Shown piece after piece: positions 1-64,000 of a DNA stretch of 64,000 bases (within the stretch, counting starts at the first letter, position 1; each line of letters opens with the position of its first letter). Below the pieces are notes generated by a model. It was not told the origin of the DNA, ran no database searches, and saw nothing but the letters and a program-made list of their open reading frames with translations. The position numbers and the translations under genes were made by a program. Source of the stretch: Bifidobacterium [indicum] DSM 20214 = LMG 11587 (GTDB lineage: Bacteria; Actinomycetota; Actinomycetes; Actinomycetales; Bifidobacteriaceae); the NCBI RefSeq assembly GCF_000706765.1, contig NZ_CP006018.1, positions 310,001 through 374,000 on the forward strand. The letters run 5' to 3'.

Positions 1-1
1 T

Positions 2-1153
2 TCGACCCTGGAGAAGAACTGCAAGGAGTTCGGGGTCCGTCTCCATCCGTTGGGGGATGCCGACCAGGGCATCGTCCATGCCTTTGCCCCCATACTGGGT
101 CTGACCCAACCGGGCATGACCATCGTCTGCGGGGATTCGCACACCTCCACCCACGGGGCCTTCGGGGCGCTCGCCTTCGGTATCGGCACCTCCGAGGTGG
201 AACATGTGCTGGCCACCCAGACCCTGAGCCTCAAGCCCTTCAAGACCATGGCCATCAATGTTGAGGGGAAACTCCCCGAAGGGGTCAGCGCCAAGGACAT
301 CATCCTGGCCATCATCGCCAAGATCGGCACCGGTGGTGGGCAGGGATACGTGCTGGAGTACCGGGGCCAGGCCATTCGTGACCTCTCCATGGACGCCCGC
401 ATGACCATCTGCAACATGTCGATCGAGGCGGGCGCCAGGGCTGGCATGATCGCGCCCGACCAGACCACCTTCGACTACCTCAGGGGGCGCCCCCATGCGC
501 CCGAGGGCGAGATGTGGGACAAGGCCATGGAGTATTGGAAGACCCTGAAGACCGACGACGATGCCGTTTTCGATGCCGAGGTGACCCTGAATGCGTCCGA
601 CCTGTCGCCATACGTGACCTGGGGGACCAACCCCGGCCAGGGCCTGCCCATCAATTCCCAGGTGCCTGTACCTGAGGATATCGCCGATGCGGCCAAGCGC
701 CAGGCCACCCAGGAGGCCATCGACTACATGGGGCTCAAGCCCGGCATGCCCATCAAGGACATTGCCGTCGATACGGTCTTCATCGGATCGTGCACCAACG
801 GACGCATCGAGGACCTGCGGGCTGCCGCCTCCATCATGAAGGGGAACCACAAGGCCAAGAACCTCCATCGGGTGTTGGTCGTGCCGGCCTCGTCCAGGGT
901 GAGGCTCCAGGCGGAGGCCGAGGGGCTCGACAAGATATTCAAGGACTTCGGGGCCGAGTGGCGCAACGCGGGTTGCTCCATGTGCCTGGGCATGAACCCC
1001 GACCAGCTCACCCCGGGTGAACGGTCCATTTCAACATCCAACAGGAACTTCCAGGGACGTCAGGGCAAGGGTGGGCGCACCCACCTGGCCTCGCCCCAGG
1101 TGGCTGCCGCAACGGCCATACGGGGCACCATCTCCAGCCCCGCCGACCTGTAG
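2..1153 (+). CDS. leuC: 3-isopropylmalate dehydratase large subunit, 5' truncated by window
   Basis: LeuC with LeuD forms the isopropylmalate isomerase that converts 2- to 3-isopropylmalate in leucine synthesis; it is a cytosolic [4Fe-4S] aconitase-family enzyme. The visible 383 residues carry the aconitase signature [12 protein letters not shown] and the three cluster cysteines: one in FIGSCTNGR (codon at 791) and two in CSMC (codons at 974 and 983). Family members are near 465 residues, so roughly 85 N-terminal residues lie before the window; the reading frame is open from base 2. leuD follows after 49 bases in the same direction, so the two are probably cotranscribed. Confidence 0.97.
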
Positions 1154-1202
1154 TCCCGCTTGCGGCAACCCACTCTTCCAAAGGCAGGAAAACGAGGTAA
1201 TC

Positions 1203-1889
1203 ATGGAAAAGCTCACCGTCATCACCGGTGTCGGGGTCCCGCTCCGTCGATCGAACGTCGACACGGACCAGATCATCCCGGCCGCTTTTTTGAAACGGGT
1301 GAAGAAGACCGGGTTCGAGGATGCCCTCTTCTACTCCTGGCGCAGGGATCCGAACTTCCTGCTCAACCGTCCTGAGTATGCCAAGGGGCGGATTCTGGTG
1401 ACCGGTCCCGACTTCGGCATCGGCTCCTCCCGCGAGCATGCGGTCTGGGCCCTGCGTGACTACGGGTTCAGGGTGGTCATCGCCCCCCGCTTCGCGGATA
1501 TCTTCTACGGGAACACCGCCAAGAACGGCGTTCTGGCCGCCATCATGCCCCAGGAGTCGGTTGAGCTCCTGTGGAAGCTCCTGGAACAGGAGCCGGGGCT
1601 GGAGATGACCGTCGACATGGAAACCCGAACGGTGACCTGCGCTGATGTGGTCCTGCCCTTCCAGGTGGACGACTATGTGCGCTGGAGGCTCATGAACGGG
1701 TATGACGATATCGATCTGACCCTCCATCATGAGGATGACATCGTGGCCTACGAGAAGATGCGGGCCGAACGTTTCCCCTTCAAGCCCAAGACCCTGCCCG
1801 CCAAGCATATGCCCGAGCGGCACATCACCTCGGCCAGGGAGCAGGAGGTCGAGTGGAGCGGCCCGCTGGCCGAGAAGGGCATCATCTGA
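1203..1889 (+). CDS. leuD: 3-isopropylmalate dehydratase small subunit
   Basis: LeuD is the swivelling small subunit that completes the isopropylmalate isomerase with LeuC. The 228-residue product is the usual family length and starts [14 protein letters not shown], with the conserved [10 protein letters not shown] segment and the [11 protein letters not shown] substrate-binding loop. The ATG at 1203 was chosen because the family begins at this point; an open frame extends further upstream but overlaps leuC. A weak purine-rich stretch (ACGAGG) precedes the start. It lies 49 bases after leuC with no terminator between, consistent with a leuCD operon. Confidence 0.97.
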
Positions 1890-1991
1890 TTCGATTCCGG
1901 TCTTCGAGCCCGAGGTGTCGTATCTCGGGATTGCGCCCTTTGGCCTCCTAGGATGGGAATGTAGGCGATTCCATCGAGACAGGGAGGGATT

Positions 1992-2957
1992 ATGAGGCAC
2001 GGCAATACCAACGGCAAGTCAGGACAGGTCTGGTCAAGGGTCAACGGGCTCAGTGCCTTCGCCCTGGTCTATCTGGCCATCGAAACACTGATCGGGCTGG
2101 TCGGGGCCAAGCTGGTCCTGCCGAGGATGTTCCCCGATATGTCCGCGTCCCAGCTCGATGCCCGCTATGGCGATGGGCTCCTCTTCCTCTCGGTCGTGGT
2201 GGCCCTGGTCGTTGCCCTGATCAGCCAGTGGAGGGTCATCTTCGATGCTGAGGGTGCAGGCGATGACAGGGTCCAGTGGTTGACCGGGCGGCGAATCACC
2301 CTGATGGCACTGATAATCAGCCTGACACTTTTCTTCCTGGCCCAACTGGTGGCCACGGCTGCCAGTGCCGGTATGGGCTCCCTGGTGTCATCTGTGGGTC
2401 TGCGGATGCCCGGACAGGCAGGCGACACCTCCGATCCTTCAACCTCGGCGATCATGCTCTTCTATGCCTTCATCTTCGGACCGCTGGCCGAAGAGGTCGT
2501 CTTCCGCGGAGTCATCATGAATGGGCTGAGGCGGTTCGGCAGGGTCTTCGCCATCATCACATCGGCCCTCCTGTTCGGTTGCATGCACGGCAGCTTTGTT
2601 CAGGGTCTGTTCGGGTTCCTTACCGGGCTGATTCTGGGGTATGTGGCCATGGAGTACGGCCTGGTATGGTCCCTGGTGCTCCACATCTTCAATAACGGCA
2701 TCTATTCAGGTATCCTTCCCCGGGTCATGGAATCGGTCCCCGCAGAGATCAGAATCGGCGTGGGAGTGGTTATTCTGATGGTGCTGCTGGCGGGGGTCAT
2801 CGGCATGGTGGTCAAGGCGCGCTCGCTGGTGGAATACTGCAAGGGCAACCGGGCGCCCAAGGGTGTGTATGCATCCTGGCTAGCCCCCTGGTTCCTGATT
2901 TTCCTGGTGGTCTGCCTGGTCATGGCTGTGGTCGAGCTGATTCCCGGCTGGGCCTGA
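1992..2957 (+). CDS. CPBP family intramembrane metalloprotease (paralogue 1)
   Basis: This is a 321-residue polytopic membrane protein of the CPBP (CAAX protease and bacteriocin-processing, Abi) family, integral-membrane metal-dependent endopeptidases. All three family motifs are visible: EEVVFR at residues 167-172, FGCMH with His199, and HIFN with His231 and Asn234, so it should be catalytically competent. The C-terminus has a conserved RAPKGVYASW..PWF stretch shared with the two following genes. The start at 1992 follows GGGAGG. It is the first of three tandem, same-strand paralogues; its catalytic block is nearly identical to that of the second (19 identical residues around VIMNGLRRFGRVFAIITSA), implying duplication. 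Substrate unknown; the family is often tied to peptide processing or bacteriocin immunity. Confidence 0.9.
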   Translation: MRHGNTNGKSGQVWSRVNGLSAFALVYLAIETLIGLVGAKLVLPRMFPDMSASQLDARYGDGLLFLSVVVALVVALISQWRVIFDAEGAGDDRVQWLTGRRITLMALIISLTLFFLAQLVATAASAGMGSLVSSVGLRMPGQAGDTSDPSTSAIMLFYAFIFGPLAEEVVFRGVIMNGLRRFGRVFAIITSALLFGCMHGSFVQGLFGFLTGLILGYVAMEYGLVWSLVLHIFNNGIYSGILPRVMESVPAEIRIGVGVVILMVLLAGVIGMVVKARSLVEYCKGNRAPKGVYASWLAPWFLIFLVVCLVMAVVELIPGWA

Positions 2958-2961
2958 TCGA

Positions 2962-3005
2962 GACCCGCCCGTAGTTGCCCATCCGACGCTTCCGGGTCGG
3001 TTTTT
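2962..3005 (+). terminator. Intrinsic terminator after CPBP paralogue 1
   Basis: GACCCG (2962) pairs with CGGGTC (2993), and an inner CCGAC/GTCGG pairing is also possible; five T follow at 3001-3005. It separates the first CPBP gene from the second. Confidence 0.6.
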
Positions 3006-3084
3006 CCTGACTATTCGTGTATTATCTGTGCGGATGGCGGGTTAGGTTGGAACAGTAGGTTGACACTCGGGGAGGACGTCGGCC

Positions 3085-6000
3085 ATGAGGCATGCGTACA
3101 AGCGGGGGGCGAGTAGCCAGGAAGAGGCTCAGCGACCCCCAAACGCGCACCGGGAGGGGCAGGAGTCCCCCCGGTATTCATGGACCGAGCGGGTATCCGC
3201 CGAAGAGAACCACGCCAAGCACTGGGAGCTGGGTACAGGCGCCGATCATGGGGTGGGGCGTCGAGGTCGAACCCGTTCCGTAGCCTGGATTCCAGACAAG
3301 AGGATTTTTGAGGATGGGGATTTCGAAGGTTGGGACGATAAGGCAGGTTCGACGCGCGGCGGGAAGCGGGCGGCGGCAAAGCCGGTAGGGGCCGTGACCA
3401 GGAAGACCAAATCCACAAAGGACGAAGTCGCCAAGGTGCGATCAGCGGAGGGTGGACCCACGAAAGACAAGCCAGCCAAGGGCAAGGCCGGTAAGGAGAA
3501 ACCCGTCAAGGGGAAGCCGACCGGGGGGAAGTCCCCGAAGACCCAGGCAGAACAGAAGCAGCAGGAGAAGGACCTGGCCGCTCCCGTGACCAGCAAATCG
3601 ACTGAATCCGGGAAGGCCAAATCATATTCCGTCAAGTCTTCCAAGGACTCCTCGAAGACAGGAACCCCCCGATCGCTCCGATCAGACCCTGTAGAGGTAG
3701 CGTCGTTGACTGAAGGTCCGGCTGCTGTCGCTGATGGCGTTGGTGCGGTTTCGTCTCCGGTCCTTCCGTTGGCTGATGACCCGGTGGGTGTTGGAGGCTC
3801 TTCGTCGGTTGCCTCGTTGATTCTTCCCCTGGATGACGATCCCGTGGGTGTCGGTGATGTCGGTACGGTGTCTTCGCCTGCCCTGTCATCGGTTGATGAT
3901 TCGGCTGGTGCTGGTGCTGGTGCTGGTGCTGCGGTTTCGTCTCCGGTCCTTCCGTTGGATGATGATCCTGTGGGTGTTGGTGATTCTTTGCCGGTTGCGT
4001 CGTTGATTCTTCCCCTGGATGATGACCCGGTCGGTATCGGTGACGTTGGGTTGTCCTCTTCGCCGGTTCTTCCATCGGTTGATGATTCGGCTGGTCCGGC
4101 TGCTGCTGCTGATGGCGTTGGCTCGGCTTCGTCTCCGGTTCCTTCTTTGCGGGACGATTCGGTTCCCGCTGGTGGTTCTTCGTCGGTTGCGTCGTTGATT
4201 CTTCCCCTGGATGATGACCCGGTCGGTGTTGGTGATGTCGGGTTGTCCTCTTCGCCGGTTCTTCCATCGGTTGATGATTCGGTTCCTGTTGCCGATGGCG
4301 TTGGTGCGGTTTCGTCTCCGGTTCTTCCGTTGACTGATGACCCGGTTGGCGTTGGTGTGTCTTCGCCGGTCTCGTCGTTGCCCACGTCTTTGACTGCCGA
4401 TTCCGCAGGCGATGGTGATGTTGTATCGGCATCGAAGCCGATATCCCTTCAGGCTGGTAATCCGGTTGAAGTCAAGGCTGATGTGCCGAAATCGGTGCAG
4501 GCGGTTTCGTCACAGCCGGAACAGGCTGTGCATTCCGTCGAGGGGACAGGGACGGGAACACCTTCTCCCAAGGTTGCTTCACCCAAGGCCACCGTCCCCG
4601 CTGCGGCCAGTTCCATGGCCGTGGGGGTGGCTCCCAAGCAAGGCTGGAGTTGGCAGAAGCCTGTTCTTACAACCGAGCCCCGATCCGAGTCTCGGACAGA
4701 GGCCAAGCCGGAGTCGCGCTCCGAATCGGTCCCCAACGCCAAGCAGGCGTCCGCAGCCAATGCCGGATGGTCGTTCGCTTCGACCCCTGCCGCTGCAGAG
4801 GTATCTAGGCCCTCAAGCGAACCTGAACCCACTGCGCCCAGTGCGACGGTCCGAGCTGTTGAGCAGAGCCCCTCCTTCACGCCCCGACCGTCGGCTGCGA
4901 GGAAGCGACAGTCCGTTGGTTCTGAGTCCCCGTCGGGATCGGGACGAGTGGTCAAGTCCAAGCCTGCCCGCAAGTCTGAATCCCCGAAGAACGCTGTCGA
5001 GGCCGGGAAGATTGACGGTGGCTTAGGGAAGAAAGCTGCAAGTTCGGACAAGGCCAATGACAAGCCCGCGCAGAAGAAGCCTGCGTCGGTCTCCGGCTCG
5101 CCCAAGAAGGACTTGAACCCTGGTGATGCAGGCTCCACCGGCGGTACCCATACAACCTGGTCTTCGGTCATCGGTGGAGCAGGTAAGACCGCAGGATTCA
5201 GCAAGGCCATCCGCCATGCCAAGCGGACGACTGTTCCTCAGAAGGCGCGGACGGTACGAGGTGTTGCCGACACTGCCAAGAAGACGGTTGCTGCGACCAA
5301 GCCCAAGGTCGGAACGGACAAGCCGGTCGATTCGGTCAAGATCGGAAAGTCTGCCGGCTCGAAAGAGCGCATCAAGCCGAGCGAAGCCCGAAAGGTCGAT
5401 AAGCCGACCAGCACGCCAAGATCGGGTAAGCCTGCTGGTTCTCGGGGCCCAAGCAAGCAGACCGTTTCCCGCAATCCCGACAAGAAGGTCGTGGCCGGCA
5501 AGCAGGTCGGCTCGCGCAAGCCCACAACGCCGACCGGCAAGGCGGTGGCGGTCAAGGAACATAAGGCCAAAATCAGGGTGAATGTCAACCAGGCCATGGA
5601 TGCGGCTGTTGGACAGAGCGCCTTCGCCTTTGTCTACCTGGCCATCAACATCATGGTCGTCGTGCTCGGCAGCAGTGTGGTCGTCACCTACCTGCGCGGC
5701 AGAATCAGCGGAGAGACACAGAACTTCCTCCTGCGCGGTGGCCTCTATCTGCTTTCCTGCCTGGTTGCCATCGTCTATGCCTTCTCCAGTGAGCGACAGA
5801 CCATGACCGGCCATGAGTTGCACGGTGATGACGATGTCCGTTGGAATATCGGACGCCGAATCGTGGCGTGGCCCCTGGTTCTCGCGCTGGCCCTCCTGGT
5901 GGTCGGCCAGGGCATCGTTCTGGGATTGAACCGGGGTCTTGAGGCCTTGGTGCCCATGATTCATGTCACCCCGGCCGTACTCATGAGCCCCCTGAACGAC

Positions 6001-6510
6001 CTGTACGGGTCCGCTCCCATGATGCTCTACGCCCTGCTGATCCTGCCCCTGACCGAGGAGATCATTTTCAGGGGTGTCATCATGAACGGGCTGCGACGGT
6101 TCGGCAGGGTCTTCGCTATCATCACCTCGGCCTTCCTCTGCGCCTTTATGCAAATGCAGCCGGTGCAGGCCATCTGGGCCTTCCTGATTGGATTGGTGCT
6201 CGGTGCCTTGTCCATGGAGTACGGGTTGGTCTGGGCCATCGGCGCGCATATTCTCGCAAGCGTGGGGTATTCGGGTCTGATTCCTCGTTGGCTCTCCAAT
6301 GCCCCTGTCCAGGTCCGCTGGGCCGTGGCCGTTGTGCTTGCCCTGATTGTCGTGGCCGGGCTGGTCATCCTGGTCAGGAAGTTCTCCTCACTGCGCGCAT
6401 ATGCCAGGGAGTACCGGGCCCCCAAGGGAGTCTATGCCTCCTGGAGGCAGTCCTGGTTCGTTATTTTCTGCCTGTGCAGTCTTGCCGTGGCGGTCTTCCA
6501 GTACATGTAG
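3085..6510 (+). CDS. CPBP-family pseudoprotease fused to a long disordered, repeat-bearing N-terminus (paralogue 2)
   Basis: A 1141-residue protein. Residues 1 to about 830 are low complexity: Lys/Ala/Pro/Ser-rich flanks (many KPAKGK-like and KSxG steps) surround an acidic block of about ten degenerate 20-24 residue units built on SSPVLPLDDDPVGVG (3711-4400). Residues about 834-1141 form the polytopic CPBP domain. EEIIFR is kept (991-996), but the motif 2 His is Gln1023 and the motif 3 Asn is Ala1058, while His1055 remains. Family chemistry requires these residues, so I infer loss of protease activity. The start has GGGGAGGA 8 bases upstream. The CPBP domain is closely related to the preceding gene. 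A scaffolding, tethering or regulatory role is possible but unproven. Confidence 0.85.
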   Translation: MRHAYKRGASSQEEAQRPPNAHREGQESPRYSWTERVSAEENHAKHWELGTGADHGVGRRGRTRSVAWIPDKRIFEDGDFEGWDDKAGSTRGGKRAAAKPVGAVTRKTKSTKDEVAKVRSAEGGPTKDKPAKGKAGKEKPVKGKPTGGKSPKTQAEQKQQEKDLAAPVTSKSTESGKAKSYSVKSSKDSSKTGTPRSLRSDPVEVASLTEGPAAVADGVGAVSSPVLPLADDPVGVGGSSSVASLILPLDDDPVGVGDVGTVSSPALSSVDDSAGAGAGAGAAVSSPVLPLDDDPVGVGDSLPVASLILPLDDDPVGIGDVGLSSSPVLPSVDDSAGPAAAADGVGSASSPVPSLRDDSVPAGGSSSVASLILPLDDDPVGVGDVGLSSSPVLPSVDDSVPVADGVGAVSSPVLPLTDDPVGVGVSSPVSSLPTSLTADSAGDGDVVSASKPISLQAGNPVEVKADVPKSVQAVSSQPEQAVHSVEGTGTGTPSPKVASPKATVPAAASSMAVGVAPKQGWSWQKPVLTTEPRSESRTEAKPESRSESVPNAKQASAANAGWSFASTPAAAEVSRPSSEPEPTAPSATVRAVEQSPSFTPRPSAARKRQSVGSESPSGSGRVVKSKPARKSESPKNAVEAGKIDGGLGKKAASSDKANDKPAQKKPASVSGSPKKDLNPGDAGSTGGTHTTWSSVIGGAGKTAGFSKAIRHAKRTTVPQKARTVRGVADTAKKTVAATKPKVGTDKPVDSVKIGKSAGSKERIKPSEARKVDKPTSTPRSGKPAGSRGPSKQTVSRNPDKKVVAGKQVGSRKPTTPTGKAVAVKEHKAKIRVNVNQAMDAAVGQSAFAFVYLAINIMVVVLGSSVVVTYLRGRISGETQNFLLRGGLYLLSCLVAIVYAFSSERQTMTGHELHGDDDVRWNIGRRIVAWPLVLALALLVVGQGIVLGLNRGLEALVPMIHVTPAVLMSPLNDLYGSAPMMLYALLILPLTEEIIFRGVIMNGLRRFGRVFAIITSAFLCAFMQMQPVQAIWAFLIGLVLGALSMEYGLVWAIGAHILASVGYSGLIPRWLSNAPVQVRWAVAVVLALIVVAGLVILVRKFSSLRAYAREYRAPKGVYASWRQSWFVIFCLCSLAVAVFQYM
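3711..4400 (+). repeat. Tandem degenerate coding repeat, about ten units of ~60-75 bp
   Basis: Coding repeat inside the second CPBP gene. Units recur as PVLPLADD, LILPLDDD, PALSSVDD, PVLPLDDD, PVLPSVDD and so on, each followed by a Val/Gly/Ser-rich spacer. The DNA is T- and G-rich with repeated stretches such as CTTCCCCTGGATGATGA, unlike the C-rich codons of neighbouring genes. Near-identical copies make unit gain or loss by recombination likely. Confidence 0.85.
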
Positions 6511-6634
6511 GACCCTCAGCCTCCAGAGGCCTTCAAGGTCCCTGTGGCAAGGTGGGACTCGTAGGGTAGGATTGAGTCATTTGGATGGAACACGGGTGGT
6601 GGAATGATTCGCAACGCCCGGAAGGGTGTATAGC

Positions 6635-7717
6635 ATGCAGCTGGCAGAGGTGAATGAGGGGATCGGGGTTGCGATGCACCCGAATCATGGAAGCGCCAGT
6701 GCTCCCATGCCCGGTGCTCCTGTAACCGGTAGACCCGGGTGGTCCGGACGCCAATGGATGCAATCGTTGCGCCGGGTGCTCAACAGACAGGCCGGCTTCC
6801 TTCTCCTCTATGCCCTGATTACCCAGCTCGCTGGTTTGCTCGTCGGGCTTCTGACCCAGCTGGAGTGGAACATCCTGGCGGACCCCGATGATTCACATCG
6901 GAGCCTCGAGTATATTTTTGAGCACACCGATGCCGAGTATGCCGGTACGATCAACTTGGTTATGGGCCTGTGCGGCTTGGTTTTCCTGGTTCTGGTGCGT
7001 CGTCGTCAAATTGCCGACGGCGGACCGACCGGTATCTTCCACCGCTCGCAGTACCGGATGACCTGGTCGGTCTTCCTGGGCTGCTTCTTCCTGCTCTTCT
7101 CGGCCCAGCTCATTGCGGGAATCTATGGAACCGGCCTTGACTGGACCACGGAGGTCATGGGTTTGGGTCCCATAAGGACCACAAGCGATATCATCGAGGC
7201 GGCCGGTGACACCCTACCCATGCTCGCTTACACCTGTTTCGTTGCACCCGTCGTCGAGGAGATCGTGTTCAGGGGGGCGATACTGAACTCCCTGAAGCCA
7301 TACGGCAAGGTCTTTGCCATTGTCACCACGTCCGCCATGTTCGGTTTCTTCCACGGAGACCTGACCCAGGGCCTGTTCGCCTTCATTGTCGGGCTGATTC
7401 TGGGGTACCTTTCATGCGAGTACTCCATTTTCTGGTCCATCCTCGTCCATATCAGCAACAACCTGATTGTCAGCAATCTCTTCGGGCCCTGGCTCAGCGG
7501 TCTGAATGCGGACCTGGCCGATCTCGTTGCTCTCATGCTGCTGATTGCCTGCTTCGTGGGTTTGATTGTGGTCCCCAGTCTGAGCGAGCGTAGGATTCGT
7601 GCATTTGTCATGGCAAACCGCACCTATTCAAACGCCTACAGCAGCTGGGCCGCTCCCTGGTTCGTCGTCCTCCTGATTACAGAGGGCATATCCATGTTGC
7701 GTCTGCTTCTCTCCTGA
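6635..7717 (+). CDS. CPBP family intramembrane metalloprotease (paralogue 3)
   Basis: A 360-residue polytopic CPBP-family protein with intact motifs: EEIVFR at residues 208-213, His240 in FGFFH, and His272/Asn275 in HISN. It is more diverged from the first two paralogues than they are from each other but keeps the same order of motifs and the C-terminal YSSWAAPWF element. The ATG at 6635 is preferred because GGAAGG lies about 12 bases upstream; a GTG at 6626 and an ATG at 6674 are alternatives. It follows the pseudoprotease gene by 124 bases in the same direction. It is probably an active intramembrane protease of unknown substrate. Confidence 0.88.
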   Translation: MQLAEVNEGIGVAMHPNHGSASAPMPGAPVTGRPGWSGRQWMQSLRRVLNRQAGFLLLYALITQLAGLLVGLLTQLEWNILADPDDSHRSLEYIFEHTDAEYAGTINLVMGLCGLVFLVLVRRRQIADGGPTGIFHRSQYRMTWSVFLGCFFLLFSAQLIAGIYGTGLDWTTEVMGLGPIRTTSDIIEAAGDTLPMLAYTCFVAPVVEEIVFRGAILNSLKPYGKVFAIVTTSAMFGFFHGDLTQGLFAFIVGLILGYLSCEYSIFWSILVHISNNLIVSNLFGPWLSGLNADLADLVALMLLIACFVGLIVVPSLSERRIRAFVMANRTYSNAYSSWAAPWFVVLLITEGISMLRLLLS

Positions 7718-7842
7718 ATTCCTCTACGCCCAGCGGTGACTATTCACGTTGCCCCCACACCCTGTATGGCAGACTGACAATATACATGGTCTGACCAGGT
7801 GGAGGTGCCCCGGTCTGGAGCCGATAGGATAAGGAAACCGAT

Positions 7843-9174
7843 ATGGCCAAGGTGAATCCCGAGAACGATCTTCTGCATGTGGTCGGTGGCAGACCGCTCC
7901 ACGGCACCATTCAGGTGCGCGGTGCCAAGAACTTCGTAAGCAAGGCCATGGTTGCGGCCCTGCTGGCGTCCGATGTGTCCGTCCTGAAGAACGTACCCGA
8001 GATACGCGATGTGCAGGTGGTCTCCGACCTGTTGAGACTGCACGGCGTCGGGGTCGATGTCAAGCCCCGTGAGGGCACCGTCACCATCGATGCCAAGCAT
8101 GTGGAACTGGCGGATGTGGCCGATGTGGACACCCTGTCCGGCTCATCCCGCATCCCGATTCTCTTCTCCGGCCCCCTCCTGCACAGGCTGGGAGAGGCTT
8201 TCATTCCGGCTCTGGGTGGGTGCCGCATCGGCAGCAGGCCGATTGACTTCCACCTGGAGACCCTGCGCAAGCTGGGGGCGAAGGTCGACAAGGAGCACGA
8301 GGCCGGCATCCACATCACCGCCCCCGACGGTCTGCACGGGGCCAAGATCCATCTGCCCTACCCCTCGGTCGGGGCCACAGAGCAGACCCTCCTGGCGGCC
8401 GTCCTGGCCAAGGGGAAGACCGAGCTCTCCGGTGCCGCCACCGAACCTGAGATCATGGACCTGGTGGCCGTCCTGCAGAAGATGGGCGCCCAGATTTCGG
8501 TTGACGTCGACAGGACCATCCGCATCGAGGGGGTCGAGTCCCTGAACGGATACACCCACACCTCCCTGCCCGACAGGATTGAGGCCGCTTCCTGGGCTTC
8601 GGCGGCCCTGGCCACGCATGGCGACATCATGGTCAAGGGTGCCCAGCAGCCCGATATGATGACCTACCTGAATGTGTTCCGCAAAATCGGCGGCGAATTC
8701 GACGTGCGTGACGATGGCATCCGCTTCTGGCATCCGGGTGGCGACCTGAAGCCTGTGGCCATCGAGACCGATGTTCATCCGGGCTTCATGACCGACTGGC
8801 AGCAGCCCCTGGTCGTGGCTCTGACCCAGGCCAAGGGTCTTTCGATCGTTCACGAAACCGTCTATGAGAACCGGTTCGGCTTCACCCAGCCCCTGATCAA
8901 GATGGGCGCCACCATCCAGCTCTATAGGGAGTGCCTGGGGTCTCTGCCCTGCCGGTTCCAGCAGCAGAACTTCGAGCACTCGGCGGTCATCTTCGGGCCG
9001 ACGCCGCTCACCGGCCGCGATATCGACGTGCCGGACCTGCGCGGTGGATTCAGCCATCTGATTGCCGCGCTGACGGCATCCGGTCCCTCCACCGTCCGCG
9101 GCATCTCCCTGATCGATCGTGGTTACGAGGACTTCCGCGACAAGCTCGCGGCCCTGGATGCCCAGATAGACTGA
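7843..9174 (+). CDS. murA: UDP-N-acetylglucosamine 1-carboxyvinyltransferase
   Basis: MurA transfers enolpyruvate from PEP to UDP-GlcNAc, the first committed cytosolic step of peptidoglycan synthesis. The 443-residue product has the N-terminal VRGAKN element (catalytic Lys29) and the active-site loop GGCRIGSRPIDFH. The loop cysteine (Cys127, codon at 8221) corresponds to the residue alkylated by fosfomycin in E. coli MurA; some actinobacteria have Asp there and are resistant, so this enzyme looks fosfomycin-sensitive by sequence. The start follows ATAAGGAAACC. It stands alone between the CPBP genes and the plsC-like gene, which follows 82 bases later on the same strand. Confidence 0.96.
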   Translation: MAKVNPENDLLHVVGGRPLHGTIQVRGAKNFVSKAMVAALLASDVSVLKNVPEIRDVQVVSDLLRLHGVGVDVKPREGTVTIDAKHVELADVADVDTLSGSSRIPILFSGPLLHRLGEAFIPALGGCRIGSRPIDFHLETLRKLGAKVDKEHEAGIHITAPDGLHGAKIHLPYPSVGATEQTLLAAVLAKGKTELSGAATEPEIMDLVAVLQKMGAQISVDVDRTIRIEGVESLNGYTHTSLPDRIEAASWASAALATHGDIMVKGAQQPDMMTYLNVFRKIGGEFDVRDDGIRFWHPGGDLKPVAIETDVHPGFMTDWQQPLVVALTQAKGLSIVHETVYENRFGFTQPLIKMGATIQLYRECLGSLPCRFQQQNFEHSAVIFGPTPLTGRDIDVPDLRGGFSHLIAALTASGPSTVRGISLIDRGYEDFRDKLAALDAQID

Positions 9175-9256
9175 GAGCCGGATGGGCTCGTAATGGAATC
9201 ATGGTTTTTACGGGCCCACCGGCGTGCTTGCATGGAACAGAGGGCACAATAATGGG

Positions 9257-10150
9257 ATGGCTTCCAAAGGCAAACCGTCACCGCGTTCCGCGGTAAAGCC
9301 CCTGTCCGACCAGCAGGTGGCCCTCCTGGGCGAGCGGCACCACCTGGTGGACCCGACCCGGTACTATCCCACCGGGCACCGGGCACCGGCCCTGGATGAG
9401 ATAGGCGGGCAGCATCCGACCGGCACCCACCGTCTTTTGCATGGTGTCGTGCAAGTGATGCGCAGCTCCTGCAAACTCTATGCATGGGGTCTGGAGAGGG
9501 TGCCCGAGACGGGTCCTTTCATTACGGCGGCCACGCACGTTACCCAGTTCGATGTCTTCATCCCCATGATGTCGATGTTCCACCTGGGTCGTAGACCGCG
9601 CTATATGGCCAAGGCGGAGATGGCCCACTGGCCCCTGATCGGAAACTGGTTCCAGATGGTCGGAATGCAGCCGGTGGAGCGCAAGTCCGGCAAGGCCCGA
9701 TCCATCGAGGAGGAGTCGATAGGCATCCTCACCTCGGGCCGCCCCCTGACCATATGGCCGGAAGGCACCGTGACCCGGGATCCCCTGAAATGGCCCATGT
9801 CGCTCAAACCCGGTGTCGGTTTCATCGCTCTGGAGGCCTCAAGGCAGCTGGGGGGAATGGTTCCCTTGTATCCCAGCATCACCTGGGGTGCTGCCTCGAT
9901 CAATCACAAGTGGCCTTGGCCCCGGAAGAACGTGGTCATGTGCTACGACCGGCCCCTGGACTACTCGGACCTCCTTGAGGGCATGGACCAGTGGGGTCCG
10001 GAGCCTCCCAAGGAGGCTGTGCATACCCTCTGTGTCCGCCTGCGCGACCGGATGGAGGAGGTCATGGCGGAGATTCGCGGCGAGGAGCCTCCGGCTGAGG
10101 GGTACTTCGATTACGTAACCATGACACGTCGGCCCAGAAGTGAGCAATAG
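9257..10150 (+). CDS. 1-acyl-sn-glycerol-3-phosphate acyltransferase (PlsC family)
   Basis: A 297-residue membrane-associated acyltransferase expected to convert lysophosphatidate to phosphatidate in phospholipid synthesis. The family HX4D motif is His94-Asp99 in ATHVTQFD, and the substrate motif is WPEGTVTR at residues 167-174. The ATG at 9257 is preferred; a GTG at 9224 would add eleven residues but has no good ribosome site. The Pro- and His-rich first 50 residues are longer than in short PlsC proteins. gpsA, which makes glycerol-3-phosphate, follows 112 bases downstream on the same strand, giving a small glycerophospholipid cluster. Confidence 0.88.
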   Translation: MASKGKPSPRSAVKPLSDQQVALLGERHHLVDPTRYYPTGHRAPALDEIGGQHPTGTHRLLHGVVQVMRSSCKLYAWGLERVPETGPFITAATHVTQFDVFIPMMSMFHLGRRPRYMAKAEMAHWPLIGNWFQMVGMQPVERKSGKARSIEEESIGILTSGRPLTIWPEGTVTRDPLKWPMSLKPGVGFIALEASRQLGGMVPLYPSITWGAASINHKWPWPRKNVVMCYDRPLDYSDLLEGMDQWGPEPPKEAVHTLCVRLRDRMEEVMAEIRGEEPPAEGYFDYVTMTRRPRSEQ

Positions 10151-10262
10151 GGCCGAAACTCACCCTTGATTCCGCCTCATCGGGCACGGTGTCATAGGAT
10201 GGTGACGAAAAGATAAGGCATCTGGTCGGCGTTCCCGTGCGCACGGCATTACGCAAAGGAGA

Positions 10263-11264
10263 ATGATGGCGAAGATCACGGTATTGGGAGCAGGTGCATG
10301 GGGGACCGCCTTCGCCCAGGTACTGGCCGATGCAGGCAATCAAGTGGTCATGTGGGACATCGACCCGGATGTGGTCGAGGAAATCAGCCTCAGGCATTCG
10401 AACGCGCGCCGCCTGCCGACTGTCGAGAAGCTGCCCGATGCCATCGGTGCAGAAGGTGACAGGGCCAAGGCCGTGGAGGGTACCGACATGGTCGTGGTCG
10501 CCATAGCCGCGCAATATGCCGGTGAGGCCCTGAAGGAGTTCAAGGGTCTGCTCGGGCCCGATACCATCGTCATTTCCCTGATGAAGGGAATCGAGCGGGG
10601 GACCCACAGGCGCATGGACCAGGTGGTCTGCCAGACCCTGGACCTGGATCAGTCGCGGTTCGCCGCCGTTTCGGGCCCCAACCTGAGCAAGGAGGTGGCA
10701 GCGCGTGAGCCTGGTGCCACCGTGGTGGCCAGCTCTGATGCCGACACGGCCATGCGGGTCGCCCGGGCCTGCACCACCGACTACTTCAAGGCCTTCGTAA
10801 CCGACGACGTGATTGGTCTGGAACTGTGCGGATCCCTGAAGAACGTCACAGCACTGGCCGTGGGAATGTCGCGAGGGGCCGGATACGGCGAGAACACGGC
10901 CGCCATGATCCAGGCCAGGGGACTGGCTGAACTCACCGCTCTTGGTGCAGCCTGCGGAGCCAAGGCCAAGACCTTTGCCGGTCTGGCCGGGGTCGGTGAC
11001 CTGGTGGCCACCTGTGGATCTCCGCTGAGCAGGAACTATACCTTCGGATTCAATCTGGGCCAGGGCAAGAGCATCGAGGAGGCCACCCGGGTGAGCAAGG
11101 GCGTCGCCGAAGGCGTGCCCACGACCGATGCCGTGGTCGCCCTCGGCAGCAGCCTTCAGGTAGAGACCCCGCTGGCAACGGCCATGAGCCATGTGCTGGA
11201 CCAGGGTCTGGACTGCCGGGGCATGATTGAGGAGCTGTTCGGCGGGGAGATTACTCCGGAGTAG
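10263..11264 (+). CDS. gpsA: NAD(P)-dependent glycerol-3-phosphate dehydrogenase
   Basis: GpsA reduces dihydroxyacetone phosphate to sn-glycerol-3-phosphate for phospholipid backbones. The 333-residue protein opens with the Rossmann motif GAGAWGTAFA and has the substrate-binding segment CGSLKNVTALAVG with its conserved Lys. Two adjacent ATG codons at 10263 and 10266 follow AAAGGAGA; either may be used. It is downstream of the plsC-like acyltransferase that would use its product. A structured intergenic stretch separates it from ddl; in several actinobacteria gpsA and ddl are likewise neighbours. Confidence 0.97.
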   Translation: MMAKITVLGAGAWGTAFAQVLADAGNQVVMWDIDPDVVEEISLRHSNARRLPTVEKLPDAIGAEGDRAKAVEGTDMVVVAIAAQYAGEALKEFKGLLGPDTIVISLMKGIERGTHRRMDQVVCQTLDLDQSRFAAVSGPNLSKEVAAREPGATVVASSDADTAMRVARACTTDYFKAFVTDDVIGLELCGSLKNVTALAVGMSRGAGYGENTAAMIQARGLAELTALGAACGAKAKTFAGLAGVGDLVATCGSPLSRNYTFGFNLGQGKSIEEATRVSKGVAEGVPTTDAVVALGSSLQVETPLATAMSHVLDQGLDCRGMIEELFGGEITPE

Positions 11265-11307
11265 GTTGTACGGCAGGCAAACCCCGATCCATCGGATTTG
11301 ATTCGCC

Positions 11308-11385
11308 GGCAGGGGGCGCCGACCGGTTCAGTCATGCCTGGTTCGTGCCAGGCTTGTGGATGAGCGTTTCCGGCGGCCCCCTGCC
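11308..11385. other. Structured inverted repeat between gpsA and ddl
   Basis: GGCAGGGGGCGCCG (11308-11321) is complementary, with one bulged C, to CGGCGGCCCCCTGCC (11371-11385). Inside it lies a second hairpin, GCCTGG (11336) with CCAGGC (11348). No T-run follows on either strand. It could be a gpsA terminator, a leader structure for ddl, or a non-coding RNA element. Confidence 0.55.
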
Positions 11386-11506
11386 TCCTGCCGAGGGGAT
11401 ATTCTGCTGTAGTAAGTGACGAAAACGCACGGGCTGACGCGCGAGACCTCCTCCCGCTGCATGGTGCCGTGTCGCGGTTCATGCCCTGCATGAGGAAAGC
11501 CGAGGA

Positions 11507-12673
11507 ATGATGGCCAGGAAACGTGTTGTCGTGCTGTATGGCGGTCGTGCCGACGAGCACTCCATATCCTGTGTATCGGCGGCCGGTGTGCTCAATGCCA
11601 TCGATACCGACCGCTATGAGCCCATTCCGGTCGGAATCACCAAGGACGGTCGTTGGATCGTCGGCGGCGAGGATCCCAGGCGGTGGAGCCTGGACGACAC
11701 CCAATTGCCCACCGTGCAGGTCACCGAGGGCAGTCGTCCGGTCATTCTCGACATGGCCCGTGGCGGGGATGGGTTCATGGTCGGTGATCATGACGACCTG
11801 GTTTCCGGTCCCGACAGCCTCAAAACGGACTCCCCGCAGGCCTCCGGCTCTTTGGAACCTCTGGGGCATGTGGATGCGGTCTTTCCGGTGCTCCACGGCC
11901 CGTATGGTGAGGACGGCACCGTACAGGGGCTGCTCGAAATGATGGGTGTGCCCTATGTGGGATGTGGGGTCTTCGCCTCTGCCGCCTGCATGGACAAGCA
12001 CTATACGAAGATTCTTCTCAGCCAGGCCGGTATTCCCGTGGCACCGGGAATCACCATCGATGCCCGCGACCGCCTGTCCGGTGTTGCTCTGAAGGCCGCT
12101 GTGGAAGAGGCTGGGCTGCATTATCCGCTTTTCGTCAAGCCCTCCCGCGCCGGGTCGAGCTTCGGTGTGGTCAAGGTGGAGGAGACCGGTGCCGATGCTC
12201 TGGCCGCTGCCGTCGATGAAGCATCCGGGCATGACTGGCGGATCCTGATTGAAGAGGGTGTGGACGGCCGTGAAATCGAGTGTGCCGTGCTCGCTCCCGA
12301 CCGCGAAGGTGAACCCCGCACCGCATGGCCCGGCGAGGTTGTGCTGGACAGGACGGACCAGGATGAGGCCTTCTACGACTTCGACAGCAAGTATGTGGAC
12401 TCCTCGGCCTCCCATGTGGAGGTCCCCGCCGACCTGCCCGACGAGACCCTGAGCAGGATACGTGCCCTTGCCTCCAGGGCCTTCAAGGCCGTAGATGCTA
12501 CCGGTCTGAGCCGTGTCGACTGCTTTGTCACCGCCAAGGGCGGAATCATCGTCAACGAAATCAACACCCTGCCCGGCTTTACTCCCATATCGATGTACGC
12601 CAAGGCCTGGGAGGCCAGCGGTGTCACCTACACCGACCTGATTACCGAGCTGATCGAGGGTGTATCAGCCTGA
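11507..12673 (+). CDS. ddl: D-alanine--D-alanine ligase
   Basis: Ddl is a cytosolic ATP-grasp enzyme making the D-Ala-D-Ala dipeptide for peptidoglycan. The 388-residue protein has the N-terminal VVVLYGGRADEHSIS, the glycine-rich ATP loop KPSRAGSSFGVVKV, the omega-loop FYDFDSKY, and the C-terminal Mg-binding EINTLPGFTPISMY. The Lys-Tyr at the end of the omega loop is of the D-Ala-D-Ala type rather than D-Ala-D-lactate, predicting vancomycin-susceptible precursors. Two in-frame ATGs at 11507 and 11510 follow CCGAGGA. It lies 242 bases after gpsA and faces mscS, which is convergent. Confidence 0.96.
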   Translation: MMARKRVVVLYGGRADEHSISCVSAAGVLNAIDTDRYEPIPVGITKDGRWIVGGEDPRRWSLDDTQLPTVQVTEGSRPVILDMARGGDGFMVGDHDDLVSGPDSLKTDSPQASGSLEPLGHVDAVFPVLHGPYGEDGTVQGLLEMMGVPYVGCGVFASAACMDKHYTKILLSQAGIPVAPGITIDARDRLSGVALKAAVEEAGLHYPLFVKPSRAGSSFGVVKVEETGADALAAAVDEASGHDWRILIEEGVDGREIECAVLAPDREGEPRTAWPGEVVLDRTDQDEAFYDFDSKYVDSSASHVEVPADLPDETLSRIRALASRAFKAVDATGLSRVDCFVTAKGGIIVNEINTLPGFTPISMYAKAWEASGVTYTDLITELIEGVSA

Positions 12674-12761
12674 CCTGACGCCCATCCCTGCCGGGTGCAT
12701 GGTGCTCCCGGGCGGGGTGCCGCCTCTGTCTGGACGCTGACGAACCCCGAGGGGCCTCTGG

Positions 12762-13676
12762 CTAGGCGGCCGTATCCGATTCGAGTTCGGTCTCCTGGAC
12801 CAGGTAATCCTGGCCGGCAAGGGCACGGGTGGCGGCATCCTGCATGTCGGCGGCGGCGACACCCGGCCTGGCGAACATGACCACCTGGCCCTTGACGCCG
12901 TACGGGGTGAAGCCCTGGAACTGGACGATGGGCGGGTTGGTGGACATGGACATGCCCTTGGTGGCCTGGGTGACCGTCATGGCGATGGACCGGGAGGACC
13001 TGGCCATATCGGCATCCCCACGCAGCGTGAAGGGGATGGTGGTGGCCGCCTCCCCGGCCTCTGTGATCTTCTCCAGGGCCGTGGTGTTCAGGATGGAGTT
13101 GGGGATCAACAGCTGGTTGCCGGCCCTGTCGATGACGATGGTGTGGCGCCAGGTCACGTCACGGACCGTACCGGTGGTGCCCTGGATGGTGATGATGTCG
13201 CCGGGCTGAACCACCTTGCTGACCATCAGCCCGAAACCGCCGACGATATTCGAGATGGTGTCCTTCAGACCGAAGGAAAGGGCAAGACCGCTGACTCCCA
13301 GGGCGGCCACCACGGTGGACGGGTTGATGCCGAAGACCGGTTGGAGAACCGTGGCGGCGGCGAAGATCCAGATCAGGGCACGGACGATGTTGATGAAAAT
13401 GGAGGCGCTGGGGAGGTTGGTCCGCTCCAGAGTGCGCCGCATGGCGGCGGCCACAATCCTTGAGATGAGGGTGGCGCAGGCCGCCACGATTATCAGAATG
13501 ATGATCTTGCCGAAGTTCTGGTGGAACCAGCCCACCACGGCATCGGTGAAGCCGGAAATGGCCCGCTCGGGCCGATCCATGGGTACCTTGCCGGACTCGG
13601 CGGTGCGGACCTGGGTGGCGAAGGTCCCAACGGCCAGGGTTGCAGGCCAGTCGGGAAGAGGAGGCATCAGGTTCAT
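12762..13676 (-). CDS. Small-conductance mechanosensitive channel (MscS family)
   Basis: A 304-residue membrane protein with about three hydrophobic segments and the MscS pore/beta signature: VVAALGVSGLALSFGLKDTI followed by GGFGLMVSKVVQPGDII and a beta domain. MscS channels open under membrane tension and release solutes on hypo-osmotic shock. The ATG overlaps the stop of the upstream acetyltransferase gene as ATGA (13673-13676), with GAGGAAC in front, so translation is probably coupled. It converges on ddl with 88 bases between stops. Confidence 0.92.
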   Translation of the reverse strand: MNLMPPLPDWPATLAVGTFATQVRTAESGKVPMDRPERAISGFTDAVVGWFHQNFGKIIILIIVAACATLISRIVAAAMRRTLERTNLPSASIFINIVRALIWIFAAATVLQPVFGINPSTVVAALGVSGLALSFGLKDTISNIVGGFGLMVSKVVQPGDIITIQGTTGTVRDVTWRHTIVIDRAGNQLLIPNSILNTTALEKITEAGEAATTIPFTLRGDADMARSSRSIAMTVTQATKGMSMSTNPPIVQFQGFTPYGVKGQVVMFARPGVAAADMQDAATRALAGQDYLVQETELESDTAA

Positions 13677-14128
13677 AGTTCCTCGTCATCTCCTGCCTTG
13701 TTCCCGACGGTTTCCGCCAGGGGCTTGTCCATCCACATATGGGGGCACCCTTCGTCCAGGTCGTGGATGCCCATATCCCTGTATCCGAGTGACCGGTAGA
13801 AGTCCTTCACCCGTTCCTGGGCATGGAGTGTAAGTCTGTCCGCTCCACGGCTGCGGACGGTTTTCTCGGCCTCGCCAACCAGTCCGGCCCCCAGGTGCCT
13901 GCCCCGGTAGGGTTTCAGGACGGCCAGGCGGCCCAGGGTCCAGGTGTTCCCCTCGTTTGGGAAGACCCGGCAGACCCCGACCGGCGCATCGCCGTCATAG
14001 GCCACGATATGGAGGCTGATTTCATCGGTCTCATCGAATTCGTCATGGAAGCCCTGCTCATCCACGAAGACGGTCTCCCGGATGGACTTGGCATCCTGGG
14101 GGATGCGCTCGCTGACTTCATACCTCAT
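13673..14128 (-). CDS. GNAT family N-acetyltransferase
   Basis: A 151-residue GCN5-related acetyltransferase. Visible features are the RETVFVDEQGF element near the N-terminus, the acetyl-CoA pyrophosphate loop RGRHLGAGLV, and a C-terminal DFYRSLGY segment common in this subgroup. The substrate is not predictable. The ATG at 14128 was chosen because AAGGAGGAACC directly precedes it; an upstream in-frame start at 14161 lacks such a site. Its stop overlaps the mscS start (ATGA), so the two form a coupled pair. Confidence 0.88.
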   Translation of the reverse strand: MRYEVSERIPQDAKSIRETVFVDEQGFHDEFDETDEISLHIVAYDGDAPVGVCRVFPNEGNTWTLGRLAVLKPYRGRHLGAGLVGEAEKTVRSRGADRLTLHAQERVKDFYRSLGYRDMGIHDLDEGCPHMWMDKPLAETVGNKAGDDEEL

Positions 14129-14372
14129 GGTTCCTCCTTGTCGGACCCTGACTGGTTCCAATCTACCAAGGCCGCCTCCGGGCGGAAACGAGTAGGGGGC
14201 GACCCTTGGGAGTGTGGCCGGTTCCGGTCGGTGATGCCGATGGACGATTCGACGGCCTCCACTCCGGTCGCCCTGTCAAGTGTGTGCCGGTCCTGTCTGA
14301 CCTGGACGATTATATGGGTGGAGAGATCGCAGGCAATAGGGGCCTGCGCGTACATGACACTTGAAGGGTGGA

Positions 14373-15053
14373 ATGGCGATGGACAAGGACCGTGATCCAG
14401 AGGATGCCGTAGGCATGGACTCTCAGAAGAGCCGCCGCCCGCAGAGGGGCCGCATGCTTGCAGGCGAACTCTACGATGCCTCGGACCCCGAGCTGAGTCG
14501 CCTGCGGGTCAAGGCCCATGAGCTCTGCCGCCGCTTCAACGCCTCATCCGAAGAGGAGCGGGACCTGCGCGCCCGGATTCTGGATGACCTGGTTCCCGAA
14601 CACGGCCAGGACACCGATTTCATGGGGCCCATCTACTTCGATTACGGATGCTTCACCAAACTCGGGTCCCGTATCTTCGCCAATTTCAACTTCACGGTCC
14701 TCGATACCTGCCCGGTGGTGATCGGCGATGACGTCATGATTGGCCCCAACGTCACCCTGGCAACCCCGCTGCATCCCCTCCGCTGGCAGGAGCGGAACCT
14801 GCGTCGCCATGAGGACGGGTCCTTCTATGACTACGAGTTCGGCGCACCGATTACCATCGGCTCCAACTGCTGGCTGGCCTCGAACGTAACGGTGACCGGT
14901 GGGGTCACCATAGGGGAGGGGTCCGTTATCGGGGCCGGGTCCGTGGTGACCCACGATATCCCGGCTAACTCCCTGGCGGTGGGCGTGCCCTGCCGGGTGA
15001 TACGCACCATCACCGAGGCCGATCGGATGGATTTGCCCGAGCTGGGCCAGTAG
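14373..15053 (+). CDS. Sugar O-acetyltransferase (LacA/Maa/NodL type)
   Basis: About 226 residues with a left-handed beta-helix of hexapeptide repeats (PVVIGDDVMIGPNVTLA, GAPITIGSNCWLASNVTV, GVTIGEGSVIGAGSVV) and the N-terminal maltose-acetyltransferase cap (MLAGELYDASDPEL). The His of LATPLHPL is the family catalytic residue. Such trimeric cytosolic enzymes acetylate galactosides or maltose from acetyl-CoA; the acceptor here is unknown. AAGGGTGG precedes two in-frame ATGs at 14373 and 14379, so the start is uncertain by two codons. It is divergent from the GNAT/mscS pair. Confidence 0.9.
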   Translation: MAMDKDRDPEDAVGMDSQKSRRPQRGRMLAGELYDASDPELSRLRVKAHELCRRFNASSEEERDLRARILDDLVPEHGQDTDFMGPIYFDYGCFTKLGSRIFANFNFTVLDTCPVVIGDDVMIGPNVTLATPLHPLRWQERNLRRHEDGSFYDYEFGAPITIGSNCWLASNVTVTGGVTIGEGSVIGAGSVVTHDIPANSLAVGVPCRVIRTITEADRMDLPELGQ

Positions 15054-15111
15054 CTCCCTACAGGCCCACGACCGCATCCATGCTGGGCGGGGGTGTCGGG
15101 TGCCCGACCCC

Positions 15112-15140
15112 TTGACTTGCCTTAGTCGGCTGAGTGTAGT
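15112..15140 (+). promoter_or_regulatory. Candidate sigma-70-type promoter for rpmB
   Basis: TTGACT (15112-15117) lies 17 bases before TGTAGT (15135-15140). A GTCGGG/CCCGAC hairpin (15095-15108), a possible terminator of the upstream acetyltransferase gene, sits immediately ahead. Confidence 0.45.
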
Positions 15141-15231
15141 AATCTGACAAAGTTGTGTGTTTGACCGTAGCCTTGTGCTGCCGGTATGAACACCTGGAAC
15201 GACTTGGAAAAACAACGTAAAGGGAGTCATC

Positions 15232-15426
15232 ATGGCAGCTCGTTGCGCGGTGTGCGGCAAGGGCCCGCAGACCGGTTACACTGTTTCTCACTCGCATATT
15301 CGTAATAAGCGCGTCTTCCGTCCCAACCTGCAGTCGGTGCACACCAAGGTTGACGGGGAGAACGTCCGCGTTCGCGTCTGCGTCAAGTGCCTGAAGGCCG
15401 GCAAGGTGCAGCGCGTCGCCGCCTGA
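15232..15426 (+). CDS. rpmB: 50S ribosomal protein L28
   Basis: A 64-residue L28 with the usual [27 protein letters not shown] opening. Two CxxC pairs (CAVC and CVKC) mark the zinc-binding C+ form. AAAGGGAG precedes the ATG. It is a single-gene unit flanked by its own promoter and a good terminator, upstream of recG; rpmB-recG adjacency is common in Gram-positive bacteria. Confidence 0.98.
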
Positions 15427-15447
15427 GTGCGGTTTTCGTCTTGATTG

Positions 15448-15476
15448 AACCCCCGGAGCAACAGTCTCCGGGGGTT
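15448..15476 (+). terminator. Intrinsic terminator of rpmB
   Basis: AACCCCCGGAG (15448-15458) and CTCCGGGGGTT (15466-15476) form an 11-bp perfect stem with a 7-base loop, followed by CTTG. Confidence 0.85.
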
Positions 15477-15625
15477 CTTGCTATACAGGAACACATAGGT
15501 TCAAAACGGTCAGAGCGCACCGCGGGATTCCTTGGAGGCAGGGGTCCCATGAAAATGGTTGGGGTACTTAGGCTACGCCAGCACGGAGCATGAGGCCGAG
15601 TCGAATGATGATCTGGTTCCGGTGC

Positions 15626-15637
15626 AAAGGAGGTGAT
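15626..15637 (+). promoter_or_regulatory. Full-length Shine-Dalgarno of recG
   Basis: AAAGGAGGTGAT is complementary to the whole 3' end of 16S rRNA and sits five bases before the GTG at 15643, fixing recG's non-ATG start. Confidence 0.9.
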
Positions 15638-15642
15638 GCGGC

Positions 15643-18141
15643 GTGACGGCAACAGTCAAGGCAAGCCTGTCCAGCCCCGTATCATCCCTGATGACCAACA
15701 AGCGACGGGTGGGAGCCCTGAAATCCCTGGGCATCAACACGGTCCGGGATGCACTGACATACTACCCGTTCCGTGTCACCGACCCTGTGCCGGTCACCAC
15801 CATCAGCGGCATCGTCCTGGGGAGGCCCTGTGCCTTTGCCGCCAGGGTGGAGAGTGCCCGGGTGGTGCCCTTGAACGGACGCCGCGGATTCCGCTTCGAT
15901 GTGGTGGTGGACGATTCCGAATTCGCGGCCAAGCAGGGGCAGCCCGGCCTGGTTGCCCGCCTGGTCTTCTTCTCGCACAGGAAGACCTACATGGACTGGA
16001 TGAGCATGCGGCTCCGAACCGGGGCCAGGGTGGTTGTGGCCGGTGAGCCCGGCACCTACATGGACCAACTCCAGTTCACCCATCCGGAGACCCTGCTTGT
16101 CGAGGACCCGGATTCGGGCGAGGGGGGCAACCTCAAGGCCGATGCGACCAACATCCAAGAGGCCCTGGACAGGGTCGCTCGTCCCAGACCTGTCTACCAT
16201 GCCAACTCTCGCATATCGTCCGACCATATCCACGATGTCATTCTTGGATTCATGCGGCTTCTGGCCCAATCTGATACCGGGATCGATTCCAGCGGCGGCG
16301 AAGGTGACCAAGATCAGTCCCGAATAGATCCGGAAGCCCTGGGGCATGGCGTTCCTGACATCATTCCCGAACCGGTCCGCGCCGGAAGGGGACTCCTGCA
16401 TCGAGCCCAGGCCCTGCTGGGCATGCATGATCCGGACTCCTTGAAGGACTTCGGGGATGCCAGGAAGACCTTGCGGTACGAGGAGGCATTCGTCTCGCAG
16501 ACAGCCCTCCTCCAGACCCGTCAGGAGACCAGAAAGAGCCCGACCTATCCCTGTCGGGATGCCGGGATGGATGCGGCTTCAGACTCCCTGCGGGCACGGT
16601 TCATCAAGTCCCTGCCCTTCGAGCTGACCAAGGGGCAGAGCCGGGTCATCGAGCAAATCGGCGAGGACATGTGCGGCGACTACCCCATGCAGCGCCTCCT
16701 CCAGGGCGAGGTCGGCTCGGGCAAGACCGTGGTGGCCCTGGCCGCCATGCTTCAGGCGGTTGATGCCGGTCACCAGGCGGTTCTGGTGGCCCCCACCCAG
16801 GTCCTGGCGGAGCAGCACTACGAGTCCATCAAGGGCATGCTGGCCGCCATGGGCACCGAGGTCAGGCCCAAGGCCTCCGGCGGGAAAACCGCCCAGGCCG
16901 ATAACGTGTCCATGATCGACATGGGTTCCGACCAGTCCACTGAGCTTGAGGACGGCATCCTGCCGCTGGTGCTTCTGACCGGTGGAATGCGGCTGGCCCA
17001 GCGGAGGCAGGCCCTGGCGGTTTCGGCCTCGGGAAGGCCATGCATCGTCGTCGCCACCCATGCGGCTTTCTCCAAGACCTTCCAGGCGCCCAACCTGGCT
17101 CTGACCGTGATTGACGAGCAGCATCGTTTCGGCGTGGAGCAGCGAGAGGAACTGAGGCGCAAATCGGAGCGCTCACCCCACCTTCTGGTCATGACAGCCA
17201 CCCCCATACCCCGCACCGCGGCCATGACCTGGTTCGGTGATCTGGACATCTCCACCCTGACCGAGCTGCCCAGCAACCGCAAGCCGGTGAAGACCTACGT
17301 GGTCTCCGAGAACGATGGGGCCACCATGGGGGGCATGTTCCTTCATCTCCGCAAGCGCATCGAAGCGGGGGAGCGGGCCTACGTGGTATGCGCCCGGATT
17401 GACGAGGATGATGACCCCACCCAGGATGCCGACGACCGGGGCAAGGCAGCCGGAAAGGGACGGGGAGAGCAGGACGGTCCCCAGCCGGACCTTTACCAGG
17501 GCGATACCGATTCGGAGGGGACCAGGGCACCACTGCACTCAGTGGCGGAAATCAGCAGGCGACTTGCCGACCTGCCCCAGTTTCAGGGCATCGGAATAGC
17601 CACCCTGACGGGCCGCGACGACGATAGCGCCAAGACCGCCGTAATGGCCGAATTCGCATCGGGGGAGACCCCCCTGCTGGTGGCCACCACGGTCATTGAG
17701 GTCGGGGTGGATGTGCCCGAGGCCTCCTGCATTGTCATCTTCGATGCGGACCGGTTCGGTCTTTCCCAGCTTCATCAGCTTCGTGGCCGTGTAGGGCGAG
17801 GCGGCACGGACTCATGGGCCTTCCTGGTTTCCAGGGCTCCTGCGGAATCGCCGGCCGCCGAGCGTCTGGAGGTCATCCGCAGCACCACCGACGGGGCCAA
17901 AATAGCCGAGGCCGACATCCAACTGCGCGGGGCCGGCGATGTACTGGGCGAGGCCCAGTCCGGTGGACGCTCGTCCCTGAAGCTGCTCAGGGTCGTTACC
18001 GATGCCAAGATGATCACCCAGGCCCGGCAGGAGGCTGCTGATCTCCTGGAGTCAGACCCGGACCTCAAGGGGCAGGTGGAACTGGCGGGGGCGGTTCTGG
18101 ACTTCATGCGTGGCAACGAGGGTTTCCTGGTCTCGGCCTGA
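15643..18141 (+). CDS. recG: ATP-dependent DNA helicase RecG
   Basis: RecG remodels stalled replication forks and branch-migrates Holliday junctions. The 832-residue protein has an N-terminal OB-fold wedge domain, Walker A GEVGSGKT (about residue 358), the DEQH box in VIDEQHRFGVEQ, MTATPIPRT (motif III), and the GRVGRG motif VI. It is longer than typical RecG (about 690-760): an acidic, Ser/Gly-rich insert (SSGGEGDQDQ, around 16280-16400) sits between wedge and helicase, and another (DDPTQDADDRGK) in the second helicase domain. rsmD follows after 16 bases, so recG-rsmD is an operon. Confidence 0.96.
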   Translation: MTATVKASLSSPVSSLMTNKRRVGALKSLGINTVRDALTYYPFRVTDPVPVTTISGIVLGRPCAFAARVESARVVPLNGRRGFRFDVVVDDSEFAAKQGQPGLVARLVFFSHRKTYMDWMSMRLRTGARVVVAGEPGTYMDQLQFTHPETLLVEDPDSGEGGNLKADATNIQEALDRVARPRPVYHANSRISSDHIHDVILGFMRLLAQSDTGIDSSGGEGDQDQSRIDPEALGHGVPDIIPEPVRAGRGLLHRAQALLGMHDPDSLKDFGDARKTLRYEEAFVSQTALLQTRQETRKSPTYPCRDAGMDAASDSLRARFIKSLPFELTKGQSRVIEQIGEDMCGDYPMQRLLQGEVGSGKTVVALAAMLQAVDAGHQAVLVAPTQVLAEQHYESIKGMLAAMGTEVRPKASGGKTAQADNVSMIDMGSDQSTELEDGILPLVLLTGGMRLAQRRQALAVSASGRPCIVVATHAAFSKTFQAPNLALTVIDEQHRFGVEQREELRRKSERSPHLLVMTATPIPRTAAMTWFGDLDISTLTELPSNRKPVKTYVVSENDGATMGGMFLHLRKRIEAGERAYVVCARIDEDDDPTQDADDRGKAAGKGRGEQDGPQPDLYQGDTDSEGTRAPLHSVAEISRRLADLPQFQGIGIATLTGRDDDSAKTAVMAEFASGETPLLVATTVIEVGVDVPEASCIVIFDADRFGLSQLHQLRGRVGRGGTDSWAFLVSRAPAESPAAERLEVIRSTTDGAKIAEADIQLRGAGDVLGEAQSGGRSSLKLLRVVTDAKMITQARQEAADLLESDPDLKGQVELAGAVLDFMRGNEGFLVSA

Positions 18142-18157
18142 AAGGACAACTGGATAC

Positions 18158-18766
18158 ATGCACATCATTTCCGGCAGATTCAAGGGATTCCCCATCCCCG
18201 CAGCACTCAGAGGCACCCGCCCAACCACAGACCGTACCAAGGAGGCTGTCTTCTCGCATCTGGAGGCCATCGGGGCCGTGGAGGGGGCCAGGGTGCTGGA
18301 TCTCTATGCAGGCACCGGTGCCCTGGGCTTCGAGGCCCTGTCCCGAGGAGCCAACCTCCTGGAATCCGTGGAGTCATCCGGGCGGGCCGCCGGACTCCTG
18401 TCCAAGTCAGCGGCCAGGCTGACCCATCATCCTTCCTGGAATCCGGCCATGCGCATCCATGTGAGCAGGGTCAAGGCGGAGCGGTTTGTCAGGCCCCTCC
18501 AGACTGGCAATGATGCCGAGTCGGGTCCTGCCGCAGGCACCTACGATCTGGTGTTCATGGATCCTCCCTACGACCTGCCCACGGAAGACTGCCAGGAGAT
18601 TATGGCGGGCCTGGTCAAGGGTGGCTTCGTCAACCATGACTCGGTGATTGTCCTGGAACGCTCGGGGCGCTCAGTGCTGCCTGTGCCCCCTTCTGGGTGG
18701 GCTGTATCCACATCCAGGTCCTACGGCGAAACCGTGGTCTACTACATCGAATCAGCCGCCGTATAA
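18158..18766 (+). CDS. rsmD: 16S rRNA (guanine(966)-N(2))-methyltransferase RsmD
   Basis: A 202-residue SAM-dependent methyltransferase that modifies G966 of 16S rRNA. Visible are the N-terminal MHIISGRFKGFPI, the SAM-binding LDLYAGTGALGFEALSRGA, and the catalytic VFMDPPYDLP (D/NPPY) motif. The ATG at 18158 matches the family start; an upstream in-frame codon overlaps recG. GAAAGGA lies about 13 bases before it. In many genomes rsmD precedes coaD, but here coaD is 25 kb away in a different cluster. Confidence 0.95.
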   Translation: MHIISGRFKGFPIPAALRGTRPTTDRTKEAVFSHLEAIGAVEGARVLDLYAGTGALGFEALSRGANLLESVESSGRAAGLLSKSAARLTHHPSWNPAMRIHVSRVKAERFVRPLQTGNDAESGPAAGTYDLVFMDPPYDLPTEDCQEIMAGLVKGGFVNHDSVIVLERSGRSVLPVPPSGWAVSTSRSYGETVVYYIESAAV

Positions 18767-18836
18767 GGCTTGGGTGCTACAGGATGGGGGTAGCGTTCCG
18801 GCTTGAGTCGTTTGGAGCGCCCCCTGCTTCTGGCGG

Positions 18837-19748
18837 TCAGTTCTCCTTGACGGGGTGGGCTCCGTCGGTCCGCCAGCCCAGATCATCCAGGAGGCGGCGA
18901 TCCTGCTTGTCGAGGGAAGAGCAGTCCATCCGGGCAACCAGGTCTGGGCGGATTCTGCTGGTTCGCCTGATGGCCTCGTCTCGGCGGAAACGATCCACCT
19001 TGCCATGGTCGCCGCTTGTCAGGATTTCAGGGACTCCCAGGCCGCGCCAGGTTGTGGGGCGGGTGTATTGGCGGTATTCCAGGAGGGGCTCGTCGCCGGT
19101 ATAGGACTCCTGAACGATGGACTCGGGGTTACCCATAAATCCGGGCAGGAGGCGGGTTATGGCCTCCAGCATGACCGAGACCGCCACTTCGCCACCGTTG
19201 AGCACGTAGTCGCCTATCGAGTACTCTCGAACGTCGATGCCCTGACTGCGATAGTAGGTGGGAATCCTGGCATCGTAGCCCTCGTAGCGGCCGCAACCAA
19301 AGACCAGCCGGTCGGCATGGGAGAGGGCGGTGGCATCCGCCTGGGTGAAGAGCGGAGCCGAAGGGTTGGGGAAGATGAGGACCGGGCCATCCTCCACTGA
19401 CGGGTTCACATGCTCCTGGCCGGCTTCAACCGTGTTCCGGTTCGATTGGCCTGCATCCGCCTCTGCATCGGGCTGGGCTGTGGCTTCCCCGTCACTGGGC
19501 ATGGTCAGATTTGCGGGATCAAGACCAAGCAGGTCATCCAGGCACTCGGCCCATACCTCGGGCTTCATGACCATACCTGCCCCGCCTCCCACCGGCGTGC
19601 TGTCCACGGAGTGGTGAACGTCGTGGGTCCAGTCGCGCAGATTGTGGGCCTTGATGGTCACCAGGCCCTTCTCCTGAGCCTTGCCCAGCAGACTGAGGCC
19701 GGTTACGTCGAAGTACTCGGGGAAAACGGAGATGATGTCGATCTGCAT
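18837..19748 (-). CDS. trmD: tRNA (guanine-N(1)-)-methyltransferase, with low-complexity insertion
   Basis: TrmD methylates G37 of tRNAs with a G at position 36, preventing frameshifting. The SPOUT trefoil-knot core is intact: DIISVFPEYF, GGGAGMVMKPE, VFGCGRYEGYDARI, EYSIGDYVLNGGE. A Gln/Asp/Glu/Ala-rich insertion of about 45 residues (starting PANLTMPSDGEA and ending NPSVEDGP) interrupts the region between the GGGAGM helix and the strand that normally continues into the knot. ATGs at 19748 and 19754 are both possible. It is separated from rimM, its usual partner, and converges on rsmD. Confidence 0.96.
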   Translation of the reverse strand: MQIDIISVFPEYFDVTGLSLLGKAQEKGLVTIKAHNLRDWTHDVHHSVDSTPVGGGAGMVMKPEVWAECLDDLLGLDPANLTMPSDGEATAQPDAEADAGQSNRNTVEAGQEHVNPSVEDGPVLIFPNPSAPLFTQADATALSHADRLVFGCGRYEGYDARIPTYYRSQGIDVREYSIGDYVLNGGEVAVSVMLEAITRLLPGFMGNPESIVQESYTGDEPLLEYRQYTRPTTWRGLGVPEILTSGDHGKVDRFRRDEAIRRTSRIRPDLVARMDCSSLDKQDRRLLDDLGWRTDGAHPVKEN

Positions 19749-19899
19749 GGTCATAACTCTACCCAAGGTCTTTCAACCACCGTGTCGAAGATGAGGTCCT
19801 GGTGGGTGCAGGATACATGCTGGGCCCTGATGGTCGGACCCTTGGCGAGGGGTCGGCGCTCGCTGGTGTTGACAGGGTGTGGGTTGATAGGTTGGGGGT

Positions 19900-19965
19900 G
19901 GAGGCGGCCCGGTGTTGGGATGTTGGGTGGGCCGCCTCCGGATGGCCAGAGGGTGGGGACCCTCT
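19900..19965 (-). terminator. Double-hairpin terminator after the RCC1 surface gene
   Basis: Two stems lie downstream of the stop at 19978: AGAGGGT/ACCCTCT (19948-19965) and a perfect 11-bp stem GGAGGCGGCCC/GGGCCGCCTCC (19900-19939). The region keeps the surface gene from reading into trmD. Confidence 0.6.
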
Positions 19966-19977
19966 TTATTTGGCCTC

Positions 19978-22900
19978 TTACTCAGGTGAAGTATTGGTGG
20001 TTGTGGGCAGGTTGTGCCTGTGTCGGTTGGCCTTGGCCGTCGCGAGGGCGAAGGAGCCGGCGATGACCAGGAGGATGATGCCTGCACCTCCGGCGTTGGG
20101 CAGGCTGCCGGTGTGCCGGTAGGTGTACGTGTTGCTGGTGTCGTCGGGCTGGGGTTGCCCGGCCAGTGTCCACCGGACTTGCGCGGGCACGGGGCCCGGG
20201 TCGTGGGCGGTGGTGGTGGCCTGCCAGGTGTTCGGTCCGGTCTGCCTGAGGGGGAGTGTGTCGTTGTCGATGGCGAGGCTGACCGGTGTGGGTTGTGGGG
20301 GGATGGTGGCGGCGTGTGGTGTCGGTGTGGGGTTGGTGTCGCCGTGTCCTGCCTGTCCGTTGGTGTTGTTTCCCCAGGCTTGGGTGTTGCCGTTGGTGTC
20401 GATGGCGGTGGTGGTGTCGCCGCCGCTGGCGGTGAGGGTGGTGTTCAGGCCGGCTATGACGGTGGGTGTGCCGGGGGTTCCGGTGGTGTGGCCGAGCTGT
20501 CCGCTGGTGTTGTCTCCCCATGCCCAGGTGCGGTGGTCCTGTCCGGTGGCGGCGCTGTGGTTGCGTCCGGTGGAGGTGTGGGTGAATCGGTACGTGTCGG
20601 CCGTGCCTGCGGGCTGGATGCGTGCGGGGGTGGTGGTGTCGGTGCCGTCGGCGTGCCTGCCCCAGGCCCAGAGGCGTCCCTGCTGGTCGATGGCGAGCGT
20701 GGTGCTGCCGCCGGCGCTGGCCTGGATGTAGCCTGCGGGCTGCCGCGGGTCGGAGGCCACTGCTGCGGCGGCTGCGGGGGTGCCGGTGTCGTCGTGGCCG
20801 AGCTGGCCGTGCGTGTTGGCGCCCCAGGTGTAGAGCTGCCCGTCGGACCCGATCGCGGCGGCGTGCGTGTCGCCCGCCGCGATCTGCTCGTACCGGAACG
20901 CGGGTGGCGCGTCCTGCGGCAGGGCGACCCTGACGGGCCTGGCGCTGCTCGCGGTGCGTGCCTCGTCGCCGAGCCCGCCGGCGAGCGTACCCCAGGCGTA
21001 GAGGTTGTCGTCGGAGCCGAGGGCCATGGTGTAGCCGTCGCCGGCGGCGGCCCGCGTCCAGGTGAACGTGCTGTCGGTGCCGGCGGGGCGGGAGGCCCTG
21101 ACGGGCCTGGTGCGCCGGATTGTGGTGCCGTCGCCGAGCTGGCCTTGGGTGTTGTCGCCCCAGGCGTACAGGTTGCCGTCGGAGCCGACGGCGGCGCTGT
21201 GGGTGCGCCCGGCCGCGGCCTGCGTCCAGGTGAACCCGTCACCGGAACCGTCGGGCTTGGCGACCCGGGTTGGGGTGGTGTGCTCGCTGGTGGTGCCGTC
21301 GCCGAGCTGTCCGTTGGTGTTGTCTCCCCATGCGTAGAGTTGTCCGTCGGATCCGATGCCGAGGCTGGTGGTGCCGCCCGTGTCGATGGAGGCGAGGCGG
21401 ATGTCGGGTGCTGCGGGTGCGGTGAGGGTGAGGGTGTCGCCTCCGTATTCGCTGCCGTGGTCCGGGCTCAGGACCCACCTGCCGGTCCGGTGCCACCGTG
21501 CGGTCAAGGTCGTGTCGTGCTCCAACGGCTGGGTGAAGTCGTAGGCCGTGTCCCCGTCGAACCACCCGTCGAACGTCCACCCGGACTCGGATGGGTCTTC
21601 GGGCCGCCTGGTGGGCTCGCCCGCGGGGACCTGCTGGACGTTAGGGGCGTTGCCGTGCTGGGTGGTGAAGGTGAGGGTGGCCATGTCGCCCGTGTACATG
21701 AATTGCAGGCTGGTGTCCTCGGGCTGTGCCTGCCCGGTATTGGTTGATTGGATGGTTAGGGCGACGGCTTCGGGACGGTGCCTGGGCGAAGCGGCGTGCC
21801 ACCCGTCTGCTCGGCGGCGCACCTGGCTCGCGCTGGGCTTGGCGCCGAACAGGACCCCGGTGACGGCGGCGCCGACCGGCCGCCACATCATGGCCGGGCC
21901 TGGATGGGCCGCGGTGGACGTGTTCCCGTCGCTGGTGCCGTCGCCGAGCTGACCCGAGTCGTTGGCACCAGACGCGTACACGTCCCAGTCGGAGCCGACG
22001 GCCAGCGTATGGGAGCCGACGGGCGACGTACTGAGGCTTCTATACGCGAACCCGGTCGGTGCTCCCTTGGGGTTTGGCATGCGGGCAGGGGCCACGCCGT
22101 CGTTGGTGCCGTTGCCGGTGGTGGTGCCTAGCTGCCCGTACCGGTTGCCGCCCCAGGTCCAGATCCCGGAGTCGGTCAGTGCGGCGGAGTGCGTGCGTCC
22201 GGCGCTGACGCCGGTGGCTCCGGTCACGCCGGGGACGGCGCCTGCCATCCATGCGGGTTCGGCATCGGTGGGAGTGCGGCCCAACTGGCCGCTATCATTG
22301 TGCCCCCAGGTGTGTACGGTCCCATCCCGAGTGACACCCGCGGAATGGTCGTTACCCGCGCTGACGGCTATGAACCTCTCCTCCGTGATGGCGGTCGGCG
22401 CGTAGTTGACATAAACAAGCCACGAATTGTTCCAGGGTTTATTCCACGGGTTATCGTGACCGAGCAGGTCGTTGTCGCTCGTGGTGCCTCTGGTGTTGCT
22501 GCCGCCCCAGGTCCAGGCGGTCCCGTTTATGTCCAGGCCGATGGAGTGCTTGGTGCCCGCGCTGACGGAGGCGAAGGTCGCCTCGGGCACGTCCACGCTC
22601 TTGGGTGTCGCGGTTGGTTTGCCGAAGCCGGTGTCGTAGCCCAGTTGTTGGTATTGGTTGTCGCCCCAGGTCCAGGTGTTGCCTTCGCGGTCGATGGCCA
22701 TGCTGTGGTCGGCTCCGGCGCTGATGGCGATGAAGGTCACGCCCGCTGGTGAGGCGATTTGGCCAGGCTTGTTGGAGGGGTTGCCGCTGTCGGGGTTGCG
22801 TCCGAGTTGTCCCTTTTCGTTGCTGCCCCAGGTCCATACCCTGCCGTCCCGGTCCAGGGCCATGGAGTGGCTGCCCCCGGCGGCCGCCTGGATGAATCCT

Positions 22901-25098
22901 GTGCCTGCGGGCGTGGTGGCCTTGGTGGCGGTGGTCTGGTTTGTGGTGGTGTCGTCTCCGAGCTGACCACTGGTGTTGTTGCCCCATGCGTACAGGTTGC
23001 CGTCGCTGCCGACGGCCAGCGAGTGGGATTGCCCGGCGGACACCTGGGCGAACCGTACCGGTGCGGTGGGGGTGTCGATGCGGATGTCGGTGCCGCCCCG
23101 CCAGGGCCCCTGGGCGGGGTCGGCCTTCCACCGGCCCCAGCGTGCGGTCAGGACCGTGTCTCCGTTTATGGGCTTGGTGAAGTCGTAGGGTTTGTCGTTC
23201 TGGAACCAGCCGTTGAAGGTCCACCCGTCGTCCGTGGCGGGGTTGTCCGGGCGGCGGGCGGTGTCGCCGACGATGACCTGCTGGGACGGGATGGGTGAGC
23301 CGTGTTCCGTTTTGAAGGTGACGGTGGCGGTGTCGCCGGTGTAGGTGAACCGCTGGCTGGTCTGGTCGGGCTGTGGTGTGCCCTTGGTGACGGTGGATTG
23401 GATGGTGAGGGTGACGGTGCCCAGTCCGTGCCTGGGCGAGGTGGCGTGCCATCCGTCGACACTGCGGTAGGGGCCGCCGATGTTGCGGGTCTCGCCGAAC
23501 AGGACCTTCGTGAGATCACGGTCGACAGGACGCCAGGCCCTGATTGGTAGAGTGGTGCGGATGCCATAGGGGGGGATGGCGCCGTTGCCGAGCTGACCGT
23601 GGTCATTGCTTCCGCACGTGTACACTTCGCCATCGGACCCAATGAGTGCGGTGTGTTCATGGTCGGCTGCGACGCTGATGTAGTGAAAGCCTGCAGGTGC
23701 CCCGTCTGGGTTGGCGAATCGAGTGATGACGGATTCGGTGGGGTCGCGGTTGGTGGTGCCGTTGCCGAGCTGGCCTTCTCTGTTAAATCCCCACCCCCAT
23801 ACACCGGTGTTGGTGATGACGGCATTTTGAGTGCTTATGCCGAGTTGGAAGGCTCCGGTCAGGCCGGGGACCTGTCCGGGCTTGATGGCGGAGTTCTTGT
23901 CGTCTATGTTACGGCCAAGGTGAATCATAGAGATTCTCCTGTCATCGGCATCGGTAAAGTCATGTAAATATGCGTCCATCCAGGTCCATACGGTACCGTC
24001 CCGCGCGATGGCCATGAAAATACTCCATCCGACGCTGATGGCCGTGAACCTTGTATTGGTATCGACAAGGCGGGGATTCAAGTTGTATGTTGTTCGACTA
24101 GTTGGTTCTCCCCAGATCCAGACGGTCCCGTCCGCGGCAAGGACCATGCTGTAGGTGGCGCTGGCGCTGATTGCGGTCGCCGTGGGTAAGTCCAACGTGC
24201 CGGGCTTATCTCCAAATAAGCTGTCTCTTCCCCAGGTCCAGACTCTGCCGTCCTGGTCGAGGGCCATGGAGTGGCTGCCCCCGGCGGCCACCTGGGTGAA
24301 TTTCACCCCCTCCGGTACTGAGATTAGACCGGGATTGGGGTCATTTGCGCTGCTACCGGAGGTAGGACGGCCGAGTACGCCTCCAATGTTGCTGCCCCAG
24401 GTCCAGACTCTACCGTCCCGGTCGATGGCCATGGAGTGGACGTAAGACCCGCTGGCCACCTGGGTGAACTTCACTCCCTCCGGCATGGCGATCATCCGCG
24501 CAGCAGCTAAGTCTCGGCTCTGGTCGCTACCCATCCCCAGGTGCCCTTCTTCGTCTTCTCCCCACGCGTAGGCGTTGCCATCGCTGCCCAGCCCCAGGCA
24601 GGATCTACTTCCTAAGACAACTTGGACGAGTCGTACCTGACTGCCGGGGGTGTCGAGTTTGACGTTGGTGCCGCCGTGCCAGGGTCCGTTGTCGGGGCTG
24701 GTGTTCCATTTGCCCCATTTGGCGGTGAGGGTCAGGTCCTGGGTGACTGGCTTGGTGAAGTCGTAGGCGAGGTCGCCTATGAACCATCCGTTGAAGGTCC
24801 ATCCGGGCCTGGTGGGGTCGTCGTGTGGCCATGTGGCGGTCTTGCCGTCGGGGATGGTCTGGCCTGCCGGCATGCCCTGGGTGTCGGGCTGTGAGGTGAA
24901 GGTGACCGTGTGGCTGCCGGTCCTGGCCTGCGCCGGATTCTCCTTTGCGCCGGTTGTTTGCGTTCCGGCGGGTACGGGTGCGGTGGACTGCCTGGTGGTG
25001 AGCGGGTTGGGCGTGGACAGCGGCGTGGGTGAAGCCGTGGCTGTCGTGGCCTGCGTCGCCGCTGCCGGGGACTGCGGTGTTGCGGTGGGTGATGGCAT
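19978..25098 (-). CDS. Giant RCC1-repeat / InlB B-repeat cell-wall-anchored protein (body; out of frame with its signal peptide)
   Basis: The 1706-residue frame has no signal peptide of its own and no ribosome site before its first ATG at 25098, but it is open to 25140, where it meets a run of 12 G. With 11 or 14 G it would join the secretion signal encoded just upstream, giving about 1776 residues. Order: Thr/Pro-rich linker; three modules, each one InlB/Listeria-Bacteroides beta-repeat (GWTFNGWF...YDFTKP...LTAKWGKW, near 24700-24890, 23110-23330 and 21480-21690) followed by many RCC1-type repeats (HSMALDRDGRVWTWG); a C-terminal sorting signal LPNAG (20089-20103), hydrophobic helix and basic tail. 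It is probably an adhesin-like surface protein. Function and ligand are unknown. Confidence 0.85.
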   Translation of the reverse strand: MPSPTATPQSPAAATQATTATASPTPLSTPNPLTTRQSTAPVPAGTQTTGAKENPAQARTGSHTVTFTSQPDTQGMPAGQTIPDGKTATWPHDDPTRPGWTFNGWFIGDLAYDFTKPVTQDLTLTAKWGKWNTSPDNGPWHGGTNVKLDTPGSQVRLVQVVLGSRSCLGLGSDGNAYAWGEDEEGHLGMGSDQSRDLAAARMIAMPEGVKFTQVASGSYVHSMAIDRDGRVWTWGSNIGGVLGRPTSGSSANDPNPGLISVPEGVKFTQVAAGGSHSMALDQDGRVWTWGRDSLFGDKPGTLDLPTATAISASATYSMVLAADGTVWIWGEPTSRTTYNLNPRLVDTNTRFTAISVGWSIFMAIARDGTVWTWMDAYLHDFTDADDRRISMIHLGRNIDDKNSAIKPGQVPGLTGAFQLGISTQNAVITNTGVWGWGFNREGQLGNGTTNRDPTESVITRFANPDGAPAGFHYISVAADHEHTALIGSDGEVYTCGSNDHGQLGNGAIPPYGIRTTLPIRAWRPVDRDLTKVLFGETRNIGGPYRSVDGWHATSPRHGLGTVTLTIQSTVTKGTPQPDQTSQRFTYTGDTATVTFKTEHGSPIPSQQVIVGDTARRPDNPATDDGWTFNGWFQNDKPYDFTKPINGDTVLTARWGRWKADPAQGPWRGGTDIRIDTPTAPVRFAQVSAGQSHSLAVGSDGNLYAWGNNTSGQLGDDTTTNQTTATKATTPAGTGFIQAAAGGSHSMALDRDGRVWTWGSNEKGQLGRNPDSGNPSNKPGQIASPAGVTFIAISAGADHSMAIDREGNTWTWGDNQYQQLGYDTGFGKPTATPKSVDVPEATFASVSAGTKHSIGLDINGTAWTWGGSNTRGTTSDNDLLGHDNPWNKPWNNSWLVYVNYAPTAITEERFIAVSAGNDHSAGVTRDGTVHTWGHNDSGQLGRTPTDAEPAWMAGAVPGVTGATGVSAGRTHSAALTDSGIWTWGGNRYGQLGTTTGNGTNDGVAPARMPNPKGAPTGFAYRSLSTSPVGSHTLAVGSDWDVYASGANDSGQLGDGTSDGNTSTAAHPGPAMMWRPVGAAVTGVLFGAKPSASQVRRRADGWHAASPRHRPEAVALTIQSTNTGQAQPEDTSLQFMYTGDMATLTFTTQHGNAPNVQQVPAGEPTRRPEDPSESGWTFDGWFDGDTAYDFTQPLEHDTTLTARWHRTGRWVLSPDHGSEYGGDTLTLTAPAAPDIRLASIDTGGTTSLGIGSDGQLYAWGDNTNGQLGDGTTSEHTTPTRVAKPDGSGDGFTWTQAAAGRTHSAAVGSDGNLYAWGDNTQGQLGDGTTIRRTRPVRASRPAGTDSTFTWTRAAAGDGYTMALGSDDNLYAWGTLAGGLGDEARTASSARPVRVALPQDAPPAFRYEQIAAGDTHAAAIGSDGQLYTWGANTHGQLGHDDTGTPAAAAAVASDPRQPAGYIQASAGGSTTLAIDQQGRLWAWGRHADGTDTTTPARIQPAGTADTYRFTHTSTGRNHSAATGQDHRTWAWGDNTSGQLGHTTGTPGTPTVIAGLNTTLTASGGDTTTAIDTNGNTQAWGNNTNGQAGHGDTNPTPTPHAATIPPQPTPVSLAIDNDTLPLRQTGPNTWQATTTAHDPGPVPAQVRWTLAGQPQPDDTSNTYTYRHTGSLPNAGGAGIILLVIAGSFALATAKANRHRHNLPTTTNTSPE

Positions 25099-25120
25099 AG
25101 CGGTCGGTGCTGTCAGGCCT

Positions 25121-25309
25121 TCACCGGCGACCGGGGGTTGACCCCCCCCCCCCGTTGATTTGAGAGTAGGAGGTGATGTCGTTCTCTTGATGGGAGTCGG
25201 TGGCCTGCGCCCCCGCCGTCAGACCGCCGCCCATGACGGAAAGGACCGCCAGGGTCACGACAACTGGACGTGCGAAACAACGACTATGGAACGCGTTCCA
25301 AATAAGCAT
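25121..25309 (-). CDS. Signal-peptide 5' fragment of the RCC1 surface gene (terminates 20 codons after poly-G in this phase)
   Basis: Reads MLIWNAFHSRCFARP, then a hydrophobic core VVVTLAVLSVMGGGL and a cleavage site after AQA (residue 36), a standard Sec signal. It continues TDSHQENDITSYSQIN, then four Gly from the 12-G tract, and stops at STPGRR. Stop falls inside the open body frame. The ATG at 25309 has GAGG 11 bases upstream; an in-frame GTG at 25321 is an alternative. By itself it would make a secreted peptide of about 26 residues, so it is best read as the 5' end of the large gene in the OFF phase. A sequencing error in the homopolymer is the main competing explanation. Confidence 0.85.
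   Translation of the reverse strand: MLIWNAFHSRCFARPVVVTLAVLSVMGGGLTAGAQATDSHQENDITSYSQINGGGGSTPGRR
25142..25153 (-). repeat. Homopolymeric tract of 12 G (sense strand): phase-variation switch
   Basis: Twelve C on the plus strand, 12 G in the coding sense, inside codons 53-56 of the surface gene. Length 12 leaves signal peptide and body in different frames; 11 or 14 aligns them. The tract is followed by TCAA and CCCCC, so its end can form a GGGGG/CCCCC hairpin. Confidence 0.9.
25287..25300. promoter_or_regulatory. 14-bp perfect palindrome in the signal-peptide codons
   Basis: TGGAACGCGTTCCA is its own reverse complement and lies just inside the start of the surface gene. It could be a regulator site, but its centre is GC rather than the CG usual for LacI operators. 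Confidence 0.3.
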
Positions 25310-25644
25310 GCGACAAAGCACCTCACCAACTCATATCCTGGCCCAAGTAACAACTACCGACTCGTCCCCAAAACGAAGCCGAAGTTGGCCGGGCCAGGAA
25401 TCACCCCTTCAAAAGTAAACTTACTTGACCCTACCACCCCGTGGTCCCTCCACGCAACGCGGCAGGGGTAAGCCGAAAGCAGCTACCCAGGCTGTTCCCT
25501 GGCAGGAGTAAGGTCCGGCTGGTTCTCGGATGGAGTCCAACCGGTGAGAGGCGAAGGGATTATCCGGGAGAATTCGAGGTGAGCCGGTTCATATGTCGGG
25601 ATCATGTTCCTTGCGAGGAGGAAGCACGGAAGCCGGACTGGCTT
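25310..25644. other. Non-coding stretch upstream of the phase-variable gene
   Basis: 335 bases with no credible gene, holding the presumed promoter of the surface gene on the minus strand. An inverted repeat AAGTAA-AC-TTACTT (25413-25426) lies about 110 bases before the start and is a candidate operator. No convincing -35/-10 pair could be fixed. A 70-codon plus-strand frame here has no coding character. Confidence 0.5.
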
Positions 25645-26661
25645 TCAATGTAGCAGGCTGATTCCGGTCCAGACGGCCCAGAGGGCGGCCAGACCCAGAT
25701 AGGGCCACCAGTGTGACCTGGTCACGGCCGCGAATTCCCGGATGAACGCCGTGGGCCAGTAGTAGCCCTTGGTGTGGGAGCCGACACCATCGGCCTTGAG
25801 CCCCACCTTGCTGGCATATTCGCTTGCACGGAAAACGTGGTAGTCGCTGGTCACCAGGGCCACCCGATATTCCTGCGGCCCCCTGCCGGCCTTGTACAGG
25901 TCGTCCAGAATCCCTTTGGAATAGCGGAGGTTCTCCATGGTTGTGGTTGATCTGTCTTCCATAATGATGGCCTCAGCCGGTACTCCGCAGGAGTTCATCA
26001 GGTAGTTCGACATGGCCTGGGCCTCGCTTACCTCCTCGTCGGGACCCTGTCCGCCCGAGACCACGAATCTGCCTTGCTTGCCCTGTTTCCGCCAGAGCTG
26101 TAAGGCCTTGTCGAGCCGACCGCGGAGGAGTGGGGTGGGCTGGTCCCCGTTCAGTCCGGCACCGTGCACGATGATGTAGTCGTACCGCCGCTTGCGGGGG
26201 AGTGCCCGGTAGAGCCAGGAGTAAAGCAGAAGGGCCACGAAGGAGAAGAAGAACCAGGTGCCCTCAAGGCTGACGAGCCCCGCAGGAACCAGACACCAGC
26301 GGGGGGCGTCGAGGATGAGCAGGAGGGGGGAGAGCAGCAGGTAGAAGGCCATGGCCAGAGCCAGGAGGGCTGGTAGAAGAGTGGTCAGGGAGATGCCTTC
26401 CCGCCGGGTGACGATGACCGTGTTGGTCAGGAGAAAGGCAACGACGAGAATGGGTGTGAGAATCACCAGGGCGACAATGGGCAGAATCAACCACCGCAAA
26501 CCGAATTGCAGGACCAGGGTTCCGCTCAGGAACACGAGGAAAAGAAGGAGCCAGATGGCGTTGCGGAATTGTCTGGGTTCCCGGTGCAGTCCAAACAGGA
26601 GGAAGAGACCCGAGATGATGGTGGGGGAGTAGAGCAGGAGCAGCTGAGGGATATTGATCAT
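25645..26661 (-). CDS. YdcF/SanA family membrane protein (DUF218 domain)
   Basis: A 338-residue protein with five or so hydrophobic helices in its first 170 residues and a C-terminal DUF218 domain: YIIVHGAGLNGDQPTPLLRGRLDKAL, VVSGGQGPDEEVSEAQAM, EDRSTTTMENL, TSDYHVFRA. DUF218 proteins (YdcF, ElyC, SanA) are linked to envelope integrity and may bind nucleotides, but no reaction is established. A final hydrophobic helix lies at the C-terminus. The ATG at 26661 has AGGTG seven bases ahead; an in-frame GTG at 26670 is an alternative. It is downstream of rimM on the same strand with a 168-base gap, and upstream of the surface gene. Confidence 0.88.
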   Translation of the reverse strand: MINIPQLLLLYSPTIISGLFLLFGLHREPRQFRNAIWLLLFLVFLSGTLVLQFGLRWLILPIVALVILTPILVVAFLLTNTVIVTRREGISLTTLLPALLALAMAFYLLLSPLLLILDAPRWCLVPAGLVSLEGTWFFFSFVALLLYSWLYRALPRKRRYDYIIVHGAGLNGDQPTPLLRGRLDKALQLWRKQGKQGRFVVSGGQGPDEEVSEAQAMSNYLMNSCGVPAEAIIMEDRSTTTMENLRYSKGILDDLYKAGRGPQEYRVALVTSDYHVFRASEYASKVGLKADGVGSHTKGYYWPTAFIREFAAVTRSHWWPYLGLAALWAVWTGISLLH

Positions 26662-26829
26662 GCCATACACCTGGTTTCGTGTCCGGAGAGGGTTCTAATC
26701 CACAGCCTACCCAGGTCGGGTGTCAATGTGCACTGTGGTTGGTGTGGCGCGTTTACAGGGTTTCGGGGTGTTCCCCGCAACAGGCAACCATCCCGACGGG
26801 TGAGGGTAGAGGGTGTCGTTACCCCGGCC

Positions 26830-27504
26830 TCAGCCCAGTCCCGGCAGAAGACCGCCCGGCGGATCGATGGTGACATACCCCTCGTCAGGATTGACTTCGG
26901 GCACCAACTGCTCGACGAAGGGAATCAGGCCGGTTGCGGGGCTGTCGTCAGCAGTCTGTCGGCCCGAGGGCAAATCACCGGAACGGCCCGGAAGGGAGTC
27001 ATCGTTCCCTGCGGCAGGGGAGGGGGATCCCATCTCGATGTCGAGCTGTTGCTGGGCCGAACCGTCCAGCACATCCCTGACCCTGCCGACAACCTTGCCC
27101 TCTGGTAGCCCGAGCCCGTTGCCCGGGGCCATACGAACCTCCAGGCCAATCAGATCGGTGAGGTACCAGGCATCCTCGTCGGCCAGGTCCTCGGCTGGAT
27201 CGGCCTCCACATAGAGTTCCGTGCCGTTCAGGGCCTCGGAAGCGTTCCTGTCATCGACACCCTCGAAGAGGACGATCCAGCGTTGCTTGAACCGCCGCGA
27301 GCGAACAACCGTGAAGACCTCACCATCCCCGGTCTCCAATTGGGCTCCGGGAGAAAACCGCCTATCCGGTTCGTCCGTATATGAATAGACGTTGACCTCG
27401 CCCTTGAGTCCCTGGGCGCGGCCGATACGGCAGACCCTCAGCAACTCGCGTTGCCGAGGGTCTCTACCGTCACTGCTGTGGTTGGTGGACTGGCTGGAGC
27501 TCAC
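26830..27504 (-). CDS. rimM: Ribosome maturation factor RimM
   Basis: RimM binds S19 in the 30S head and assists late 16S rRNA maturation. The 224-residue protein has the N-terminal CRIGRAQGLKGEVNVYSYTDEPD and a C-terminal PRC barrel (DEDAWYLTDLIGLEVR ... LIPFVEQLVPEVN). It is longer than usual because of an acidic, Ser/Gly-rich insertion inside the PRC barrel (around 26950-27040). The start is GTG at 27504 and overlaps the khpA stop as GTGA, so it is translationally coupled in an rpsP-khpA-rimM operon. trmD, the usual next gene, is elsewhere. Confidence 0.95.
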   Translation of the reverse strand: MSSSQSTNHSSDGRDPRQRELLRVCRIGRAQGLKGEVNVYSYTDEPDRRFSPGAQLETGDGEVFTVVRSRRFKQRWIVLFEGVDDRNASEALNGTELYVEADPAEDLADEDAWYLTDLIGLEVRMAPGNGLGLPEGKVVGRVRDVLDGSAQQQLDIEMGSPSPAAGNDDSLPGRSGDLPSGRQTADDSPATGLIPFVEQLVPEVNPDEGYVTIDPPGGLLPGLG

Positions 27505-27734
27505 CGGCGCACATCCATGATGTCGACGCGCACCTTGTGATCGGCCAGTGCCTGAATCACGGCTCGGATGGCATTGGCGGTCCTGCCGCCCCTGCCGATC
27601 ACACGGCCGATGTCCTCGGGATTGACCCTCACTCGGAGCAACTCACCCCTGGGGTTCTCATGGGACTTGACCGATACATCGTCAGGGAAATCCACGATGT
27701 TCCTGATCAAGTGCTCAACGGCCTGTGCAAGCAT
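27501..27734 (-). CDS. khpA: KH-domain RNA-binding protein KhpA
   Basis: A 77-residue single KH domain with the GXXG RNA-contacting loop in IGRVIGRGGRTANAIRAVI. KhpA, with KhpB/Jag, binds RNA and affects cell elongation and division in Gram-positive bacteria. The ATG at 27734 follows GAAGGGC; an in-frame GTG at 27752 would add six residues. It lies between rpsP and rimM, the canonical location, and overlaps the rimM start. Confidence 0.95.
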   Translation of the reverse strand: MLAQAVEHLIRNIVDFPDDVSVKSHENPRGELLRVRVNPEDIGRVIGRGGRTANAIRAVIQALADHKVRVDIMDVRR

Positions 27735-27762
27735 GATAGCCAGCCCTTCCACTCACGTACTG

Positions 27763-28254
27763 TTACTCCGCAGCTGCGGGGTTCTCCTCGGCGCCGGACT
27801 CGGCAGCTTCCTCGACCTGGGCGGCGTCGGCTGCCTCATCGGCCTTGGGGGCTTCCTTCTCGGCGGCAGCCTTGGCCTTGGCCTCAGCCTCGGACTTGGC
27901 GGCCTTGAGCTTCTGGGCCTCGTTCTGGGCCTGCTCGATGCGAGCCTGGGCGTCCATCTCGGCCTCGGGCATCTTCAGGGTGCCTTCCTTGCCGGGCAGA
28001 TCCTTGAACTTCTGCCAGTCGCCGGTGATCTTCAGGAGGTTGAAGACGGGGTCGCTGGGCTGTGCGCCCACACCCAGCCAGTACTGGGCGCGCTCCGAGT
28101 CGATCTTGATGGAAGAGGGCTGGGTGTTGGGATCGTAGGTGCCGATCTCCTCGATGACCTTGCCGTCGCGCTTCTTGCGGGAATCGACCACAACCACGCG
28201 GTAGAAGGCGTAGAACTTCTTGCCCATTCTCTTCAGACGAATCTTGGTTGCCAA
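27763..28254 (-). CDS. rpsP: 30S ribosomal protein S16 with long Ala/Glu/Lys-rich C-terminal extension
   Basis: The first 80 or so residues are ordinary S16 ([48 protein letters not shown]). The rest, to residue 163, is an Ala/Glu/Lys-rich tail about as long as the core, likely partly helical and disordered; such tails occur in actinobacterial S16 but vary in length. The start is TTG at 28254, fixed by AAGGAGAG five bases upstream and by the family N-terminus. It heads the rpsP-khpA-rimM operon. Confidence 0.95.
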
Positions 28255-28378
28255 AATGGCTCTCCTTGTATTTGGTGCGCCTGGCAACGTCTCCATGTGG
28301 GGCATGGTGGCGCTGTTCGGCATGTTCCTCATGCGCCAGCGGCTTGAGAGGGCACCGTCGGACATGAATAACAGCAAA

Positions 28379-28384
28379 AGTATA
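28379..28384 (-). promoter_or_regulatory. Candidate -10 element of the rpsP operon
   Basis: TATACT read on the minus strand, about 125 bases before the rpsP start. No good -35 is visible at the expected distance. Confidence 0.35.
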
Positions 28385-28451
28385 CCTCAAGAGGCGGATA
28401 TGGGTTCCCCGCCGTCGCAGGGCCGCTTGTTTCCCGGGGCGACCCTGGTGG

Positions 28452-29489
28452 TCAGGGCAGAATCAGGTCGGCCACCAGCCCGCGGTGGTCGGTGCCGGGA
28501 ACGCCGATGGCGTGCAGGCCATTGACCCTGATGCCCTGACTGATGAGGATGTGGTCGATTTCAATCAGGGGGGGTAGGCCCATCACCTGGTATGGGAAGG
28601 TGGGGTGGAGGCCCCTGCCCAGCGAAAGCGAGGCGTCCCTGAGATTGCCTGCGGTCAGCATGGACCGGAAGGTCGGATGGTGGATGTTGGCGTTGCAGTC
28701 ACCCATGATGATGGTGAAGGCCGGTTCGGTGCCGGGCCTGTCTTCGGATGTGGCCTCCCCGGTAGGCGCCTCCGCCACGTTGATCCGGGCCAGCCGCTCG
28801 ATGCCCAGGCCCCACTGCCTGGCTCCGCGCTGCGGCGAGCGGGGATGGACCGAGGCCAGACGTACCGGTCCGGCCTCGGTGTTCACCCTCATGGTGGGGA
28901 CGGACGAGGCCTCAAGGTCGATGGTGGCAGGACGGGAATCCTCGGGGGTCGTGCGTGAGAAGAGGACATTGCGCCCCCCATTGTCCACCTCGGTGGGGGA
29001 ACCCTCCACCAGATGGGGGAGGGTGGCCCGCAAGCCTGCCTTTTCCAGACGATTCAAGAGGGAGGAGTCAACCTCTTGCAAGGCCAGGATGTCTATATGG
29101 TGCCGCCGGACCTGGTCCACGATGGATTGTGGGTCGGCCTTTCCGTACCGGCAATTCAGGGTCATGACCGACAGGGTTGCAACCGATGCCGGGTCGGAGA
29201 CCCGATTGCGGTTTTCACTCCTCCCTATGACGCTACGTGGGCCGGACCCTGTCCGGTACCCCAGGTGCCATACGGAAACCAGGGTCAGCTCCACCAGTGC
29301 CAGGGCGGTCTGTGGCCATGCCTGAATCAGGATGGCCCAGACCAAGAGGGCCAGGAGTGGGGCCGAGAGCAGGTCGATCAGGGCAATCAGCTCCACCAAT
29401 GGACGGTGCCTGTCGGCTCCGGCCGGAAGATATCGCAGGGCCATCCACAGGGCGATGAGCGTCAGGAAAATCCAAAGGAGGGTATTCAC
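28452..29489 (-). CDS. Membrane-anchored endonuclease/exonuclease/phosphatase (EEP) family protein
   Basis: 345 residues: two or three N-terminal membrane helices (about residues 1-95), then an EEP fold with the family motifs MTLNCRYG, LALQEVD (metal-binding Glu), IIMGDCNA (Asp/Asn) and GTDHRGL (catalytic Asp-His). EEP proteins cut phosphodiester bonds in nucleic acids, lipids or nucleotides; the catalytic domain probably faces outside, so an extracellular nuclease or phosphodiesterase is possible. Substrate not predictable. It follows ffh by 21 bases on the same strand and is likely cotranscribed with it. Confidence 0.88.
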   Translation of the reverse strand: MNTLLWIFLTLIALWMALRYLPAGADRHRPLVELIALIDLLSAPLLALLVWAILIQAWPQTALALVELTLVSVWHLGYRTGSGPRSVIGRSENRNRVSDPASVATLSVMTLNCRYGKADPQSIVDQVRRHHIDILALQEVDSSLLNRLEKAGLRATLPHLVEGSPTEVDNGGRNVLFSRTTPEDSRPATIDLEASSVPTMRVNTEAGPVRLASVHPRSPQRGARQWGLGIERLARINVAEAPTGEATSEDRPGTEPAFTIIMGDCNANIHHPTFRSMLTAGNLRDASLSLGRGLHPTFPYQVMGLPPLIEIDHILISQGIRVNGLHAIGVPGTDHRGLVADLILP

Positions 29490-29510
29490 GAGGAATCTCC
29501 TGAGGAGGGG

Positions 29511-31127
29511 TTAGTTGGCGCCGAAGAGCCCACCCAGTCCGCCACCCAGGTTGGGGGGCAGGTCGGGCATCCCCTCGGGCATTTGAGGGGCCTGGGGCTG
29601 CTTGGCGAAGGCGGAACCGCTGGATGTGCTGCCCTTGCCTGACAGGCGGTCGCGCAAGGCCTTCTCCTCGGCCTCACGCTTCATGGGATTACCGGACCGG
29701 GAACCCTTCTTTTTCTTGCCCTTCTTGCTGGCCTTGCCCTTGCCTCCGATGCCTGCTCCACCCATGCCGGGTATGGAACGGGCGCCGTTGGTCATCCTCT
29801 TCATCATCTTGGCGGCCTGCTCGAATCGTTGCAGGAGTCCGTTCACGGCCGAGACCGTGGTGCCTGCACCGTAGGCTATGCGGGCCCTTCTGGAACCGTC
29901 GATGATCTTGGGGTTGCGTCGCTCCTCCGGAGTCATGGACTGGATGATGGCCTGGGTGCGGTCGACCCCCTTCTCGTCGAACTGCTCCAGTTCCTTGCGG
30001 TGCTGGGCCATACCCGGGATCATGCCCAGGATGCTCTTGAAGGATCCAAGCTTGCGGACCTGCTGGAGCTGTTCAAGGAAGTCGTCCAGGCCGAAGCTGC
30101 CCTCCGACATCTTCCCGGCCGCCTTGCGGGCCTCCTCCTCGTCGAATTCGCGCTGGGCCTGCTCGATCAGGGTCAGGATGTCGCCCATGTCGAGGATGCG
30201 GGATGCCATCCTGTCGGGGTGGAAGACCTCGAAGTCCTTCAGTCCCTCGCCGTTGGAGGCGAAGAGGATGGGCTTGCCGGTGACCGAGGCCACGGACAGG
30301 GCGGCACCGCCACGCGCATCGCCATCCAACTTCGAGAGGACGACTCCGGTGAAGTCGACCCCCTTGTTGAAGGCCTCGGCCGTGGCGACCGCATCCTGGC
30401 CGATCATGGCGTCGATGACGAAGAGTATCTCGTCAGGATTCACGGCATCGCGGATATTGCGTGCCTGCTCCATCAGCTCCTGGTCCACGCCCAGACGACC
30501 GGCCGTATCGATGATGACCACGTCGTAGAGCTTCTCCTGGGCCAGTCGGACGGAGTCGCGGGCTACCTGCACCGGGTCGCCCTGAGCCTGGCCGGGGGAG
30601 ACCACATCGGAGCTCTCGCTCTGCACGCCGGGTTCGGGGGCGTAGACGGGCACCCCGGCCCGTTCGCCGACCACCTGGAGCTGGGTCACGGCATTGGGGC
30701 GCTGAAGGTCGGCGGCCACCAGGAGCGGGGTGTGTCCGGCATCCTTGAGCCAGTATCCCAGCTTCCCCGCCAGGGTGGTCTTGCCTGCACCCTGAAGGCC
30801 GGCGAGCATGATGACCGTGGGCGGGTTCTTGGCGAAGTTGAGGGGTCGATCCACCCCGGATCCCAGGATTCCCGTCAGCTCCTCGTACACGATGGAGACG
30901 ACCTGCTGAGCGGGGTTCAGCGCCTTGGAGACCTCTTCGCCCAGTGCCCGTTCGCGGATGCGGGCGGTGAAGGAACGCACCACATCCAAGGAGACATCGG
31001 CATCCAGAAGGGCGCGGCGAATCTCACGGATGGTCCCGTCGATATCCGCCTCGGTCAGTTTGCCCTTGGAACGCAGGTGGGTGAAGGCCTGTGAGAGCCG
31101 GTCGGTCAAAGATGAAAAAGCTGCCAT
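29511..31127 (-). CDS. ffh: Signal recognition particle protein Ffh
   Basis: Ffh binds 4.5S/SRP RNA and signal sequences and delivers nascent chains to FtsY. The 538-residue protein has the N domain, the G domain with GLQGAGKTT (110-118), DTAGRLGVD and SKLDGDARGG, and a Met-rich M domain followed by a Gly/Lys/Met-rich tail. An acidic insertion (QSESSDVVSPGQAQGD) sits before the DTAGR motif. The ATG at 31127 gives the family start MAAFSSLTDRL; an in-frame codon two residues upstream is an alternative. It is the first gene of a probable ffh-EEP unit. Confidence 0.97.
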   Translation of the reverse strand: MAAFSSLTDRLSQAFTHLRSKGKLTEADIDGTIREIRRALLDADVSLDVVRSFTARIRERALGEEVSKALNPAQQVVSIVYEELTGILGSGVDRPLNFAKNPPTVIMLAGLQGAGKTTLAGKLGYWLKDAGHTPLLVAADLQRPNAVTQLQVVGERAGVPVYAPEPGVQSESSDVVSPGQAQGDPVQVARDSVRLAQEKLYDVVIIDTAGRLGVDQELMEQARNIRDAVNPDEILFVIDAMIGQDAVATAEAFNKGVDFTGVVLSKLDGDARGGAALSVASVTGKPILFASNGEGLKDFEVFHPDRMASRILDMGDILTLIEQAQREFDEEEARKAAGKMSEGSFGLDDFLEQLQQVRKLGSFKSILGMIPGMAQHRKELEQFDEKGVDRTQAIIQSMTPEERRNPKIIDGSRRARIAYGAGTTVSAVNGLLQRFEQAAKMMKRMTNGARSIPGMGGAGIGGKGKASKKGKKKKGSRSGNPMKREAEEKALRDRLSGKGSTSSGSAFAKQPQAPQMPEGMPDLPPNLGGGLGGLFGAN

Positions 31128-31213
31128 AAGCACCCAAGTCTAACCGCTGACCGGGAGATTCGCCCCTGGGCTGGGGCACGGTCCCTCAATCCGTGGTGGC
31201 GGGTCTCGTCTAT

Positions 31214-31226
31214 GCTAATGGTTAGC
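31214..31226 (+). promoter_or_regulatory. Candidate operator upstream of the GH172 gene
   Basis: GCTAA-TGG-TTAGC inverted repeat 120 bases before the GH172 start. A second pair, CCTTTCGA (31231) and TCGAAAGG (31297), lies inverted between it and the gene. Either may be a site for the LacI protein encoded next door. Confidence 0.35.
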
Positions 31227-31346
31227 GAATCCTTTCGATGATTCGTGGCGGGCAAGAGTGCCCGATGGTTCCGCCGATGTAGGTGACCAGCATGATTCGA
31301 AAGGCTTAGCAGGATGCCCGCCCTGCGGATAAAAGGAGAAAAACCG

Positions 31347-32483
31347 ATGAATCCCGGAAATACGCCCATTACAGGACCGTCTGGTCTGGAAGCGCTCATG
31401 ATGCCCTCCGACTACCGGCCTCGTTGCATCAATGCAGAGAACCCGCATGGCGGAAAGGGGCAGGCCGCCCAGACCGCCAGCAAGCTGGGACCCTCCCGGA
31501 AGGGCACCCCCTGCCTGAACGATATACCGGCGGGGAGCCGCACTGTCCTGGCCGATGTGGATGGGCCTGGCATCATCCGCCATATCTGGATGACCGTCAC
31601 CGATGCGACCTCGCCCACCGGGCCCAATGTGCTTCGAAACCTCATACTGGAGTGGTACTGGGATGGCGAGGGAACCCCCTCGGTCTCGGTCCCGCTGGGT
31701 GATTTCTTCTGCTGCGGCCATGCCCAGGGTTGCCGGGTTGAATCGGCCGCCATGGCGGTCTACCCCAACCGGGGGTTCAACTGCTTCTTCCCCATGCCCT
31801 TCCACACCCACGCCCGCCTGGTGCTGCGCAGCGAGCACAACGAGCCGATTCCCGCCTTCTTCTACCAGATCGATTATGTCGAGACCGACAGCCTCCCCGC
31901 GGATGCCATGACCTTCCATGCCCAGTGGCGACGCCAGCGGCTGACCGACCTGGCCGACGACTACACCATTCTCGACGGGGTGGAGGGGAGGGGCTCCTAT
32001 GTGGGCACCTACCTGGCCCTCACCGCCCTGGAGAGCCGCTGGTGGGGCGAAGGTGAGGTCAAGATGTACCTCGACGGCGACCGGGACTACCCCACCTGGT
32101 GCTCGACGGGTTCGGAAGACTACTTCGGCGGGGCCTGGAGTTTCGCGGACCGTGACGAGGCCGGCCGGATGTATGAGCGGACCTACAACGGCACCTACAT
32201 GGGCTTCCCCCACAGGGCGAAGAACCTGGTGGGAAGGTCCAGCGACTACTGGGATACGGAGACCCCTGTCACCAGAGGGTTCTACCGCTGGCACATACCC
32301 GATCCCATCCCCTTCCAGAAGGACATCCGGGTGACCGTGCAGCAGATCGGCGTGGACGAGCAGGGTCTCTTCGAACGACAGGACGACCTTGCCAGCGTGG
32401 CCTATTGGTACCAGGGTGAGCCTCACAAGCCCTTCCCTGAGCAGGTGCTGGAGACCTCGGAGCGTCACCGCAGGCCAAGGTGA
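31347..32483 (+). CDS. DUF2961 / glycoside hydrolase family 172 protein
   Basis: A 378-residue cytosolic protein without signal peptide and with the DUF2961 core: GPGIIRHIWMT, NLILEWYWDG, SVSVPLGDFF, STGSEDYFGGAWSF and the final FYRWHIPDPIPFQK. DUF2961 became GH172 after a Bifidobacterium member was shown to form and cleave difructose dianhydride I; other members act on arabinofuranosides. Glu257 (GSEDYF) and Glu277 are 20 apart, in keeping with the paired catalytic Glu of the family, though I cannot align them precisely. AAAGGAG fixes the ATG at 31347. It converges with a LacI gene across a 14-bp hairpin. Likely substrate: a fructofuranosyl or arabinofuranosyl sugar. Confidence 0.85.
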   Translation: MNPGNTPITGPSGLEALMMPSDYRPRCINAENPHGGKGQAAQTASKLGPSRKGTPCLNDIPAGSRTVLADVDGPGIIRHIWMTVTDATSPTGPNVLRNLILEWYWDGEGTPSVSVPLGDFFCCGHAQGCRVESAAMAVYPNRGFNCFFPMPFHTHARLVLRSEHNEPIPAFFYQIDYVETDSLPADAMTFHAQWRRQRLTDLADDYTILDGVEGRGSYVGTYLALTALESRWWGEGEVKMYLDGDRDYPTWCSTGSEDYFGGAWSFADRDEAGRMYERTYNGTYMGFPHRAKNLVGRSSDYWDTETPVTRGFYRWHIPDPIPFQKDIRVTVQQIGVDEQGLFERQDDLASVAYWYQGEPHKPFPEQVLETSERHRRPR

Positions 32484-32491
32484 ATTCCGTG

Positions 32492-32523
32492 GCGGGCCGG
32501 ACCCGGTCGCGGGTCCGGCCCGC
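32492..32523. terminator. Bidirectional hairpin between GH172 and lacI
   Basis: A perfect 14-bp stem, GCGGGCCGGACCCG with CGGGTCCGGCCCGC, closed by GTCG. It lies between convergent genes and could serve both; there is no T-run on the plus side. Confidence 0.7.
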
Positions 32524-32561
32524 TCTGATATCCACGCACGGCGGCGCGGCCACGTCGGTTC

Positions 32562-33563
32562 TCAGACTGACGTGCGCTTGTAGAAGGTGGGTTTGCGCAG
32601 ACTGACCAGGCCGGCGATTTGCTGCCCCTGCTCAATGGCCCCGGTCAGGATGTCGCATGCCGCCGCACAGAGCGGCTGGGGGGTCAGCGGCATCTCGGAT
32701 ATGCCCAGGTGTTCCAATGAACTGCTGGGTGTGCCGGCCGCGCAGGAGATGACCGATACATCATCAGGAATGACGATGCCCCGTGACTGCAAGGCTCTGA
32801 CGACCCCCAGCAGTTGTATGGGCCTCACCTCGCTGATGATGGAATCCACCCGGCGGTCCCGTATGGATTCGTAGGTCTGCTCTATGCAGTCCTCGCGGAT
32901 GGTGCTCTGCTCCGCCTCGGTCAGATGCATGCCGTAGCGCTTGGCCCAGGTGTGCATGCTGTTGCGCATGATCAGCCGGTATGACGACCGCCTCTCGTAC
33001 TCCTTGCGTGGCCCTTTGAGAAAGATCGGACTGGTCCGGCCCTTGTCGTGGAGGGTTTCGATGGCCATACGGCCCATCAGTTCGAAGTCGAGATCCACGC
33101 AGGCCAGGTCACTGTGGTGGCGGGGCAGACCGATGGCGATGCAGGGTCGGCCGTAGGTCGCGGCCTGGGCGGCACGGATGTCATCATCGACGATGTCCAT
33201 CAGGATCACCCCATCGGCCAGGTTGCTCCGGGTCACCCTGCGAATGTCCTCCACGCCGTTTTCGGCGGTCAGCAGGAGGGAGTCATACCCCCGCTCGTGC
33301 TCCTGGCGGGCCATCTCGATGAAGTAATCCGCATAGGATTCCTTGTTCTGCTTCAATCGGAGCGGGGCGCTCAGGGCCACGATGTTCTTGTGTTCGGAAC
33401 GCATCATCCGGGCACCGGCGTTGGGGGCGTAGTCCAGTTCCTTGGCGGCGTTCATGACGCGCTCATAGGTCTGGGGGCGGATGGGGCGCTTCCCCGAAAA
33501 GGCATAGGAGACCGTGCTGACCGACACCTTGGCCAGCCTTGCCACATCGCGTATGTCCGACAA
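32562..33563 (-). CDS. LacI family transcriptional regulator (adjacent to GH172)
   Basis: A 333-residue LacI-type repressor: N-terminal helix-turn-helix and hinge helix (IRDVARLAKVSVSTVSYAFSG; DYAPNAGARMM) and a periplasmic-binding-protein-like effector domain. The start is a TTG at 33563 with AAGGGG six bases upstream. The hinge has NAGARMM rather than the common NxxARxL. It converges on the GH172 gene, so local control of that gene in response to a sugar is the natural guess. Confidence 0.9.
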   Translation of the reverse strand: MSDIRDVARLAKVSVSTVSYAFSGKRPIRPQTYERVMNAAKELDYAPNAGARMMRSEHKNIVALSAPLRLKQNKESYADYFIEMARQEHERGYDSLLLTAENGVEDIRRVTRSNLADGVILMDIVDDDIRAAQAATYGRPCIAIGLPRHHSDLACVDLDFELMGRMAIETLHDKGRTSPIFLKGPRKEYERRSSYRLIMRNSMHTWAKRYGMHLTEAEQSTIREDCIEQTYESIRDRRVDSIISEVRPIQLLGVVRALQSRGIVIPDDVSVISCAAGTPSSSLEHLGISEMPLTPQPLCAAACDILTGAIEQGQQIAGLVSLRKPTFYKRTSV

Positions 33564-33585
33564 GGAATACCCCTTCCACGGGTTG

Positions 33586-35208
33586 CTATTGGTTCAGGTG
33601 CCAGGTGGGTCCGTCGGGGGTGTCGACGATGGCGATACCGGCCTCTTCAAGTTCGTTTCTGATCTGGTCGGCCTGGTTGAAATCCTTGGCCTTGCGGGCC
33701 TCGGCCCTCTGATCGAGTCGAGTGCGGATCAGGGCGTCCAGGGCCTGCTGCATGGGTTCGTCGTCCCGGTTCGGGCCTGCCTGGTCGCTCCACTGGTCCG
33801 CCAGGGGGTCCAGGCCGAAAACGTCCAGCATGGCCCGCACCTGAAGGAGGGTGCCCCTGAGGTCTTCCAGGGCCTGGTCGCGCTCCGGTCCTGCTGTGGA
33901 GCGGTTCCTGTCCAGGTCATCCATGGACGAGTTGGCCGAGCGGATGGTCGAGAAGATGGCGGCCAGGGCGGCAGAGGCGTTGATGTCTTCGTTCATGGCC
34001 CGGGTGAAGTCGGCGGGCAACCCGTCCGCACCCAGGGTCTCGACCTGGTCGCGCGAGGGTTGCCCACCCAGGATTGTACCGGCGCGCTCTATGAAGTTGG
34101 CGATTCGCCCGTAGGCGCCCTGGGCCTCGTGGAGGGTCTGGTCCGACCACTCCAGCATGGAACGGTACTGGACCGATATCAGGGCGTAGCGGACCACCCA
34201 GGCCGGATATGCGGCCAGGACCTGGTCCACGGAGAGCCCGTTGCCCAGGGACTTGCTCATCTTCTCGCCCTTCTGGGTCACCCAGGCGGTGTGCATCCAG
34301 CGATGTGCGAAGCCCCAGCCGGCGGCGTGGGACTGGGCCATTTCGTTCTCGTGGTGGGGGAAGCGCAGATCGAGCCCACCTCCATGTATATCGAAGTCGG
34401 CTCCCAGATAGCGATGGCTCATGGCCGAGCACTCCAGGTGCCAGCCCGGTCTGCCCGTGCCGAAGGGGGTCTTCCATCGGGCCGTGGACGGATCGGTGGG
34501 TTTCGGAGCCTTCCAGAGGGCGAAATCGCGGGGGTTGCGCTTGCCTGCCTCGCCCTGGTCGGCGGGGTTGTAAGGGTCGTCCCGCCCGTCGGCATCCACG
34601 CTGGGCCCCATCCGGTCGGCGATGGCGGCCTGCTCATCTGCGGCCTGGGTGCCGGTCTGCTGGTGGGTCAGCTCCCCGTAGTCAGGCCAGGAGGGCACGT
34701 CGAAGTAGACGTTGCCCGAAGGGTTCCCCTCGGCGTCGGGTACCACATAGGCATGGCCCCGGTCGATGATGCGCTGGACCAGGTCGATCATGTCGGTGAT
34801 GTGCCCGGTGGCCCGTGGCTCGTAAGTGGGGGGGAGGGCGCCCAGGGCCTCATATGCCCTGCTGAACTCCCGCTCGTAGATGTAGGCCCGCTCCCACCAG
34901 CGCTGACCGGCAGCCGAGGCCTTATCGAGAATCTTGTCGTCGATATCGGTCACATTGCGCACCAGGGTCACCTGGTAGCCCAGGCGCATCAGCCAGCGGC
35001 GAATCAGGTCGAAGGCCAGGGTGGTGCGGATATGGCCGATATGAGGTGAGGATTGGACCGTGGCCCCACAGACGTAGATGCCGACCCTGCCTTCTTCTAT
35101 CGGATGGAAGGGGGTCACCTGATGGGTGGCCGTGTCATAGAGACGCAGATCGGCGGCCGCAAGGCTGACGGAATGCTTGTCATTTTGCGGATGTGAGCTC
35201 TTGTCCAT
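33586..35208 (-). CDS. cysS: Cysteinyl-tRNA synthetase
   Basis: CysRS charges tRNA-Cys. The 540-residue class I synthetase has Zn-ligand Cys47 in YVCGATV, HIGH at 56-59 (PHIGHIRT), GWHLECSAMS, HHENE and KMSKS at 316-320. It is longer than the usual 460 residues because of an acidic hydrophilic insertion at about residues 182-226 (QQTGTQAADEQA ... DQGEAGKRNP) within the catalytic domain. The ATG at 35208 is the first with a plausible N-terminus; the open frame continues upstream into the antisense of the amidotransferase gene and is not coding there. It lies 22 bases from the LacI start on the same strand. Confidence 0.96.
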   Translation of the reverse strand: MDKSSHPQNDKHSVSLAAADLRLYDTATHQVTPFHPIEEGRVGIYVCGATVQSSPHIGHIRTTLAFDLIRRWLMRLGYQVTLVRNVTDIDDKILDKASAAGQRWWERAYIYEREFSRAYEALGALPPTYEPRATGHITDMIDLVQRIIDRGHAYVVPDAEGNPSGNVYFDVPSWPDYGELTHQQTGTQAADEQAAIADRMGPSVDADGRDDPYNPADQGEAGKRNPRDFALWKAPKPTDPSTARWKTPFGTGRPGWHLECSAMSHRYLGADFDIHGGGLDLRFPHHENEMAQSHAAGWGFAHRWMHTAWVTQKGEKMSKSLGNGLSVDQVLAAYPAWVVRYALISVQYRSMLEWSDQTLHEAQGAYGRIANFIERAGTILGGQPSRDQVETLGADGLPADFTRAMNEDINASAALAAIFSTIRSANSSMDDLDRNRSTAGPERDQALEDLRGTLLQVRAMLDVFGLDPLADQWSDQAGPNRDDEPMQQALDALIRTRLDQRAEARKAKDFNQADQIRNELEEAGIAIVDTPDGPTWHLNQ

Positions 35209-35367
35209 AAGCCAGAGCCTATCAAGGCTTGTTGACCGGTGCAGCGTTTCGCGAACGCCTTGCCGAACCCTTTCGAATGCCTGGTTCAGCCCGGCCGGTA
35301 ACACCTCCTGACCGGTGGGTCGGAAGGGCTGCAGGCTTCCGGTAGGCAGGTGTGCAAGAATGGAGTC

Positions 35368-36093
35368 ATGGCTAAACCAAGTGTGCTTGTACTGCAGCAT
35401 GTGGATTGGGAACGGCCGGGTCGCATTCTTGAAAATCTGCAGGACTGCGGGCTGGAGACGAGGATTCTCAACATCGTTGATGAGAAGAAGCCCGAACTGC
35501 CCCACTTCAAAGACCTTGCGGGTGTGGTCATCATGGGGGGACCCATGTCGGCCGATGATTACGAACACCACCCCGGGCTCAAGGCGGAGACCAAACTCGC
35601 CAGGGCCGCGGTCGGTGCCAACAAGCCCTTCCTGGGGATCTGCCTGGGCCATCAGATTCTGGCCAGGGCCCTGGGAGGCGACCTGATCAAAAACAAGCAA
35701 CCGGAGCATGGCATGGCCCCCATACGCTGGGTGGGGAATGACGATGACGTTTCCATGTGGAGCAAGCGCACCGATGTCCTTCATTGGCATGGTGACCAGG
35801 TCTCCCTGCCGCCCCAGGCAAAGCTCCTGGCGCGCTCCAGATACACCGAGGTCCAGGCCTTCCGGTTCGGTTCCGGGCTCGGACTCCAGTTCCACCTTGA
35901 GGTGACAGCCCCGCTCTTCGACGAGTGGATGGACGTGCCCCAGATGACCGACGGGTTCAAAAAGTCGCAGATTGCCCAGATGCGGGAGGACTTCCAGCGT
36001 GGTCTGCCGCAGATGCAGCCCCTGGCGGATTCGATTTTCTCGGCCTTCGCCGCCCGTTGCCAGACCAATGCGGCTGCACTGGAGGCCGCCTGA
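35368..36093 (+). CDS. Class I glutamine amidotransferase domain protein
   Basis: A 241-residue stand-alone GATase-1 of the GuaA-like type. The triad is visible: Cys92 in GICLGHQ, His176 and Glu178 in QFHLEV. VVIMGGPMSADD is the oxyanion-region glycine motif. It lacks a synthetase domain; related proteins are annotated as GMP synthase-like or gamma-glutamyl hydrolases of small substrates, so the ammonia acceptor is unknown. The ATG at 35368 has GGAG only three bases ahead; an in-frame GTG at 35350 is an alternative. It is divergent from cysS and convergent with the ABC-F gene. Confidence 0.87.
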   Translation: MAKPSVLVLQHVDWERPGRILENLQDCGLETRILNIVDEKKPELPHFKDLAGVVIMGGPMSADDYEHHPGLKAETKLARAAVGANKPFLGICLGHQILARALGGDLIKNKQPEHGMAPIRWVGNDDDVSMWSKRTDVLHWHGDQVSLPPQAKLLARSRYTEVQAFRFGSGLGLQFHLEVTAPLFDEWMDVPQMTDGFKKSQIAQMREDFQRGLPQMQPLADSIFSAFAARCQTNAAALEAA

Positions 36094-36185
36094 GTTCATC
36101 CGACGCAGCGGGATGAGCCACTGCTCGTTCTGCGCCTGCCGGTGAGTGGTTCCCCGAACTGCCGGGTGGCGGGGAGTTGCTGCGG

Positions 36186-38198
36186 TTACTCCAGTTCTTC
36201 CCCGATTGCCAGCCATTCCTCTTCCAGCTCGTCGGATTGGCTGGACAGGTCCTTGAGCTTGGCGTTCAGGTCGTTCAGCCCCTCGTAGTCGCTGGGATCG
36301 TGCTCGGCCATGTCCGCTTCGACCTTCTTGCGCTGGTCTGCCAGCTTGGCCAACTTGCGCTCTATCGCTGCGGCCTGCTTGGCCAGGTTACGCTTGGCGA
36401 TGCGCTCGGCCTTGGCCTGGGCCGGATCGGGGTTGTCGGCAGGGTCACCCGCCCCGGTTTCCGGGCGGGGTTGGCGGTCCTGACTCGGGTTTGCGCCGGC
36501 CTGAAGGCGGCCGGATTCGATCATGTCCAGGTAGTCCTGGACCCCGCCGGGCAGGTGCACCACCTTGCCTCCCACCAGGGCGAACTGCTGGTCGGTCACC
36601 CGTTCAAGCAGATAACGGTCGTGCGAGACCACAATCAGGGTTCCGGGCCAGGAGTCCAGCAGGTCCTCCATCACGGCAAGCATGTCGGTATCCAGGTCGT
36701 TGCCGGGCTCATCCATGATGAGAACGTTGGGCTCGTCCAGGAGTATCAGGAGGAGCTGCATGCGTCGCTTCTGGCCGCCCGAAAGGTCCCGTATCCGGGT
36801 CATCAGCTGGGCGCTCTCGAAGCCCAGCCGCTCCATGAGCTGCCCGGGGGTCACCTCCTTGCCTTCGACCATGTAGGAGGGCTTGTAACGGCTCAGAACC
36901 TCCTTGATTCGGTACTTGCCGAGCTTCTCCAACTCATCCAGACGCTGGGTCAGGACTGCGAACTTGACGGTCTTCCCGATTTTGACGTGACCGGCCGTGG
37001 GGTCGGTCCGCCCGTCTATCAACCCCAGGAGGGTGGACTTGCCCGCTCCATTGGCGCCGACTATGCCGAACCTGTCCCCGGGGCCAATCAGCCAGGTCAC
37101 GTCGTCCAGCACCATGTGGCCGCTGATGGTCCTGGACCGGGCCGCAGCCGTACCGTCCGGTGCGGAATCGTCGGGGTCCTCGGCAACCGTGACCGAGCCC
37201 ATCAGCGGCTTCTCGGCGAAGGGGGAGGGGACGGCGTTGATTCGGCCCTCCGCAGCCACGCCCTGGTCCGTCCTGTCACCGCTCTCATGAGTCGCCGCAC
37301 CGTCCGGGTATATCTTGGTCACATCGATAAGGTCGACCACCTGCTTGCCCAGGCGGGATGTGGCCATCCTTTTCAACTCCAGGGTGTTGCGCATGGGGGG
37401 CACGTCGGCTATCAGCTCGCGGGCAGCCTTGACGTGGAACTTCTGCTTGGTGGCTCGGGCCCGGGCTCCACGGGTCAGCCATGCCAGCTCCTTGCGGGCC
37501 AGGTTGCGGCGTTTGGTTTCCGCCAGATCGGCCTGGCGCTCGCGCTCCACCCGTTGCAGCATGTATGCGCTGTACCCGCCCTCGAAGGGGTCGATGACAC
37601 CGTCATGCACCTCCCACATCGAGGAGCAGACCTCGTCCAGGAACCACCGGTCGTGGGTGACCAGGAGCAGGGCGCCGGAGTTCTTGGCCCACCGGTTCTT
37701 CAGGTGCTCGGCCAGCCAGTGGATGGTGACCATGTCGAGGTGATTGGTCGGCTCGTCCAGGGCCAGGATGTCCCAGTCCTTGAGCAGGAGCCTGGCCAGG
37801 TCCGCCCTGCGGCGCTGGCCGCCCGAGAGGGTGCCCACCTTGGCCTCCAGCTCCATGCCGCCCAGAAGGGACTCGACGATTTCACGCGACCTGGGGTCGG
37901 CGGCCCATTCATAGTCCTGGCGGTCCTCCAAGGCGGCCTTGCGGACCGTGTCCTCGTCCTTCAGGGGGTCCCGCTGATCCAACATGCCAAAGGTCAGGCC
38001 ATTGCGCATGGTCACCCGCCCCTGGTCGGGTTCCTGGGTACCGTTCAGGAGGTGAAGGAGCGTGGACTTTCCGTCCCCGTTCCGCCCCACGATGCCGATT
38101 CGGTCACCCTCGAAGATGCCCTGGGTTACATCCGTAAAGATGGTTTTGGTTGCAAAGGACAGGGCTACGTGTTCCAGACCGAGATCATAGATGGGCAT
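36186..38198 (-). CDS. ABC-F family ATPase (Uup-like)
   Basis: 670 residues with two ABC ATPase domains and no membrane segment. Domain 1: Walker A GRNGDGKST (38-46), signature LSGGQRRRADLARLL, Walker B ILALDEPTNHLD. Domain 2: GANGAGKST, LSGGQKRRMQLLLIL, VLIMDEPGNDLD. The basic linker (RGARARATKQKFHVKAA) and C-terminal coiled coil rich in Lys/Asp/Glu match the Uup branch of ABC-F translation factors, which act on the ribosomal E site. An acidic insert (ESGDRTDQGVAAEG ...) lies in the second domain. Not a transporter. Antibiotic-resistance function cannot be judged from sequence. Confidence 0.92.
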   Translation of the reverse strand: MPIYDLGLEHVALSFATKTIFTDVTQGIFEGDRIGIVGRNGDGKSTLLHLLNGTQEPDQGRVTMRNGLTFGMLDQRDPLKDEDTVRKAALEDRQDYEWAADPRSREIVESLLGGMELEAKVGTLSGGQRRRADLARLLLKDWDILALDEPTNHLDMVTIHWLAEHLKNRWAKNSGALLLVTHDRWFLDEVCSSMWEVHDGVIDPFEGGYSAYMLQRVERERQADLAETKRRNLARKELAWLTRGARARATKQKFHVKAARELIADVPPMRNTLELKRMATSRLGKQVVDLIDVTKIYPDGAATHESGDRTDQGVAAEGRINAVPSPFAEKPLMGSVTVAEDPDDSAPDGTAAARSRTISGHMVLDDVTWLIGPGDRFGIVGANGAGKSTLLGLIDGRTDPTAGHVKIGKTVKFAVLTQRLDELEKLGKYRIKEVLSRYKPSYMVEGKEVTPGQLMERLGFESAQLMTRIRDLSGGQKRRMQLLLILLDEPNVLIMDEPGNDLDTDMLAVMEDLLDSWPGTLIVVSHDRYLLERVTDQQFALVGGKVVHLPGGVQDYLDMIESGRLQAGANPSQDRQPRPETGAGDPADNPDPAQAKAERIAKRNLAKQAAAIERKLAKLADQRKKVEADMAEHDPSDYEGLNDLNAKLKDLSSQSDELEEEWLAIGEELE

Positions 38199-38274
38199 GA
38201 TTCCCCAATCTACCGCCAGCCTTGGATGGGTGGGGCGGCAGCGGAATCACGTAAAGCCGCTGTGGGCCGGGGCA

Positions 38275-38829
38275 TCAGCGGTCGGTGATCTGGGATCCCA
38301 GGACCTTTTCGCTCAGGGCTTTGGGGCCCCGGGTCACGGCGACGGCCCCGGAGCGGACCAGCTCGACGATGCCGAAGGGCTTGAGGAGCTTGAGGAGCGC
38401 TTCGAGCTTCCCGTCTGCTCCGGTGGCCTCGATGGTCAGGGATTCCGGGTGGACGTCGACCACGCGCACGCGGAAGAGGTTGACGATTTCGAGTACATCG
38501 GACCTGTTGTGCTCGTTGGCTTTGACCTTGATCAGGATGAGCTCGCGCTCCACGGCCTCATCACCCTTGAGCTCGACGATTTTGAGTACGTGCAGGAGCT
38601 TGTTGAGCTGTTTGATGATCTGCTCCAGGGGCACGGCTTCCACATCCGCGGTGACCGTGATGCGCGATATGTCGTCACGTTCGGTCGAGGAGACCGACAG
38701 GGAGTTGATGTTGAAGGCACGCCGGGCGAAAAGGCCCGCGACCCTGGCAAGGACACCAGGGCGGTTTTCGACCAGGACGGAAAGGGTGTGACGCTCGGAG
38801 CCGGGCTTGGATGCTGGATAATTGGCCAT
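38275..38829 (-). CDS. ilvN: Acetolactate synthase small (regulatory) subunit
   Basis: A 184-residue IlvN/IlvH with the N-terminal ACT domain (HTLSVLVENRPGVLARVAGLFARRAFNI) that binds valine for feedback inhibition, followed by the C-terminal half that activates the catalytic subunit. The ATG is 16 bases after the ilvB stop, so the pair is cotranscribed. AAGGGC precedes the start. Confidence 0.96.
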   Translation of the reverse strand: MANYPASKPGSERHTLSVLVENRPGVLARVAGLFARRAFNINSLSVSSTERDDISRITVTADVEAVPLEQIIKQLNKLLHVLKIVELKGDEAVERELILIKVKANEHNRSDVLEIVNLFRVRVVDVHPESLTIEATGADGKLEALLKLLKPFGIVELVRSGAVAVTRGPKALSEKVLGSQITDR

Positions 38830-38845
38830 GGTTTGCAGCCCTTCC

Positions 38846-40786
38846 TTACTTCTTCATGTGCCCGGCGGCATCGCTGGCCATGGCGGCCCGGTCGGCCCCG
38901 GTTTGCTCCCGGGGCTCCTGTTCCTCCTGCTCCGGTCTGATACCGGCCAGTGGTTGGATGCCCGGCTTGTAGATGATCGTGTCGTTGGAGGCCCCGGCCG
39001 GCACCATGGGCCAGACCATGGCATCCTTCCAGACCCGGAAGTCAATCAGGACCGGGCGGTCATTGACCTGGTTGGCCTGGTCGATGGCCTCTCGTGCCTC
39101 CTCCTCGGTGAAGGCGCGCAGCCCCAGGCACCCGTAAGCCTCGGCAAGCTTGACGAAGTCCGGAATTCCGGTGATACCGGTCTCCTCGGCATCCCCGTCG
39201 TGGAGGTTGGTCTGGGAGTAGTGGCTGCCGTAGAAGAGGGTCTGCCACTGGCGGACCATGCCGTACACGGAGTTGTTGAGTATGGCGATCTTGATGGGCA
39301 ACCCCATCTGACCTGCCGTGGCCAGCTCCTCCGAGGTCATCTGGAACGACCCGTCGCCGTCGATCAGCCAGACGGGGCGTGGGGCCTCATCGTCCTGGGT
39401 GCCGATGGCGGCTCCGATGGCTGCGGGCAGACCGTAGCCCATGGTGCCCAGGCCGGATGACGACACCCAGGACCTGGTCTGTTCGAAGTCGACGAATTGG
39501 CTGGCCCACATCTGGTGCTGACCCACGCCCGATACCCAGATCGTGGCCGGATCGGCCTTGTCGCTCAGGGTCTTCACCACCCACTGTGGGGCCAGGGACC
39601 CGTCCGGGGTCTCCTCCCAGGTGGTCGGGTAGTCGTGGCGCCAGGAGTCGACCAGGTGCCACCAGGGTTTCAGGTCAGGGCGTCCCCAGGTCTTCTGTGC
39701 CTCCTCTATGGCGGGGATCAGGTCGTCGAGGACCTGGCCCACATCGCCGACGATGGGGACATCAGCATGGCGGTTCTTGCCGATTTCAGCCGGGTCGATG
39801 TCGATGTGGATCACCCGGGCCACGGGGGCGAAGTCCTCCAGGCTTCCGGTTACACGGTCGTCGAACCGCGCACCGATGGCGACCAGGAGATCGGAGTGCT
39901 GGATGGCCCCGTTGGCGACCACCGTTCCATGCATACCGGGCATGCCCAGAACGGCCTTGTCGGAGTCGGGGATGATTCCCCGCGCGGGCAGGGTGGTGAC
40001 CACGGGGGCGCCCGTGACTTGGACCAGTTTCTCCACCTGTTGACGTGCGTTGGACCGCATGGCCCCGCCTCCGAGATAGAGGACGGGCCGGTGGGACTGG
40101 GCAAAGAGCTTGGCGGCATCGGTGAGCACGTGCCCGTGGGCCTTGGTGACGGGATTGTACCCGGGGAGAATCATCTCCTGGGGCCAGGAGTAGACCATCT
40201 GCTCGTTCTGGGCGGTCTTGGTCAGGTCGACCAGGACCGGGCCCGGTCTGCCGGACTGGGCGATGTGGAAGGCCTCGGTCATGACCCGGGGGATGTCCTG
40301 TGCCTTGGTGACCAGGTAGGAGTGCTTGGCCACGGGGTAGGTGATGCCCACGATATCGGCCTCCTGGAAGGCGTCCGTGCCGATGGATGCCACACCCACC
40401 TGGCCGGTGACCACCACCATGGGAACGGAGTCCATCATGGCATCGGCTATGGGGGTGACCATGTTGGTGGCCCCGGGCCCGGAGGTGACCAGGCAGACCC
40501 CGACCCGACCGGTGGAGACGGCGTACCCTTCGGCCGCGTGCCCGGCCGCCTGCTCATGACGGACCAGGGTGAACCTGAATCCGACCGAATCATCGATGGC
40601 GTCGTAAGTGGGGAGGATGGCGCCTCCCGGAACCCCGAATACGTCTGTAACCCCCAGGTCCTCCAGAGAACGGATCAGGGCCTGCGCCCCGGTCATCGGT
40701 TCTCCCTGGGGGGTGATTCCCGCCTGGCCCCGGCCCTCATCCTTGGGGACCGAGCTGAACGCTTGCAGAGGTGTCGGCAGACTCAT
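38846..40786 (-). CDS. ilvB: Acetolactate synthase large (catalytic) subunit
   Basis: IlvB condenses two pyruvate, or pyruvate and 2-oxobutyrate, using thiamine diphosphate and FAD, the first common step of branched-chain amino acid synthesis. The 646-residue protein has the ThDP-activating Glu in RHEQAAGHAAEGYA, the FAD region, and the ThDP/Mg motif GDGSFQMTSEELATA. GAGAGGAAAAT precedes the ATG. ilvN follows directly. A hairpin-rich leader separates it from rnc upstream. With leuCD in the same window this covers two steps of leucine synthesis. Confidence 0.97.
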   Translation of the reverse strand: MSLPTPLQAFSSVPKDEGRGQAGITPQGEPMTGAQALIRSLEDLGVTDVFGVPGGAILPTYDAIDDSVGFRFTLVRHEQAAGHAAEGYAVSTGRVGVCLVTSGPGATNMVTPIADAMMDSVPMVVVTGQVGVASIGTDAFQEADIVGITYPVAKHSYLVTKAQDIPRVMTEAFHIAQSGRPGPVLVDLTKTAQNEQMVYSWPQEMILPGYNPVTKAHGHVLTDAAKLFAQSHRPVLYLGGGAMRSNARQQVEKLVQVTGAPVVTTLPARGIIPDSDKAVLGMPGMHGTVVANGAIQHSDLLVAIGARFDDRVTGSLEDFAPVARVIHIDIDPAEIGKNRHADVPIVGDVGQVLDDLIPAIEEAQKTWGRPDLKPWWHLVDSWRHDYPTTWEETPDGSLAPQWVVKTLSDKADPATIWVSGVGQHQMWASQFVDFEQTRSWVSSSGLGTMGYGLPAAIGAAIGTQDDEAPRPVWLIDGDGSFQMTSEELATAGQMGLPIKIAILNNSVYGMVRQWQTLFYGSHYSQTNLHDGDAEETGITGIPDFVKLAEAYGCLGLRAFTEEEAREAIDQANQVNDRPVLIDFRVWKDAMVWPMVPAGASNDTIIYKPGIQPLAGIRPEQEEQEPREQTGADRAAMASDAAGHMKK

Positions 40787-40893
40787 ATTTTCCTCTCAAC
40801 CTCTCGACTGCGCGACGACATGCGGTCGTGCGTCCCGAACGTGGCACCTATCGGGTCAGCAGCTCATGTACGGCCAAAGCCGGCCCCGATAAG

Positions 40894-40928
40894 CCGGGAG
40901 TCCCTGCGGCTCGTGGCGCAGGCCCCGG
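40894..40928 (-). promoter_or_regulatory. Hairpin in the ilvB leader
   Basis: CCTGCG/CGCAGG with outer CCGGG/CCCGG pairs, in the gap between rnc and ilvB. The inner or outer arms can also pair with neighbouring GGCCGG stretches, giving alternative structures. No convincing Leu/Ile/Val-rich leader peptide is visible. Confidence 0.4.
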
Positions 40929-40994
40929 TTGTTTCTCACAGTCTATGCACAGGTTCGGCAGGGTCCCAATCCGGTATCGAATGACGGAACGACT

Positions 40995-41825
40995 CTATTT
41001 TGCTTCCTCGGCCTGGAGGGAGGCCAGGACCTCCGGATCATCCAGGGCCTTCCACCCCTGGGCGGCGGCGGCCAGCTGGGCCTTACGCTTGCTGCTGGCA
41101 TCGGCGGTGCCAATCACCGTGTCGCCGTCTCCCAGGGTCAGTCGCGCCGTGAAGACCTGTGCGAATTCCGGTCCGGAGACGGCCATGGCGTAGTGGGGGT
41201 CGCCGAGTCCCAGTCGGTGGGCCTTGACGGTGACGGAGGTCTTCCAGTCCAGGGCAGGGCCCTCCGTGGCCACCTCCTCCAGGGTGTCATCAAGGAGGGC
41301 GTGGACCGTGACGCGGGCCCCGTCGATTCCATGCTCCACGAAGACGGACCCAATCAGGGACTCGACCGTGTCGCACAGGATGGAGTCCTTGTCAGCCCCG
41401 CCGTTTTCGGCTTCACCCCGGCCCAGAAGGATGTACGGTCCCAGGTGGAGTTTGGTCCGGGCGATGGCCGAGAGGGATTCCTCCGAAACGGCCTTGGCCC
41501 TCATCTTGGCCAGCTGGCCCTCGCTCTGGTCGGGGTGTGCCTTGTAGAGGGTCTCGGTGGCCACCAGCTCCAGTACGGCGTCGCCCAGGAACTCCAGCCG
41601 TTCGTTGTTGGGCATGCCGGGGTGCTCATGCGCGAAGGACCGGTGCGTCAGCGCATGGATCAGAAGTTCGGGGGTCAGTTCGGCATGCAGGGCCGTGAAG
41701 AGTTCCCTGGCCGGCAGGTCCGCTTCCTGGGCGGTTTCCGCGGATACCCGTACCGTCGGGGCCTGGGTGGAACCCGGATTCCCGTCCTTGCCTGCAACCT
41801 TGTCTGTATCCCTATCCATGCTCAC
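40995..41825 (-). CDS. rnc: Ribonuclease III
   Basis: RNase III cuts double-stranded RNA, including rRNA precursors. The 276-residue protein has the catalytic signature NNERLEFLGDAVLELVATE and a C-terminal double-stranded RNA-binding domain (SSKRKAQLAAAAQGWKAL). The first 35 residues are a hydrophilic extension. The start is GTG at 41825 with GAAAGG eight bases ahead; an ATG at 41819 is possible. It follows rpmF in the conserved actinobacterial order yceD-rpmF-rnc. Confidence 0.96.
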   Translation of the reverse strand: MSMDRDTDKVAGKDGNPGSTQAPTVRVSAETAQEADLPARELFTALHAELTPELLIHALTHRSFAHEHPGMPNNERLEFLGDAVLELVATETLYKAHPDQSEGQLAKMRAKAVSEESLSAIARTKLHLGPYILLGRGEAENGGADKDSILCDTVESLIGSVFVEHGIDGARVTVHALLDDTLEEVATEGPALDWKTSVTVKAHRLGLGDPHYAMAVSGPEFAQVFTARLTLGDGDTVIGTADASSKRKAQLAAAAQGWKALDDPEVLASLQAEEAK

Positions 41826-41880
41826 GACAGTGCCTTTCGGTCATATGGTCCCGATGTTGGTGATGGCTCCCATTATGCGG

Positions 41881-41914
41881 AGAACCCCCGCCACCCGTCG
41901 ATGGCAGGGGTTCT
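41881..41914 (-). terminator. Hairpin after rpmF
   Basis: AGAACCCC and GGGGTTCT close a stem with further GCC/GGC pairing around the loop, 25 bases beyond the rpmF stop. The complementary arm reads into a short T-rich end, so partial termination before rnc is likely. Confidence 0.7.
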
Positions 41915-41939
41915 CCCAATCAGTGCTGTGAACGTGTGC

Positions 41940-42134
41940 TCACTTGCTGAACTGCGGGCGGATGGCATCGCGGTACATGCGTCCGCGGTACATGCCGCAG
42001 CTCGGGCATGCCATGTGAGGCAGGGCGGGGGCTCCGCAGTTGGTGCAGGTCACCGTGGCGGCGGCCTTGGTCTTCCAGTTGGCGCGACGCGAATGTGTGT
42101 TGGCGCGCGAGGTCTTGTACTTTGGCAGTGCCAT
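41940..42134 (-). CDS. rpmF: 50S ribosomal protein L32
   Basis: A 64-residue L32 ([21 protein letters not shown]) with four zinc-ligand cysteines in CTNC and CPSC, i.e. the zinc-binding form. AGAGGAAAAC precedes the ATG. It lies between yceD and rnc; a hairpin follows. Confidence 0.98.
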
Positions 42135-42239
42135 GTTTTCCTCTGTTTCGATCGAATCTAGAGCTTAAGCGTAGAGCAGTTTACCGCAACCCCGGGTCTT
42201 TGTCACACCGGGGCGGTGCGGAGAAGCGTCAGGTAAGGG

Positions 42240-42836
42240 TTATTCCCCGTTTTCCTGCTCCTCCAGTTGGTCCCTGAGGCCCCTGAGAGCGTCCCACCGG
42301 TCATCCAGCACCTCGTGGTGGTGGTCCGGATGCTCATTCAGATCGACTCCGCACTGGGGGCAGAGTCCTCGGCAATCGGGCTTGCATACGGGTTGCAGGG
42401 GGAGTGCCTCGACCAGGTTGTCACGCAGGAGGGCCTCCAGGTCGGCGAAGGCCCCGCCTTCGCACAGCGGATAGGTGTCCCCGCCTTCCTCCTCGCCGGC
42501 GATGATCTCGACCTTGCCGTTGGTCTGGTCGGGTTCGGGGGTCTTGTAGGGGAAGAAGACCACGGGGTCCACCTCAAGGTCCCTGTCGATGGGCTTCAGG
42601 CACCGGGTGCACTCCGCTCGGAAGGGGGCGCTGACGTGGGCGGTGAAGATCAACCCGTCCACCATGGATTCGAAGGATCCGGTGACGTGCACAGGGTCAC
42701 CCTCCCTGATGCCCACCACCTTGTCGCCGATGCCGGTAGGGGCGGGAAAGTCCTGGTCGATCTGCTTGCTGCGCCCGGCCCTGGCGGCCACCTGGGCCAC
42801 CGAAACGGCCCAGGGTGAATCCTCGGGTCTGCTCAT
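42240..42836 (-). CDS. DUF177 / YceD family protein
   Basis: A 198-residue member of the YceD (DUF177) family, which is nearly always encoded next to rpmF and is implicated in 23S rRNA accumulation. Conserved cysteines CTRC and CRGLCPQCG suggest a metal site. The ATG at 42836 follows AAGGAAGC; an in-frame upstream extension of 27 residues lacks conservation and a good start. It sits between sepIVA and rpmF. Confidence 0.9.
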   Translation of the reverse strand: MSRPEDSPWAVSVAQVAARAGRSKQIDQDFPAPTGIGDKVVGIREGDPVHVTGSFESMVDGLIFTAHVSAPFRAECTRCLKPIDRDLEVDPVVFFPYKTPEPDQTNGKVEIIAGEEEGGDTYPLCEGGAFADLEALLRDNLVEALPLQPVCKPDCRGLCPQCGVDLNEHPDHHHEVLDDRWDALRGLRDQLEEQENGE

Positions 42837-42922
42837 CCCTTGCTTCCTTTTCCTATGCTCCGACGTGGCTCGCCGGGTCTCTTCCATGGCCTGGCCGGTA
42901 TGCGGCCCTTGGCCCACGGTCC

Positions 42923-43675
42923 CTACTGCTGGTCGGGGTTCCCGCCCATGGTACGCGCGGCATCCTGCTCACGCTCGTGGAGAACCTCCAGCCCAACCCG
43001 CACATCCTGGCTGACCCTGTCGAGTTGGGTGCCGAGCTCCTGCATGACCTGGGAGGCGTACCCGTTGGCCCCCTGGACCAGCTTGTCCGCCTGGGCCTGG
43101 GCCTGGTCGATGATGACCTGGGCCTTCTGCTGGGCTATGGCCACCACGTTCTCCTGGCCGGCAAGGAACTGGGCCTGTTCCCCGGCCTCCTTGATGATCT
43201 CGGACGAACGGCTCTGAGCCGCCGAGATGGTGGCGTTGGCCTGGGTCTGCGCCGAATTCAGACGGCGCTCTGCCTCCCTCATCAGGGCGGAGGCCCGCTC
43301 CAACTGGACCGGGAGCATCTTCTTGAGCTCGTTCAGGTCATTGACGAGCTCCTCCCTGTCCACCTTGACCATGCCCGGGGTGAGCAGGGGGGCCTTTGCC
43401 TCGTCCAGCATGATCTGGACCCGGTCGATGATGTCGTAGACGGTTGTGAATTCGGCGCGGGGTTCGCTCGCCTGGTCCTCGCGCAGGTCGGGCAGGTCAT
43501 CCACGTTCATGCCCTGCTGAGACTGGTTCATCCAGGTGGAATCGTCGATGGGCTGGGCGCTTTGACCGGTCTGGTCGCTCGGGTCGGTCTGGTCGCCGCC
43601 GCGGAAGGCGAAGGTGCCTTCCGCCCGGTCGGGGCCGGTGCCCTCGCTTCCAAGCATGTCTGTATCCTCAACCAT
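42923..43675 (-). CDS. sepIVA: DivIVA-like coiled-coil division protein (SepIVA orthologue by context)
   Basis: A 250-residue soluble protein: an acidic Gln/Asp-rich first 75 residues, then a short DivIVA-like segment ([21 protein letters not shown]) and a long Ala/Gln-rich coiled coil to the end. In Mycobacterium the gene in the same place, between coaD-side genes and DUF177-rnc, encodes SepIVA, a septum-localised division factor. Identification rests mostly on this synteny and the DivIVA-like fold. It overlaps the coaD stop by eight bases, so the two are translationally coupled. Confidence 0.75.
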
Positions 43676-44168
43676 TTTCGGCTCTCTCCATTTTCAATAT
43701 GGTGGTCAGTTTTTGCACTACGCTGTCAGGCACCATGCCGTCGATGCTGCCGCCATGCCGGGCGACATCCTTGACGATGGTGCTGGAAATATGCTCCCGG
43801 AGCGGATCAGCAGGAAGGAAGAGGGTTTCCACACCCGCCAGATCGCGATTGACCAGGGCCATACCCAGTTCGGCCTCGTAGTCCCCGTTCTGCCGAAGCC
43901 CCTTGACGATGACCGAGGCGCCGACCTGCAGACAGTAGTCTGTAATCAGGCCCGTGGTCGAAGCCACCGTAATCTGCGGGTACCCGTCCGCGTCCAGGGC
44001 CTGGCGGATCATCTCCACCCGTTCCTGCTCGCCGAAGAGGGGGGTCTTGGCGGAATTGACGGCCACTACGACGTGGACGGTATCGAAGAAGGATGCACAA
44101 CGCTCTATTACATCCAGGTGCCCTGAGGTGACTGGATCGTACGATCCGGGGCATACGGCTATAGTCAT
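43668..44168 (-). CDS. coaD: Pantetheine-phosphate adenylyltransferase
   Basis: CoaD adenylylates 4'-phosphopantetheine to dephospho-CoA, the penultimate step of CoA synthesis. The 166-residue protein has the nucleotidyltransferase motif [18 protein letters not shown] with the HxGH-like TSGHLD and the C-terminal [19 protein letters not shown] precedes the ATG. It heads the coaD-sepIVA-yceD-rpmF cluster on the minus strand. Confidence 0.97.
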
Positions 44169-44295
44169 GCCTCCAGATTAGCGCCCCGGCTGGAACCGCC
44201 GGGATCCAGTGGCTTGCCGCAGGCCCGGCCTGCCTCTTCTCAGCCCTGGGATGGCACCTATTGTTGGGGTTCTTCCGAGCGGTTATCATGGTGAT

Positions 44296-44649
44296 ATGAC
44301 TGCTTTTGAGACCTTATTGCATCCCTCTTCATCACTGAATGGTCCGGATCCCATCCTGGATCAGGACCCGGTCTCACCCCTCTCCGATCCGGACCAGGGT
44401 GCAGGCACAGCCGTTCTGGACAGGCCCGAGACCGAAACCCGGGAGGAGACCCAGCGTAGCGATCAGGGTGATGCCGACAGGTTCGCCCACTACGTATCCA
44501 AGGAGCGCATCGCCGAATCCAAGCTGACGGGCCGGCCGGTTGTCGCGCTCTGCGGCAAGGTCTGGGTTCCCAAGCATGACCCCTCCCAGTATCCCGTCTG
44601 CCCGGATTGCCGGCGCATCTACGAAGAGATGACCGGCGGCAGGAAGTAG
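44296..44649 (+). CDS. DUF3039 domain protein
   Basis: A 117-residue actinobacterial protein of unknown function. The first 55 residues are acidic and disordered; the conserved part is HYVSKERIAESKLTGRPVVALCGKVWVPKHDPSQYPVCPDCRRIYE, with three cysteines in a zinc-ribbon-like layout. No strong ribosome site is visible before the ATG at 44296, the first start compatible with the domain; it may be leaderless or start elsewhere. It is divergent from coaD. Confidence 0.8.
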   Translation: MTAFETLLHPSSSLNGPDPILDQDPVSPLSDPDQGAGTAVLDRPETETREETQRSDQGDADRFAHYVSKERIAESKLTGRPVVALCGKVWVPKHDPSQYPVCPDCRRIYEEMTGGRK

Positions 44650-44706
44650 GTCGATTCCGAAGTCCGTCAGCCGTCAGGCAAGAGGCGCGGGTCGTCTGTT
44701 CGGTGG

Positions 44707-45717
44707 TCAGTCTTTGGATATCAGGTCGATCTGGTCCAGTTCCTCCTGGGTGAAGGTCGTATTGGCGGTCGCCTTGAGGTTGTCCAGAAGCTGTTCGGGC
44801 TTGGAGGCCCCAATCAGCACCGTGGTCACGGCCGGGTCGCGCAGAAGCCAGGCCAGGGCCATCTCGGCCAGGGTCTGCCCGCGTTGACGGGCCAGGTCGT
44901 TCAACCTGCCGATCTGATCCAGGCGCCGGGGGGTCAATGCGGACTCGTGGAGGAATCGTCCGTCGGCCCTGATTCGGCTGTCTTCGGGAATGCCATGCAG
45001 ATACCGGTCGGTCAGGAGGCCCTGGGCCAGGGGGCTGAAAGCGATGATGCCCTTGCCCAGCTCTTGCGAGGTCTCCCTGAGCCCGTTGTGCTCGATGGTC
45101 CGGTCGAATATGGAGTACCGGTTCTGGTTGATGATGAAGGGGACATGGAGTTCGTCCAGTATCGCGCTCGCCTGTCGCAGGGTGGGGCCGTCGTAGTTGG
45201 AGAGGCCCACATAGAGCGCCTTCCCGCTTGATACGGCCTGGGCCAGGGCCCCCATGGTCTCTTCCAAGGGGGTGTCGGGGTCGGGGCGGTGATGATAGAA
45301 GATATCGACGTAGTCCAGACCGAGACGTTCCAGGCTTTGGTCCAGGCTTGACAGGAGATACTTGCGCGACCCGAAATCCCCGTACGGACCGGGCCACATG
45401 GAGTATCCGGCCTTGGTCGAGATGACCAGTTCCTGGCGGTGGTGGGTGAAATACCTCTTGAGAATCCTGCCGGTATTGCGCTCGGCTGCGCCGGGTTCGG
45501 GCCCATAGTTGTTGGCCAGGTCGAAGTGGGTGATGCCATGGTCAAAGGCCGTGAAGCAGAGGTCCCGCATCCGTTCGAAGGGGGTGCTGTCGCCGAAGTT
45601 GTGCCAGAACCCGAGTGATATGGGAGGCAACCTGAGGCCGCTGGACCCGCAATGAGGGTAGTCCATGGCCTGGTACCGGTCGGGTGATGGGATGTATGAA
45701 CCGTCTTGGTATGGCAT
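44707..45717 (-). CDS. Aldo/keto reductase (YghZ/Gpr-like)
   Basis: A 336-residue NADPH-dependent aldo/keto reductase of the YghZ (L-glyceraldehyde-3-phosphate reductase) branch. Catalytic tetrad residues are recognisable: Asp and Tyr in HFDLANNYG, Lys in STKAGYS, His in YHHRPD. It probably reduces small aldehydes, including methylglyoxal, as a detoxification or broad metabolic enzyme. GGAGGGATC lies before the ATG. It follows pncB by 21 bases on the same strand. Confidence 0.92.
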   Translation of the reverse strand: MPYQDGSYIPSPDRYQAMDYPHCGSSGLRLPPISLGFWHNFGDSTPFERMRDLCFTAFDHGITHFDLANNYGPEPGAAERNTGRILKRYFTHHRQELVISTKAGYSMWPGPYGDFGSRKYLLSSLDQSLERLGLDYVDIFYHHRPDPDTPLEETMGALAQAVSSGKALYVGLSNYDGPTLRQASAILDELHVPFIINQNRYSIFDRTIEHNGLRETSQELGKGIIAFSPLAQGLLTDRYLHGIPEDSRIRADGRFLHESALTPRRLDQIGRLNDLARQRGQTLAEMALAWLLRDPAVTTVLIGASKPEQLLDNLKATANTTFTQEELDQIDLISKD

Positions 45718-45738
45718 TGCAGATCCCTCCTATATCGT

Positions 45739-47070
45739 TTATATCGTTTCGATGGTGGTCGGCAGGATGGGTTCCCCCCGCATCAGGCTGAGGGCCCCGA
45801 TGGGCAACTCGTCCAGGGCTCTGGCCCGGTGGTCCCTGGCTTTGAGCACGGCCTGGCCGCCCTGGTACTCCTCGTTGATGGAGCCGTGGTCCACGTAGGT
45901 GACCAGAAGGTCGCGCCAGTCCGGCTCGGGGTTGAATCCGGCGAGTGCCTCCTCGGTCCCGGATATGACGTGCTCCGCGTTGGCCAGGTTGTATTCGTAT
46001 GACCGGTAGGCCAGCTTCCGTCCCGGAACCGAGGCCTTTCCGACGGACTTCTTGGCTACAGCCTGCATGGCTCCGGACGAGTTCTCCCGCTCGGTGAGCT
46101 TGTAGACCATGGCGCAGGTGGGGGATCCGGACCCGGTGACCAGCATGGTGCCCACCCCGTATGAGTCGACCGGTGCCGTCTGGAGGGAGGCTATGGCGTA
46201 TTCGTCCAGGTCATTGGTGACGGTGATGGTGGCCTTGGTGGCCCCCAGGGCGTCCAGCTGGTGTCTGACCCTCTGGGCCAGGGAGCCCAGGTCGCCGGAG
46301 TCTATCCTGACCCCGCCCAGGTCGGGACCGGCCACCTCCACGGCCGTCCTTACCGCCTCGTCGATGGAGTAGGTGTCCGTCAGGAGGGTGGTGTTCCTGC
46401 CCAGGGCATTGATCTGCGCCACGAAGGCGTCGCGTTCCTTGTCGTGCAGCAGCGTGAATGAGTGGGCGGCCGTGCCGATGGCCTTGAATCCGTAGCGTTG
46501 GGCGGCCAGGAGGTTGGACGTGCCCTGGAAGCCTCCGACAACGGCGGCCCTGGCGGCGGCCACGGCAGCGCACTCGTTGGCCCTCCGGGCGCCCATGTCC
46601 ATGCAAGGCCTTCCCTTGGCTGCCGAAACCATGCGGGAGGCTGCCGAAGCCACGGCCGAGTCATAGTTCAGGATGGAAAGGATGATGGTCTCCAGGAGGG
46701 TGCACTCGCCGAATCCTCCCTCGACTTGGAGAACGGGGGAGTCGGGGAAGAAAATCTCGCCCTCCCTGTACCCCCGGATGGTGCCGGTGAACCGGAAGTT
46801 CTCCAACCACTTGATGGTTGCGGGGCTTACGATCCTCCGGTCGGAGAGGAACCGGAGTTCTTCCTCGGTGGGGCGGAAGTGCTCGATGGCATCCAGGATT
46901 CTTCCCGTGCCCGCAACCACCCCGTAGCGCCGCCCCTCGGGGAGGTGGCGGGTATAGACCTCGAAGACCGACCGACGGTTGGCCGTGCCGTCCTGGAGGG
47001 CGGCGTCCAGCATTGTGTACTCGTACATGTCGGTCATCAGGGCCGTGGATGTCCGGTCGGATTCGTTCAT
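45739..47070 (-). CDS. pncB: Nicotinate phosphoribosyltransferase
   Basis: PncB joins nicotinate to PRPP with ATP, salvaging NAD. The 443-residue protein has the opening TALMTDMYEYTMLDAAL, the KAIGTAAHSF segment with the family's phosphorylated-His region, and GVRIDSGDL. The ATG at 47070 follows GAGGAT; the frame continues 20 codons upstream but lacks conservation. An aldo/keto reductase gene is next on the same strand. Confidence 0.94.
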   Translation of the reverse strand: MNESDRTSTALMTDMYEYTMLDAALQDGTANRRSVFEVYTRHLPEGRRYGVVAGTGRILDAIEHFRPTEEELRFLSDRRIVSPATIKWLENFRFTGTIRGYREGEIFFPDSPVLQVEGGFGECTLLETIILSILNYDSAVASAASRMVSAAKGRPCMDMGARRANECAAVAAARAAVVGGFQGTSNLLAAQRYGFKAIGTAAHSFTLLHDKERDAFVAQINALGRNTTLLTDTYSIDEAVRTAVEVAGPDLGGVRIDSGDLGSLAQRVRHQLDALGATKATITVTNDLDEYAIASLQTAPVDSYGVGTMLVTGSGSPTCAMVYKLTERENSSGAMQAVAKKSVGKASVPGRKLAYRSYEYNLANAEHVISGTEEALAGFNPEPDWRDLLVTYVDHGSINEEYQGGQAVLKARDHRARALDELPIGALSLMRGEPILPTTIETI

Positions 47071-47187
47071 ATCATCCTCGTTTTGCGGTTCCGGTGCTTG
47101 CTGTGTTGCCCCATAGTCTAGTCCCCTCATTGCTCATGTCGGGGTAGGGGAGGCGGACGTTTCGTCCTCCGGTACGACCGCCGGGAT

Positions 47188-47835
47188 ATGCTGGTCCCCA
47201 TGAGATACCTTGTAGCTGTCTATCGCTTCCTTATTGCCTTCTTCTGCCTGGCGGGCACCCATGAGGCCTGGCTTCTGGGCATCGGAAACCACTGGGTCTA
47301 CTTTACTTTTCAGACCAATATGGCCCTGGGCCTGCTCATGATCTGGGCCGGGGCAGCCAGCCTCCTCAACGGGAAACAGCCTCCGGCCTGGCTCAAGGGA
47401 TGCCTGACCCTCTACATCGTGATAACCGGCCTGGTGGCCGCATTGATTCTGGGCCTGAACTCCTCGTCCTACCTGTTGGTGATGGGAATCAGGACCTCCT
47501 ACATGGTCCATGTCATCACCCCGATCATGGCCGTGGTCGACTTCATCCTCTTCGACCCCCACCGTCGCTTCAAATGGCACTATGTGCTGACCTGGCTGAT
47601 CTACTTCCCCATCTACCTGGCCTTTGTGCTGGTACGCGCGGCCATCTGGCCCCACTCCGGCCCGGAAGACGGCGGAAACCCCTATCCCTACGCCTTCATC
47701 GACCTGGGGAAGCTGGGCTGGGGGCAGCTGACCGTCAACGTCGCCGCATGTCTGGTGAGCTTCTTCATCCTTGGGCTGGTGCTCTTCCTGATTGACAGGA
47801 TTCTTCCCCCCAAGACCCCTCTGACCGCCTCGTGA
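47188..47835 (+). CDS. Pr6Pr family membrane protein
   Basis: A 215-residue (or 211, from the ATG at 47200) integral membrane protein with about six helices and the family features YFTFQTNMALGL and HVITPIMAVVDFILFD, resembling Pr6Pr/FAR-17a-like proteins. Function unknown. No clear ribosome site discriminates the two starts. It is divergent from pncB and followed by rph. Confidence 0.8.
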   Translation: MLVPMRYLVAVYRFLIAFFCLAGTHEAWLLGIGNHWVYFTFQTNMALGLLMIWAGAASLLNGKQPPAWLKGCLTLYIVITGLVAALILGLNSSSYLLVMGIRTSYMVHVITPIMAVVDFILFDPHRRFKWHYVLTWLIYFPIYLAFVLVRAAIWPHSGPEDGGNPYPYAFIDLGKLGWGQLTVNVAACLVSFFILGLVLFLIDRILPPKTPLTAS

Positions 47836-47893
47836 TCCAGGTATAGGATTCCCCGGATAACCGGTTGCAAGTTTCAGGAAAGGATGCAGATAG

Positions 47894-48658
47894 ATGGTGG
47901 CAATCAAGGACATGTTGGGTCATGGCGCCGTGGTGAGGCCGGATGGCAGGGCGGCCGATGAACTGCGCCAGGTCAGGATCACCCGTCACTGGACCGATGC
48001 CCCCGAGGGGTCTGTTCTGATTGAGTGCGGGAACACCAGGGTCATGTGCACGGCATCCTTCACCCCCACCCTGCCCCGGTGGCGTAAGGACTCAGGGCTG
48101 GGCTGGGTCACGGCCGAGTATGCCATGCTGCCCAGGGCCACCTCGGAGCGCACGGCCCGTGAATCCGTCCGTGGCAAGGTGGGCGGACGCACCCAGGAGA
48201 TATCCCGCCTGATTGGGCGTTGCCTGCGTGGGGTCGTCGACATGAAGGCCCTGGGGGAGAACCAGGTGCAGTTGGACTGCGACGTATTGCAGGCTGACGG
48301 AGGCACCCGTACCGCATCGGTTACCGGCGCCTATGTGGCCCTGGTTGACGCCCTGCGCTGGGCCCAGGACCACCATCACATCCGTAGTGCCGAGAAGGTC
48401 ATCAAGGACAGGGTTTCGGCAGTGTCGGTGGGAATCATCGACGGCCACCCCGTGCTTGACCTCCCCTACATCGAAGACAGCCAGGCCATGACCGATATGA
48501 ACGTGGCCATGACCGGTTCCGGCGACTTCATCGAGATACAGGGAACGGCGGAGCATCGTCCCTTCAGCAGGGCCGAACTCGACACGCTGCTGGAACTGGC
48601 CGCCAAGGGGAACAGGGAACTCCAGGCAGCCCAGGATGCCGCACTTGCCGCAAACTGA
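47894..48658 (+). CDS. rph: Ribonuclease PH
   Basis: RNase PH is a phosphate-dependent 3' exonuclease that trims tRNA precursors. The 254-residue protein starts with the conserved [15 protein letters not shown], contains [11 protein letters not shown] and the catalytic Asp in [13 protein letters not shown], and ends in [26 protein letters not shown] lies upstream. rdgB follows 133 bases later, the usual rph-rdgB pairing. Confidence 0.96.
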
Positions 48659-48791
48659 TGCCTATAGTGATTGAGTTCGAGCGTAGACGGGCATTGCCTG
48701 AACCGTCCTCCGGTCGCCGCTGATTCCCCTGTGCCAGCCGGGGTGGCGGCCCTGGCGGCTGCGGACTGCGAACGCATAAGGAGGATCGATC

Positions 48792-49472
48792 ATGGAGCAG
48801 ACCAGACGGGTTGTCGTGGCTACCCACAACCAGGGCAAACTGGTCGAGATGCGTCGCATTCTGCAGTCCCTCCTGGGACGTGGGCAGACCGGGATCGAGC
48901 TCGTATCTGCTGCGGACCTGAACCTGCCCGACCCGGTTGAGACCGGGACCACGTTCGAATCCAACGCCCTGCTCAAGGCCAACCAGACGGCGGAACTCTC
49001 CGGTCTGCCCGCCCTTGCTGACGATTCCGGACTGGTTGTCGATGTCATGGGTGCGGCCCCCGGCATCCTCTCGGCCCGTTGGTGTGGTCGCCATGGAGAT
49101 GATCAGGCCAACATCGACCTCCTGCTCAACCAGTTGTCCGACATACCCGATCAGGACCGGACGGCACGGTTCGTCTGCGCCGCTGCCCTGGTTGTTCCTG
49201 ATGGACCGGAGTACCCGGGAGGGAATCGCCACACCGTGAGGCTGGGCGAGATGTCGGGCAGGATCATTCGCGCACCCAGGGGTGAAGATGGGTTCGGTTA
49301 CGACCCGATTTTCGTCCCCGATGATCAGCCGGCCTCAGCCGACCGTCCCCTCACATCCGCCGAGATGACCCCCGAGCAGAAGAACCGCATCTCCCATAGG
49401 GGGAAGGCCCTGTCCGCCATCCTGCCGGTCCTGGTCGAGTGGGTTCTGGGGGATACCGGTGTCCAGGCCTGA
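48792..49472 (+). CDS. rdgB: XTP/dITP diphosphatase (RdgB/HAM1)
   Basis: A 226-residue house-cleaning pyrophosphatase that hydrolyses dITP and XTP. Motifs are VVVATHNQGKLVEM, ALADDSGLVVD, GEDGFGYDPIFVP and ISHRGKAL. AAGGAGGATC precedes the ATG. Its last 14 bases overlap the start of the sortase gene, so the sortase is probably translated from the same mRNA. Confidence 0.95.
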   Translation: MEQTRRVVVATHNQGKLVEMRRILQSLLGRGQTGIELVSAADLNLPDPVETGTTFESNALLKANQTAELSGLPALADDSGLVVDVMGAAPGILSARWCGRHGDDQANIDLLLNQLSDIPDQDRTARFVCAAALVVPDGPEYPGGNRHTVRLGEMSGRIIRAPRGEDGFGYDPIFVPDDQPASADRPLTSAEMTPEQKNRISHRGKALSAILPVLVEWVLGDTGVQA

Positions 49473-50430
49473 ATCCGATGCGGGAACGCCGGCCTTTGCC
49501 GGTGTTCTTGCCGGTGACGGAAGAACCCCCTCCTACAGGCGTTGGAACAGGCTGAACCTGGTTCTGCAGATACTGATCGTCCTCCTCCTGCTTGCTGCCC
49601 TTATATGCGTGGTTTGGATTCCCGCCGTCCAATACATGTCCCAACGTCGTTCAGCTGCGGAGGCGGAAAACGCCGCTTCCCGTATGGCTGCATGGCCCCA
49701 GGGCAGAATCAGGGCCGAGTATGCCAAGGCCAAGGCCTATAACCAGAGAATCGCGGCCTCGGGGCAGACCACCCTGGGCGAGGCGACCGACCCCTTCGCT
49801 CCGGGCAAGGGAGGCACCCTGTCACAGGAAGACAAGGCCTACCAATCCCTCCTTGAGGGGCCGGGGGGAATCATGGGGACCATTCGTATACCCCAGGTCT
49901 CCATCCACCTGCCCATCTATCACGGGACCTCCGAGGAGGTGCTCCAGGATGGGGTGGGGCATCTGTACGGCACCAGCCTGCCGGTTGGCGGAGCCTCCAC
50001 CAATGTGGTCCTTTCGGGGCACAGGGGGCTGACCAACGCCCTCCTCTTCACCAGGCTGGATGAACTCAAGCCCGGTGACATCTTTTACATCGACAGCCTG
50101 GGCAGGACCATGGGTTACCGGATCAAGTCCGTGCATGTGATCGATCCGGAGGATGTGCACCTGTATAAGGTGGTGCCGGGCAAGGACCTGGTGACCCTGA
50201 TGACCTGCACCCCCTATGGGGTCAATACGCAACGTCTGGTTCTGACCGCCGAGCGTCAGTCCATACCGGAGCCCATACCGGACCCGGGTGATGCGCCCAA
50301 GGATGGGCGTCTGCTGGGCCTGATGACGGGGTTGGGCCTGCTGGTGGTGGGGACCGTCTCGTCCGTCGTTGCCTTCAGATTCAGGCTGCCGCCACGGCAC
50401 CGTCTGGGGGAATCCGCCGGGAAGGCCTGA
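49459..50430 (+). CDS. srtC: Class C (pilus-polymerising) sortase
   Basis: A 323-residue membrane transpeptidase with an N-terminal membrane helix (IVLLLLAALICVVWIP) and a second, C-terminal hydrophobic helix typical of class C. Catalytic residues: His188 (SGHRGL), Cys250 (TLMTCTPYG) and Arg259 (NTQRL); TLMTCTPYGVNTQRL is the hallmark of class C. Such enzymes link pilin subunits through LPXTG signals. The GTG at 49459 overlaps rdgB. The two pilin genes lie 0.5 kb further, separated by an antisense tRNA-Leu. The sortase therefore precedes the pilins rather than following them as in most fim operons. Confidence 0.93.
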   Translation: MSRPESDAGTPAFAGVLAGDGRTPSYRRWNRLNLVLQILIVLLLLAALICVVWIPAVQYMSQRRSAAEAENAASRMAAWPQGRIRAEYAKAKAYNQRIAASGQTTLGEATDPFAPGKGGTLSQEDKAYQSLLEGPGGIMGTIRIPQVSIHLPIYHGTSEEVLQDGVGHLYGTSLPVGGASTNVVLSGHRGLTNALLFTRLDELKPGDIFYIDSLGRTMGYRIKSVHVIDPEDVHLYKVVPGKDLVTLMTCTPYGVNTQRLVLTAERQSIPEPIPDPGDAPKDGRLLGLMTGLGLLVVGTVSSVVAFRFRLPPRHRLGESAGKA

Positions 50431-50456
50431 GTCGTAGCGGCCTGAAGCAAATCCGG

Positions 50457-50537
50457 TGCGCGAGATGGGACTCGAACCCACACGTCCGAAGACACAGGAA
50501 CCTAAATCCTGCGCGGCTACCATTACGCCACTCGCGC
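50457..50537 (-). tRNA. tRNA-Leu (anticodon TAG)
   Basis: Acceptor GCGCGAG (50531-50537) pairs with CTCGCGC (50458-50464); the anticodon loop TTTAGGT on a CAGGA/TCCTG stem reads TAG (codon CUA). A T-arm GGTTCGAGTCC and a short variable arm typical of a class II tRNA are present. CCA is not encoded. It is antisense to the flow between sortase and pilin genes. Confidence 0.95.
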
Positions 50538-50937
50538 CCAAGGCCGCGGGTATGTGCGGATGCCCGCGAATACCCACGCCTATTCATAAATACCACAACG
50601 GTGGGATGGTTGTTTTGAGGAAGATACGGACACTATCCTCCAAAAAAAGTCCGACTATTTTCCGGGAAAACAAGAAAAAGTTAGTTATCCATGAATCTCG
50701 GCATGCCGGGAACCGGAGAGACCGGGCGCTTCATAGCGCATTTTTATTATCGACACGCCGCCATTTGTAAAAACCGAGAGTCAATCACCGGTCATGTAGC
50801 GTCCAATTATGTGGACCGAAGCAACGGGTTCACGCGTTGATCTCTGGTAATCGAGTACCGGGTCCGCTTCGGCGGTATCGGGCCGACCGATCAAGCGATT
50901 GGAATGGTCGACGGGAATCAGGGTGAAGGGGGTTGCG
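50538..50937. other. AT-rich intergenic region before the pilus operon
   Basis: About 400 bases without a gene. It must hold the tRNA-Leu promoter (minus) and the pilus promoter (plus), but I cannot fix a -35/-10 pair with confidence. It contains an A-run at 50642-50648 and a short hairpin with T-run at 50726-50745. Composition is distinctly lower in GC than neighbouring genes. Confidence 0.5.
50726..50745 (+). terminator. Terminator-like hairpin in the pilus leader
   Basis: GCGCT-TCAT-AGCGC followed by A and five T. Short, but of intrinsic-terminator form, about 190 bases before the pilus start. The same T-run contains TATTAT (50745-50750), which could instead be a -10 element. Confidence 0.4.
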
Positions 50938-53900
50938 ATGGGAATCAGCCATTGGAATGGGAATTCGCCAGTACGCAAGCGCGGCTTCAAGAGGCTGTCC
51001 TCCCTGTTCGCAGTGATTCTGGCGGTTTTCATGGTTCTGCCGCTCTCCCTCCAGTTCACCTCCCAACCCGCCAATGCCGAAACCGTGGACCACAAGCCCA
51101 AGCTCTTCCAGATGATGGCCTACAACGACCGTATCGATACCAATAACGACGAACTGCGCTACGACTTCGTACTGCGGCTGGCCCATGGCGATTTCGATCC
51201 GTTCTGTGTGCCGAACGGGAGCTACGACGACGGCAGCAAATGCCGGCTCTTTTTCGCATATCAGTACTGGGGCACGACCAGTCCGAGCGACTACGTGTCT
51301 GTTCGTTATCTGAACACCATGACGACCGGCAACGTCTCGGGTACGACGGGTGCGATTCAATGGGCCGCGAATAAGGATCAGTACTTTACGGTCCACAAGG
51401 TGATCAACTCGGGCGATTACGACTACCTGGCCATTTCCGTCGAGGCTGATGTCAACTTTGCCGATAACCTCGGTCAGCTGAACTCCGTCGGGAATTCGTA
51501 CACGAGCGACTCCGGATACGCGCCCGGTGGCATCACCCAGGTTGAGCGGGTCTACGCCATCCTGACCAAGACGGCGGGACCTGCCAGTCTGGCCTGCGGC
51601 TGGGGTAGTTGGAACGGTGTCGGCGAGTGCGGCAATATGCCCACCGATCAGTTCGACGAAAACGGTGCCGCCAAGTACGGGTCCGCAATCAACAACATCA
51701 TGTATGGGGTTGACCTCCTGCGTAAACCCGATGGGAGTTACTACACCTATCAGCTCTACCAGCAGCGGTGCGCCGATCCGGGAAACCAAACGACGCACTA
51801 CTGCAATGGTCCGGTCGCCTTCATCGGTTGGGATGGTTACCCGTTGCTCTGGAGTCAGAACCAGGCCAATTGGGGCCTGGTGACCGATTTCGGATTTGAT
51901 CGGGCCTCCTTCGGATGGAACTGGAACGCCGCCAACAGTATCGGGTTCTACAACGATGGCAAGACGGAATATGCCATTCCGCCGGGCGTGGCCCCGGCCA
52001 ATTCGTTCTTCGTTTACTGGTACAACTCCGCGAACGATACCGCTTATACAACGCAACAACCCGACGGAACCTGGGCATCGTGGATGTCCATGTCGAACTG
52101 CTCCAGGAATGCCAGCTTCTACTACCAATGGCTGGGTTTGAAAAACAACAAGTGGGTTCCGGTTGATTCCCTGACGCCCCATGCGGTCAGGGTGGACCAG
52201 AACCCGGTGACCAACGACTCGGGCAATGAGGGGAATTTCTCCATGGCCAGCTCGGCCTTCAACTCCATAACCGCGCTGAGCGGTAATGGTGGCCTTGCGA
52301 ACCGGCCCAACAGGCTCTTCCTGGATCGTTCCACGTCCCCGGCACAGGGATACACCCTGGATACCGCCGGTGGCAAGGTGACGGTCAATGATGGCTCCAT
52401 CAACTTCGCCAAGGCCAAGGAGGACCAGGGACTGGACGGGTACTTCAAGCTGGTCACCTGGCCCATCACCACCAACCAACCTGATGCCACCAAGCCGGCG
52501 ACCGATCCCGCCAATTCGGATGACTCCCTCCTGCAGGGGTGCATGGCCTCCCTGAACACCACCTACAAGGGATCCAATGCCGCTCAACGCATCCAGCAGG
52601 CCAAGGCGGCCCAGAATCCGCTCTACGACCAGCCGGATGGAGCCAAGGGAATCACGGATTCCATGAGCCAGGACCAGATCAACGATGTGATATCCAAGGG
52701 TTGGACCATCGACACGGCCTTCTACCGCTATGATGTTCCACGCCCTCAGGATCCGACAATCAACTCGATTGGTGGAAAGGCGATCGGCAAGGACAACCCG
52801 GTTGCCTACTCCTCCACCCTGTCTCCTGTCGTATCCGGTACCTGTACCCCCGGCAACAGGGTCACCCTCTTCGGTGAGGACCCCGCACATCCCATCAAGG
52901 ATACTGGTACGAATCCCGACCCGGACAACCGTGATACGGCCGGTGTGAATCTGGGTGAGACCATCTGCGGTTCGGACGGTACATGGAGCATCACCGATGC
53001 CAACACGGCATATGGCGGTCAGAGTCCGGCCGTGCCGCCCAACGCGGACGGTGGCACCCGCCGATACCATGCCTGGCAGACCGAGCTGTCGACCAGCTAC
53101 GACATGACATCCGGGTTCACCAACATCGCCAAGGCTGTCTTCCAGACCAAGCCCGAACAGGCGCCGACGGTTGATGCGGTGTCGGTGCCCCACACCAAGC
53201 GCGACGAGAGCATAGGAACCACGGCCCTTCCGCAGGGCTCGCAGGTCAAGGTATCCGGCACGGTTTCGCCCGCTTACCTGAAGAACCCCTCCGACAGCCT
53301 CTCAAGGGACTCCACGCTGACGGTGACCATGACACCGTCCGGAGGAGCAGGGTTCAACCGGGAGTCCACCCTGGCCGTGTCCGCTCAGGGTACGTTCACC
53401 ACAGGAGGTGCCAGGAGCAGCTCCCCGGCGGTCATGTCCGGCTCAACCCTGACGGTGACCCGGCCGAGCGCCTCCCAGCCATGGAAGTGGTCCCTGACCA
53501 TGGAACCGAGCGTCTTCCTGGCGAACATGGATGGGTCCGAGTCCAGCCAGACCTACCAGTTCCAGGCCTTCCTGACCAATCAGGCCGGAACCGCCTCACC
53601 GCGCGGAGCCCAGACCTTCCTGGTCGATATGACACCGACCGAGACCACAATCACCAAAGCCAACTCGCACCAGGTATCCGGTAAGGCTTACATAGCCGGT
53701 CATGGGAACATACCCGAACGCGATGCCTCCCTGAAGGTCACCTGGCCGGATGGAAGCACCGATACTGCAACCACCGACGCAAGCGGCTCCTGGAACGTAC
53801 GGGCCCCAGCCGGTCTTTCCTCGGGGGATGTGTCGGTGACCCTGACCGATACCGCCGGTAACGAGTCTGGCCGTTTCGAAAGGCACATCGGGCTTGTGCC

Positions 53901-54039
53901 CCCTGTGCAACGGCTGCCCTTCACGGGTGGCGGACCCCGCCTGATCCTCCTGATCGTGGCGGCCATAATCCTGGCTCTGACAGCCTGCCTGGCTATCTGG
54001 GTCCGGCAACGACGAGGTTTCGGTCGGCTGGTTTCATGA
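50938..54039 (+). CDS. Large LPXTG surface protein / putative pilus tip subunit
   Basis: A 1033-residue secreted protein. A basic N-terminus (RKRGFKRL) and hydrophobic core (FAVILAVFMVLPLSL) end at a probable cleavage site after ANA. The long middle part is Tyr/Trp/Asn/Gly-rich and shows no domain I recognise. The last 300 residues resemble Ig-like beta domains (DASLKVTWPDGSTDTATTDASGSW). It ends with LPFTG (53914-53928), a hydrophobic helix and RQRRG tail. The ATG at 50938 follows GAAGGGGG. It is the first gene of the pilus operon and probably caps or decorates the fibre as the FimB-like tip. Confidence 0.88.
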   Translation: MGISHWNGNSPVRKRGFKRLSSLFAVILAVFMVLPLSLQFTSQPANAETVDHKPKLFQMMAYNDRIDTNNDELRYDFVLRLAHGDFDPFCVPNGSYDDGSKCRLFFAYQYWGTTSPSDYVSVRYLNTMTTGNVSGTTGAIQWAANKDQYFTVHKVINSGDYDYLAISVEADVNFADNLGQLNSVGNSYTSDSGYAPGGITQVERVYAILTKTAGPASLACGWGSWNGVGECGNMPTDQFDENGAAKYGSAINNIMYGVDLLRKPDGSYYTYQLYQQRCADPGNQTTHYCNGPVAFIGWDGYPLLWSQNQANWGLVTDFGFDRASFGWNWNAANSIGFYNDGKTEYAIPPGVAPANSFFVYWYNSANDTAYTTQQPDGTWASWMSMSNCSRNASFYYQWLGLKNNKWVPVDSLTPHAVRVDQNPVTNDSGNEGNFSMASSAFNSITALSGNGGLANRPNRLFLDRSTSPAQGYTLDTAGGKVTVNDGSINFAKAKEDQGLDGYFKLVTWPITTNQPDATKPATDPANSDDSLLQGCMASLNTTYKGSNAAQRIQQAKAAQNPLYDQPDGAKGITDSMSQDQINDVISKGWTIDTAFYRYDVPRPQDPTINSIGGKAIGKDNPVAYSSTLSPVVSGTCTPGNRVTLFGEDPAHPIKDTGTNPDPDNRDTAGVNLGETICGSDGTWSITDANTAYGGQSPAVPPNADGGTRRYHAWQTELSTSYDMTSGFTNIAKAVFQTKPEQAPTVDAVSVPHTKRDESIGTTALPQGSQVKVSGTVSPAYLKNPSDSLSRDSTLTVTMTPSGGAGFNRESTLAVSAQGTFTTGGARSSSPAVMSGSTLTVTRPSASQPWKWSLTMEPSVFLANMDGSESSQTYQFQAFLTNQAGTASPRGAQTFLVDMTPTETTITKANSHQVSGKAYIAGHGNIPERDASLKVTWPDGSTDTATTDASGSWNVRAPAGLSSGDVSVTLTDTAGNESGRFERHIGLVPPVQRLPFTGGGPRLILLIVAAIILALTACLAIWVRQRRGFGRLVS

Positions 54040-54092
54040 CCGGTCGGACTTCCAGCCAAGAAAAATGTGAAGAGTCAATAAGTAAGGAGAAG

Positions 54093-55958
54093 ATGATGGG
54101 TGTACATAGTCAACTTCGTCGGGGGCTTTCCCTGGCGACAGCCGTGGCTGCCCTCCTGGGGGTGTCCCTGGTTGGGGTGGGGTCGGCCAGCGCCGATACC
54201 ACGGTCGATGTGAGTGCCAACGACGGTCAGATAACGTTGAAGAACGCCGTTGCCGGGCACAAGTATGCGGCGGTCGAGATCGCCACCTACCAGGATGCCA
54301 CGGTCAACGGTGACAACAAGGTGAGCAACATTTCAATCGCGACCGTTCCGGATCTCGTGGCGGATGCCGAAGCCGCCCTCGCCGAGGCCAGAGGTGGAGC
54401 GACTTCTGACCCGGCCTATGCCAACAACCCTGTAGGCGAGGTGGCCAGCAAGTGGTTGGGCTATGCCTCCCCGGGCAGCGAGGACACGGTATCGAATTCG
54501 GGTTCGGCTGCAGATGCCTGGGGCCGTGACGGCAAGCTTCGTCAGTTTGTCACCGCCCTAGCCAAGACATCGACCTTCACCACCAAGGTGACGGGGTCGA
54601 CCGCCACGGTTACTCCTGCCGCCGATGGGGATGCCAGCCTGTCCAGCCTTCCCGAAGGCCTGTATATCATCTCCGATGTCACTAATGTTCAGGGAAGCAC
54701 CAACACGCGTATCAACTCGATCCCCATGCTGGTGGGTACCACCGTCGGCCCCGAACACATCACCGACTTCGTTGACGGCATGCCTGTGGGAACCATCAAC
54801 ATCAAGGATGATGAAAACAGCATCTCCAAGGAGCTCATCCAGACTGATGCCGACCGCGGTGCCTCGGTCTCAATCGGTGACTACCTCCACTATCGCCTGA
54901 CCCTGAAGGTTCCTCTGACCACAGGATTCAACCCGGATACCTTCGTGTACAAGGTCACTGATACCCCTGGCAAGGGATTGGACTTCGTCAGCGACGAAGC
55001 CCATCCTGTTGTGGTGAAGGCCAGGTCCGGGAGCGATGCCGCGGCAACGGCCCAGGATGCCGCAAGTTACATAGTCACCCCTGGCACTCCGACCGATGGC
55101 GCCACCGGAGTGGAGTTCGATCTGACCAAACTGGTCGTGAACAACGATCCGGCCACCAGGCTGACCTGGAAGGACCCCATCACCATTGATTACTACATGC
55201 GAGTCAATGATTCCGCCCAGGCCGGTAAGCTCTCCAATTCGGCAAAGCTGACCTTCTCGAACCAGCCCGGTGGCGGGTCGACCGGAACCATCGTCACGCC
55301 CGACACTCCGACCAATGCGGCCTACTTCTACAACTTCAAGATCCGTAAGGTCGCCAAGAGCGATGGTGCGGCTCTGACTGATGCCGAGTTCTCCGTGACC
55401 CGGTCGGACGGCACCGCTCCGCTCTGGTTCAACGAGCAGAGTGCAGGCAAGTACATGCTCGCCATGAACCAATCCGCACCGGCAACGGGGCAGAACCAGA
55501 CGACCGTCCTCAAGACCGACAATACGGGCACCCTGTCCGTCGATGGTCTCAGTGCCGGCAAGTACAGCGTTGCAGAGACCAAGCAGCCTGACGGTTACTC
55601 GTCGGCCTTCAAGCCTACGTTCAATGTCGATATCGTCCTGGAGAAGACGGGCAGCAAGCCCGATGCAAGCAAGCCCGTCATCACCAACGAGGCGGATACC
55701 TGGGGACTCGTCGCTGCTACGACCACCAACCAGGCCCAGGTCAGCCAGCCTGTCTATGATGCCAACCACGTCCTGACGTCGCCCTGGTCGCAGGGCTTCC
55801 CCAACGCAATCACCATCAACAACGTCAAGTCCATTTCCCAGCTGCCTCTTACCGGTGGTGCCGGAATCATCCTGGCGGTCCTGCTCGCCCTGGTGCTGGC
55901 AGGTGCGGCAGGTGTGCTGATTGTTGTGAGGAACCGCACCAACAAGATGCGAGTCTGA
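54093..55958 (+). CDS. Major pilin subunit (FimA-like) with LPLTG
   Basis: A 621-residue secreted pilin: signal peptide (SLATAVAALLGVSLVGVGSASA|D), D2-type isopeptide/pilin domain (VSIGDYLHYRLTLKVP), a second beta domain with the E-box YSVAETKQPDGY near the C-terminus, and the sorting signal LPLTG (55842-55856) with helix and basic tail. The expected pilin-motif YPKN is not seen; at the equivalent place the sequence is GTINIKDDENSISKEL, where the NIK lysine may serve instead. AAGGAGAAG precedes the ATG at 54093; ATG at 54096 is also possible. It follows the tip gene after 53 bases and should be polymerised by SrtC. Confidence 0.88.
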   Translation: MMGVHSQLRRGLSLATAVAALLGVSLVGVGSASADTTVDVSANDGQITLKNAVAGHKYAAVEIATYQDATVNGDNKVSNISIATVPDLVADAEAALAEARGGATSDPAYANNPVGEVASKWLGYASPGSEDTVSNSGSAADAWGRDGKLRQFVTALAKTSTFTTKVTGSTATVTPAADGDASLSSLPEGLYIISDVTNVQGSTNTRINSIPMLVGTTVGPEHITDFVDGMPVGTINIKDDENSISKELIQTDADRGASVSIGDYLHYRLTLKVPLTTGFNPDTFVYKVTDTPGKGLDFVSDEAHPVVVKARSGSDAAATAQDAASYIVTPGTPTDGATGVEFDLTKLVVNNDPATRLTWKDPITIDYYMRVNDSAQAGKLSNSAKLTFSNQPGGGSTGTIVTPDTPTNAAYFYNFKIRKVAKSDGAALTDAEFSVTRSDGTAPLWFNEQSAGKYMLAMNQSAPATGQNQTTVLKTDNTGTLSVDGLSAGKYSVAETKQPDGYSSAFKPTFNVDIVLEKTGSKPDASKPVITNEADTWGLVAATTTNQAQVSQPVYDANHVLTSPWSQGFPNAITINNVKSISQLPLTGGAGIILAVLLALVLAGAAGVLIVVRNRTNKMRV

Positions 55959-55989
55959 GGTGAGCCGGTAAGGTAAGCCGCGGTTTCGC

Positions 55990-56033
55990 AGGTCCGGTGC
56001 CGAAGAGGTAATCACCTCTTCGGCACCGGACCT
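55990..56033 (+). terminator. 20-bp perfect hairpin terminating the pilus operon
   Basis: Arms 55990-56009 and 56014-56033 (AGGTCCGGTG... with ...CACCGGACCT) are fully complementary around an AATC tetraloop, followed by TTTATG. An unusually long perfect stem that may also protect the 3' end. Confidence 0.85.
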
Positions 56034-56163
56034 TTATGTATGCAGGCTCTTCATGGGAAAGGCGGGGGCATGGTAAGGGGCGACCCTTCGCGGGTACAGG
56101 AGGACATGCGCGGCTCGGAATAGGCGGAAGAGTGGTGTTGCCAAATAGGCGGAAAAGGAAGAG

Positions 56164-56236
56164 AGCCACTTGACAGAATCGAACTGTCGACCTTCTCATT
56201 ACGAGTGAGACGCTCTGCCAACTGAGCTAAAGTGGC
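56164..56236 (-). tRNA. tRNA-Thr (anticodon CGT)
   Basis: Acceptor GCCACTT (56230-56236) pairs with AAGTGGC; TCTCA/TGAGA anticodon stem with loop CTCGTAA gives CGT (codon ACG). D-arm TAGCTCAGTTGGCAGAGC and T-arm CAGTTCGATTCTG are canonical. CCA is not encoded. Confidence 0.96.
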
Positions 56237-56355
56237 CTTTCGCCATCCCCTGCGAGGACAGCGCAACCAATGATACATGATGACCGGGATAAAAACGCCC
56301 TCTGACGGTTCGTAACGACGGGTGCGGTGTACAAGCTTATTGACACAATGGGGGT

Positions 56356-57480
56356 ATGGATCTCGACGATTTCTATGCCATCATTCCCGCCGGGGGAGTG
56401 GGTACCAGGCTCTGGCCGCTCAGCCGCCAGGCCCGCCCCAAGTTCCTTTATGACCTCCTGGGGTCGGGAAGGACCATGATCCAGGGTACCTTCGACCGTC
56501 TGGCAGGCATCTGCGGGGAGGGCCACGTGGTGGTCTCTACCGGGCAGAGGCATGTGGACCAGGTCCGCCAGCAGCTTCCCAAGCTTGGCGATGAGGCCGT
56601 TTTCGCCGAGCCTGTGCCCAGGGACTCAACAGCGGCCATCGCCCTGGCCACTGCCGTTCTGTCCCGACGGCACGGGGACCGGATAGTGGTCGGATCCTTC
56701 GCGGCCGATCACGTGATTCGCGATGACCGGGCCTTCGGTCGTTCCGTCAGACAGGCCGTGGCCGCAGCCCGAGCCGGGTATGTGACCACGATCGGCATCG
56801 CGGCCTCAAGGCCCTCCACGGCTTTCGGATATATCCACCAGGGGCCTTCCCTGGCCGACGAGATTCCCGATGCCCCTGATGCCCACCTGGTCAGCGAGTT
56901 TGTCGAGAAGCCCGATGCATCGACGGCGCAGGCCTACCTGTCCACGGGTGAGTACCGCTGGAATGCGGGCATGTTCGTCATGAGGGCCGATGTTGTTCTG
57001 GGTTGTCTGAAACGGTACCTGCCCGAACTTCATTCCAGCATCATGGCCATTGCCGAGGCCTGGGACCGGGGTGCCGATGAGCGTCAGGAGGCCATGGAGC
57101 AGTACTGGCCGGGCATTCAGAAGATCGCCTTCGACTATGCCGTGGCCGAGCCCCTCTCGACTGCCGGAGGGGTTGCCATGGTCCCCGGCGGCTTCGACTG
57201 GGATGACATCGGCGACTTCAACTCCGTGGCCGGCCTCCTACCCTCATCGGGTAGGCGCAACATCAAGATTCTCGGCGACTCCGACCAGGTGGTCTCCCTG
57301 GACTCCGGTGGCGACATGGTCGTGCCCGACGGGGGACGCACCATCGCCCTCCTGGGAGTGGACGACATGATTGTCGTCGATACCCCGGATGCCCTCCTGG
57401 TGGCTCCCAGGGCCCGAAGTCAGGAGGTCAAGGACATGGTGGGCAAACTCTCCCAGTATGGGCGTGACGACATCCTCTGA
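56356..57480 (+). CDS. manC: Mannose-1-phosphate guanylyltransferase
   Basis: A 374-residue GDP-mannose pyrophosphorylase with the nucleotidyltransferase signature IIPAGGVGTRLWPLSRQARPKF, PRDSTAAIALA and FVEKPD. It lacks the C-terminal isomerase domain of bifunctional ManC/AlgA. GDP-mannose feeds cell-envelope polysaccharide and glycolipid synthesis. No strong ribosome site is visible before the ATG at 56356, which matches the family start. It is a single-gene unit between tRNA-Thr and a terminator. Confidence 0.93.
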   Translation: MDLDDFYAIIPAGGVGTRLWPLSRQARPKFLYDLLGSGRTMIQGTFDRLAGICGEGHVVVSTGQRHVDQVRQQLPKLGDEAVFAEPVPRDSTAAIALATAVLSRRHGDRIVVGSFAADHVIRDDRAFGRSVRQAVAAARAGYVTTIGIAASRPSTAFGYIHQGPSLADEIPDAPDAHLVSEFVEKPDASTAQAYLSTGEYRWNAGMFVMRADVVLGCLKRYLPELHSSIMAIAEAWDRGADERQEAMEQYWPGIQKIAFDYAVAEPLSTAGGVAMVPGGFDWDDIGDFNSVAGLLPSSGRRNIKILGDSDQVVSLDSGGDMVVPDGGRTIALLGVDDMIVVDTPDALLVAPRARSQEVKDMVGKLSQYGRDDIL

Positions 57481-57512
57481 GGGTCGCCCAGAGCCGGACA
57501 CTCCGTATCCGC

Positions 57513-57557
57513 AACCGCCGATTCACCGCCGGACCACCTGGGTGATTGGCGGTTTTT
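57513..57557 (+). terminator. Intrinsic terminator after manC
   Basis: AACCGCC pairs with GGCGGTT, extended by ATTCACC opposite GGTGATT with mismatches, then five T. Confidence 0.75.
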
Positions 57558-57670
57558 GTTGTCTTCTGTCCGCTTTTGTGAGTAGCTTGGTAGGAGACCC
57601 AAGCCTGGGTGGGTGCTGGCGGAGATCGGTTCCCATGTCGGGCATGCAGTCACGAAAGGACCTATAGAAC

Positions 57671-59365
57671 ATGGCCATCAATCCTCCAGTAGATGCGACG
57701 CAGACCAAGGCCTGGGCGGCCTTGCAGGATCACTTCCAGTCCTTGCAGGACGAAGGCATCGACCTGCGCGCCTGGTTCGCGAACGACCCCCAGCGCACCG
57801 AGAAGCTGAGTTTCGAGGCCGGGGACCTCCACTTCGATCTTTCCAAGAACCTGATTCAGCCCGAGACCCTCTCCCTCCTGGCCCAGCTGGGCAGGGAGGT
57901 CAAGCTTGACGAGCGCATCGAGAGCATGTTCAAGGGCGAGCACATCAACAACACCGAGGACCGGGCCGTGCTCCACACCGCCCTGCGTATGCCCGAGGAG
58001 GACCGGGGCAGCCTGGTCGTCGACGGCCAGGATGTGGTCGGCGACGTGCGCGACACCCTGAAGCGGATCTACGCCTTCGCGGACCAGGTTCGCTCCGGTG
58101 AATGGACCGGTGTGTCCGGCAAGAGGATCACCACCGTGGTCAACATCGGCATCGGTGGTTCCGACCTGGGGCCGGTCATGGCCTATGAGGCCCTGAAGCC
58201 TTACGCCGACGCTGGCATCTCCGCCCGCTACGTCTCCAACATCGACCCCAACGACCTGGCCGAGAAGACCCGCGACCTGGATCCGGAGACCACCCTCTTC
58301 ATCATCGTCTCCAAGACCTTCACCACCCTTGAGACCCTGACCAATGCCCGCCAGGCCCGTTCCTGGCTCCTGGACCACCTCAAGGCCCAGGGTGCCGTCG
58401 ACGGTTCCGACGCCCAGTCGGCCGAGGCCATCCGCAAGCACTTCATCGCCGTCTCCACGGCTCTTGACAAGGTCGAGGACTTCGGCATCGATCCGACCAA
58501 CGCCTTTGGCTTCTGGAACTGGGTCGGTGGCCGCTATTCGGTCGACTCCGCCGTGGGCACCTCCCTGGCCATCACCATCGGACCCGAGCGGTTCGAGGAG
58601 TTCCTGGCCGGGTTCAACGCCATCGATCGCTACTTCCGCGACACCCCCCTGGAAGAGAACGTCGTGGCCCTGATGGGTCTGCTCAATGTCTGGTATGTGA
58701 ACTTCTTCGGGGCCCACTCCCATGCGGTGCTGCCCTATGACCAGTACCTGCACCGCTTCCCGGCCTATCTGCAGCAGCTGACCATGGAGTCCAACGGAAA
58801 GTCCGTCCGCTGGGACGGCACCCCCGTCACCTCAATGACCGGCGAGATCTTCTGGGGCGAGCCGGGTACCAATGGCCAGCACGCCTTCTACCAGCTGATT
58901 CATCAGGGCACCAGGCTGATTCCGGCCGACTTCATCGCCTTCGCCAACACCCCCAACCCGGCCAAGGATGAGGACCAGGATGTCCACGAGCTCTTCCTGG
59001 CCAACTACTTCGCCCAGACCAAGGCCCTGGCCTTCGGCAAGACCGCCGATGAGGTCCGCGCGGAGGGTACCGACGAGTCCATCGTGCCGGCACGTGTCTT
59101 CACCGGGAACAGGCCCACCACCTCCATCCTCGGTGATGACCTGACCCCGCGCTCCCTGGGTGAGCTGATCGCCCTCTACGAGCACATCACCCTGACCGAG
59201 GGGACCGTCTGGGGCGTTGACTCCTTCGACCAGTGGGGCGTTGAGCTCGGCAAGAAGCTGGCCAAGGAAATCACCCCGGCCATCTCCCAGGACGACCAGG
59301 CCCTGGCCGCCCAGGACCAGTCCACCCGCTCCCTGATCGAGTTCTACAGGGCCCACCGCCACTGA
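57671..59365 (+). CDS. pgi: Glucose-6-phosphate isomerase
   Basis: Pgi interconverts glucose-6-phosphate and fructose-6-phosphate; in bifidobacteria the latter feeds the fructose-6-phosphate phosphoketolase shunt. The 564-residue protein has [14 protein letters not shown], the [10 protein letters not shown] signature and the C-terminal signature [14 protein letters not shown]. Codon use is strongly C-ending, as in highly expressed genes. AAAGGACCTATAGAAC precedes the ATG. It is followed by a hairpin-rich gap and rplS. Confidence 0.98.
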
Positions 59366-59424
59366 TCCATCCGGTAGGGTCCAAAGGGTCCCGACCTGGT
59401 GTATCATTGAACAGTTGCAATGCC

Positions 59425-59483
59425 GGAGGGGGAGTTGCCGCATAGGCTCCCCCTCCTTCTGGGTCCAGCCGGTCAAGACCGGC
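59425..59483 (+). promoter_or_regulatory. Two hairpins between pgi and rplS
   Basis: GGAGGGGGAG/CTCCCCCTCC (59425-59456), a perfect 10-bp stem, and GCCGGT-CAAG-ACCGGC (59468-59483). The first may end pgi; alternatively both belong to an L19 leader. Neither is followed by a long T-run. Confidence 0.5.
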
Positions 59484-59594
59484 GGATCGGCATCCCCCGA
59501 CGGCAGACCGTTGGGTTGAGAACGGCTCCCTGCCGCCGAACGTGGGAGAGAGCCCGGAACATGGGTCGGTGTGCGGCGGCCATGGAGGAACAGC

Positions 59595-59963
59595 ATGAAC
59601 GCCATTCAGGAATTTGATGCCAGCCACATGAAGCCCGCGGAGGAGATCCCGGACTTCCGCCCCGGCGATACCGTCGAGGTCAATGTGAACATCAAGGAAG
59701 GCAACAACACCCGTATCCAGGCCTTCACCGGCGTGGTGATCGCCCGTCAGGGTGCAGGTGTGCGCGAGACCATCATGGTCCGCAAGGTCAGCTTCGGTGT
59801 GGGTGTGGAGCGTCGCTTCCCCCTGCACTCCCCGCAGATCGATTCCATCAAGGTCCTGCGTCGTGGTCGTGTCCGCCGCGCCAAGCTCTACTACCTGCGT
59901 AACCTGCACGGCAAGGCCGCACGTATCGTTGAGCGTCGCGACAACAAGGCCGAGACCAAGTAG
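59595..59963 (+). CDS. rplS: 50S ribosomal protein L19
   Basis: A 122-residue L19 with [33 protein letters not shown] and [32 protein letters not shown]. The ATG at 59595 has GGAGGAA six bases ahead. In many actinobacteria rplS, lepB and rnhB are consecutive, as here. Confidence 0.98.
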
Positions 59964-60118
59964 TTTCATCCTTGCCGACCCGGAGGCCATTCAGGTCCCC
60001 GGGTCTTTCTTTTCCCGACTAGAGTTTGCAGTGGAGACCCTTCCTGGTGGGTGGTGCAGCAGGTGGGGGCAGGCGGTATCGGGCCGGATTTCAGATGCCT
60101 CAAGCAGAAGGAGCGAGC

Positions 60119-60154
60119 ATGTTGGTTCTCCCCAGTCAGGTGGTATCAGGATGA
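60119..60154 (+). CDS. 11-codon upstream ORF coupled to lepB
   Basis: ATG at 60119 follows AGAAGGAGCGAGC, a strong ribosome site, and reads MLVLPSQVVSG before TGA. That stop overlaps the lepB ATG as ATGA (60151-60154). lepB itself has only a weak site, so ribosomes terminating here probably reinitiate on lepB. Confidence 0.5.
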   Translation: MLVLPSQVVSG

Positions 60155-60921
60155 ACGCGGAACCCAGGCACGGGTCCAAGGTGCCCTTCGGAACTTCGGT
60201 CCGCGATATCGCCACCAGCTTCGGTGATCGCGACCCCTTACCGGAAGATGATCCCGCACCATATGAGCGCCCGGCATCGGGAGGGGAGCCAGGGTCCTCC
60301 AATGAGGTCAAAGCCCTGATTCAGGTCGTGGTCGACATAGTGTCGGTGCTGGCTGTTGTGGCCTTTTGCAGACTCTTCGTCATGGCCCCCTTCGTCATTC
60401 CCTCCGGTTCCATGGAGAACACGCTGGGCATCAATGACCGAATCCTGACCACCAACGGCATCACCAGGGGTATGGCCAAGCCCCGCAGGGGGGATGTCAT
60501 CGTCTTCACCGACCCCGGCAACTGGCTGGACAACTCTTCGCAGGTCGGGCAGAAGAGCGATTACCTGGTCAAGCGGCTTATCGGCATGCCAGGCGATACG
60601 GTGGCCTGCAAGGGGAGCGGGTACCCCGTAACGGTCAACGGTGTGGCCCTGGATGAGCATTCCTATCTTCGCCCGGGTGTCCAGCCGAGTGGTTTCCCCT
60701 TCGAGGTCACGGTCAAGGCGGACCATGTCTTCGTCATGGGCGATAACCGCTCTAACTCGGCCGATTCCCGCTATCATCTCGATGATTCGAACGGTGGTCA
60801 AGTGCCCATGGAGAACATCAAGGGGACTGCCATGGTGACCTACTTCCCCTTCGGCAGCTGGAAATTCCTGAACAATCGGCATTCCGTCTTCGACGCGGTT
60901 CCCGACAGGCAACCCAGGTAG
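60151..60921 (+). CDS. lepB: Signal peptidase I
   Basis: LepB removes signal peptides from Sec/Tat substrates at the outer membrane face. The 256-residue protein has a long hydrophilic N-terminus, one membrane helix (VVVDIVSVLAVVAFCRLFVMA), catalytic Ser87 in PSGSMENT and general base Lys141 in YLVKRLIGMPGD, and the MGDNRSNSADSR box. It lies between rplS and rnhB; rnhB starts nine bases after its stop. It would process the secreted proteins in this window. Confidence 0.95.
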   Translation: MNAEPRHGSKVPFGTSVRDIATSFGDRDPLPEDDPAPYERPASGGEPGSSNEVKALIQVVVDIVSVLAVVAFCRLFVMAPFVIPSGSMENTLGINDRILTTNGITRGMAKPRRGDVIVFTDPGNWLDNSSQVGQKSDYLVKRLIGMPGDTVACKGSGYPVTVNGVALDEHSYLRPGVQPSGFPFEVTVKADHVFVMGDNRSNSADSRYHLDDSNGGQVPMENIKGTAMVTYFPFGSWKFLNNRHSVFDAVPDRQPR

Positions 60922-60930
60922 GGACGGCGG

Positions 60931-61617
60931 ATGCATCCCATACCCACCCTGGCCCTTGAGTCGGAACTTGCGGCAGGGGGAGCGGACTTCGTTTTTGGGC
61001 TGGATGAGGTGGGGCGCGGAGCCTTGGCCGGCCCGGTCATGGTCGGTGTCGTGGCCTTGAAATCCGCGGATCTTCCCAGATTGAAGGTGCCTGCCGGGGT
61101 GGCTGATTCGAAGATGCTGACCGCCGCCCGTCGGGAGGCCATCCATCTTGATCTTGAGAACTGGGCCGAGGCCTGGGCCGTCGGGTCCTGTTCGAATCAT
61201 GAAGTCGACGAGTGGGGCATCACGCATGCCCTGGGCATCGCCGCCCTACGCGCCCTGGCTGATGTCGAAGCGCGGCTTGACCTGGGGCCGGACTCCTTCC
61301 CGGCGGCCATTCTGGACGGTACCAGCGACTTTATAACCAAGGCCGCCGACAGCTTTGACGCCCCGACCCTACCCCTCCTGCCGACCGTCACCACGAAGGT
61401 CAAAGGTGATGTATCCTGCGCCACGGTGGCAAGTGCGGCCGTCATCGCCAAGGTGACCAGGGACCGGCTCATGGTTCGCCTGGCCCAGGAGCGGGCCGAC
61501 GTGGCCCCCTACCACTGGGAGAAGAACAAGGGGTACGGTTCCGCCGAGCACATTGAAGCCATCAGGCAGCATGGCCCCTCCGACCTCCACCGTGTCAGTT
61601 GGCACCTGACGGGGTGA
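60931..61617 (+). CDS. rnhB: Ribonuclease HII
   Basis: RNase HII removes ribonucleotides embedded in DNA. The 228-residue protein has the N-terminal GLDEVGRGALAGPV with metal-binding Asp25 and Glu26, the VADSKML segment, LDGTSDF and the C-terminal HWEKNKGYGSAEH. It follows lepB after nine bases in the same direction. Confidence 0.95.
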   Translation: MHPIPTLALESELAAGGADFVFGLDEVGRGALAGPVMVGVVALKSADLPRLKVPAGVADSKMLTAARREAIHLDLENWAEAWAVGSCSNHEVDEWGITHALGIAALRALADVEARLDLGPDSFPAAILDGTSDFITKAADSFDAPTLPLLPTVTTKVKGDVSCATVASAAVIAKVTRDRLMVRLAQERADVAPYHWEKNKGYGSAEHIEAIRQHGPSDLHRVSWHLTG

Positions 61618-61653
61618 CTCAGGTCTCGGCCGGTGATCCTCCCCTCTCCGGGC

Positions 61654-61659
61654 TATGAT
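61654..61659 (+). promoter_or_regulatory. Candidate -10 of the second lacI gene
   Basis: TATGAT lies about 37 bases before the start of the LacI-family gene. No good -35 is visible. Confidence 0.35.
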
Positions 61660-61695
61660 CGGAGCAGTCGGTACGGGTTTCGGGAAGAAGGATAT

Positions 61696-62817
61696 ATGCC
61701 TCCAGGCAGCAGGGAGCGGCGTCGTTCCGGCCGCCCGTCCATGGTTGAAGTGGCCCGGTTGGCCGGAGTCTCCCATCAGACCGTTTCGCGTGTCATCAAC
61801 AAGTCCAAGGACGTTTCCGAGCCGACCCGCCTCAAAGTGGAAGCGGCCATACGGCAGCTGGGGTACCGACCCAGCAACTCGGCCAGGGCCCTGGCCTCCA
61901 GCCACAGCAGGACCATAGGCCTGGTGGCGGGTGGGGTCAGTCTCTATGGTCCTGTTTCCACCATCACCGCCATCGAGACGGTCGCGCGTTCGCATGGGCT
62001 CTTCATGTCGGTCATGATGGTCGACGAAGCCACCTGCACCCAGCAGGGATTCCAGGAACTGTGTGGGACCTTCCTGGAGCAGAACGTCGATGCCTTCATC
62101 TTCATCACGCCCACCGACACCATGTTCCAGGCGGCCTGCCAGGTGAATGTGACCCAGCCCAGGGTCATCGTCACCTCCACCCACGGAGGTATGGGCATTG
62201 AGGAGGCCCTGAGTCATAATCTCGGCTCCGACCGGGTGGCCTTGACGGGAATCGACCAGTGGGGGGCCATCCAGCAGGTGGTCAGGCAGCTGGTGCAACT
62301 GGGGCACCGTCGGGTGCTCTACATGGCCGGACCGCCTGAATGGCGTGACGCCTCGACCCGTCTGGCCTCCTGGTGGAAGGCCTGTGCCCGATATCACGTC
62401 AAGACAGCCGTGGTTCACGCGCGCAGCTGGGAATCCGCGGAGTCGTACACCCTGATGAACCACCTGATCGACGAACGGGGTATGACCGGGCGGTCCATGC
62501 CGACCGCAGTGGTCACCGCCAATGACAATCAGGCCGTGGGTGTGGCCAGGTCCCTTCAGGAGCACGGCATCCGTATTCCGCAGGACGTGAGTCTGGCCGG
62601 ATTCGATGACATCCCCACTGTCGACAACCTGAATCCGCCCCTCTCGACCGTACGTCCCCGATTCGAAGAGTTGGGAACGGCGACCATGCGCCAGCTCCTG
62701 GCCATGTTGCACCAGGGCAGGCCGGTCGATTTTCCGGTCACCAGGCACGGTGTGGGCCTCATCCAGGCTGATGTGGTACCCCGCAGATCCCTGGGCCGGG
62801 CCGTCCGGCGTTCCTGA
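61696..62817 (+). CDS. LacI family transcriptional regulator (upstream of FGGY kinase)
   Basis: A 373-residue LacI-type regulator: helix-turn-helix MVEVARLAGVSHQTVSRVINKSKDVS, hinge NSARALAS, effector domain with TANDNQAVGVARSLQEHGIRIPQDVSLAGFDDIP. The ATG at 61696 has GAAGAAGGA ahead. It is followed by a promoter with a cre-like operator and an FGGY sugar kinase on the same strand, so it probably represses that transport/catabolic unit. In bifidobacteria, LacI regulators beside ara genes are known as AraR-type, but I cannot assign this one. Confidence 0.9.
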   Translation: MPPGSRERRRSGRPSMVEVARLAGVSHQTVSRVINKSKDVSEPTRLKVEAAIRQLGYRPSNSARALASSHSRTIGLVAGGVSLYGPVSTITAIETVARSHGLFMSVMMVDEATCTQQGFQELCGTFLEQNVDAFIFITPTDTMFQAACQVNVTQPRVIVTSTHGGMGIEEALSHNLGSDRVALTGIDQWGAIQQVVRQLVQLGHRRVLYMAGPPEWRDASTRLASWWKACARYHVKTAVVHARSWESAESYTLMNHLIDERGMTGRSMPTAVVTANDNQAVGVARSLQEHGIRIPQDVSLAGFDDIPTVDNLNPPLSTVRPRFEELGTATMRQLLAMLHQGRPVDFPVTRHGVGLIQADVVPRRSLGRAVRRS

Positions 62818-62838
62818 CGACGCCTGACATCACCACGC

Positions 62839-62867
62839 TTGCCGGAAAAGGCGATCGCTACTATGCT
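62839..62867 (+). promoter_or_regulatory. Candidate promoter of the FGGY kinase
   Basis: TTGCCG (62839-62844) and TATGCT (62862-62867) are 17 bases apart. The operator at 62881 would lie near the transcription start. Confidence 0.55.
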
Positions 62868-62880
62868 GTTCACTAGGCAA

Positions 62881-62894
62881 TGTGAGCGTTAACA
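62881..62894 (+). promoter_or_regulatory. LacI-family operator (cre-like)
   Basis: TGTGAGCGTTAACA fits the LacI/CcpA-type consensus TGWNANCGNTNWCA at every defined position, with CG centre. It is 63 bases before the kinase start and just after the candidate promoter. Confidence 0.65.
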
Positions 62895-62956
62895 GTCCTT
62901 GTTTTCAGACTGCGATGAGTCTGAAGGACCAGGGGCGGCCAGCAAAGGAGCGGACC

Positions 62957-64000
62957 ATGGAAACGAACACCGACCGGCACTTCGCTGAGGAAATCGAGGC
63001 CGGGAGGACCTCCCTGGGTATCGAGCTGGGCTCGACCAGAATCAAGGCCATACTGATCGACCAGGATTACCACACCCTGGCCGACGGCGATTTTGCCTGG
63101 GAGAACCAGCTCAAGGACGGCCTGTGGACCTACTCCCTGGAGCAGGTCTGGGAAGGACTTCAAGGTGCCTATGCCGCCCTGGCCTCCCGCGTCAGGGAAC
63201 GCTACTGTGTGCCGCTGACCCGTATCGGAGCCATGGGATTTTCGGCCATGATGCACGGGTACCTGGCCTTCGATAAGGACGACCGGCTCCTGGTGCCCTT
63301 CCGCACCTGGAGGAACACGAACACCGGTCAGGCCCATGAGAGCCTTTCCCGGACATTCCAGGTCAACATCCCCGAGCGCTGGTCCATAGCCCACCTGTAC
63401 CAGGCCGTTCTCGACCATGAGGAGCACGTGCCCGAGGTGGCCTTCATCACCACCCTGGCCGGCTATGTGCACTGGCAGCTCTCGGGGCGCAAGGTCCTTG
63501 GCATAGGTGATGCCTCGGGTATGTTCCCCATCGACTCGAACAATCACGGCTTCGACCAGGCCATGCTCGACACCTTCGACAGCCTGCCTGAGGTTGCCTC
63601 CCAGCCCTGGTCCATACGCGACCTCCTGCCCAGCCCCCTGGTGGCGGGGGAGGAGGCGGGGTCCCTGACCGAAGCAGGCGCCCGTCTGCTGGACCCGACG
63701 GGCACCCTGGCAGCAGGTTCGGTCATGGCTCCTCCCGAAGGAGATGCTGGCACCGGGATGGTGGCCACCAACTCCGTGCGGCCCAGGACGGGCAACGTCT
63801 CGGCCGGCACCTCGATTTTCGCCATGGTGGTTCTGGAACACCGGTTGGAACACCTGCACCCTGAAGTCGATCCGGTGGCCACCCCGGCCGGCGATCCTGC
63901 AGGCATGAGCCACGCCAACAACTTCACCTCCGACCTGAACGCCTGGGTGGGTCTCTTCCGCGACTTCGCCCAGGCCGGAGGATTGCGGATGAGCGATGAC
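62957..64000 (+). CDS. FGGY family carbohydrate kinase (possibly L-ribulokinase), 3' truncated by window
   Basis: 348 codons are visible without a stop. The ATPase-fold phosphate-binding strand TSLGIELGSTRIKAILI sits near the N-terminus, followed by GAMGFSAMMHGYL and GTSIFAMVV, all typical FGGY features. The enzyme would phosphorylate a pentulose or related sugar in the cytosol; association with a LacI regulator and known bifidobacterial layouts makes an arabinose-pathway ribulokinase plausible, but the C-terminal half is outside the window. AAAGGAG precedes the ATG at 62957. Confidence 0.82.
   Translation, partial: METNTDRHFAEEIEAGRTSLGIELGSTRIKAILIDQDYHTLADGDFAWENQLKDGLWTYSLEQVWEGLQGAYAALASRVRERYCVPLTRIGAMGFSAMMHGYLAFDKDDRLLVPFRTWRNTNTGQAHESLSRTFQVNIPERWSIAHLYQAVLDHEEHVPEVAFITTLAGYVHWQLSGRKVLGIGDASGMFPIDSNNHGFDQAMLDTFDSLPEVASQPWSIRDLLPSPLVAGEEAGSLTEAGARLLDPTGTLAAGSVMAPPEGDAGTGMVATNSVRPRTGNVSAGTSIFAMVVLEHRLEHLHPEVDPVATPAGDPAGMSHANNFTSDLNAWVGLFRDFAQAGGLRMSDD

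Follow-up and report, generated by a model that had tools for sequence, protein, structure and literature searches.

Replication slippage in a poly-G tract is known to act as an ON/OFF switch of the sortase-dependent pilus genes bbr_0113 and bbr_1889 of Bifidobacterium breve UCC2003 (Penno et al., 2022; PMC9187656), as the preliminary description of the present locus had stated in general for bifidobacterial pilus genes. In B. breve 59% G12 was found where the reference gives G11 (PMC9187656), and a shift of the tract toward ON has been reported for the pili in mice. The accompanying survey was limited to sortase pilus clusters of human-associated species, with no bee species listed (PMC9187656). 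Poly-G ON/OFF contingency loci of surface proteins, along with multi-gene phase-variable repertoires, are described for Campylobacter and Neisseria (PMC7168839, PMC5953494). For honeybee bifidobacteria, the passages on RCC1 surface proteins in Bottacini 2012 (PMC3447821) and Ellegaard 2015 (PMC4449606) give 7-24 copies with an LPxTG-type anchor, a Listeria-Bacteroides repeat preceding each RCC1 domain, and 3-domain proteins as well as one 4-domain protein in the Bifido-2 group. Those RCC1 passages of Bottacini 2012 (PMC3447821) contain no description of G-tracts or phase variation, and a word search of Ellegaard 2015 (PMC4449606; phase, frameshift, slipped) returned none. Literature outside subscription journals yielded no report joining either the RCC1 family or bee-gut Bifidobacterium with phase variation.

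The window considered here is a 64-kb stretch (bases 310001-374000) of the genome G000, a single contig of 1,734,546 bp; G014 (1,755,151 bp) served as the same-species comparison genome. We consider it very probable that one gene of this window, gene A, is a contingency (phase-variable) locus for a predicted cell-wall-anchored surface protein with RCC1 and Listeria-type repeats.

Gene A: reading frames, tract and product

The tract is a run of 12 G on the minus strand (25142-25153; C12 on the plus strand), which separates two minus-strand open reading frames. The first, from ATG 25309 to the tract (25154-25309), reads MLIWNAFHSRCFARPVVVTLAVLSVMGGGLTAGAQA followed by TDSHQ...SYSQIN, and encodes what by eye and hydropathy is a Sec-type signal peptide, with likely cleavage after AQA (25202) leaving a short mature stub whose last residues, at the tract, are SYSQIN. 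The second, the body (19978-25140; 1,720 codons), is uninterrupted from the tract to its stop at 19978, has its first ATG at 25098, and lies in a different frame from the signal ORF. A frame test over n=9-15 reproduced exactly the earlier claim that the signal peptide is out of frame at the 12-G run: with n=12 translation stops at TPGRR after about 62 codons, and n=9, 10, 12, 13 and 15 all terminate at 61-65 aa. Joining needs n = 2 mod 3, with n=11 giving 1,776 aa and n=14 giving 1,777 aa, in agreement with the continuous signal-to-LPNAG protein of about 1776 residues that had been predicted for 11 or 14 G; the joined product carries 4-5 glycines right after the signal and LPNAG near its end. 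The repeat is thus positioned such that gain or loss of units toggles the gene.

The start signals show the same division. The ribosome-binding region upstream of ATG 25309 (GGTGAGGTG; 25310-25330, minus strand), conserved in the G014 orthologue, has an anti-SD duplex energy of -10.0 kcal/mol against a background 5% quantile of -9.3, and both in-frame candidate starts of the body have +0.4 kcal/mol. The body is indeed open up to the run, with neither a signal nor a ribosome site of its own. Further upstream, a near-palindrome AAGTAA-AC-TTACTT (25413-25426) is conserved in alignments ahead of gene A and its paralogue B in both genomes, is absent from paralogue C, and is possibly a regulator site. 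A consensus scan of 25200-25700 detected neither a sigma-70-like promoter nor a terminator.

A chance origin of the run is rejected: the next longest G or C runs in the window are of 7, shuffling the body synonymously 2,000 times never produced a run above 8, GGG makes up just 33 of its 219 Gly codons (15%), and by a Markov estimate 64 kb should contain about 0.01 G runs of this kind. Across the whole G000 genome the run lengths form two modes, with exactly 7 occurring 25 times, 8 twice and 9-14 sixteen times, and the second of these is the pattern expected of maintained repeats. Two further long runs of this genome deserve mention in their own right. A G10 at 566159-566168 joins two ORFs (297 and 470 aa) that overlap in different frames and have no Pfam match; they constitute a further candidate phase-variable gene. 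Another G10, at 542565-542574, lies at the extreme 3' end of an undecaprenyl diphosphate synthase gene, where a change in length would alter the C-terminus.

The body consists of three modules, each a Listeria-Bacteroides repeat with an RCC1 propeller, with three matches of the former and six RCC1-like stretches recognized in Pfam (PF25390, E=6e-218; PF00415; PF13540; PF09479); the InlB repeat named in the preliminary description corresponds to the last of these families. An AlphaFold model of module 1, of moderate quality (mean pLDDT 64) and used only as confirmation of the RCC1 propeller fold, resembles UVR8/RCC1 propellers. Near the C-terminus an LPNAG cell-wall sorting motif (20089-20103, minus strand) precedes a hydrophobic stretch, after which comes a basic tail containing Arg, Lys and His. 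Gene A accordingly has the features of the RCC1 surface family, namely the Listeria-Bacteroides repeat with RCC1, a secretion signal and an LPxTG-type C-terminus. Its product would be wall-anchored by one of the three sortases of the genome, among which the one encoded in the window (49459-50430, plus strand; PF04203, E=2.6e-29) is a candidate. This sortase gene opens a pilus-type cluster (49459-55958, plus strand) that also includes a 1,046-aa ORF and a SpaA/GramPos_pilinBB protein; no G run in it reaches 8, in contrast to the pilus clusters of B. breve with their tracts.

Gene A is a stand-alone gene flanked by trmD (18837-19766) and a DUF218 gene (25645-26670), with rimM also among its neighbours. 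The closest named matches of this trmD are from Bifidobacterium asteroides-group species of bees, and since none of the named species so matched showed an RCC1 gene next to trmD, the insertion site looks species-specific. A search of the body protein against genome contigs by short-peptide seeding, from which its own genome was possibly excluded, found no relative.

The tract in paralogues, orthologues and the genus

The tract recurs at the identical junction (...SQIN-Gn) in two paralogues of G000, B (214195-214205) and C (403050-403063), and in all three G014 orthologues. By their frames, gene A has G12 and is OFF in both genomes, none being ON; paralogue B has G11 and is ON in both; and paralogue C has G14 (OFF) in G000 and G13 (ON) in G014. 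As the flanks of paralogue C are identical over 150 bp per side between the two genomes, its tract length must have changed without substitution. More generally, five of eight orthologous tracts differ in length between G000 and G014 (14/11, 10/15, 11/12, 14/13 and 10/12, with two G014 tracts fitting about equally well as the partner in the 14/11 pair), compared with 3 of about 420 control homopolymer sites of length 4-8. The repeat is therefore both kept beyond chance and variable in length among relatives, with gene A itself having 12 in both genomes. Upstream of paralogue C, around a terminator-like hairpin (CCCCCC...GGGGGGTCTTTTT), a separate tract is G10 in G000 (403428-403437) and G12 in G014 (416975-416986); the length of the C/G runs at this hairpin might modulate read-through.

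In paralogue D (392419-397746) the sequence ...SYTQVNGGMKAT... runs through in frame and is tract-free in both genomes; judged by its frame, D is a fixed-ON relative. According to the preliminary description, switching would be refuted if the junction of orthologues were invariant, in frame and free of repeats. The orthologue of gene A does not fit this condition, as it has G12 and is out of frame, although a fixed in-frame junction does exist in paralogue D. NG86 dN/dS ratios between the orthologues are 0.36 for both C and D, 0.38 for A and 0.60 for B. Since the ratio of A is similar to that of the tract-free D, its body is not decaying, and these values indicate that it is under purifying selection despite being OFF in each assembly. 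Over its C-terminal third (19978-21700), gene A resembles paralogues B, C and D more than its own orthologue, which suggests gene conversion among the RCC1 genes.

RCC1 relatives are present in 24 of 27 same-genus genomes, and in 18 of the 27 their genes carry G-tracts at the junction or within the signal (14 genomes by frame analysis and four more by a junction motif). In the frame analysis, which took tracts of at least 9 G and covered G014 in part, the tracts that lie in RCC1 genes are 28 of 80 in G002, 9 of 36 in G007, 3 of 16 in G000 and at least 3 in G014. Across 11 genomes there are 76 occurrences of the motif Gn-N-CGNCARACNCC, against 0 matches of a reversed-pattern control; the in-signal type occurs in four genomes, and a scan of viral contigs for the junction found none. 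Two placements are seen: between the hydrophobic core and the cleavage site of the signal (...LALIVL-Gn-IQLAQPAHADP) in G002, G021, G026 and G001, and just after the signal (...SAQADAPILT-Gn-RQTPRVA) in G007, G018, G020 and G008. A second surface family of G002 (PAPPACN[IV]A[TS]DPISQCFSPSLG...) likewise has G11 tracts within signal peptides, e.g. at 1384491, 1522798, 1691831 and 1702680.

Over 86 distinct genes (one duplicate removed), 27 are ON and 59 OFF, an ON fraction of 31% that is near the one third expected under free phase; all these lengths are taken from assemblies, in which tract lengths are unreliable (PMC9187656). The counts are not strong evidence because of a probable length bias in two genomes: tract lengths stop at 11-12 in G002, and in G020 16 of 16 genes are OFF, 14 of them with exactly 12. 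Either assembly bias or OFF-favouring culture may lie behind these patterns.

Probable switching and its alternatives

By sequence, translation begins at ATG 25309 and yields the signal peptide; 12 G place it out of frame, with a stop after about 62 codons, and 11 or 14 G give a single export-competent protein of 1,776-1,777 residues ending in LPNAG. Slippage of DNA polymerase on the tract probably alters its length at high frequency, such that a population would be a mix of ON cells and of OFF cells whose only product is the short secreted stub. Tracts of their own are present in paralogues B and C, so that cells would display differing combinations of RCC1 proteins. We tentatively speculate that this could serve adhesion in the bee gut or vary what phages or host defences see.

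The slipped-strand switching proposed in the preliminary description is supported by the comparison of genomes: by the retention of the tract at the junction of three paralogues in two genomes, the 14 versus 13 tracts with identical flanks, the purifying selection on an OFF body and the occurrence of the layout in 18 of 27 genomes. It is improbable that the frame break is instead a sequencing or assembly error hiding a true G11 and an intact, constitutive gene. Homopolymer lengths are frequently wrong in assemblies, G11 would restore the frame of gene A, and the G002 lengths appear capped; yet an error of this kind does not account for the upkeep of an uninterrupted G run at this site in three paralogues, both genomes and tens of sister genes despite 15% GGG usage. 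Nor does it fit with some two thirds of the genes being out of frame across many independent assemblies, or with the paralogue C pair differing by 14 versus 13 in otherwise identical flanks.

That transcriptional slippage or ribosomal frameshifting gives some full-length protein at any DNA length, so that the tract sets a level and is not a heritable switch, strikes us as very improbable, even though G12 is a plausible RNA polymerase slippage site and such a process would explain the preserved body of an OFF allele. The lengths span all three phases among orthologues and paralogues, which those of a level-setting site need not do, and in B. breve DNA length changes go with expression (PMC9187656). 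Such slippage is possible as an addition to a DNA switch. Least credible of all is a fixed loss of function. In G000 and G014 alike gene A has G12 and is out of frame, as a decaying pseudogene would be, but neither a stop nor a further frameshift interrupts the 1,720 codons of its body, the alignment shows an undamaged signal part in both genomes, and we reject this reading on the dN/dS of 0.38. Given the relatives, slipped-strand switching is much the best explanation that the sequences offer.

Comparison with known systems

G-tract phase variation has mostly been studied in pathogens. On balance, we favor the view that a genome of bee-associated bifidobacteria can hold as many as about 28 genes for RCC1 propellers, every one of them governed by a separate poly-G switch located at the signal peptide or within it; such a phase-variable surface repertoire would count among the larger ones known for a gut mutualist. 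If so, one clone carries a great number of surface combinations, and a beneficial bacterium from the core community of the honeybee gut toggles a whole family of giant propellers gene by gene, providing a concrete reason for the diversity of the RCC1 family and the clonal heterogeneity of bee-gut bifidobacteria. The bee, as a tractable, low-complexity host, would then offer a test case of whether tract lengths move toward ON as those of B. breve pili do in mice. In public genomes, many tract-bearing RCC1 genes are likely annotated as signal-less or truncated.

The closest mechanistic parallel is the pilus switch of B. breve in the same genus, which shares with gene A signal and body ORFs in different frames at a G-tract (G10-G12 in B. 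breve), a body devoid of start signals, an LPxTG-type protein and a productive state upon loss of one G. Whereas the pilin genes there head operons with a sortase, gene A is not the first gene of a sortase-dependent pilus cluster but a stand-alone RCC1/Listeria-repeat gene between trmD and a DUF218 gene, and it has many sister paralogues, each apparently switched independently. With the honeybee RCC1 surface proteins, as portrayed in the published passages on them, it shares the architecture of a Listeria-Bacteroides repeat before RCC1 and an LPxTG-type anchor. With the Campylobacter and Neisseria loci it shares homopolymeric G switching of surface proteins, the hosts there being Gram-negative and the proteins unrelated. 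Thus, the RCC1 family and the poly-G switching of pilus genes are both already known, and what appears new, relative to the literature covered, is their being joined, in an unusually large repertoire; the surprising parts are the scale of that repertoire and the placement of tracts within the signal.
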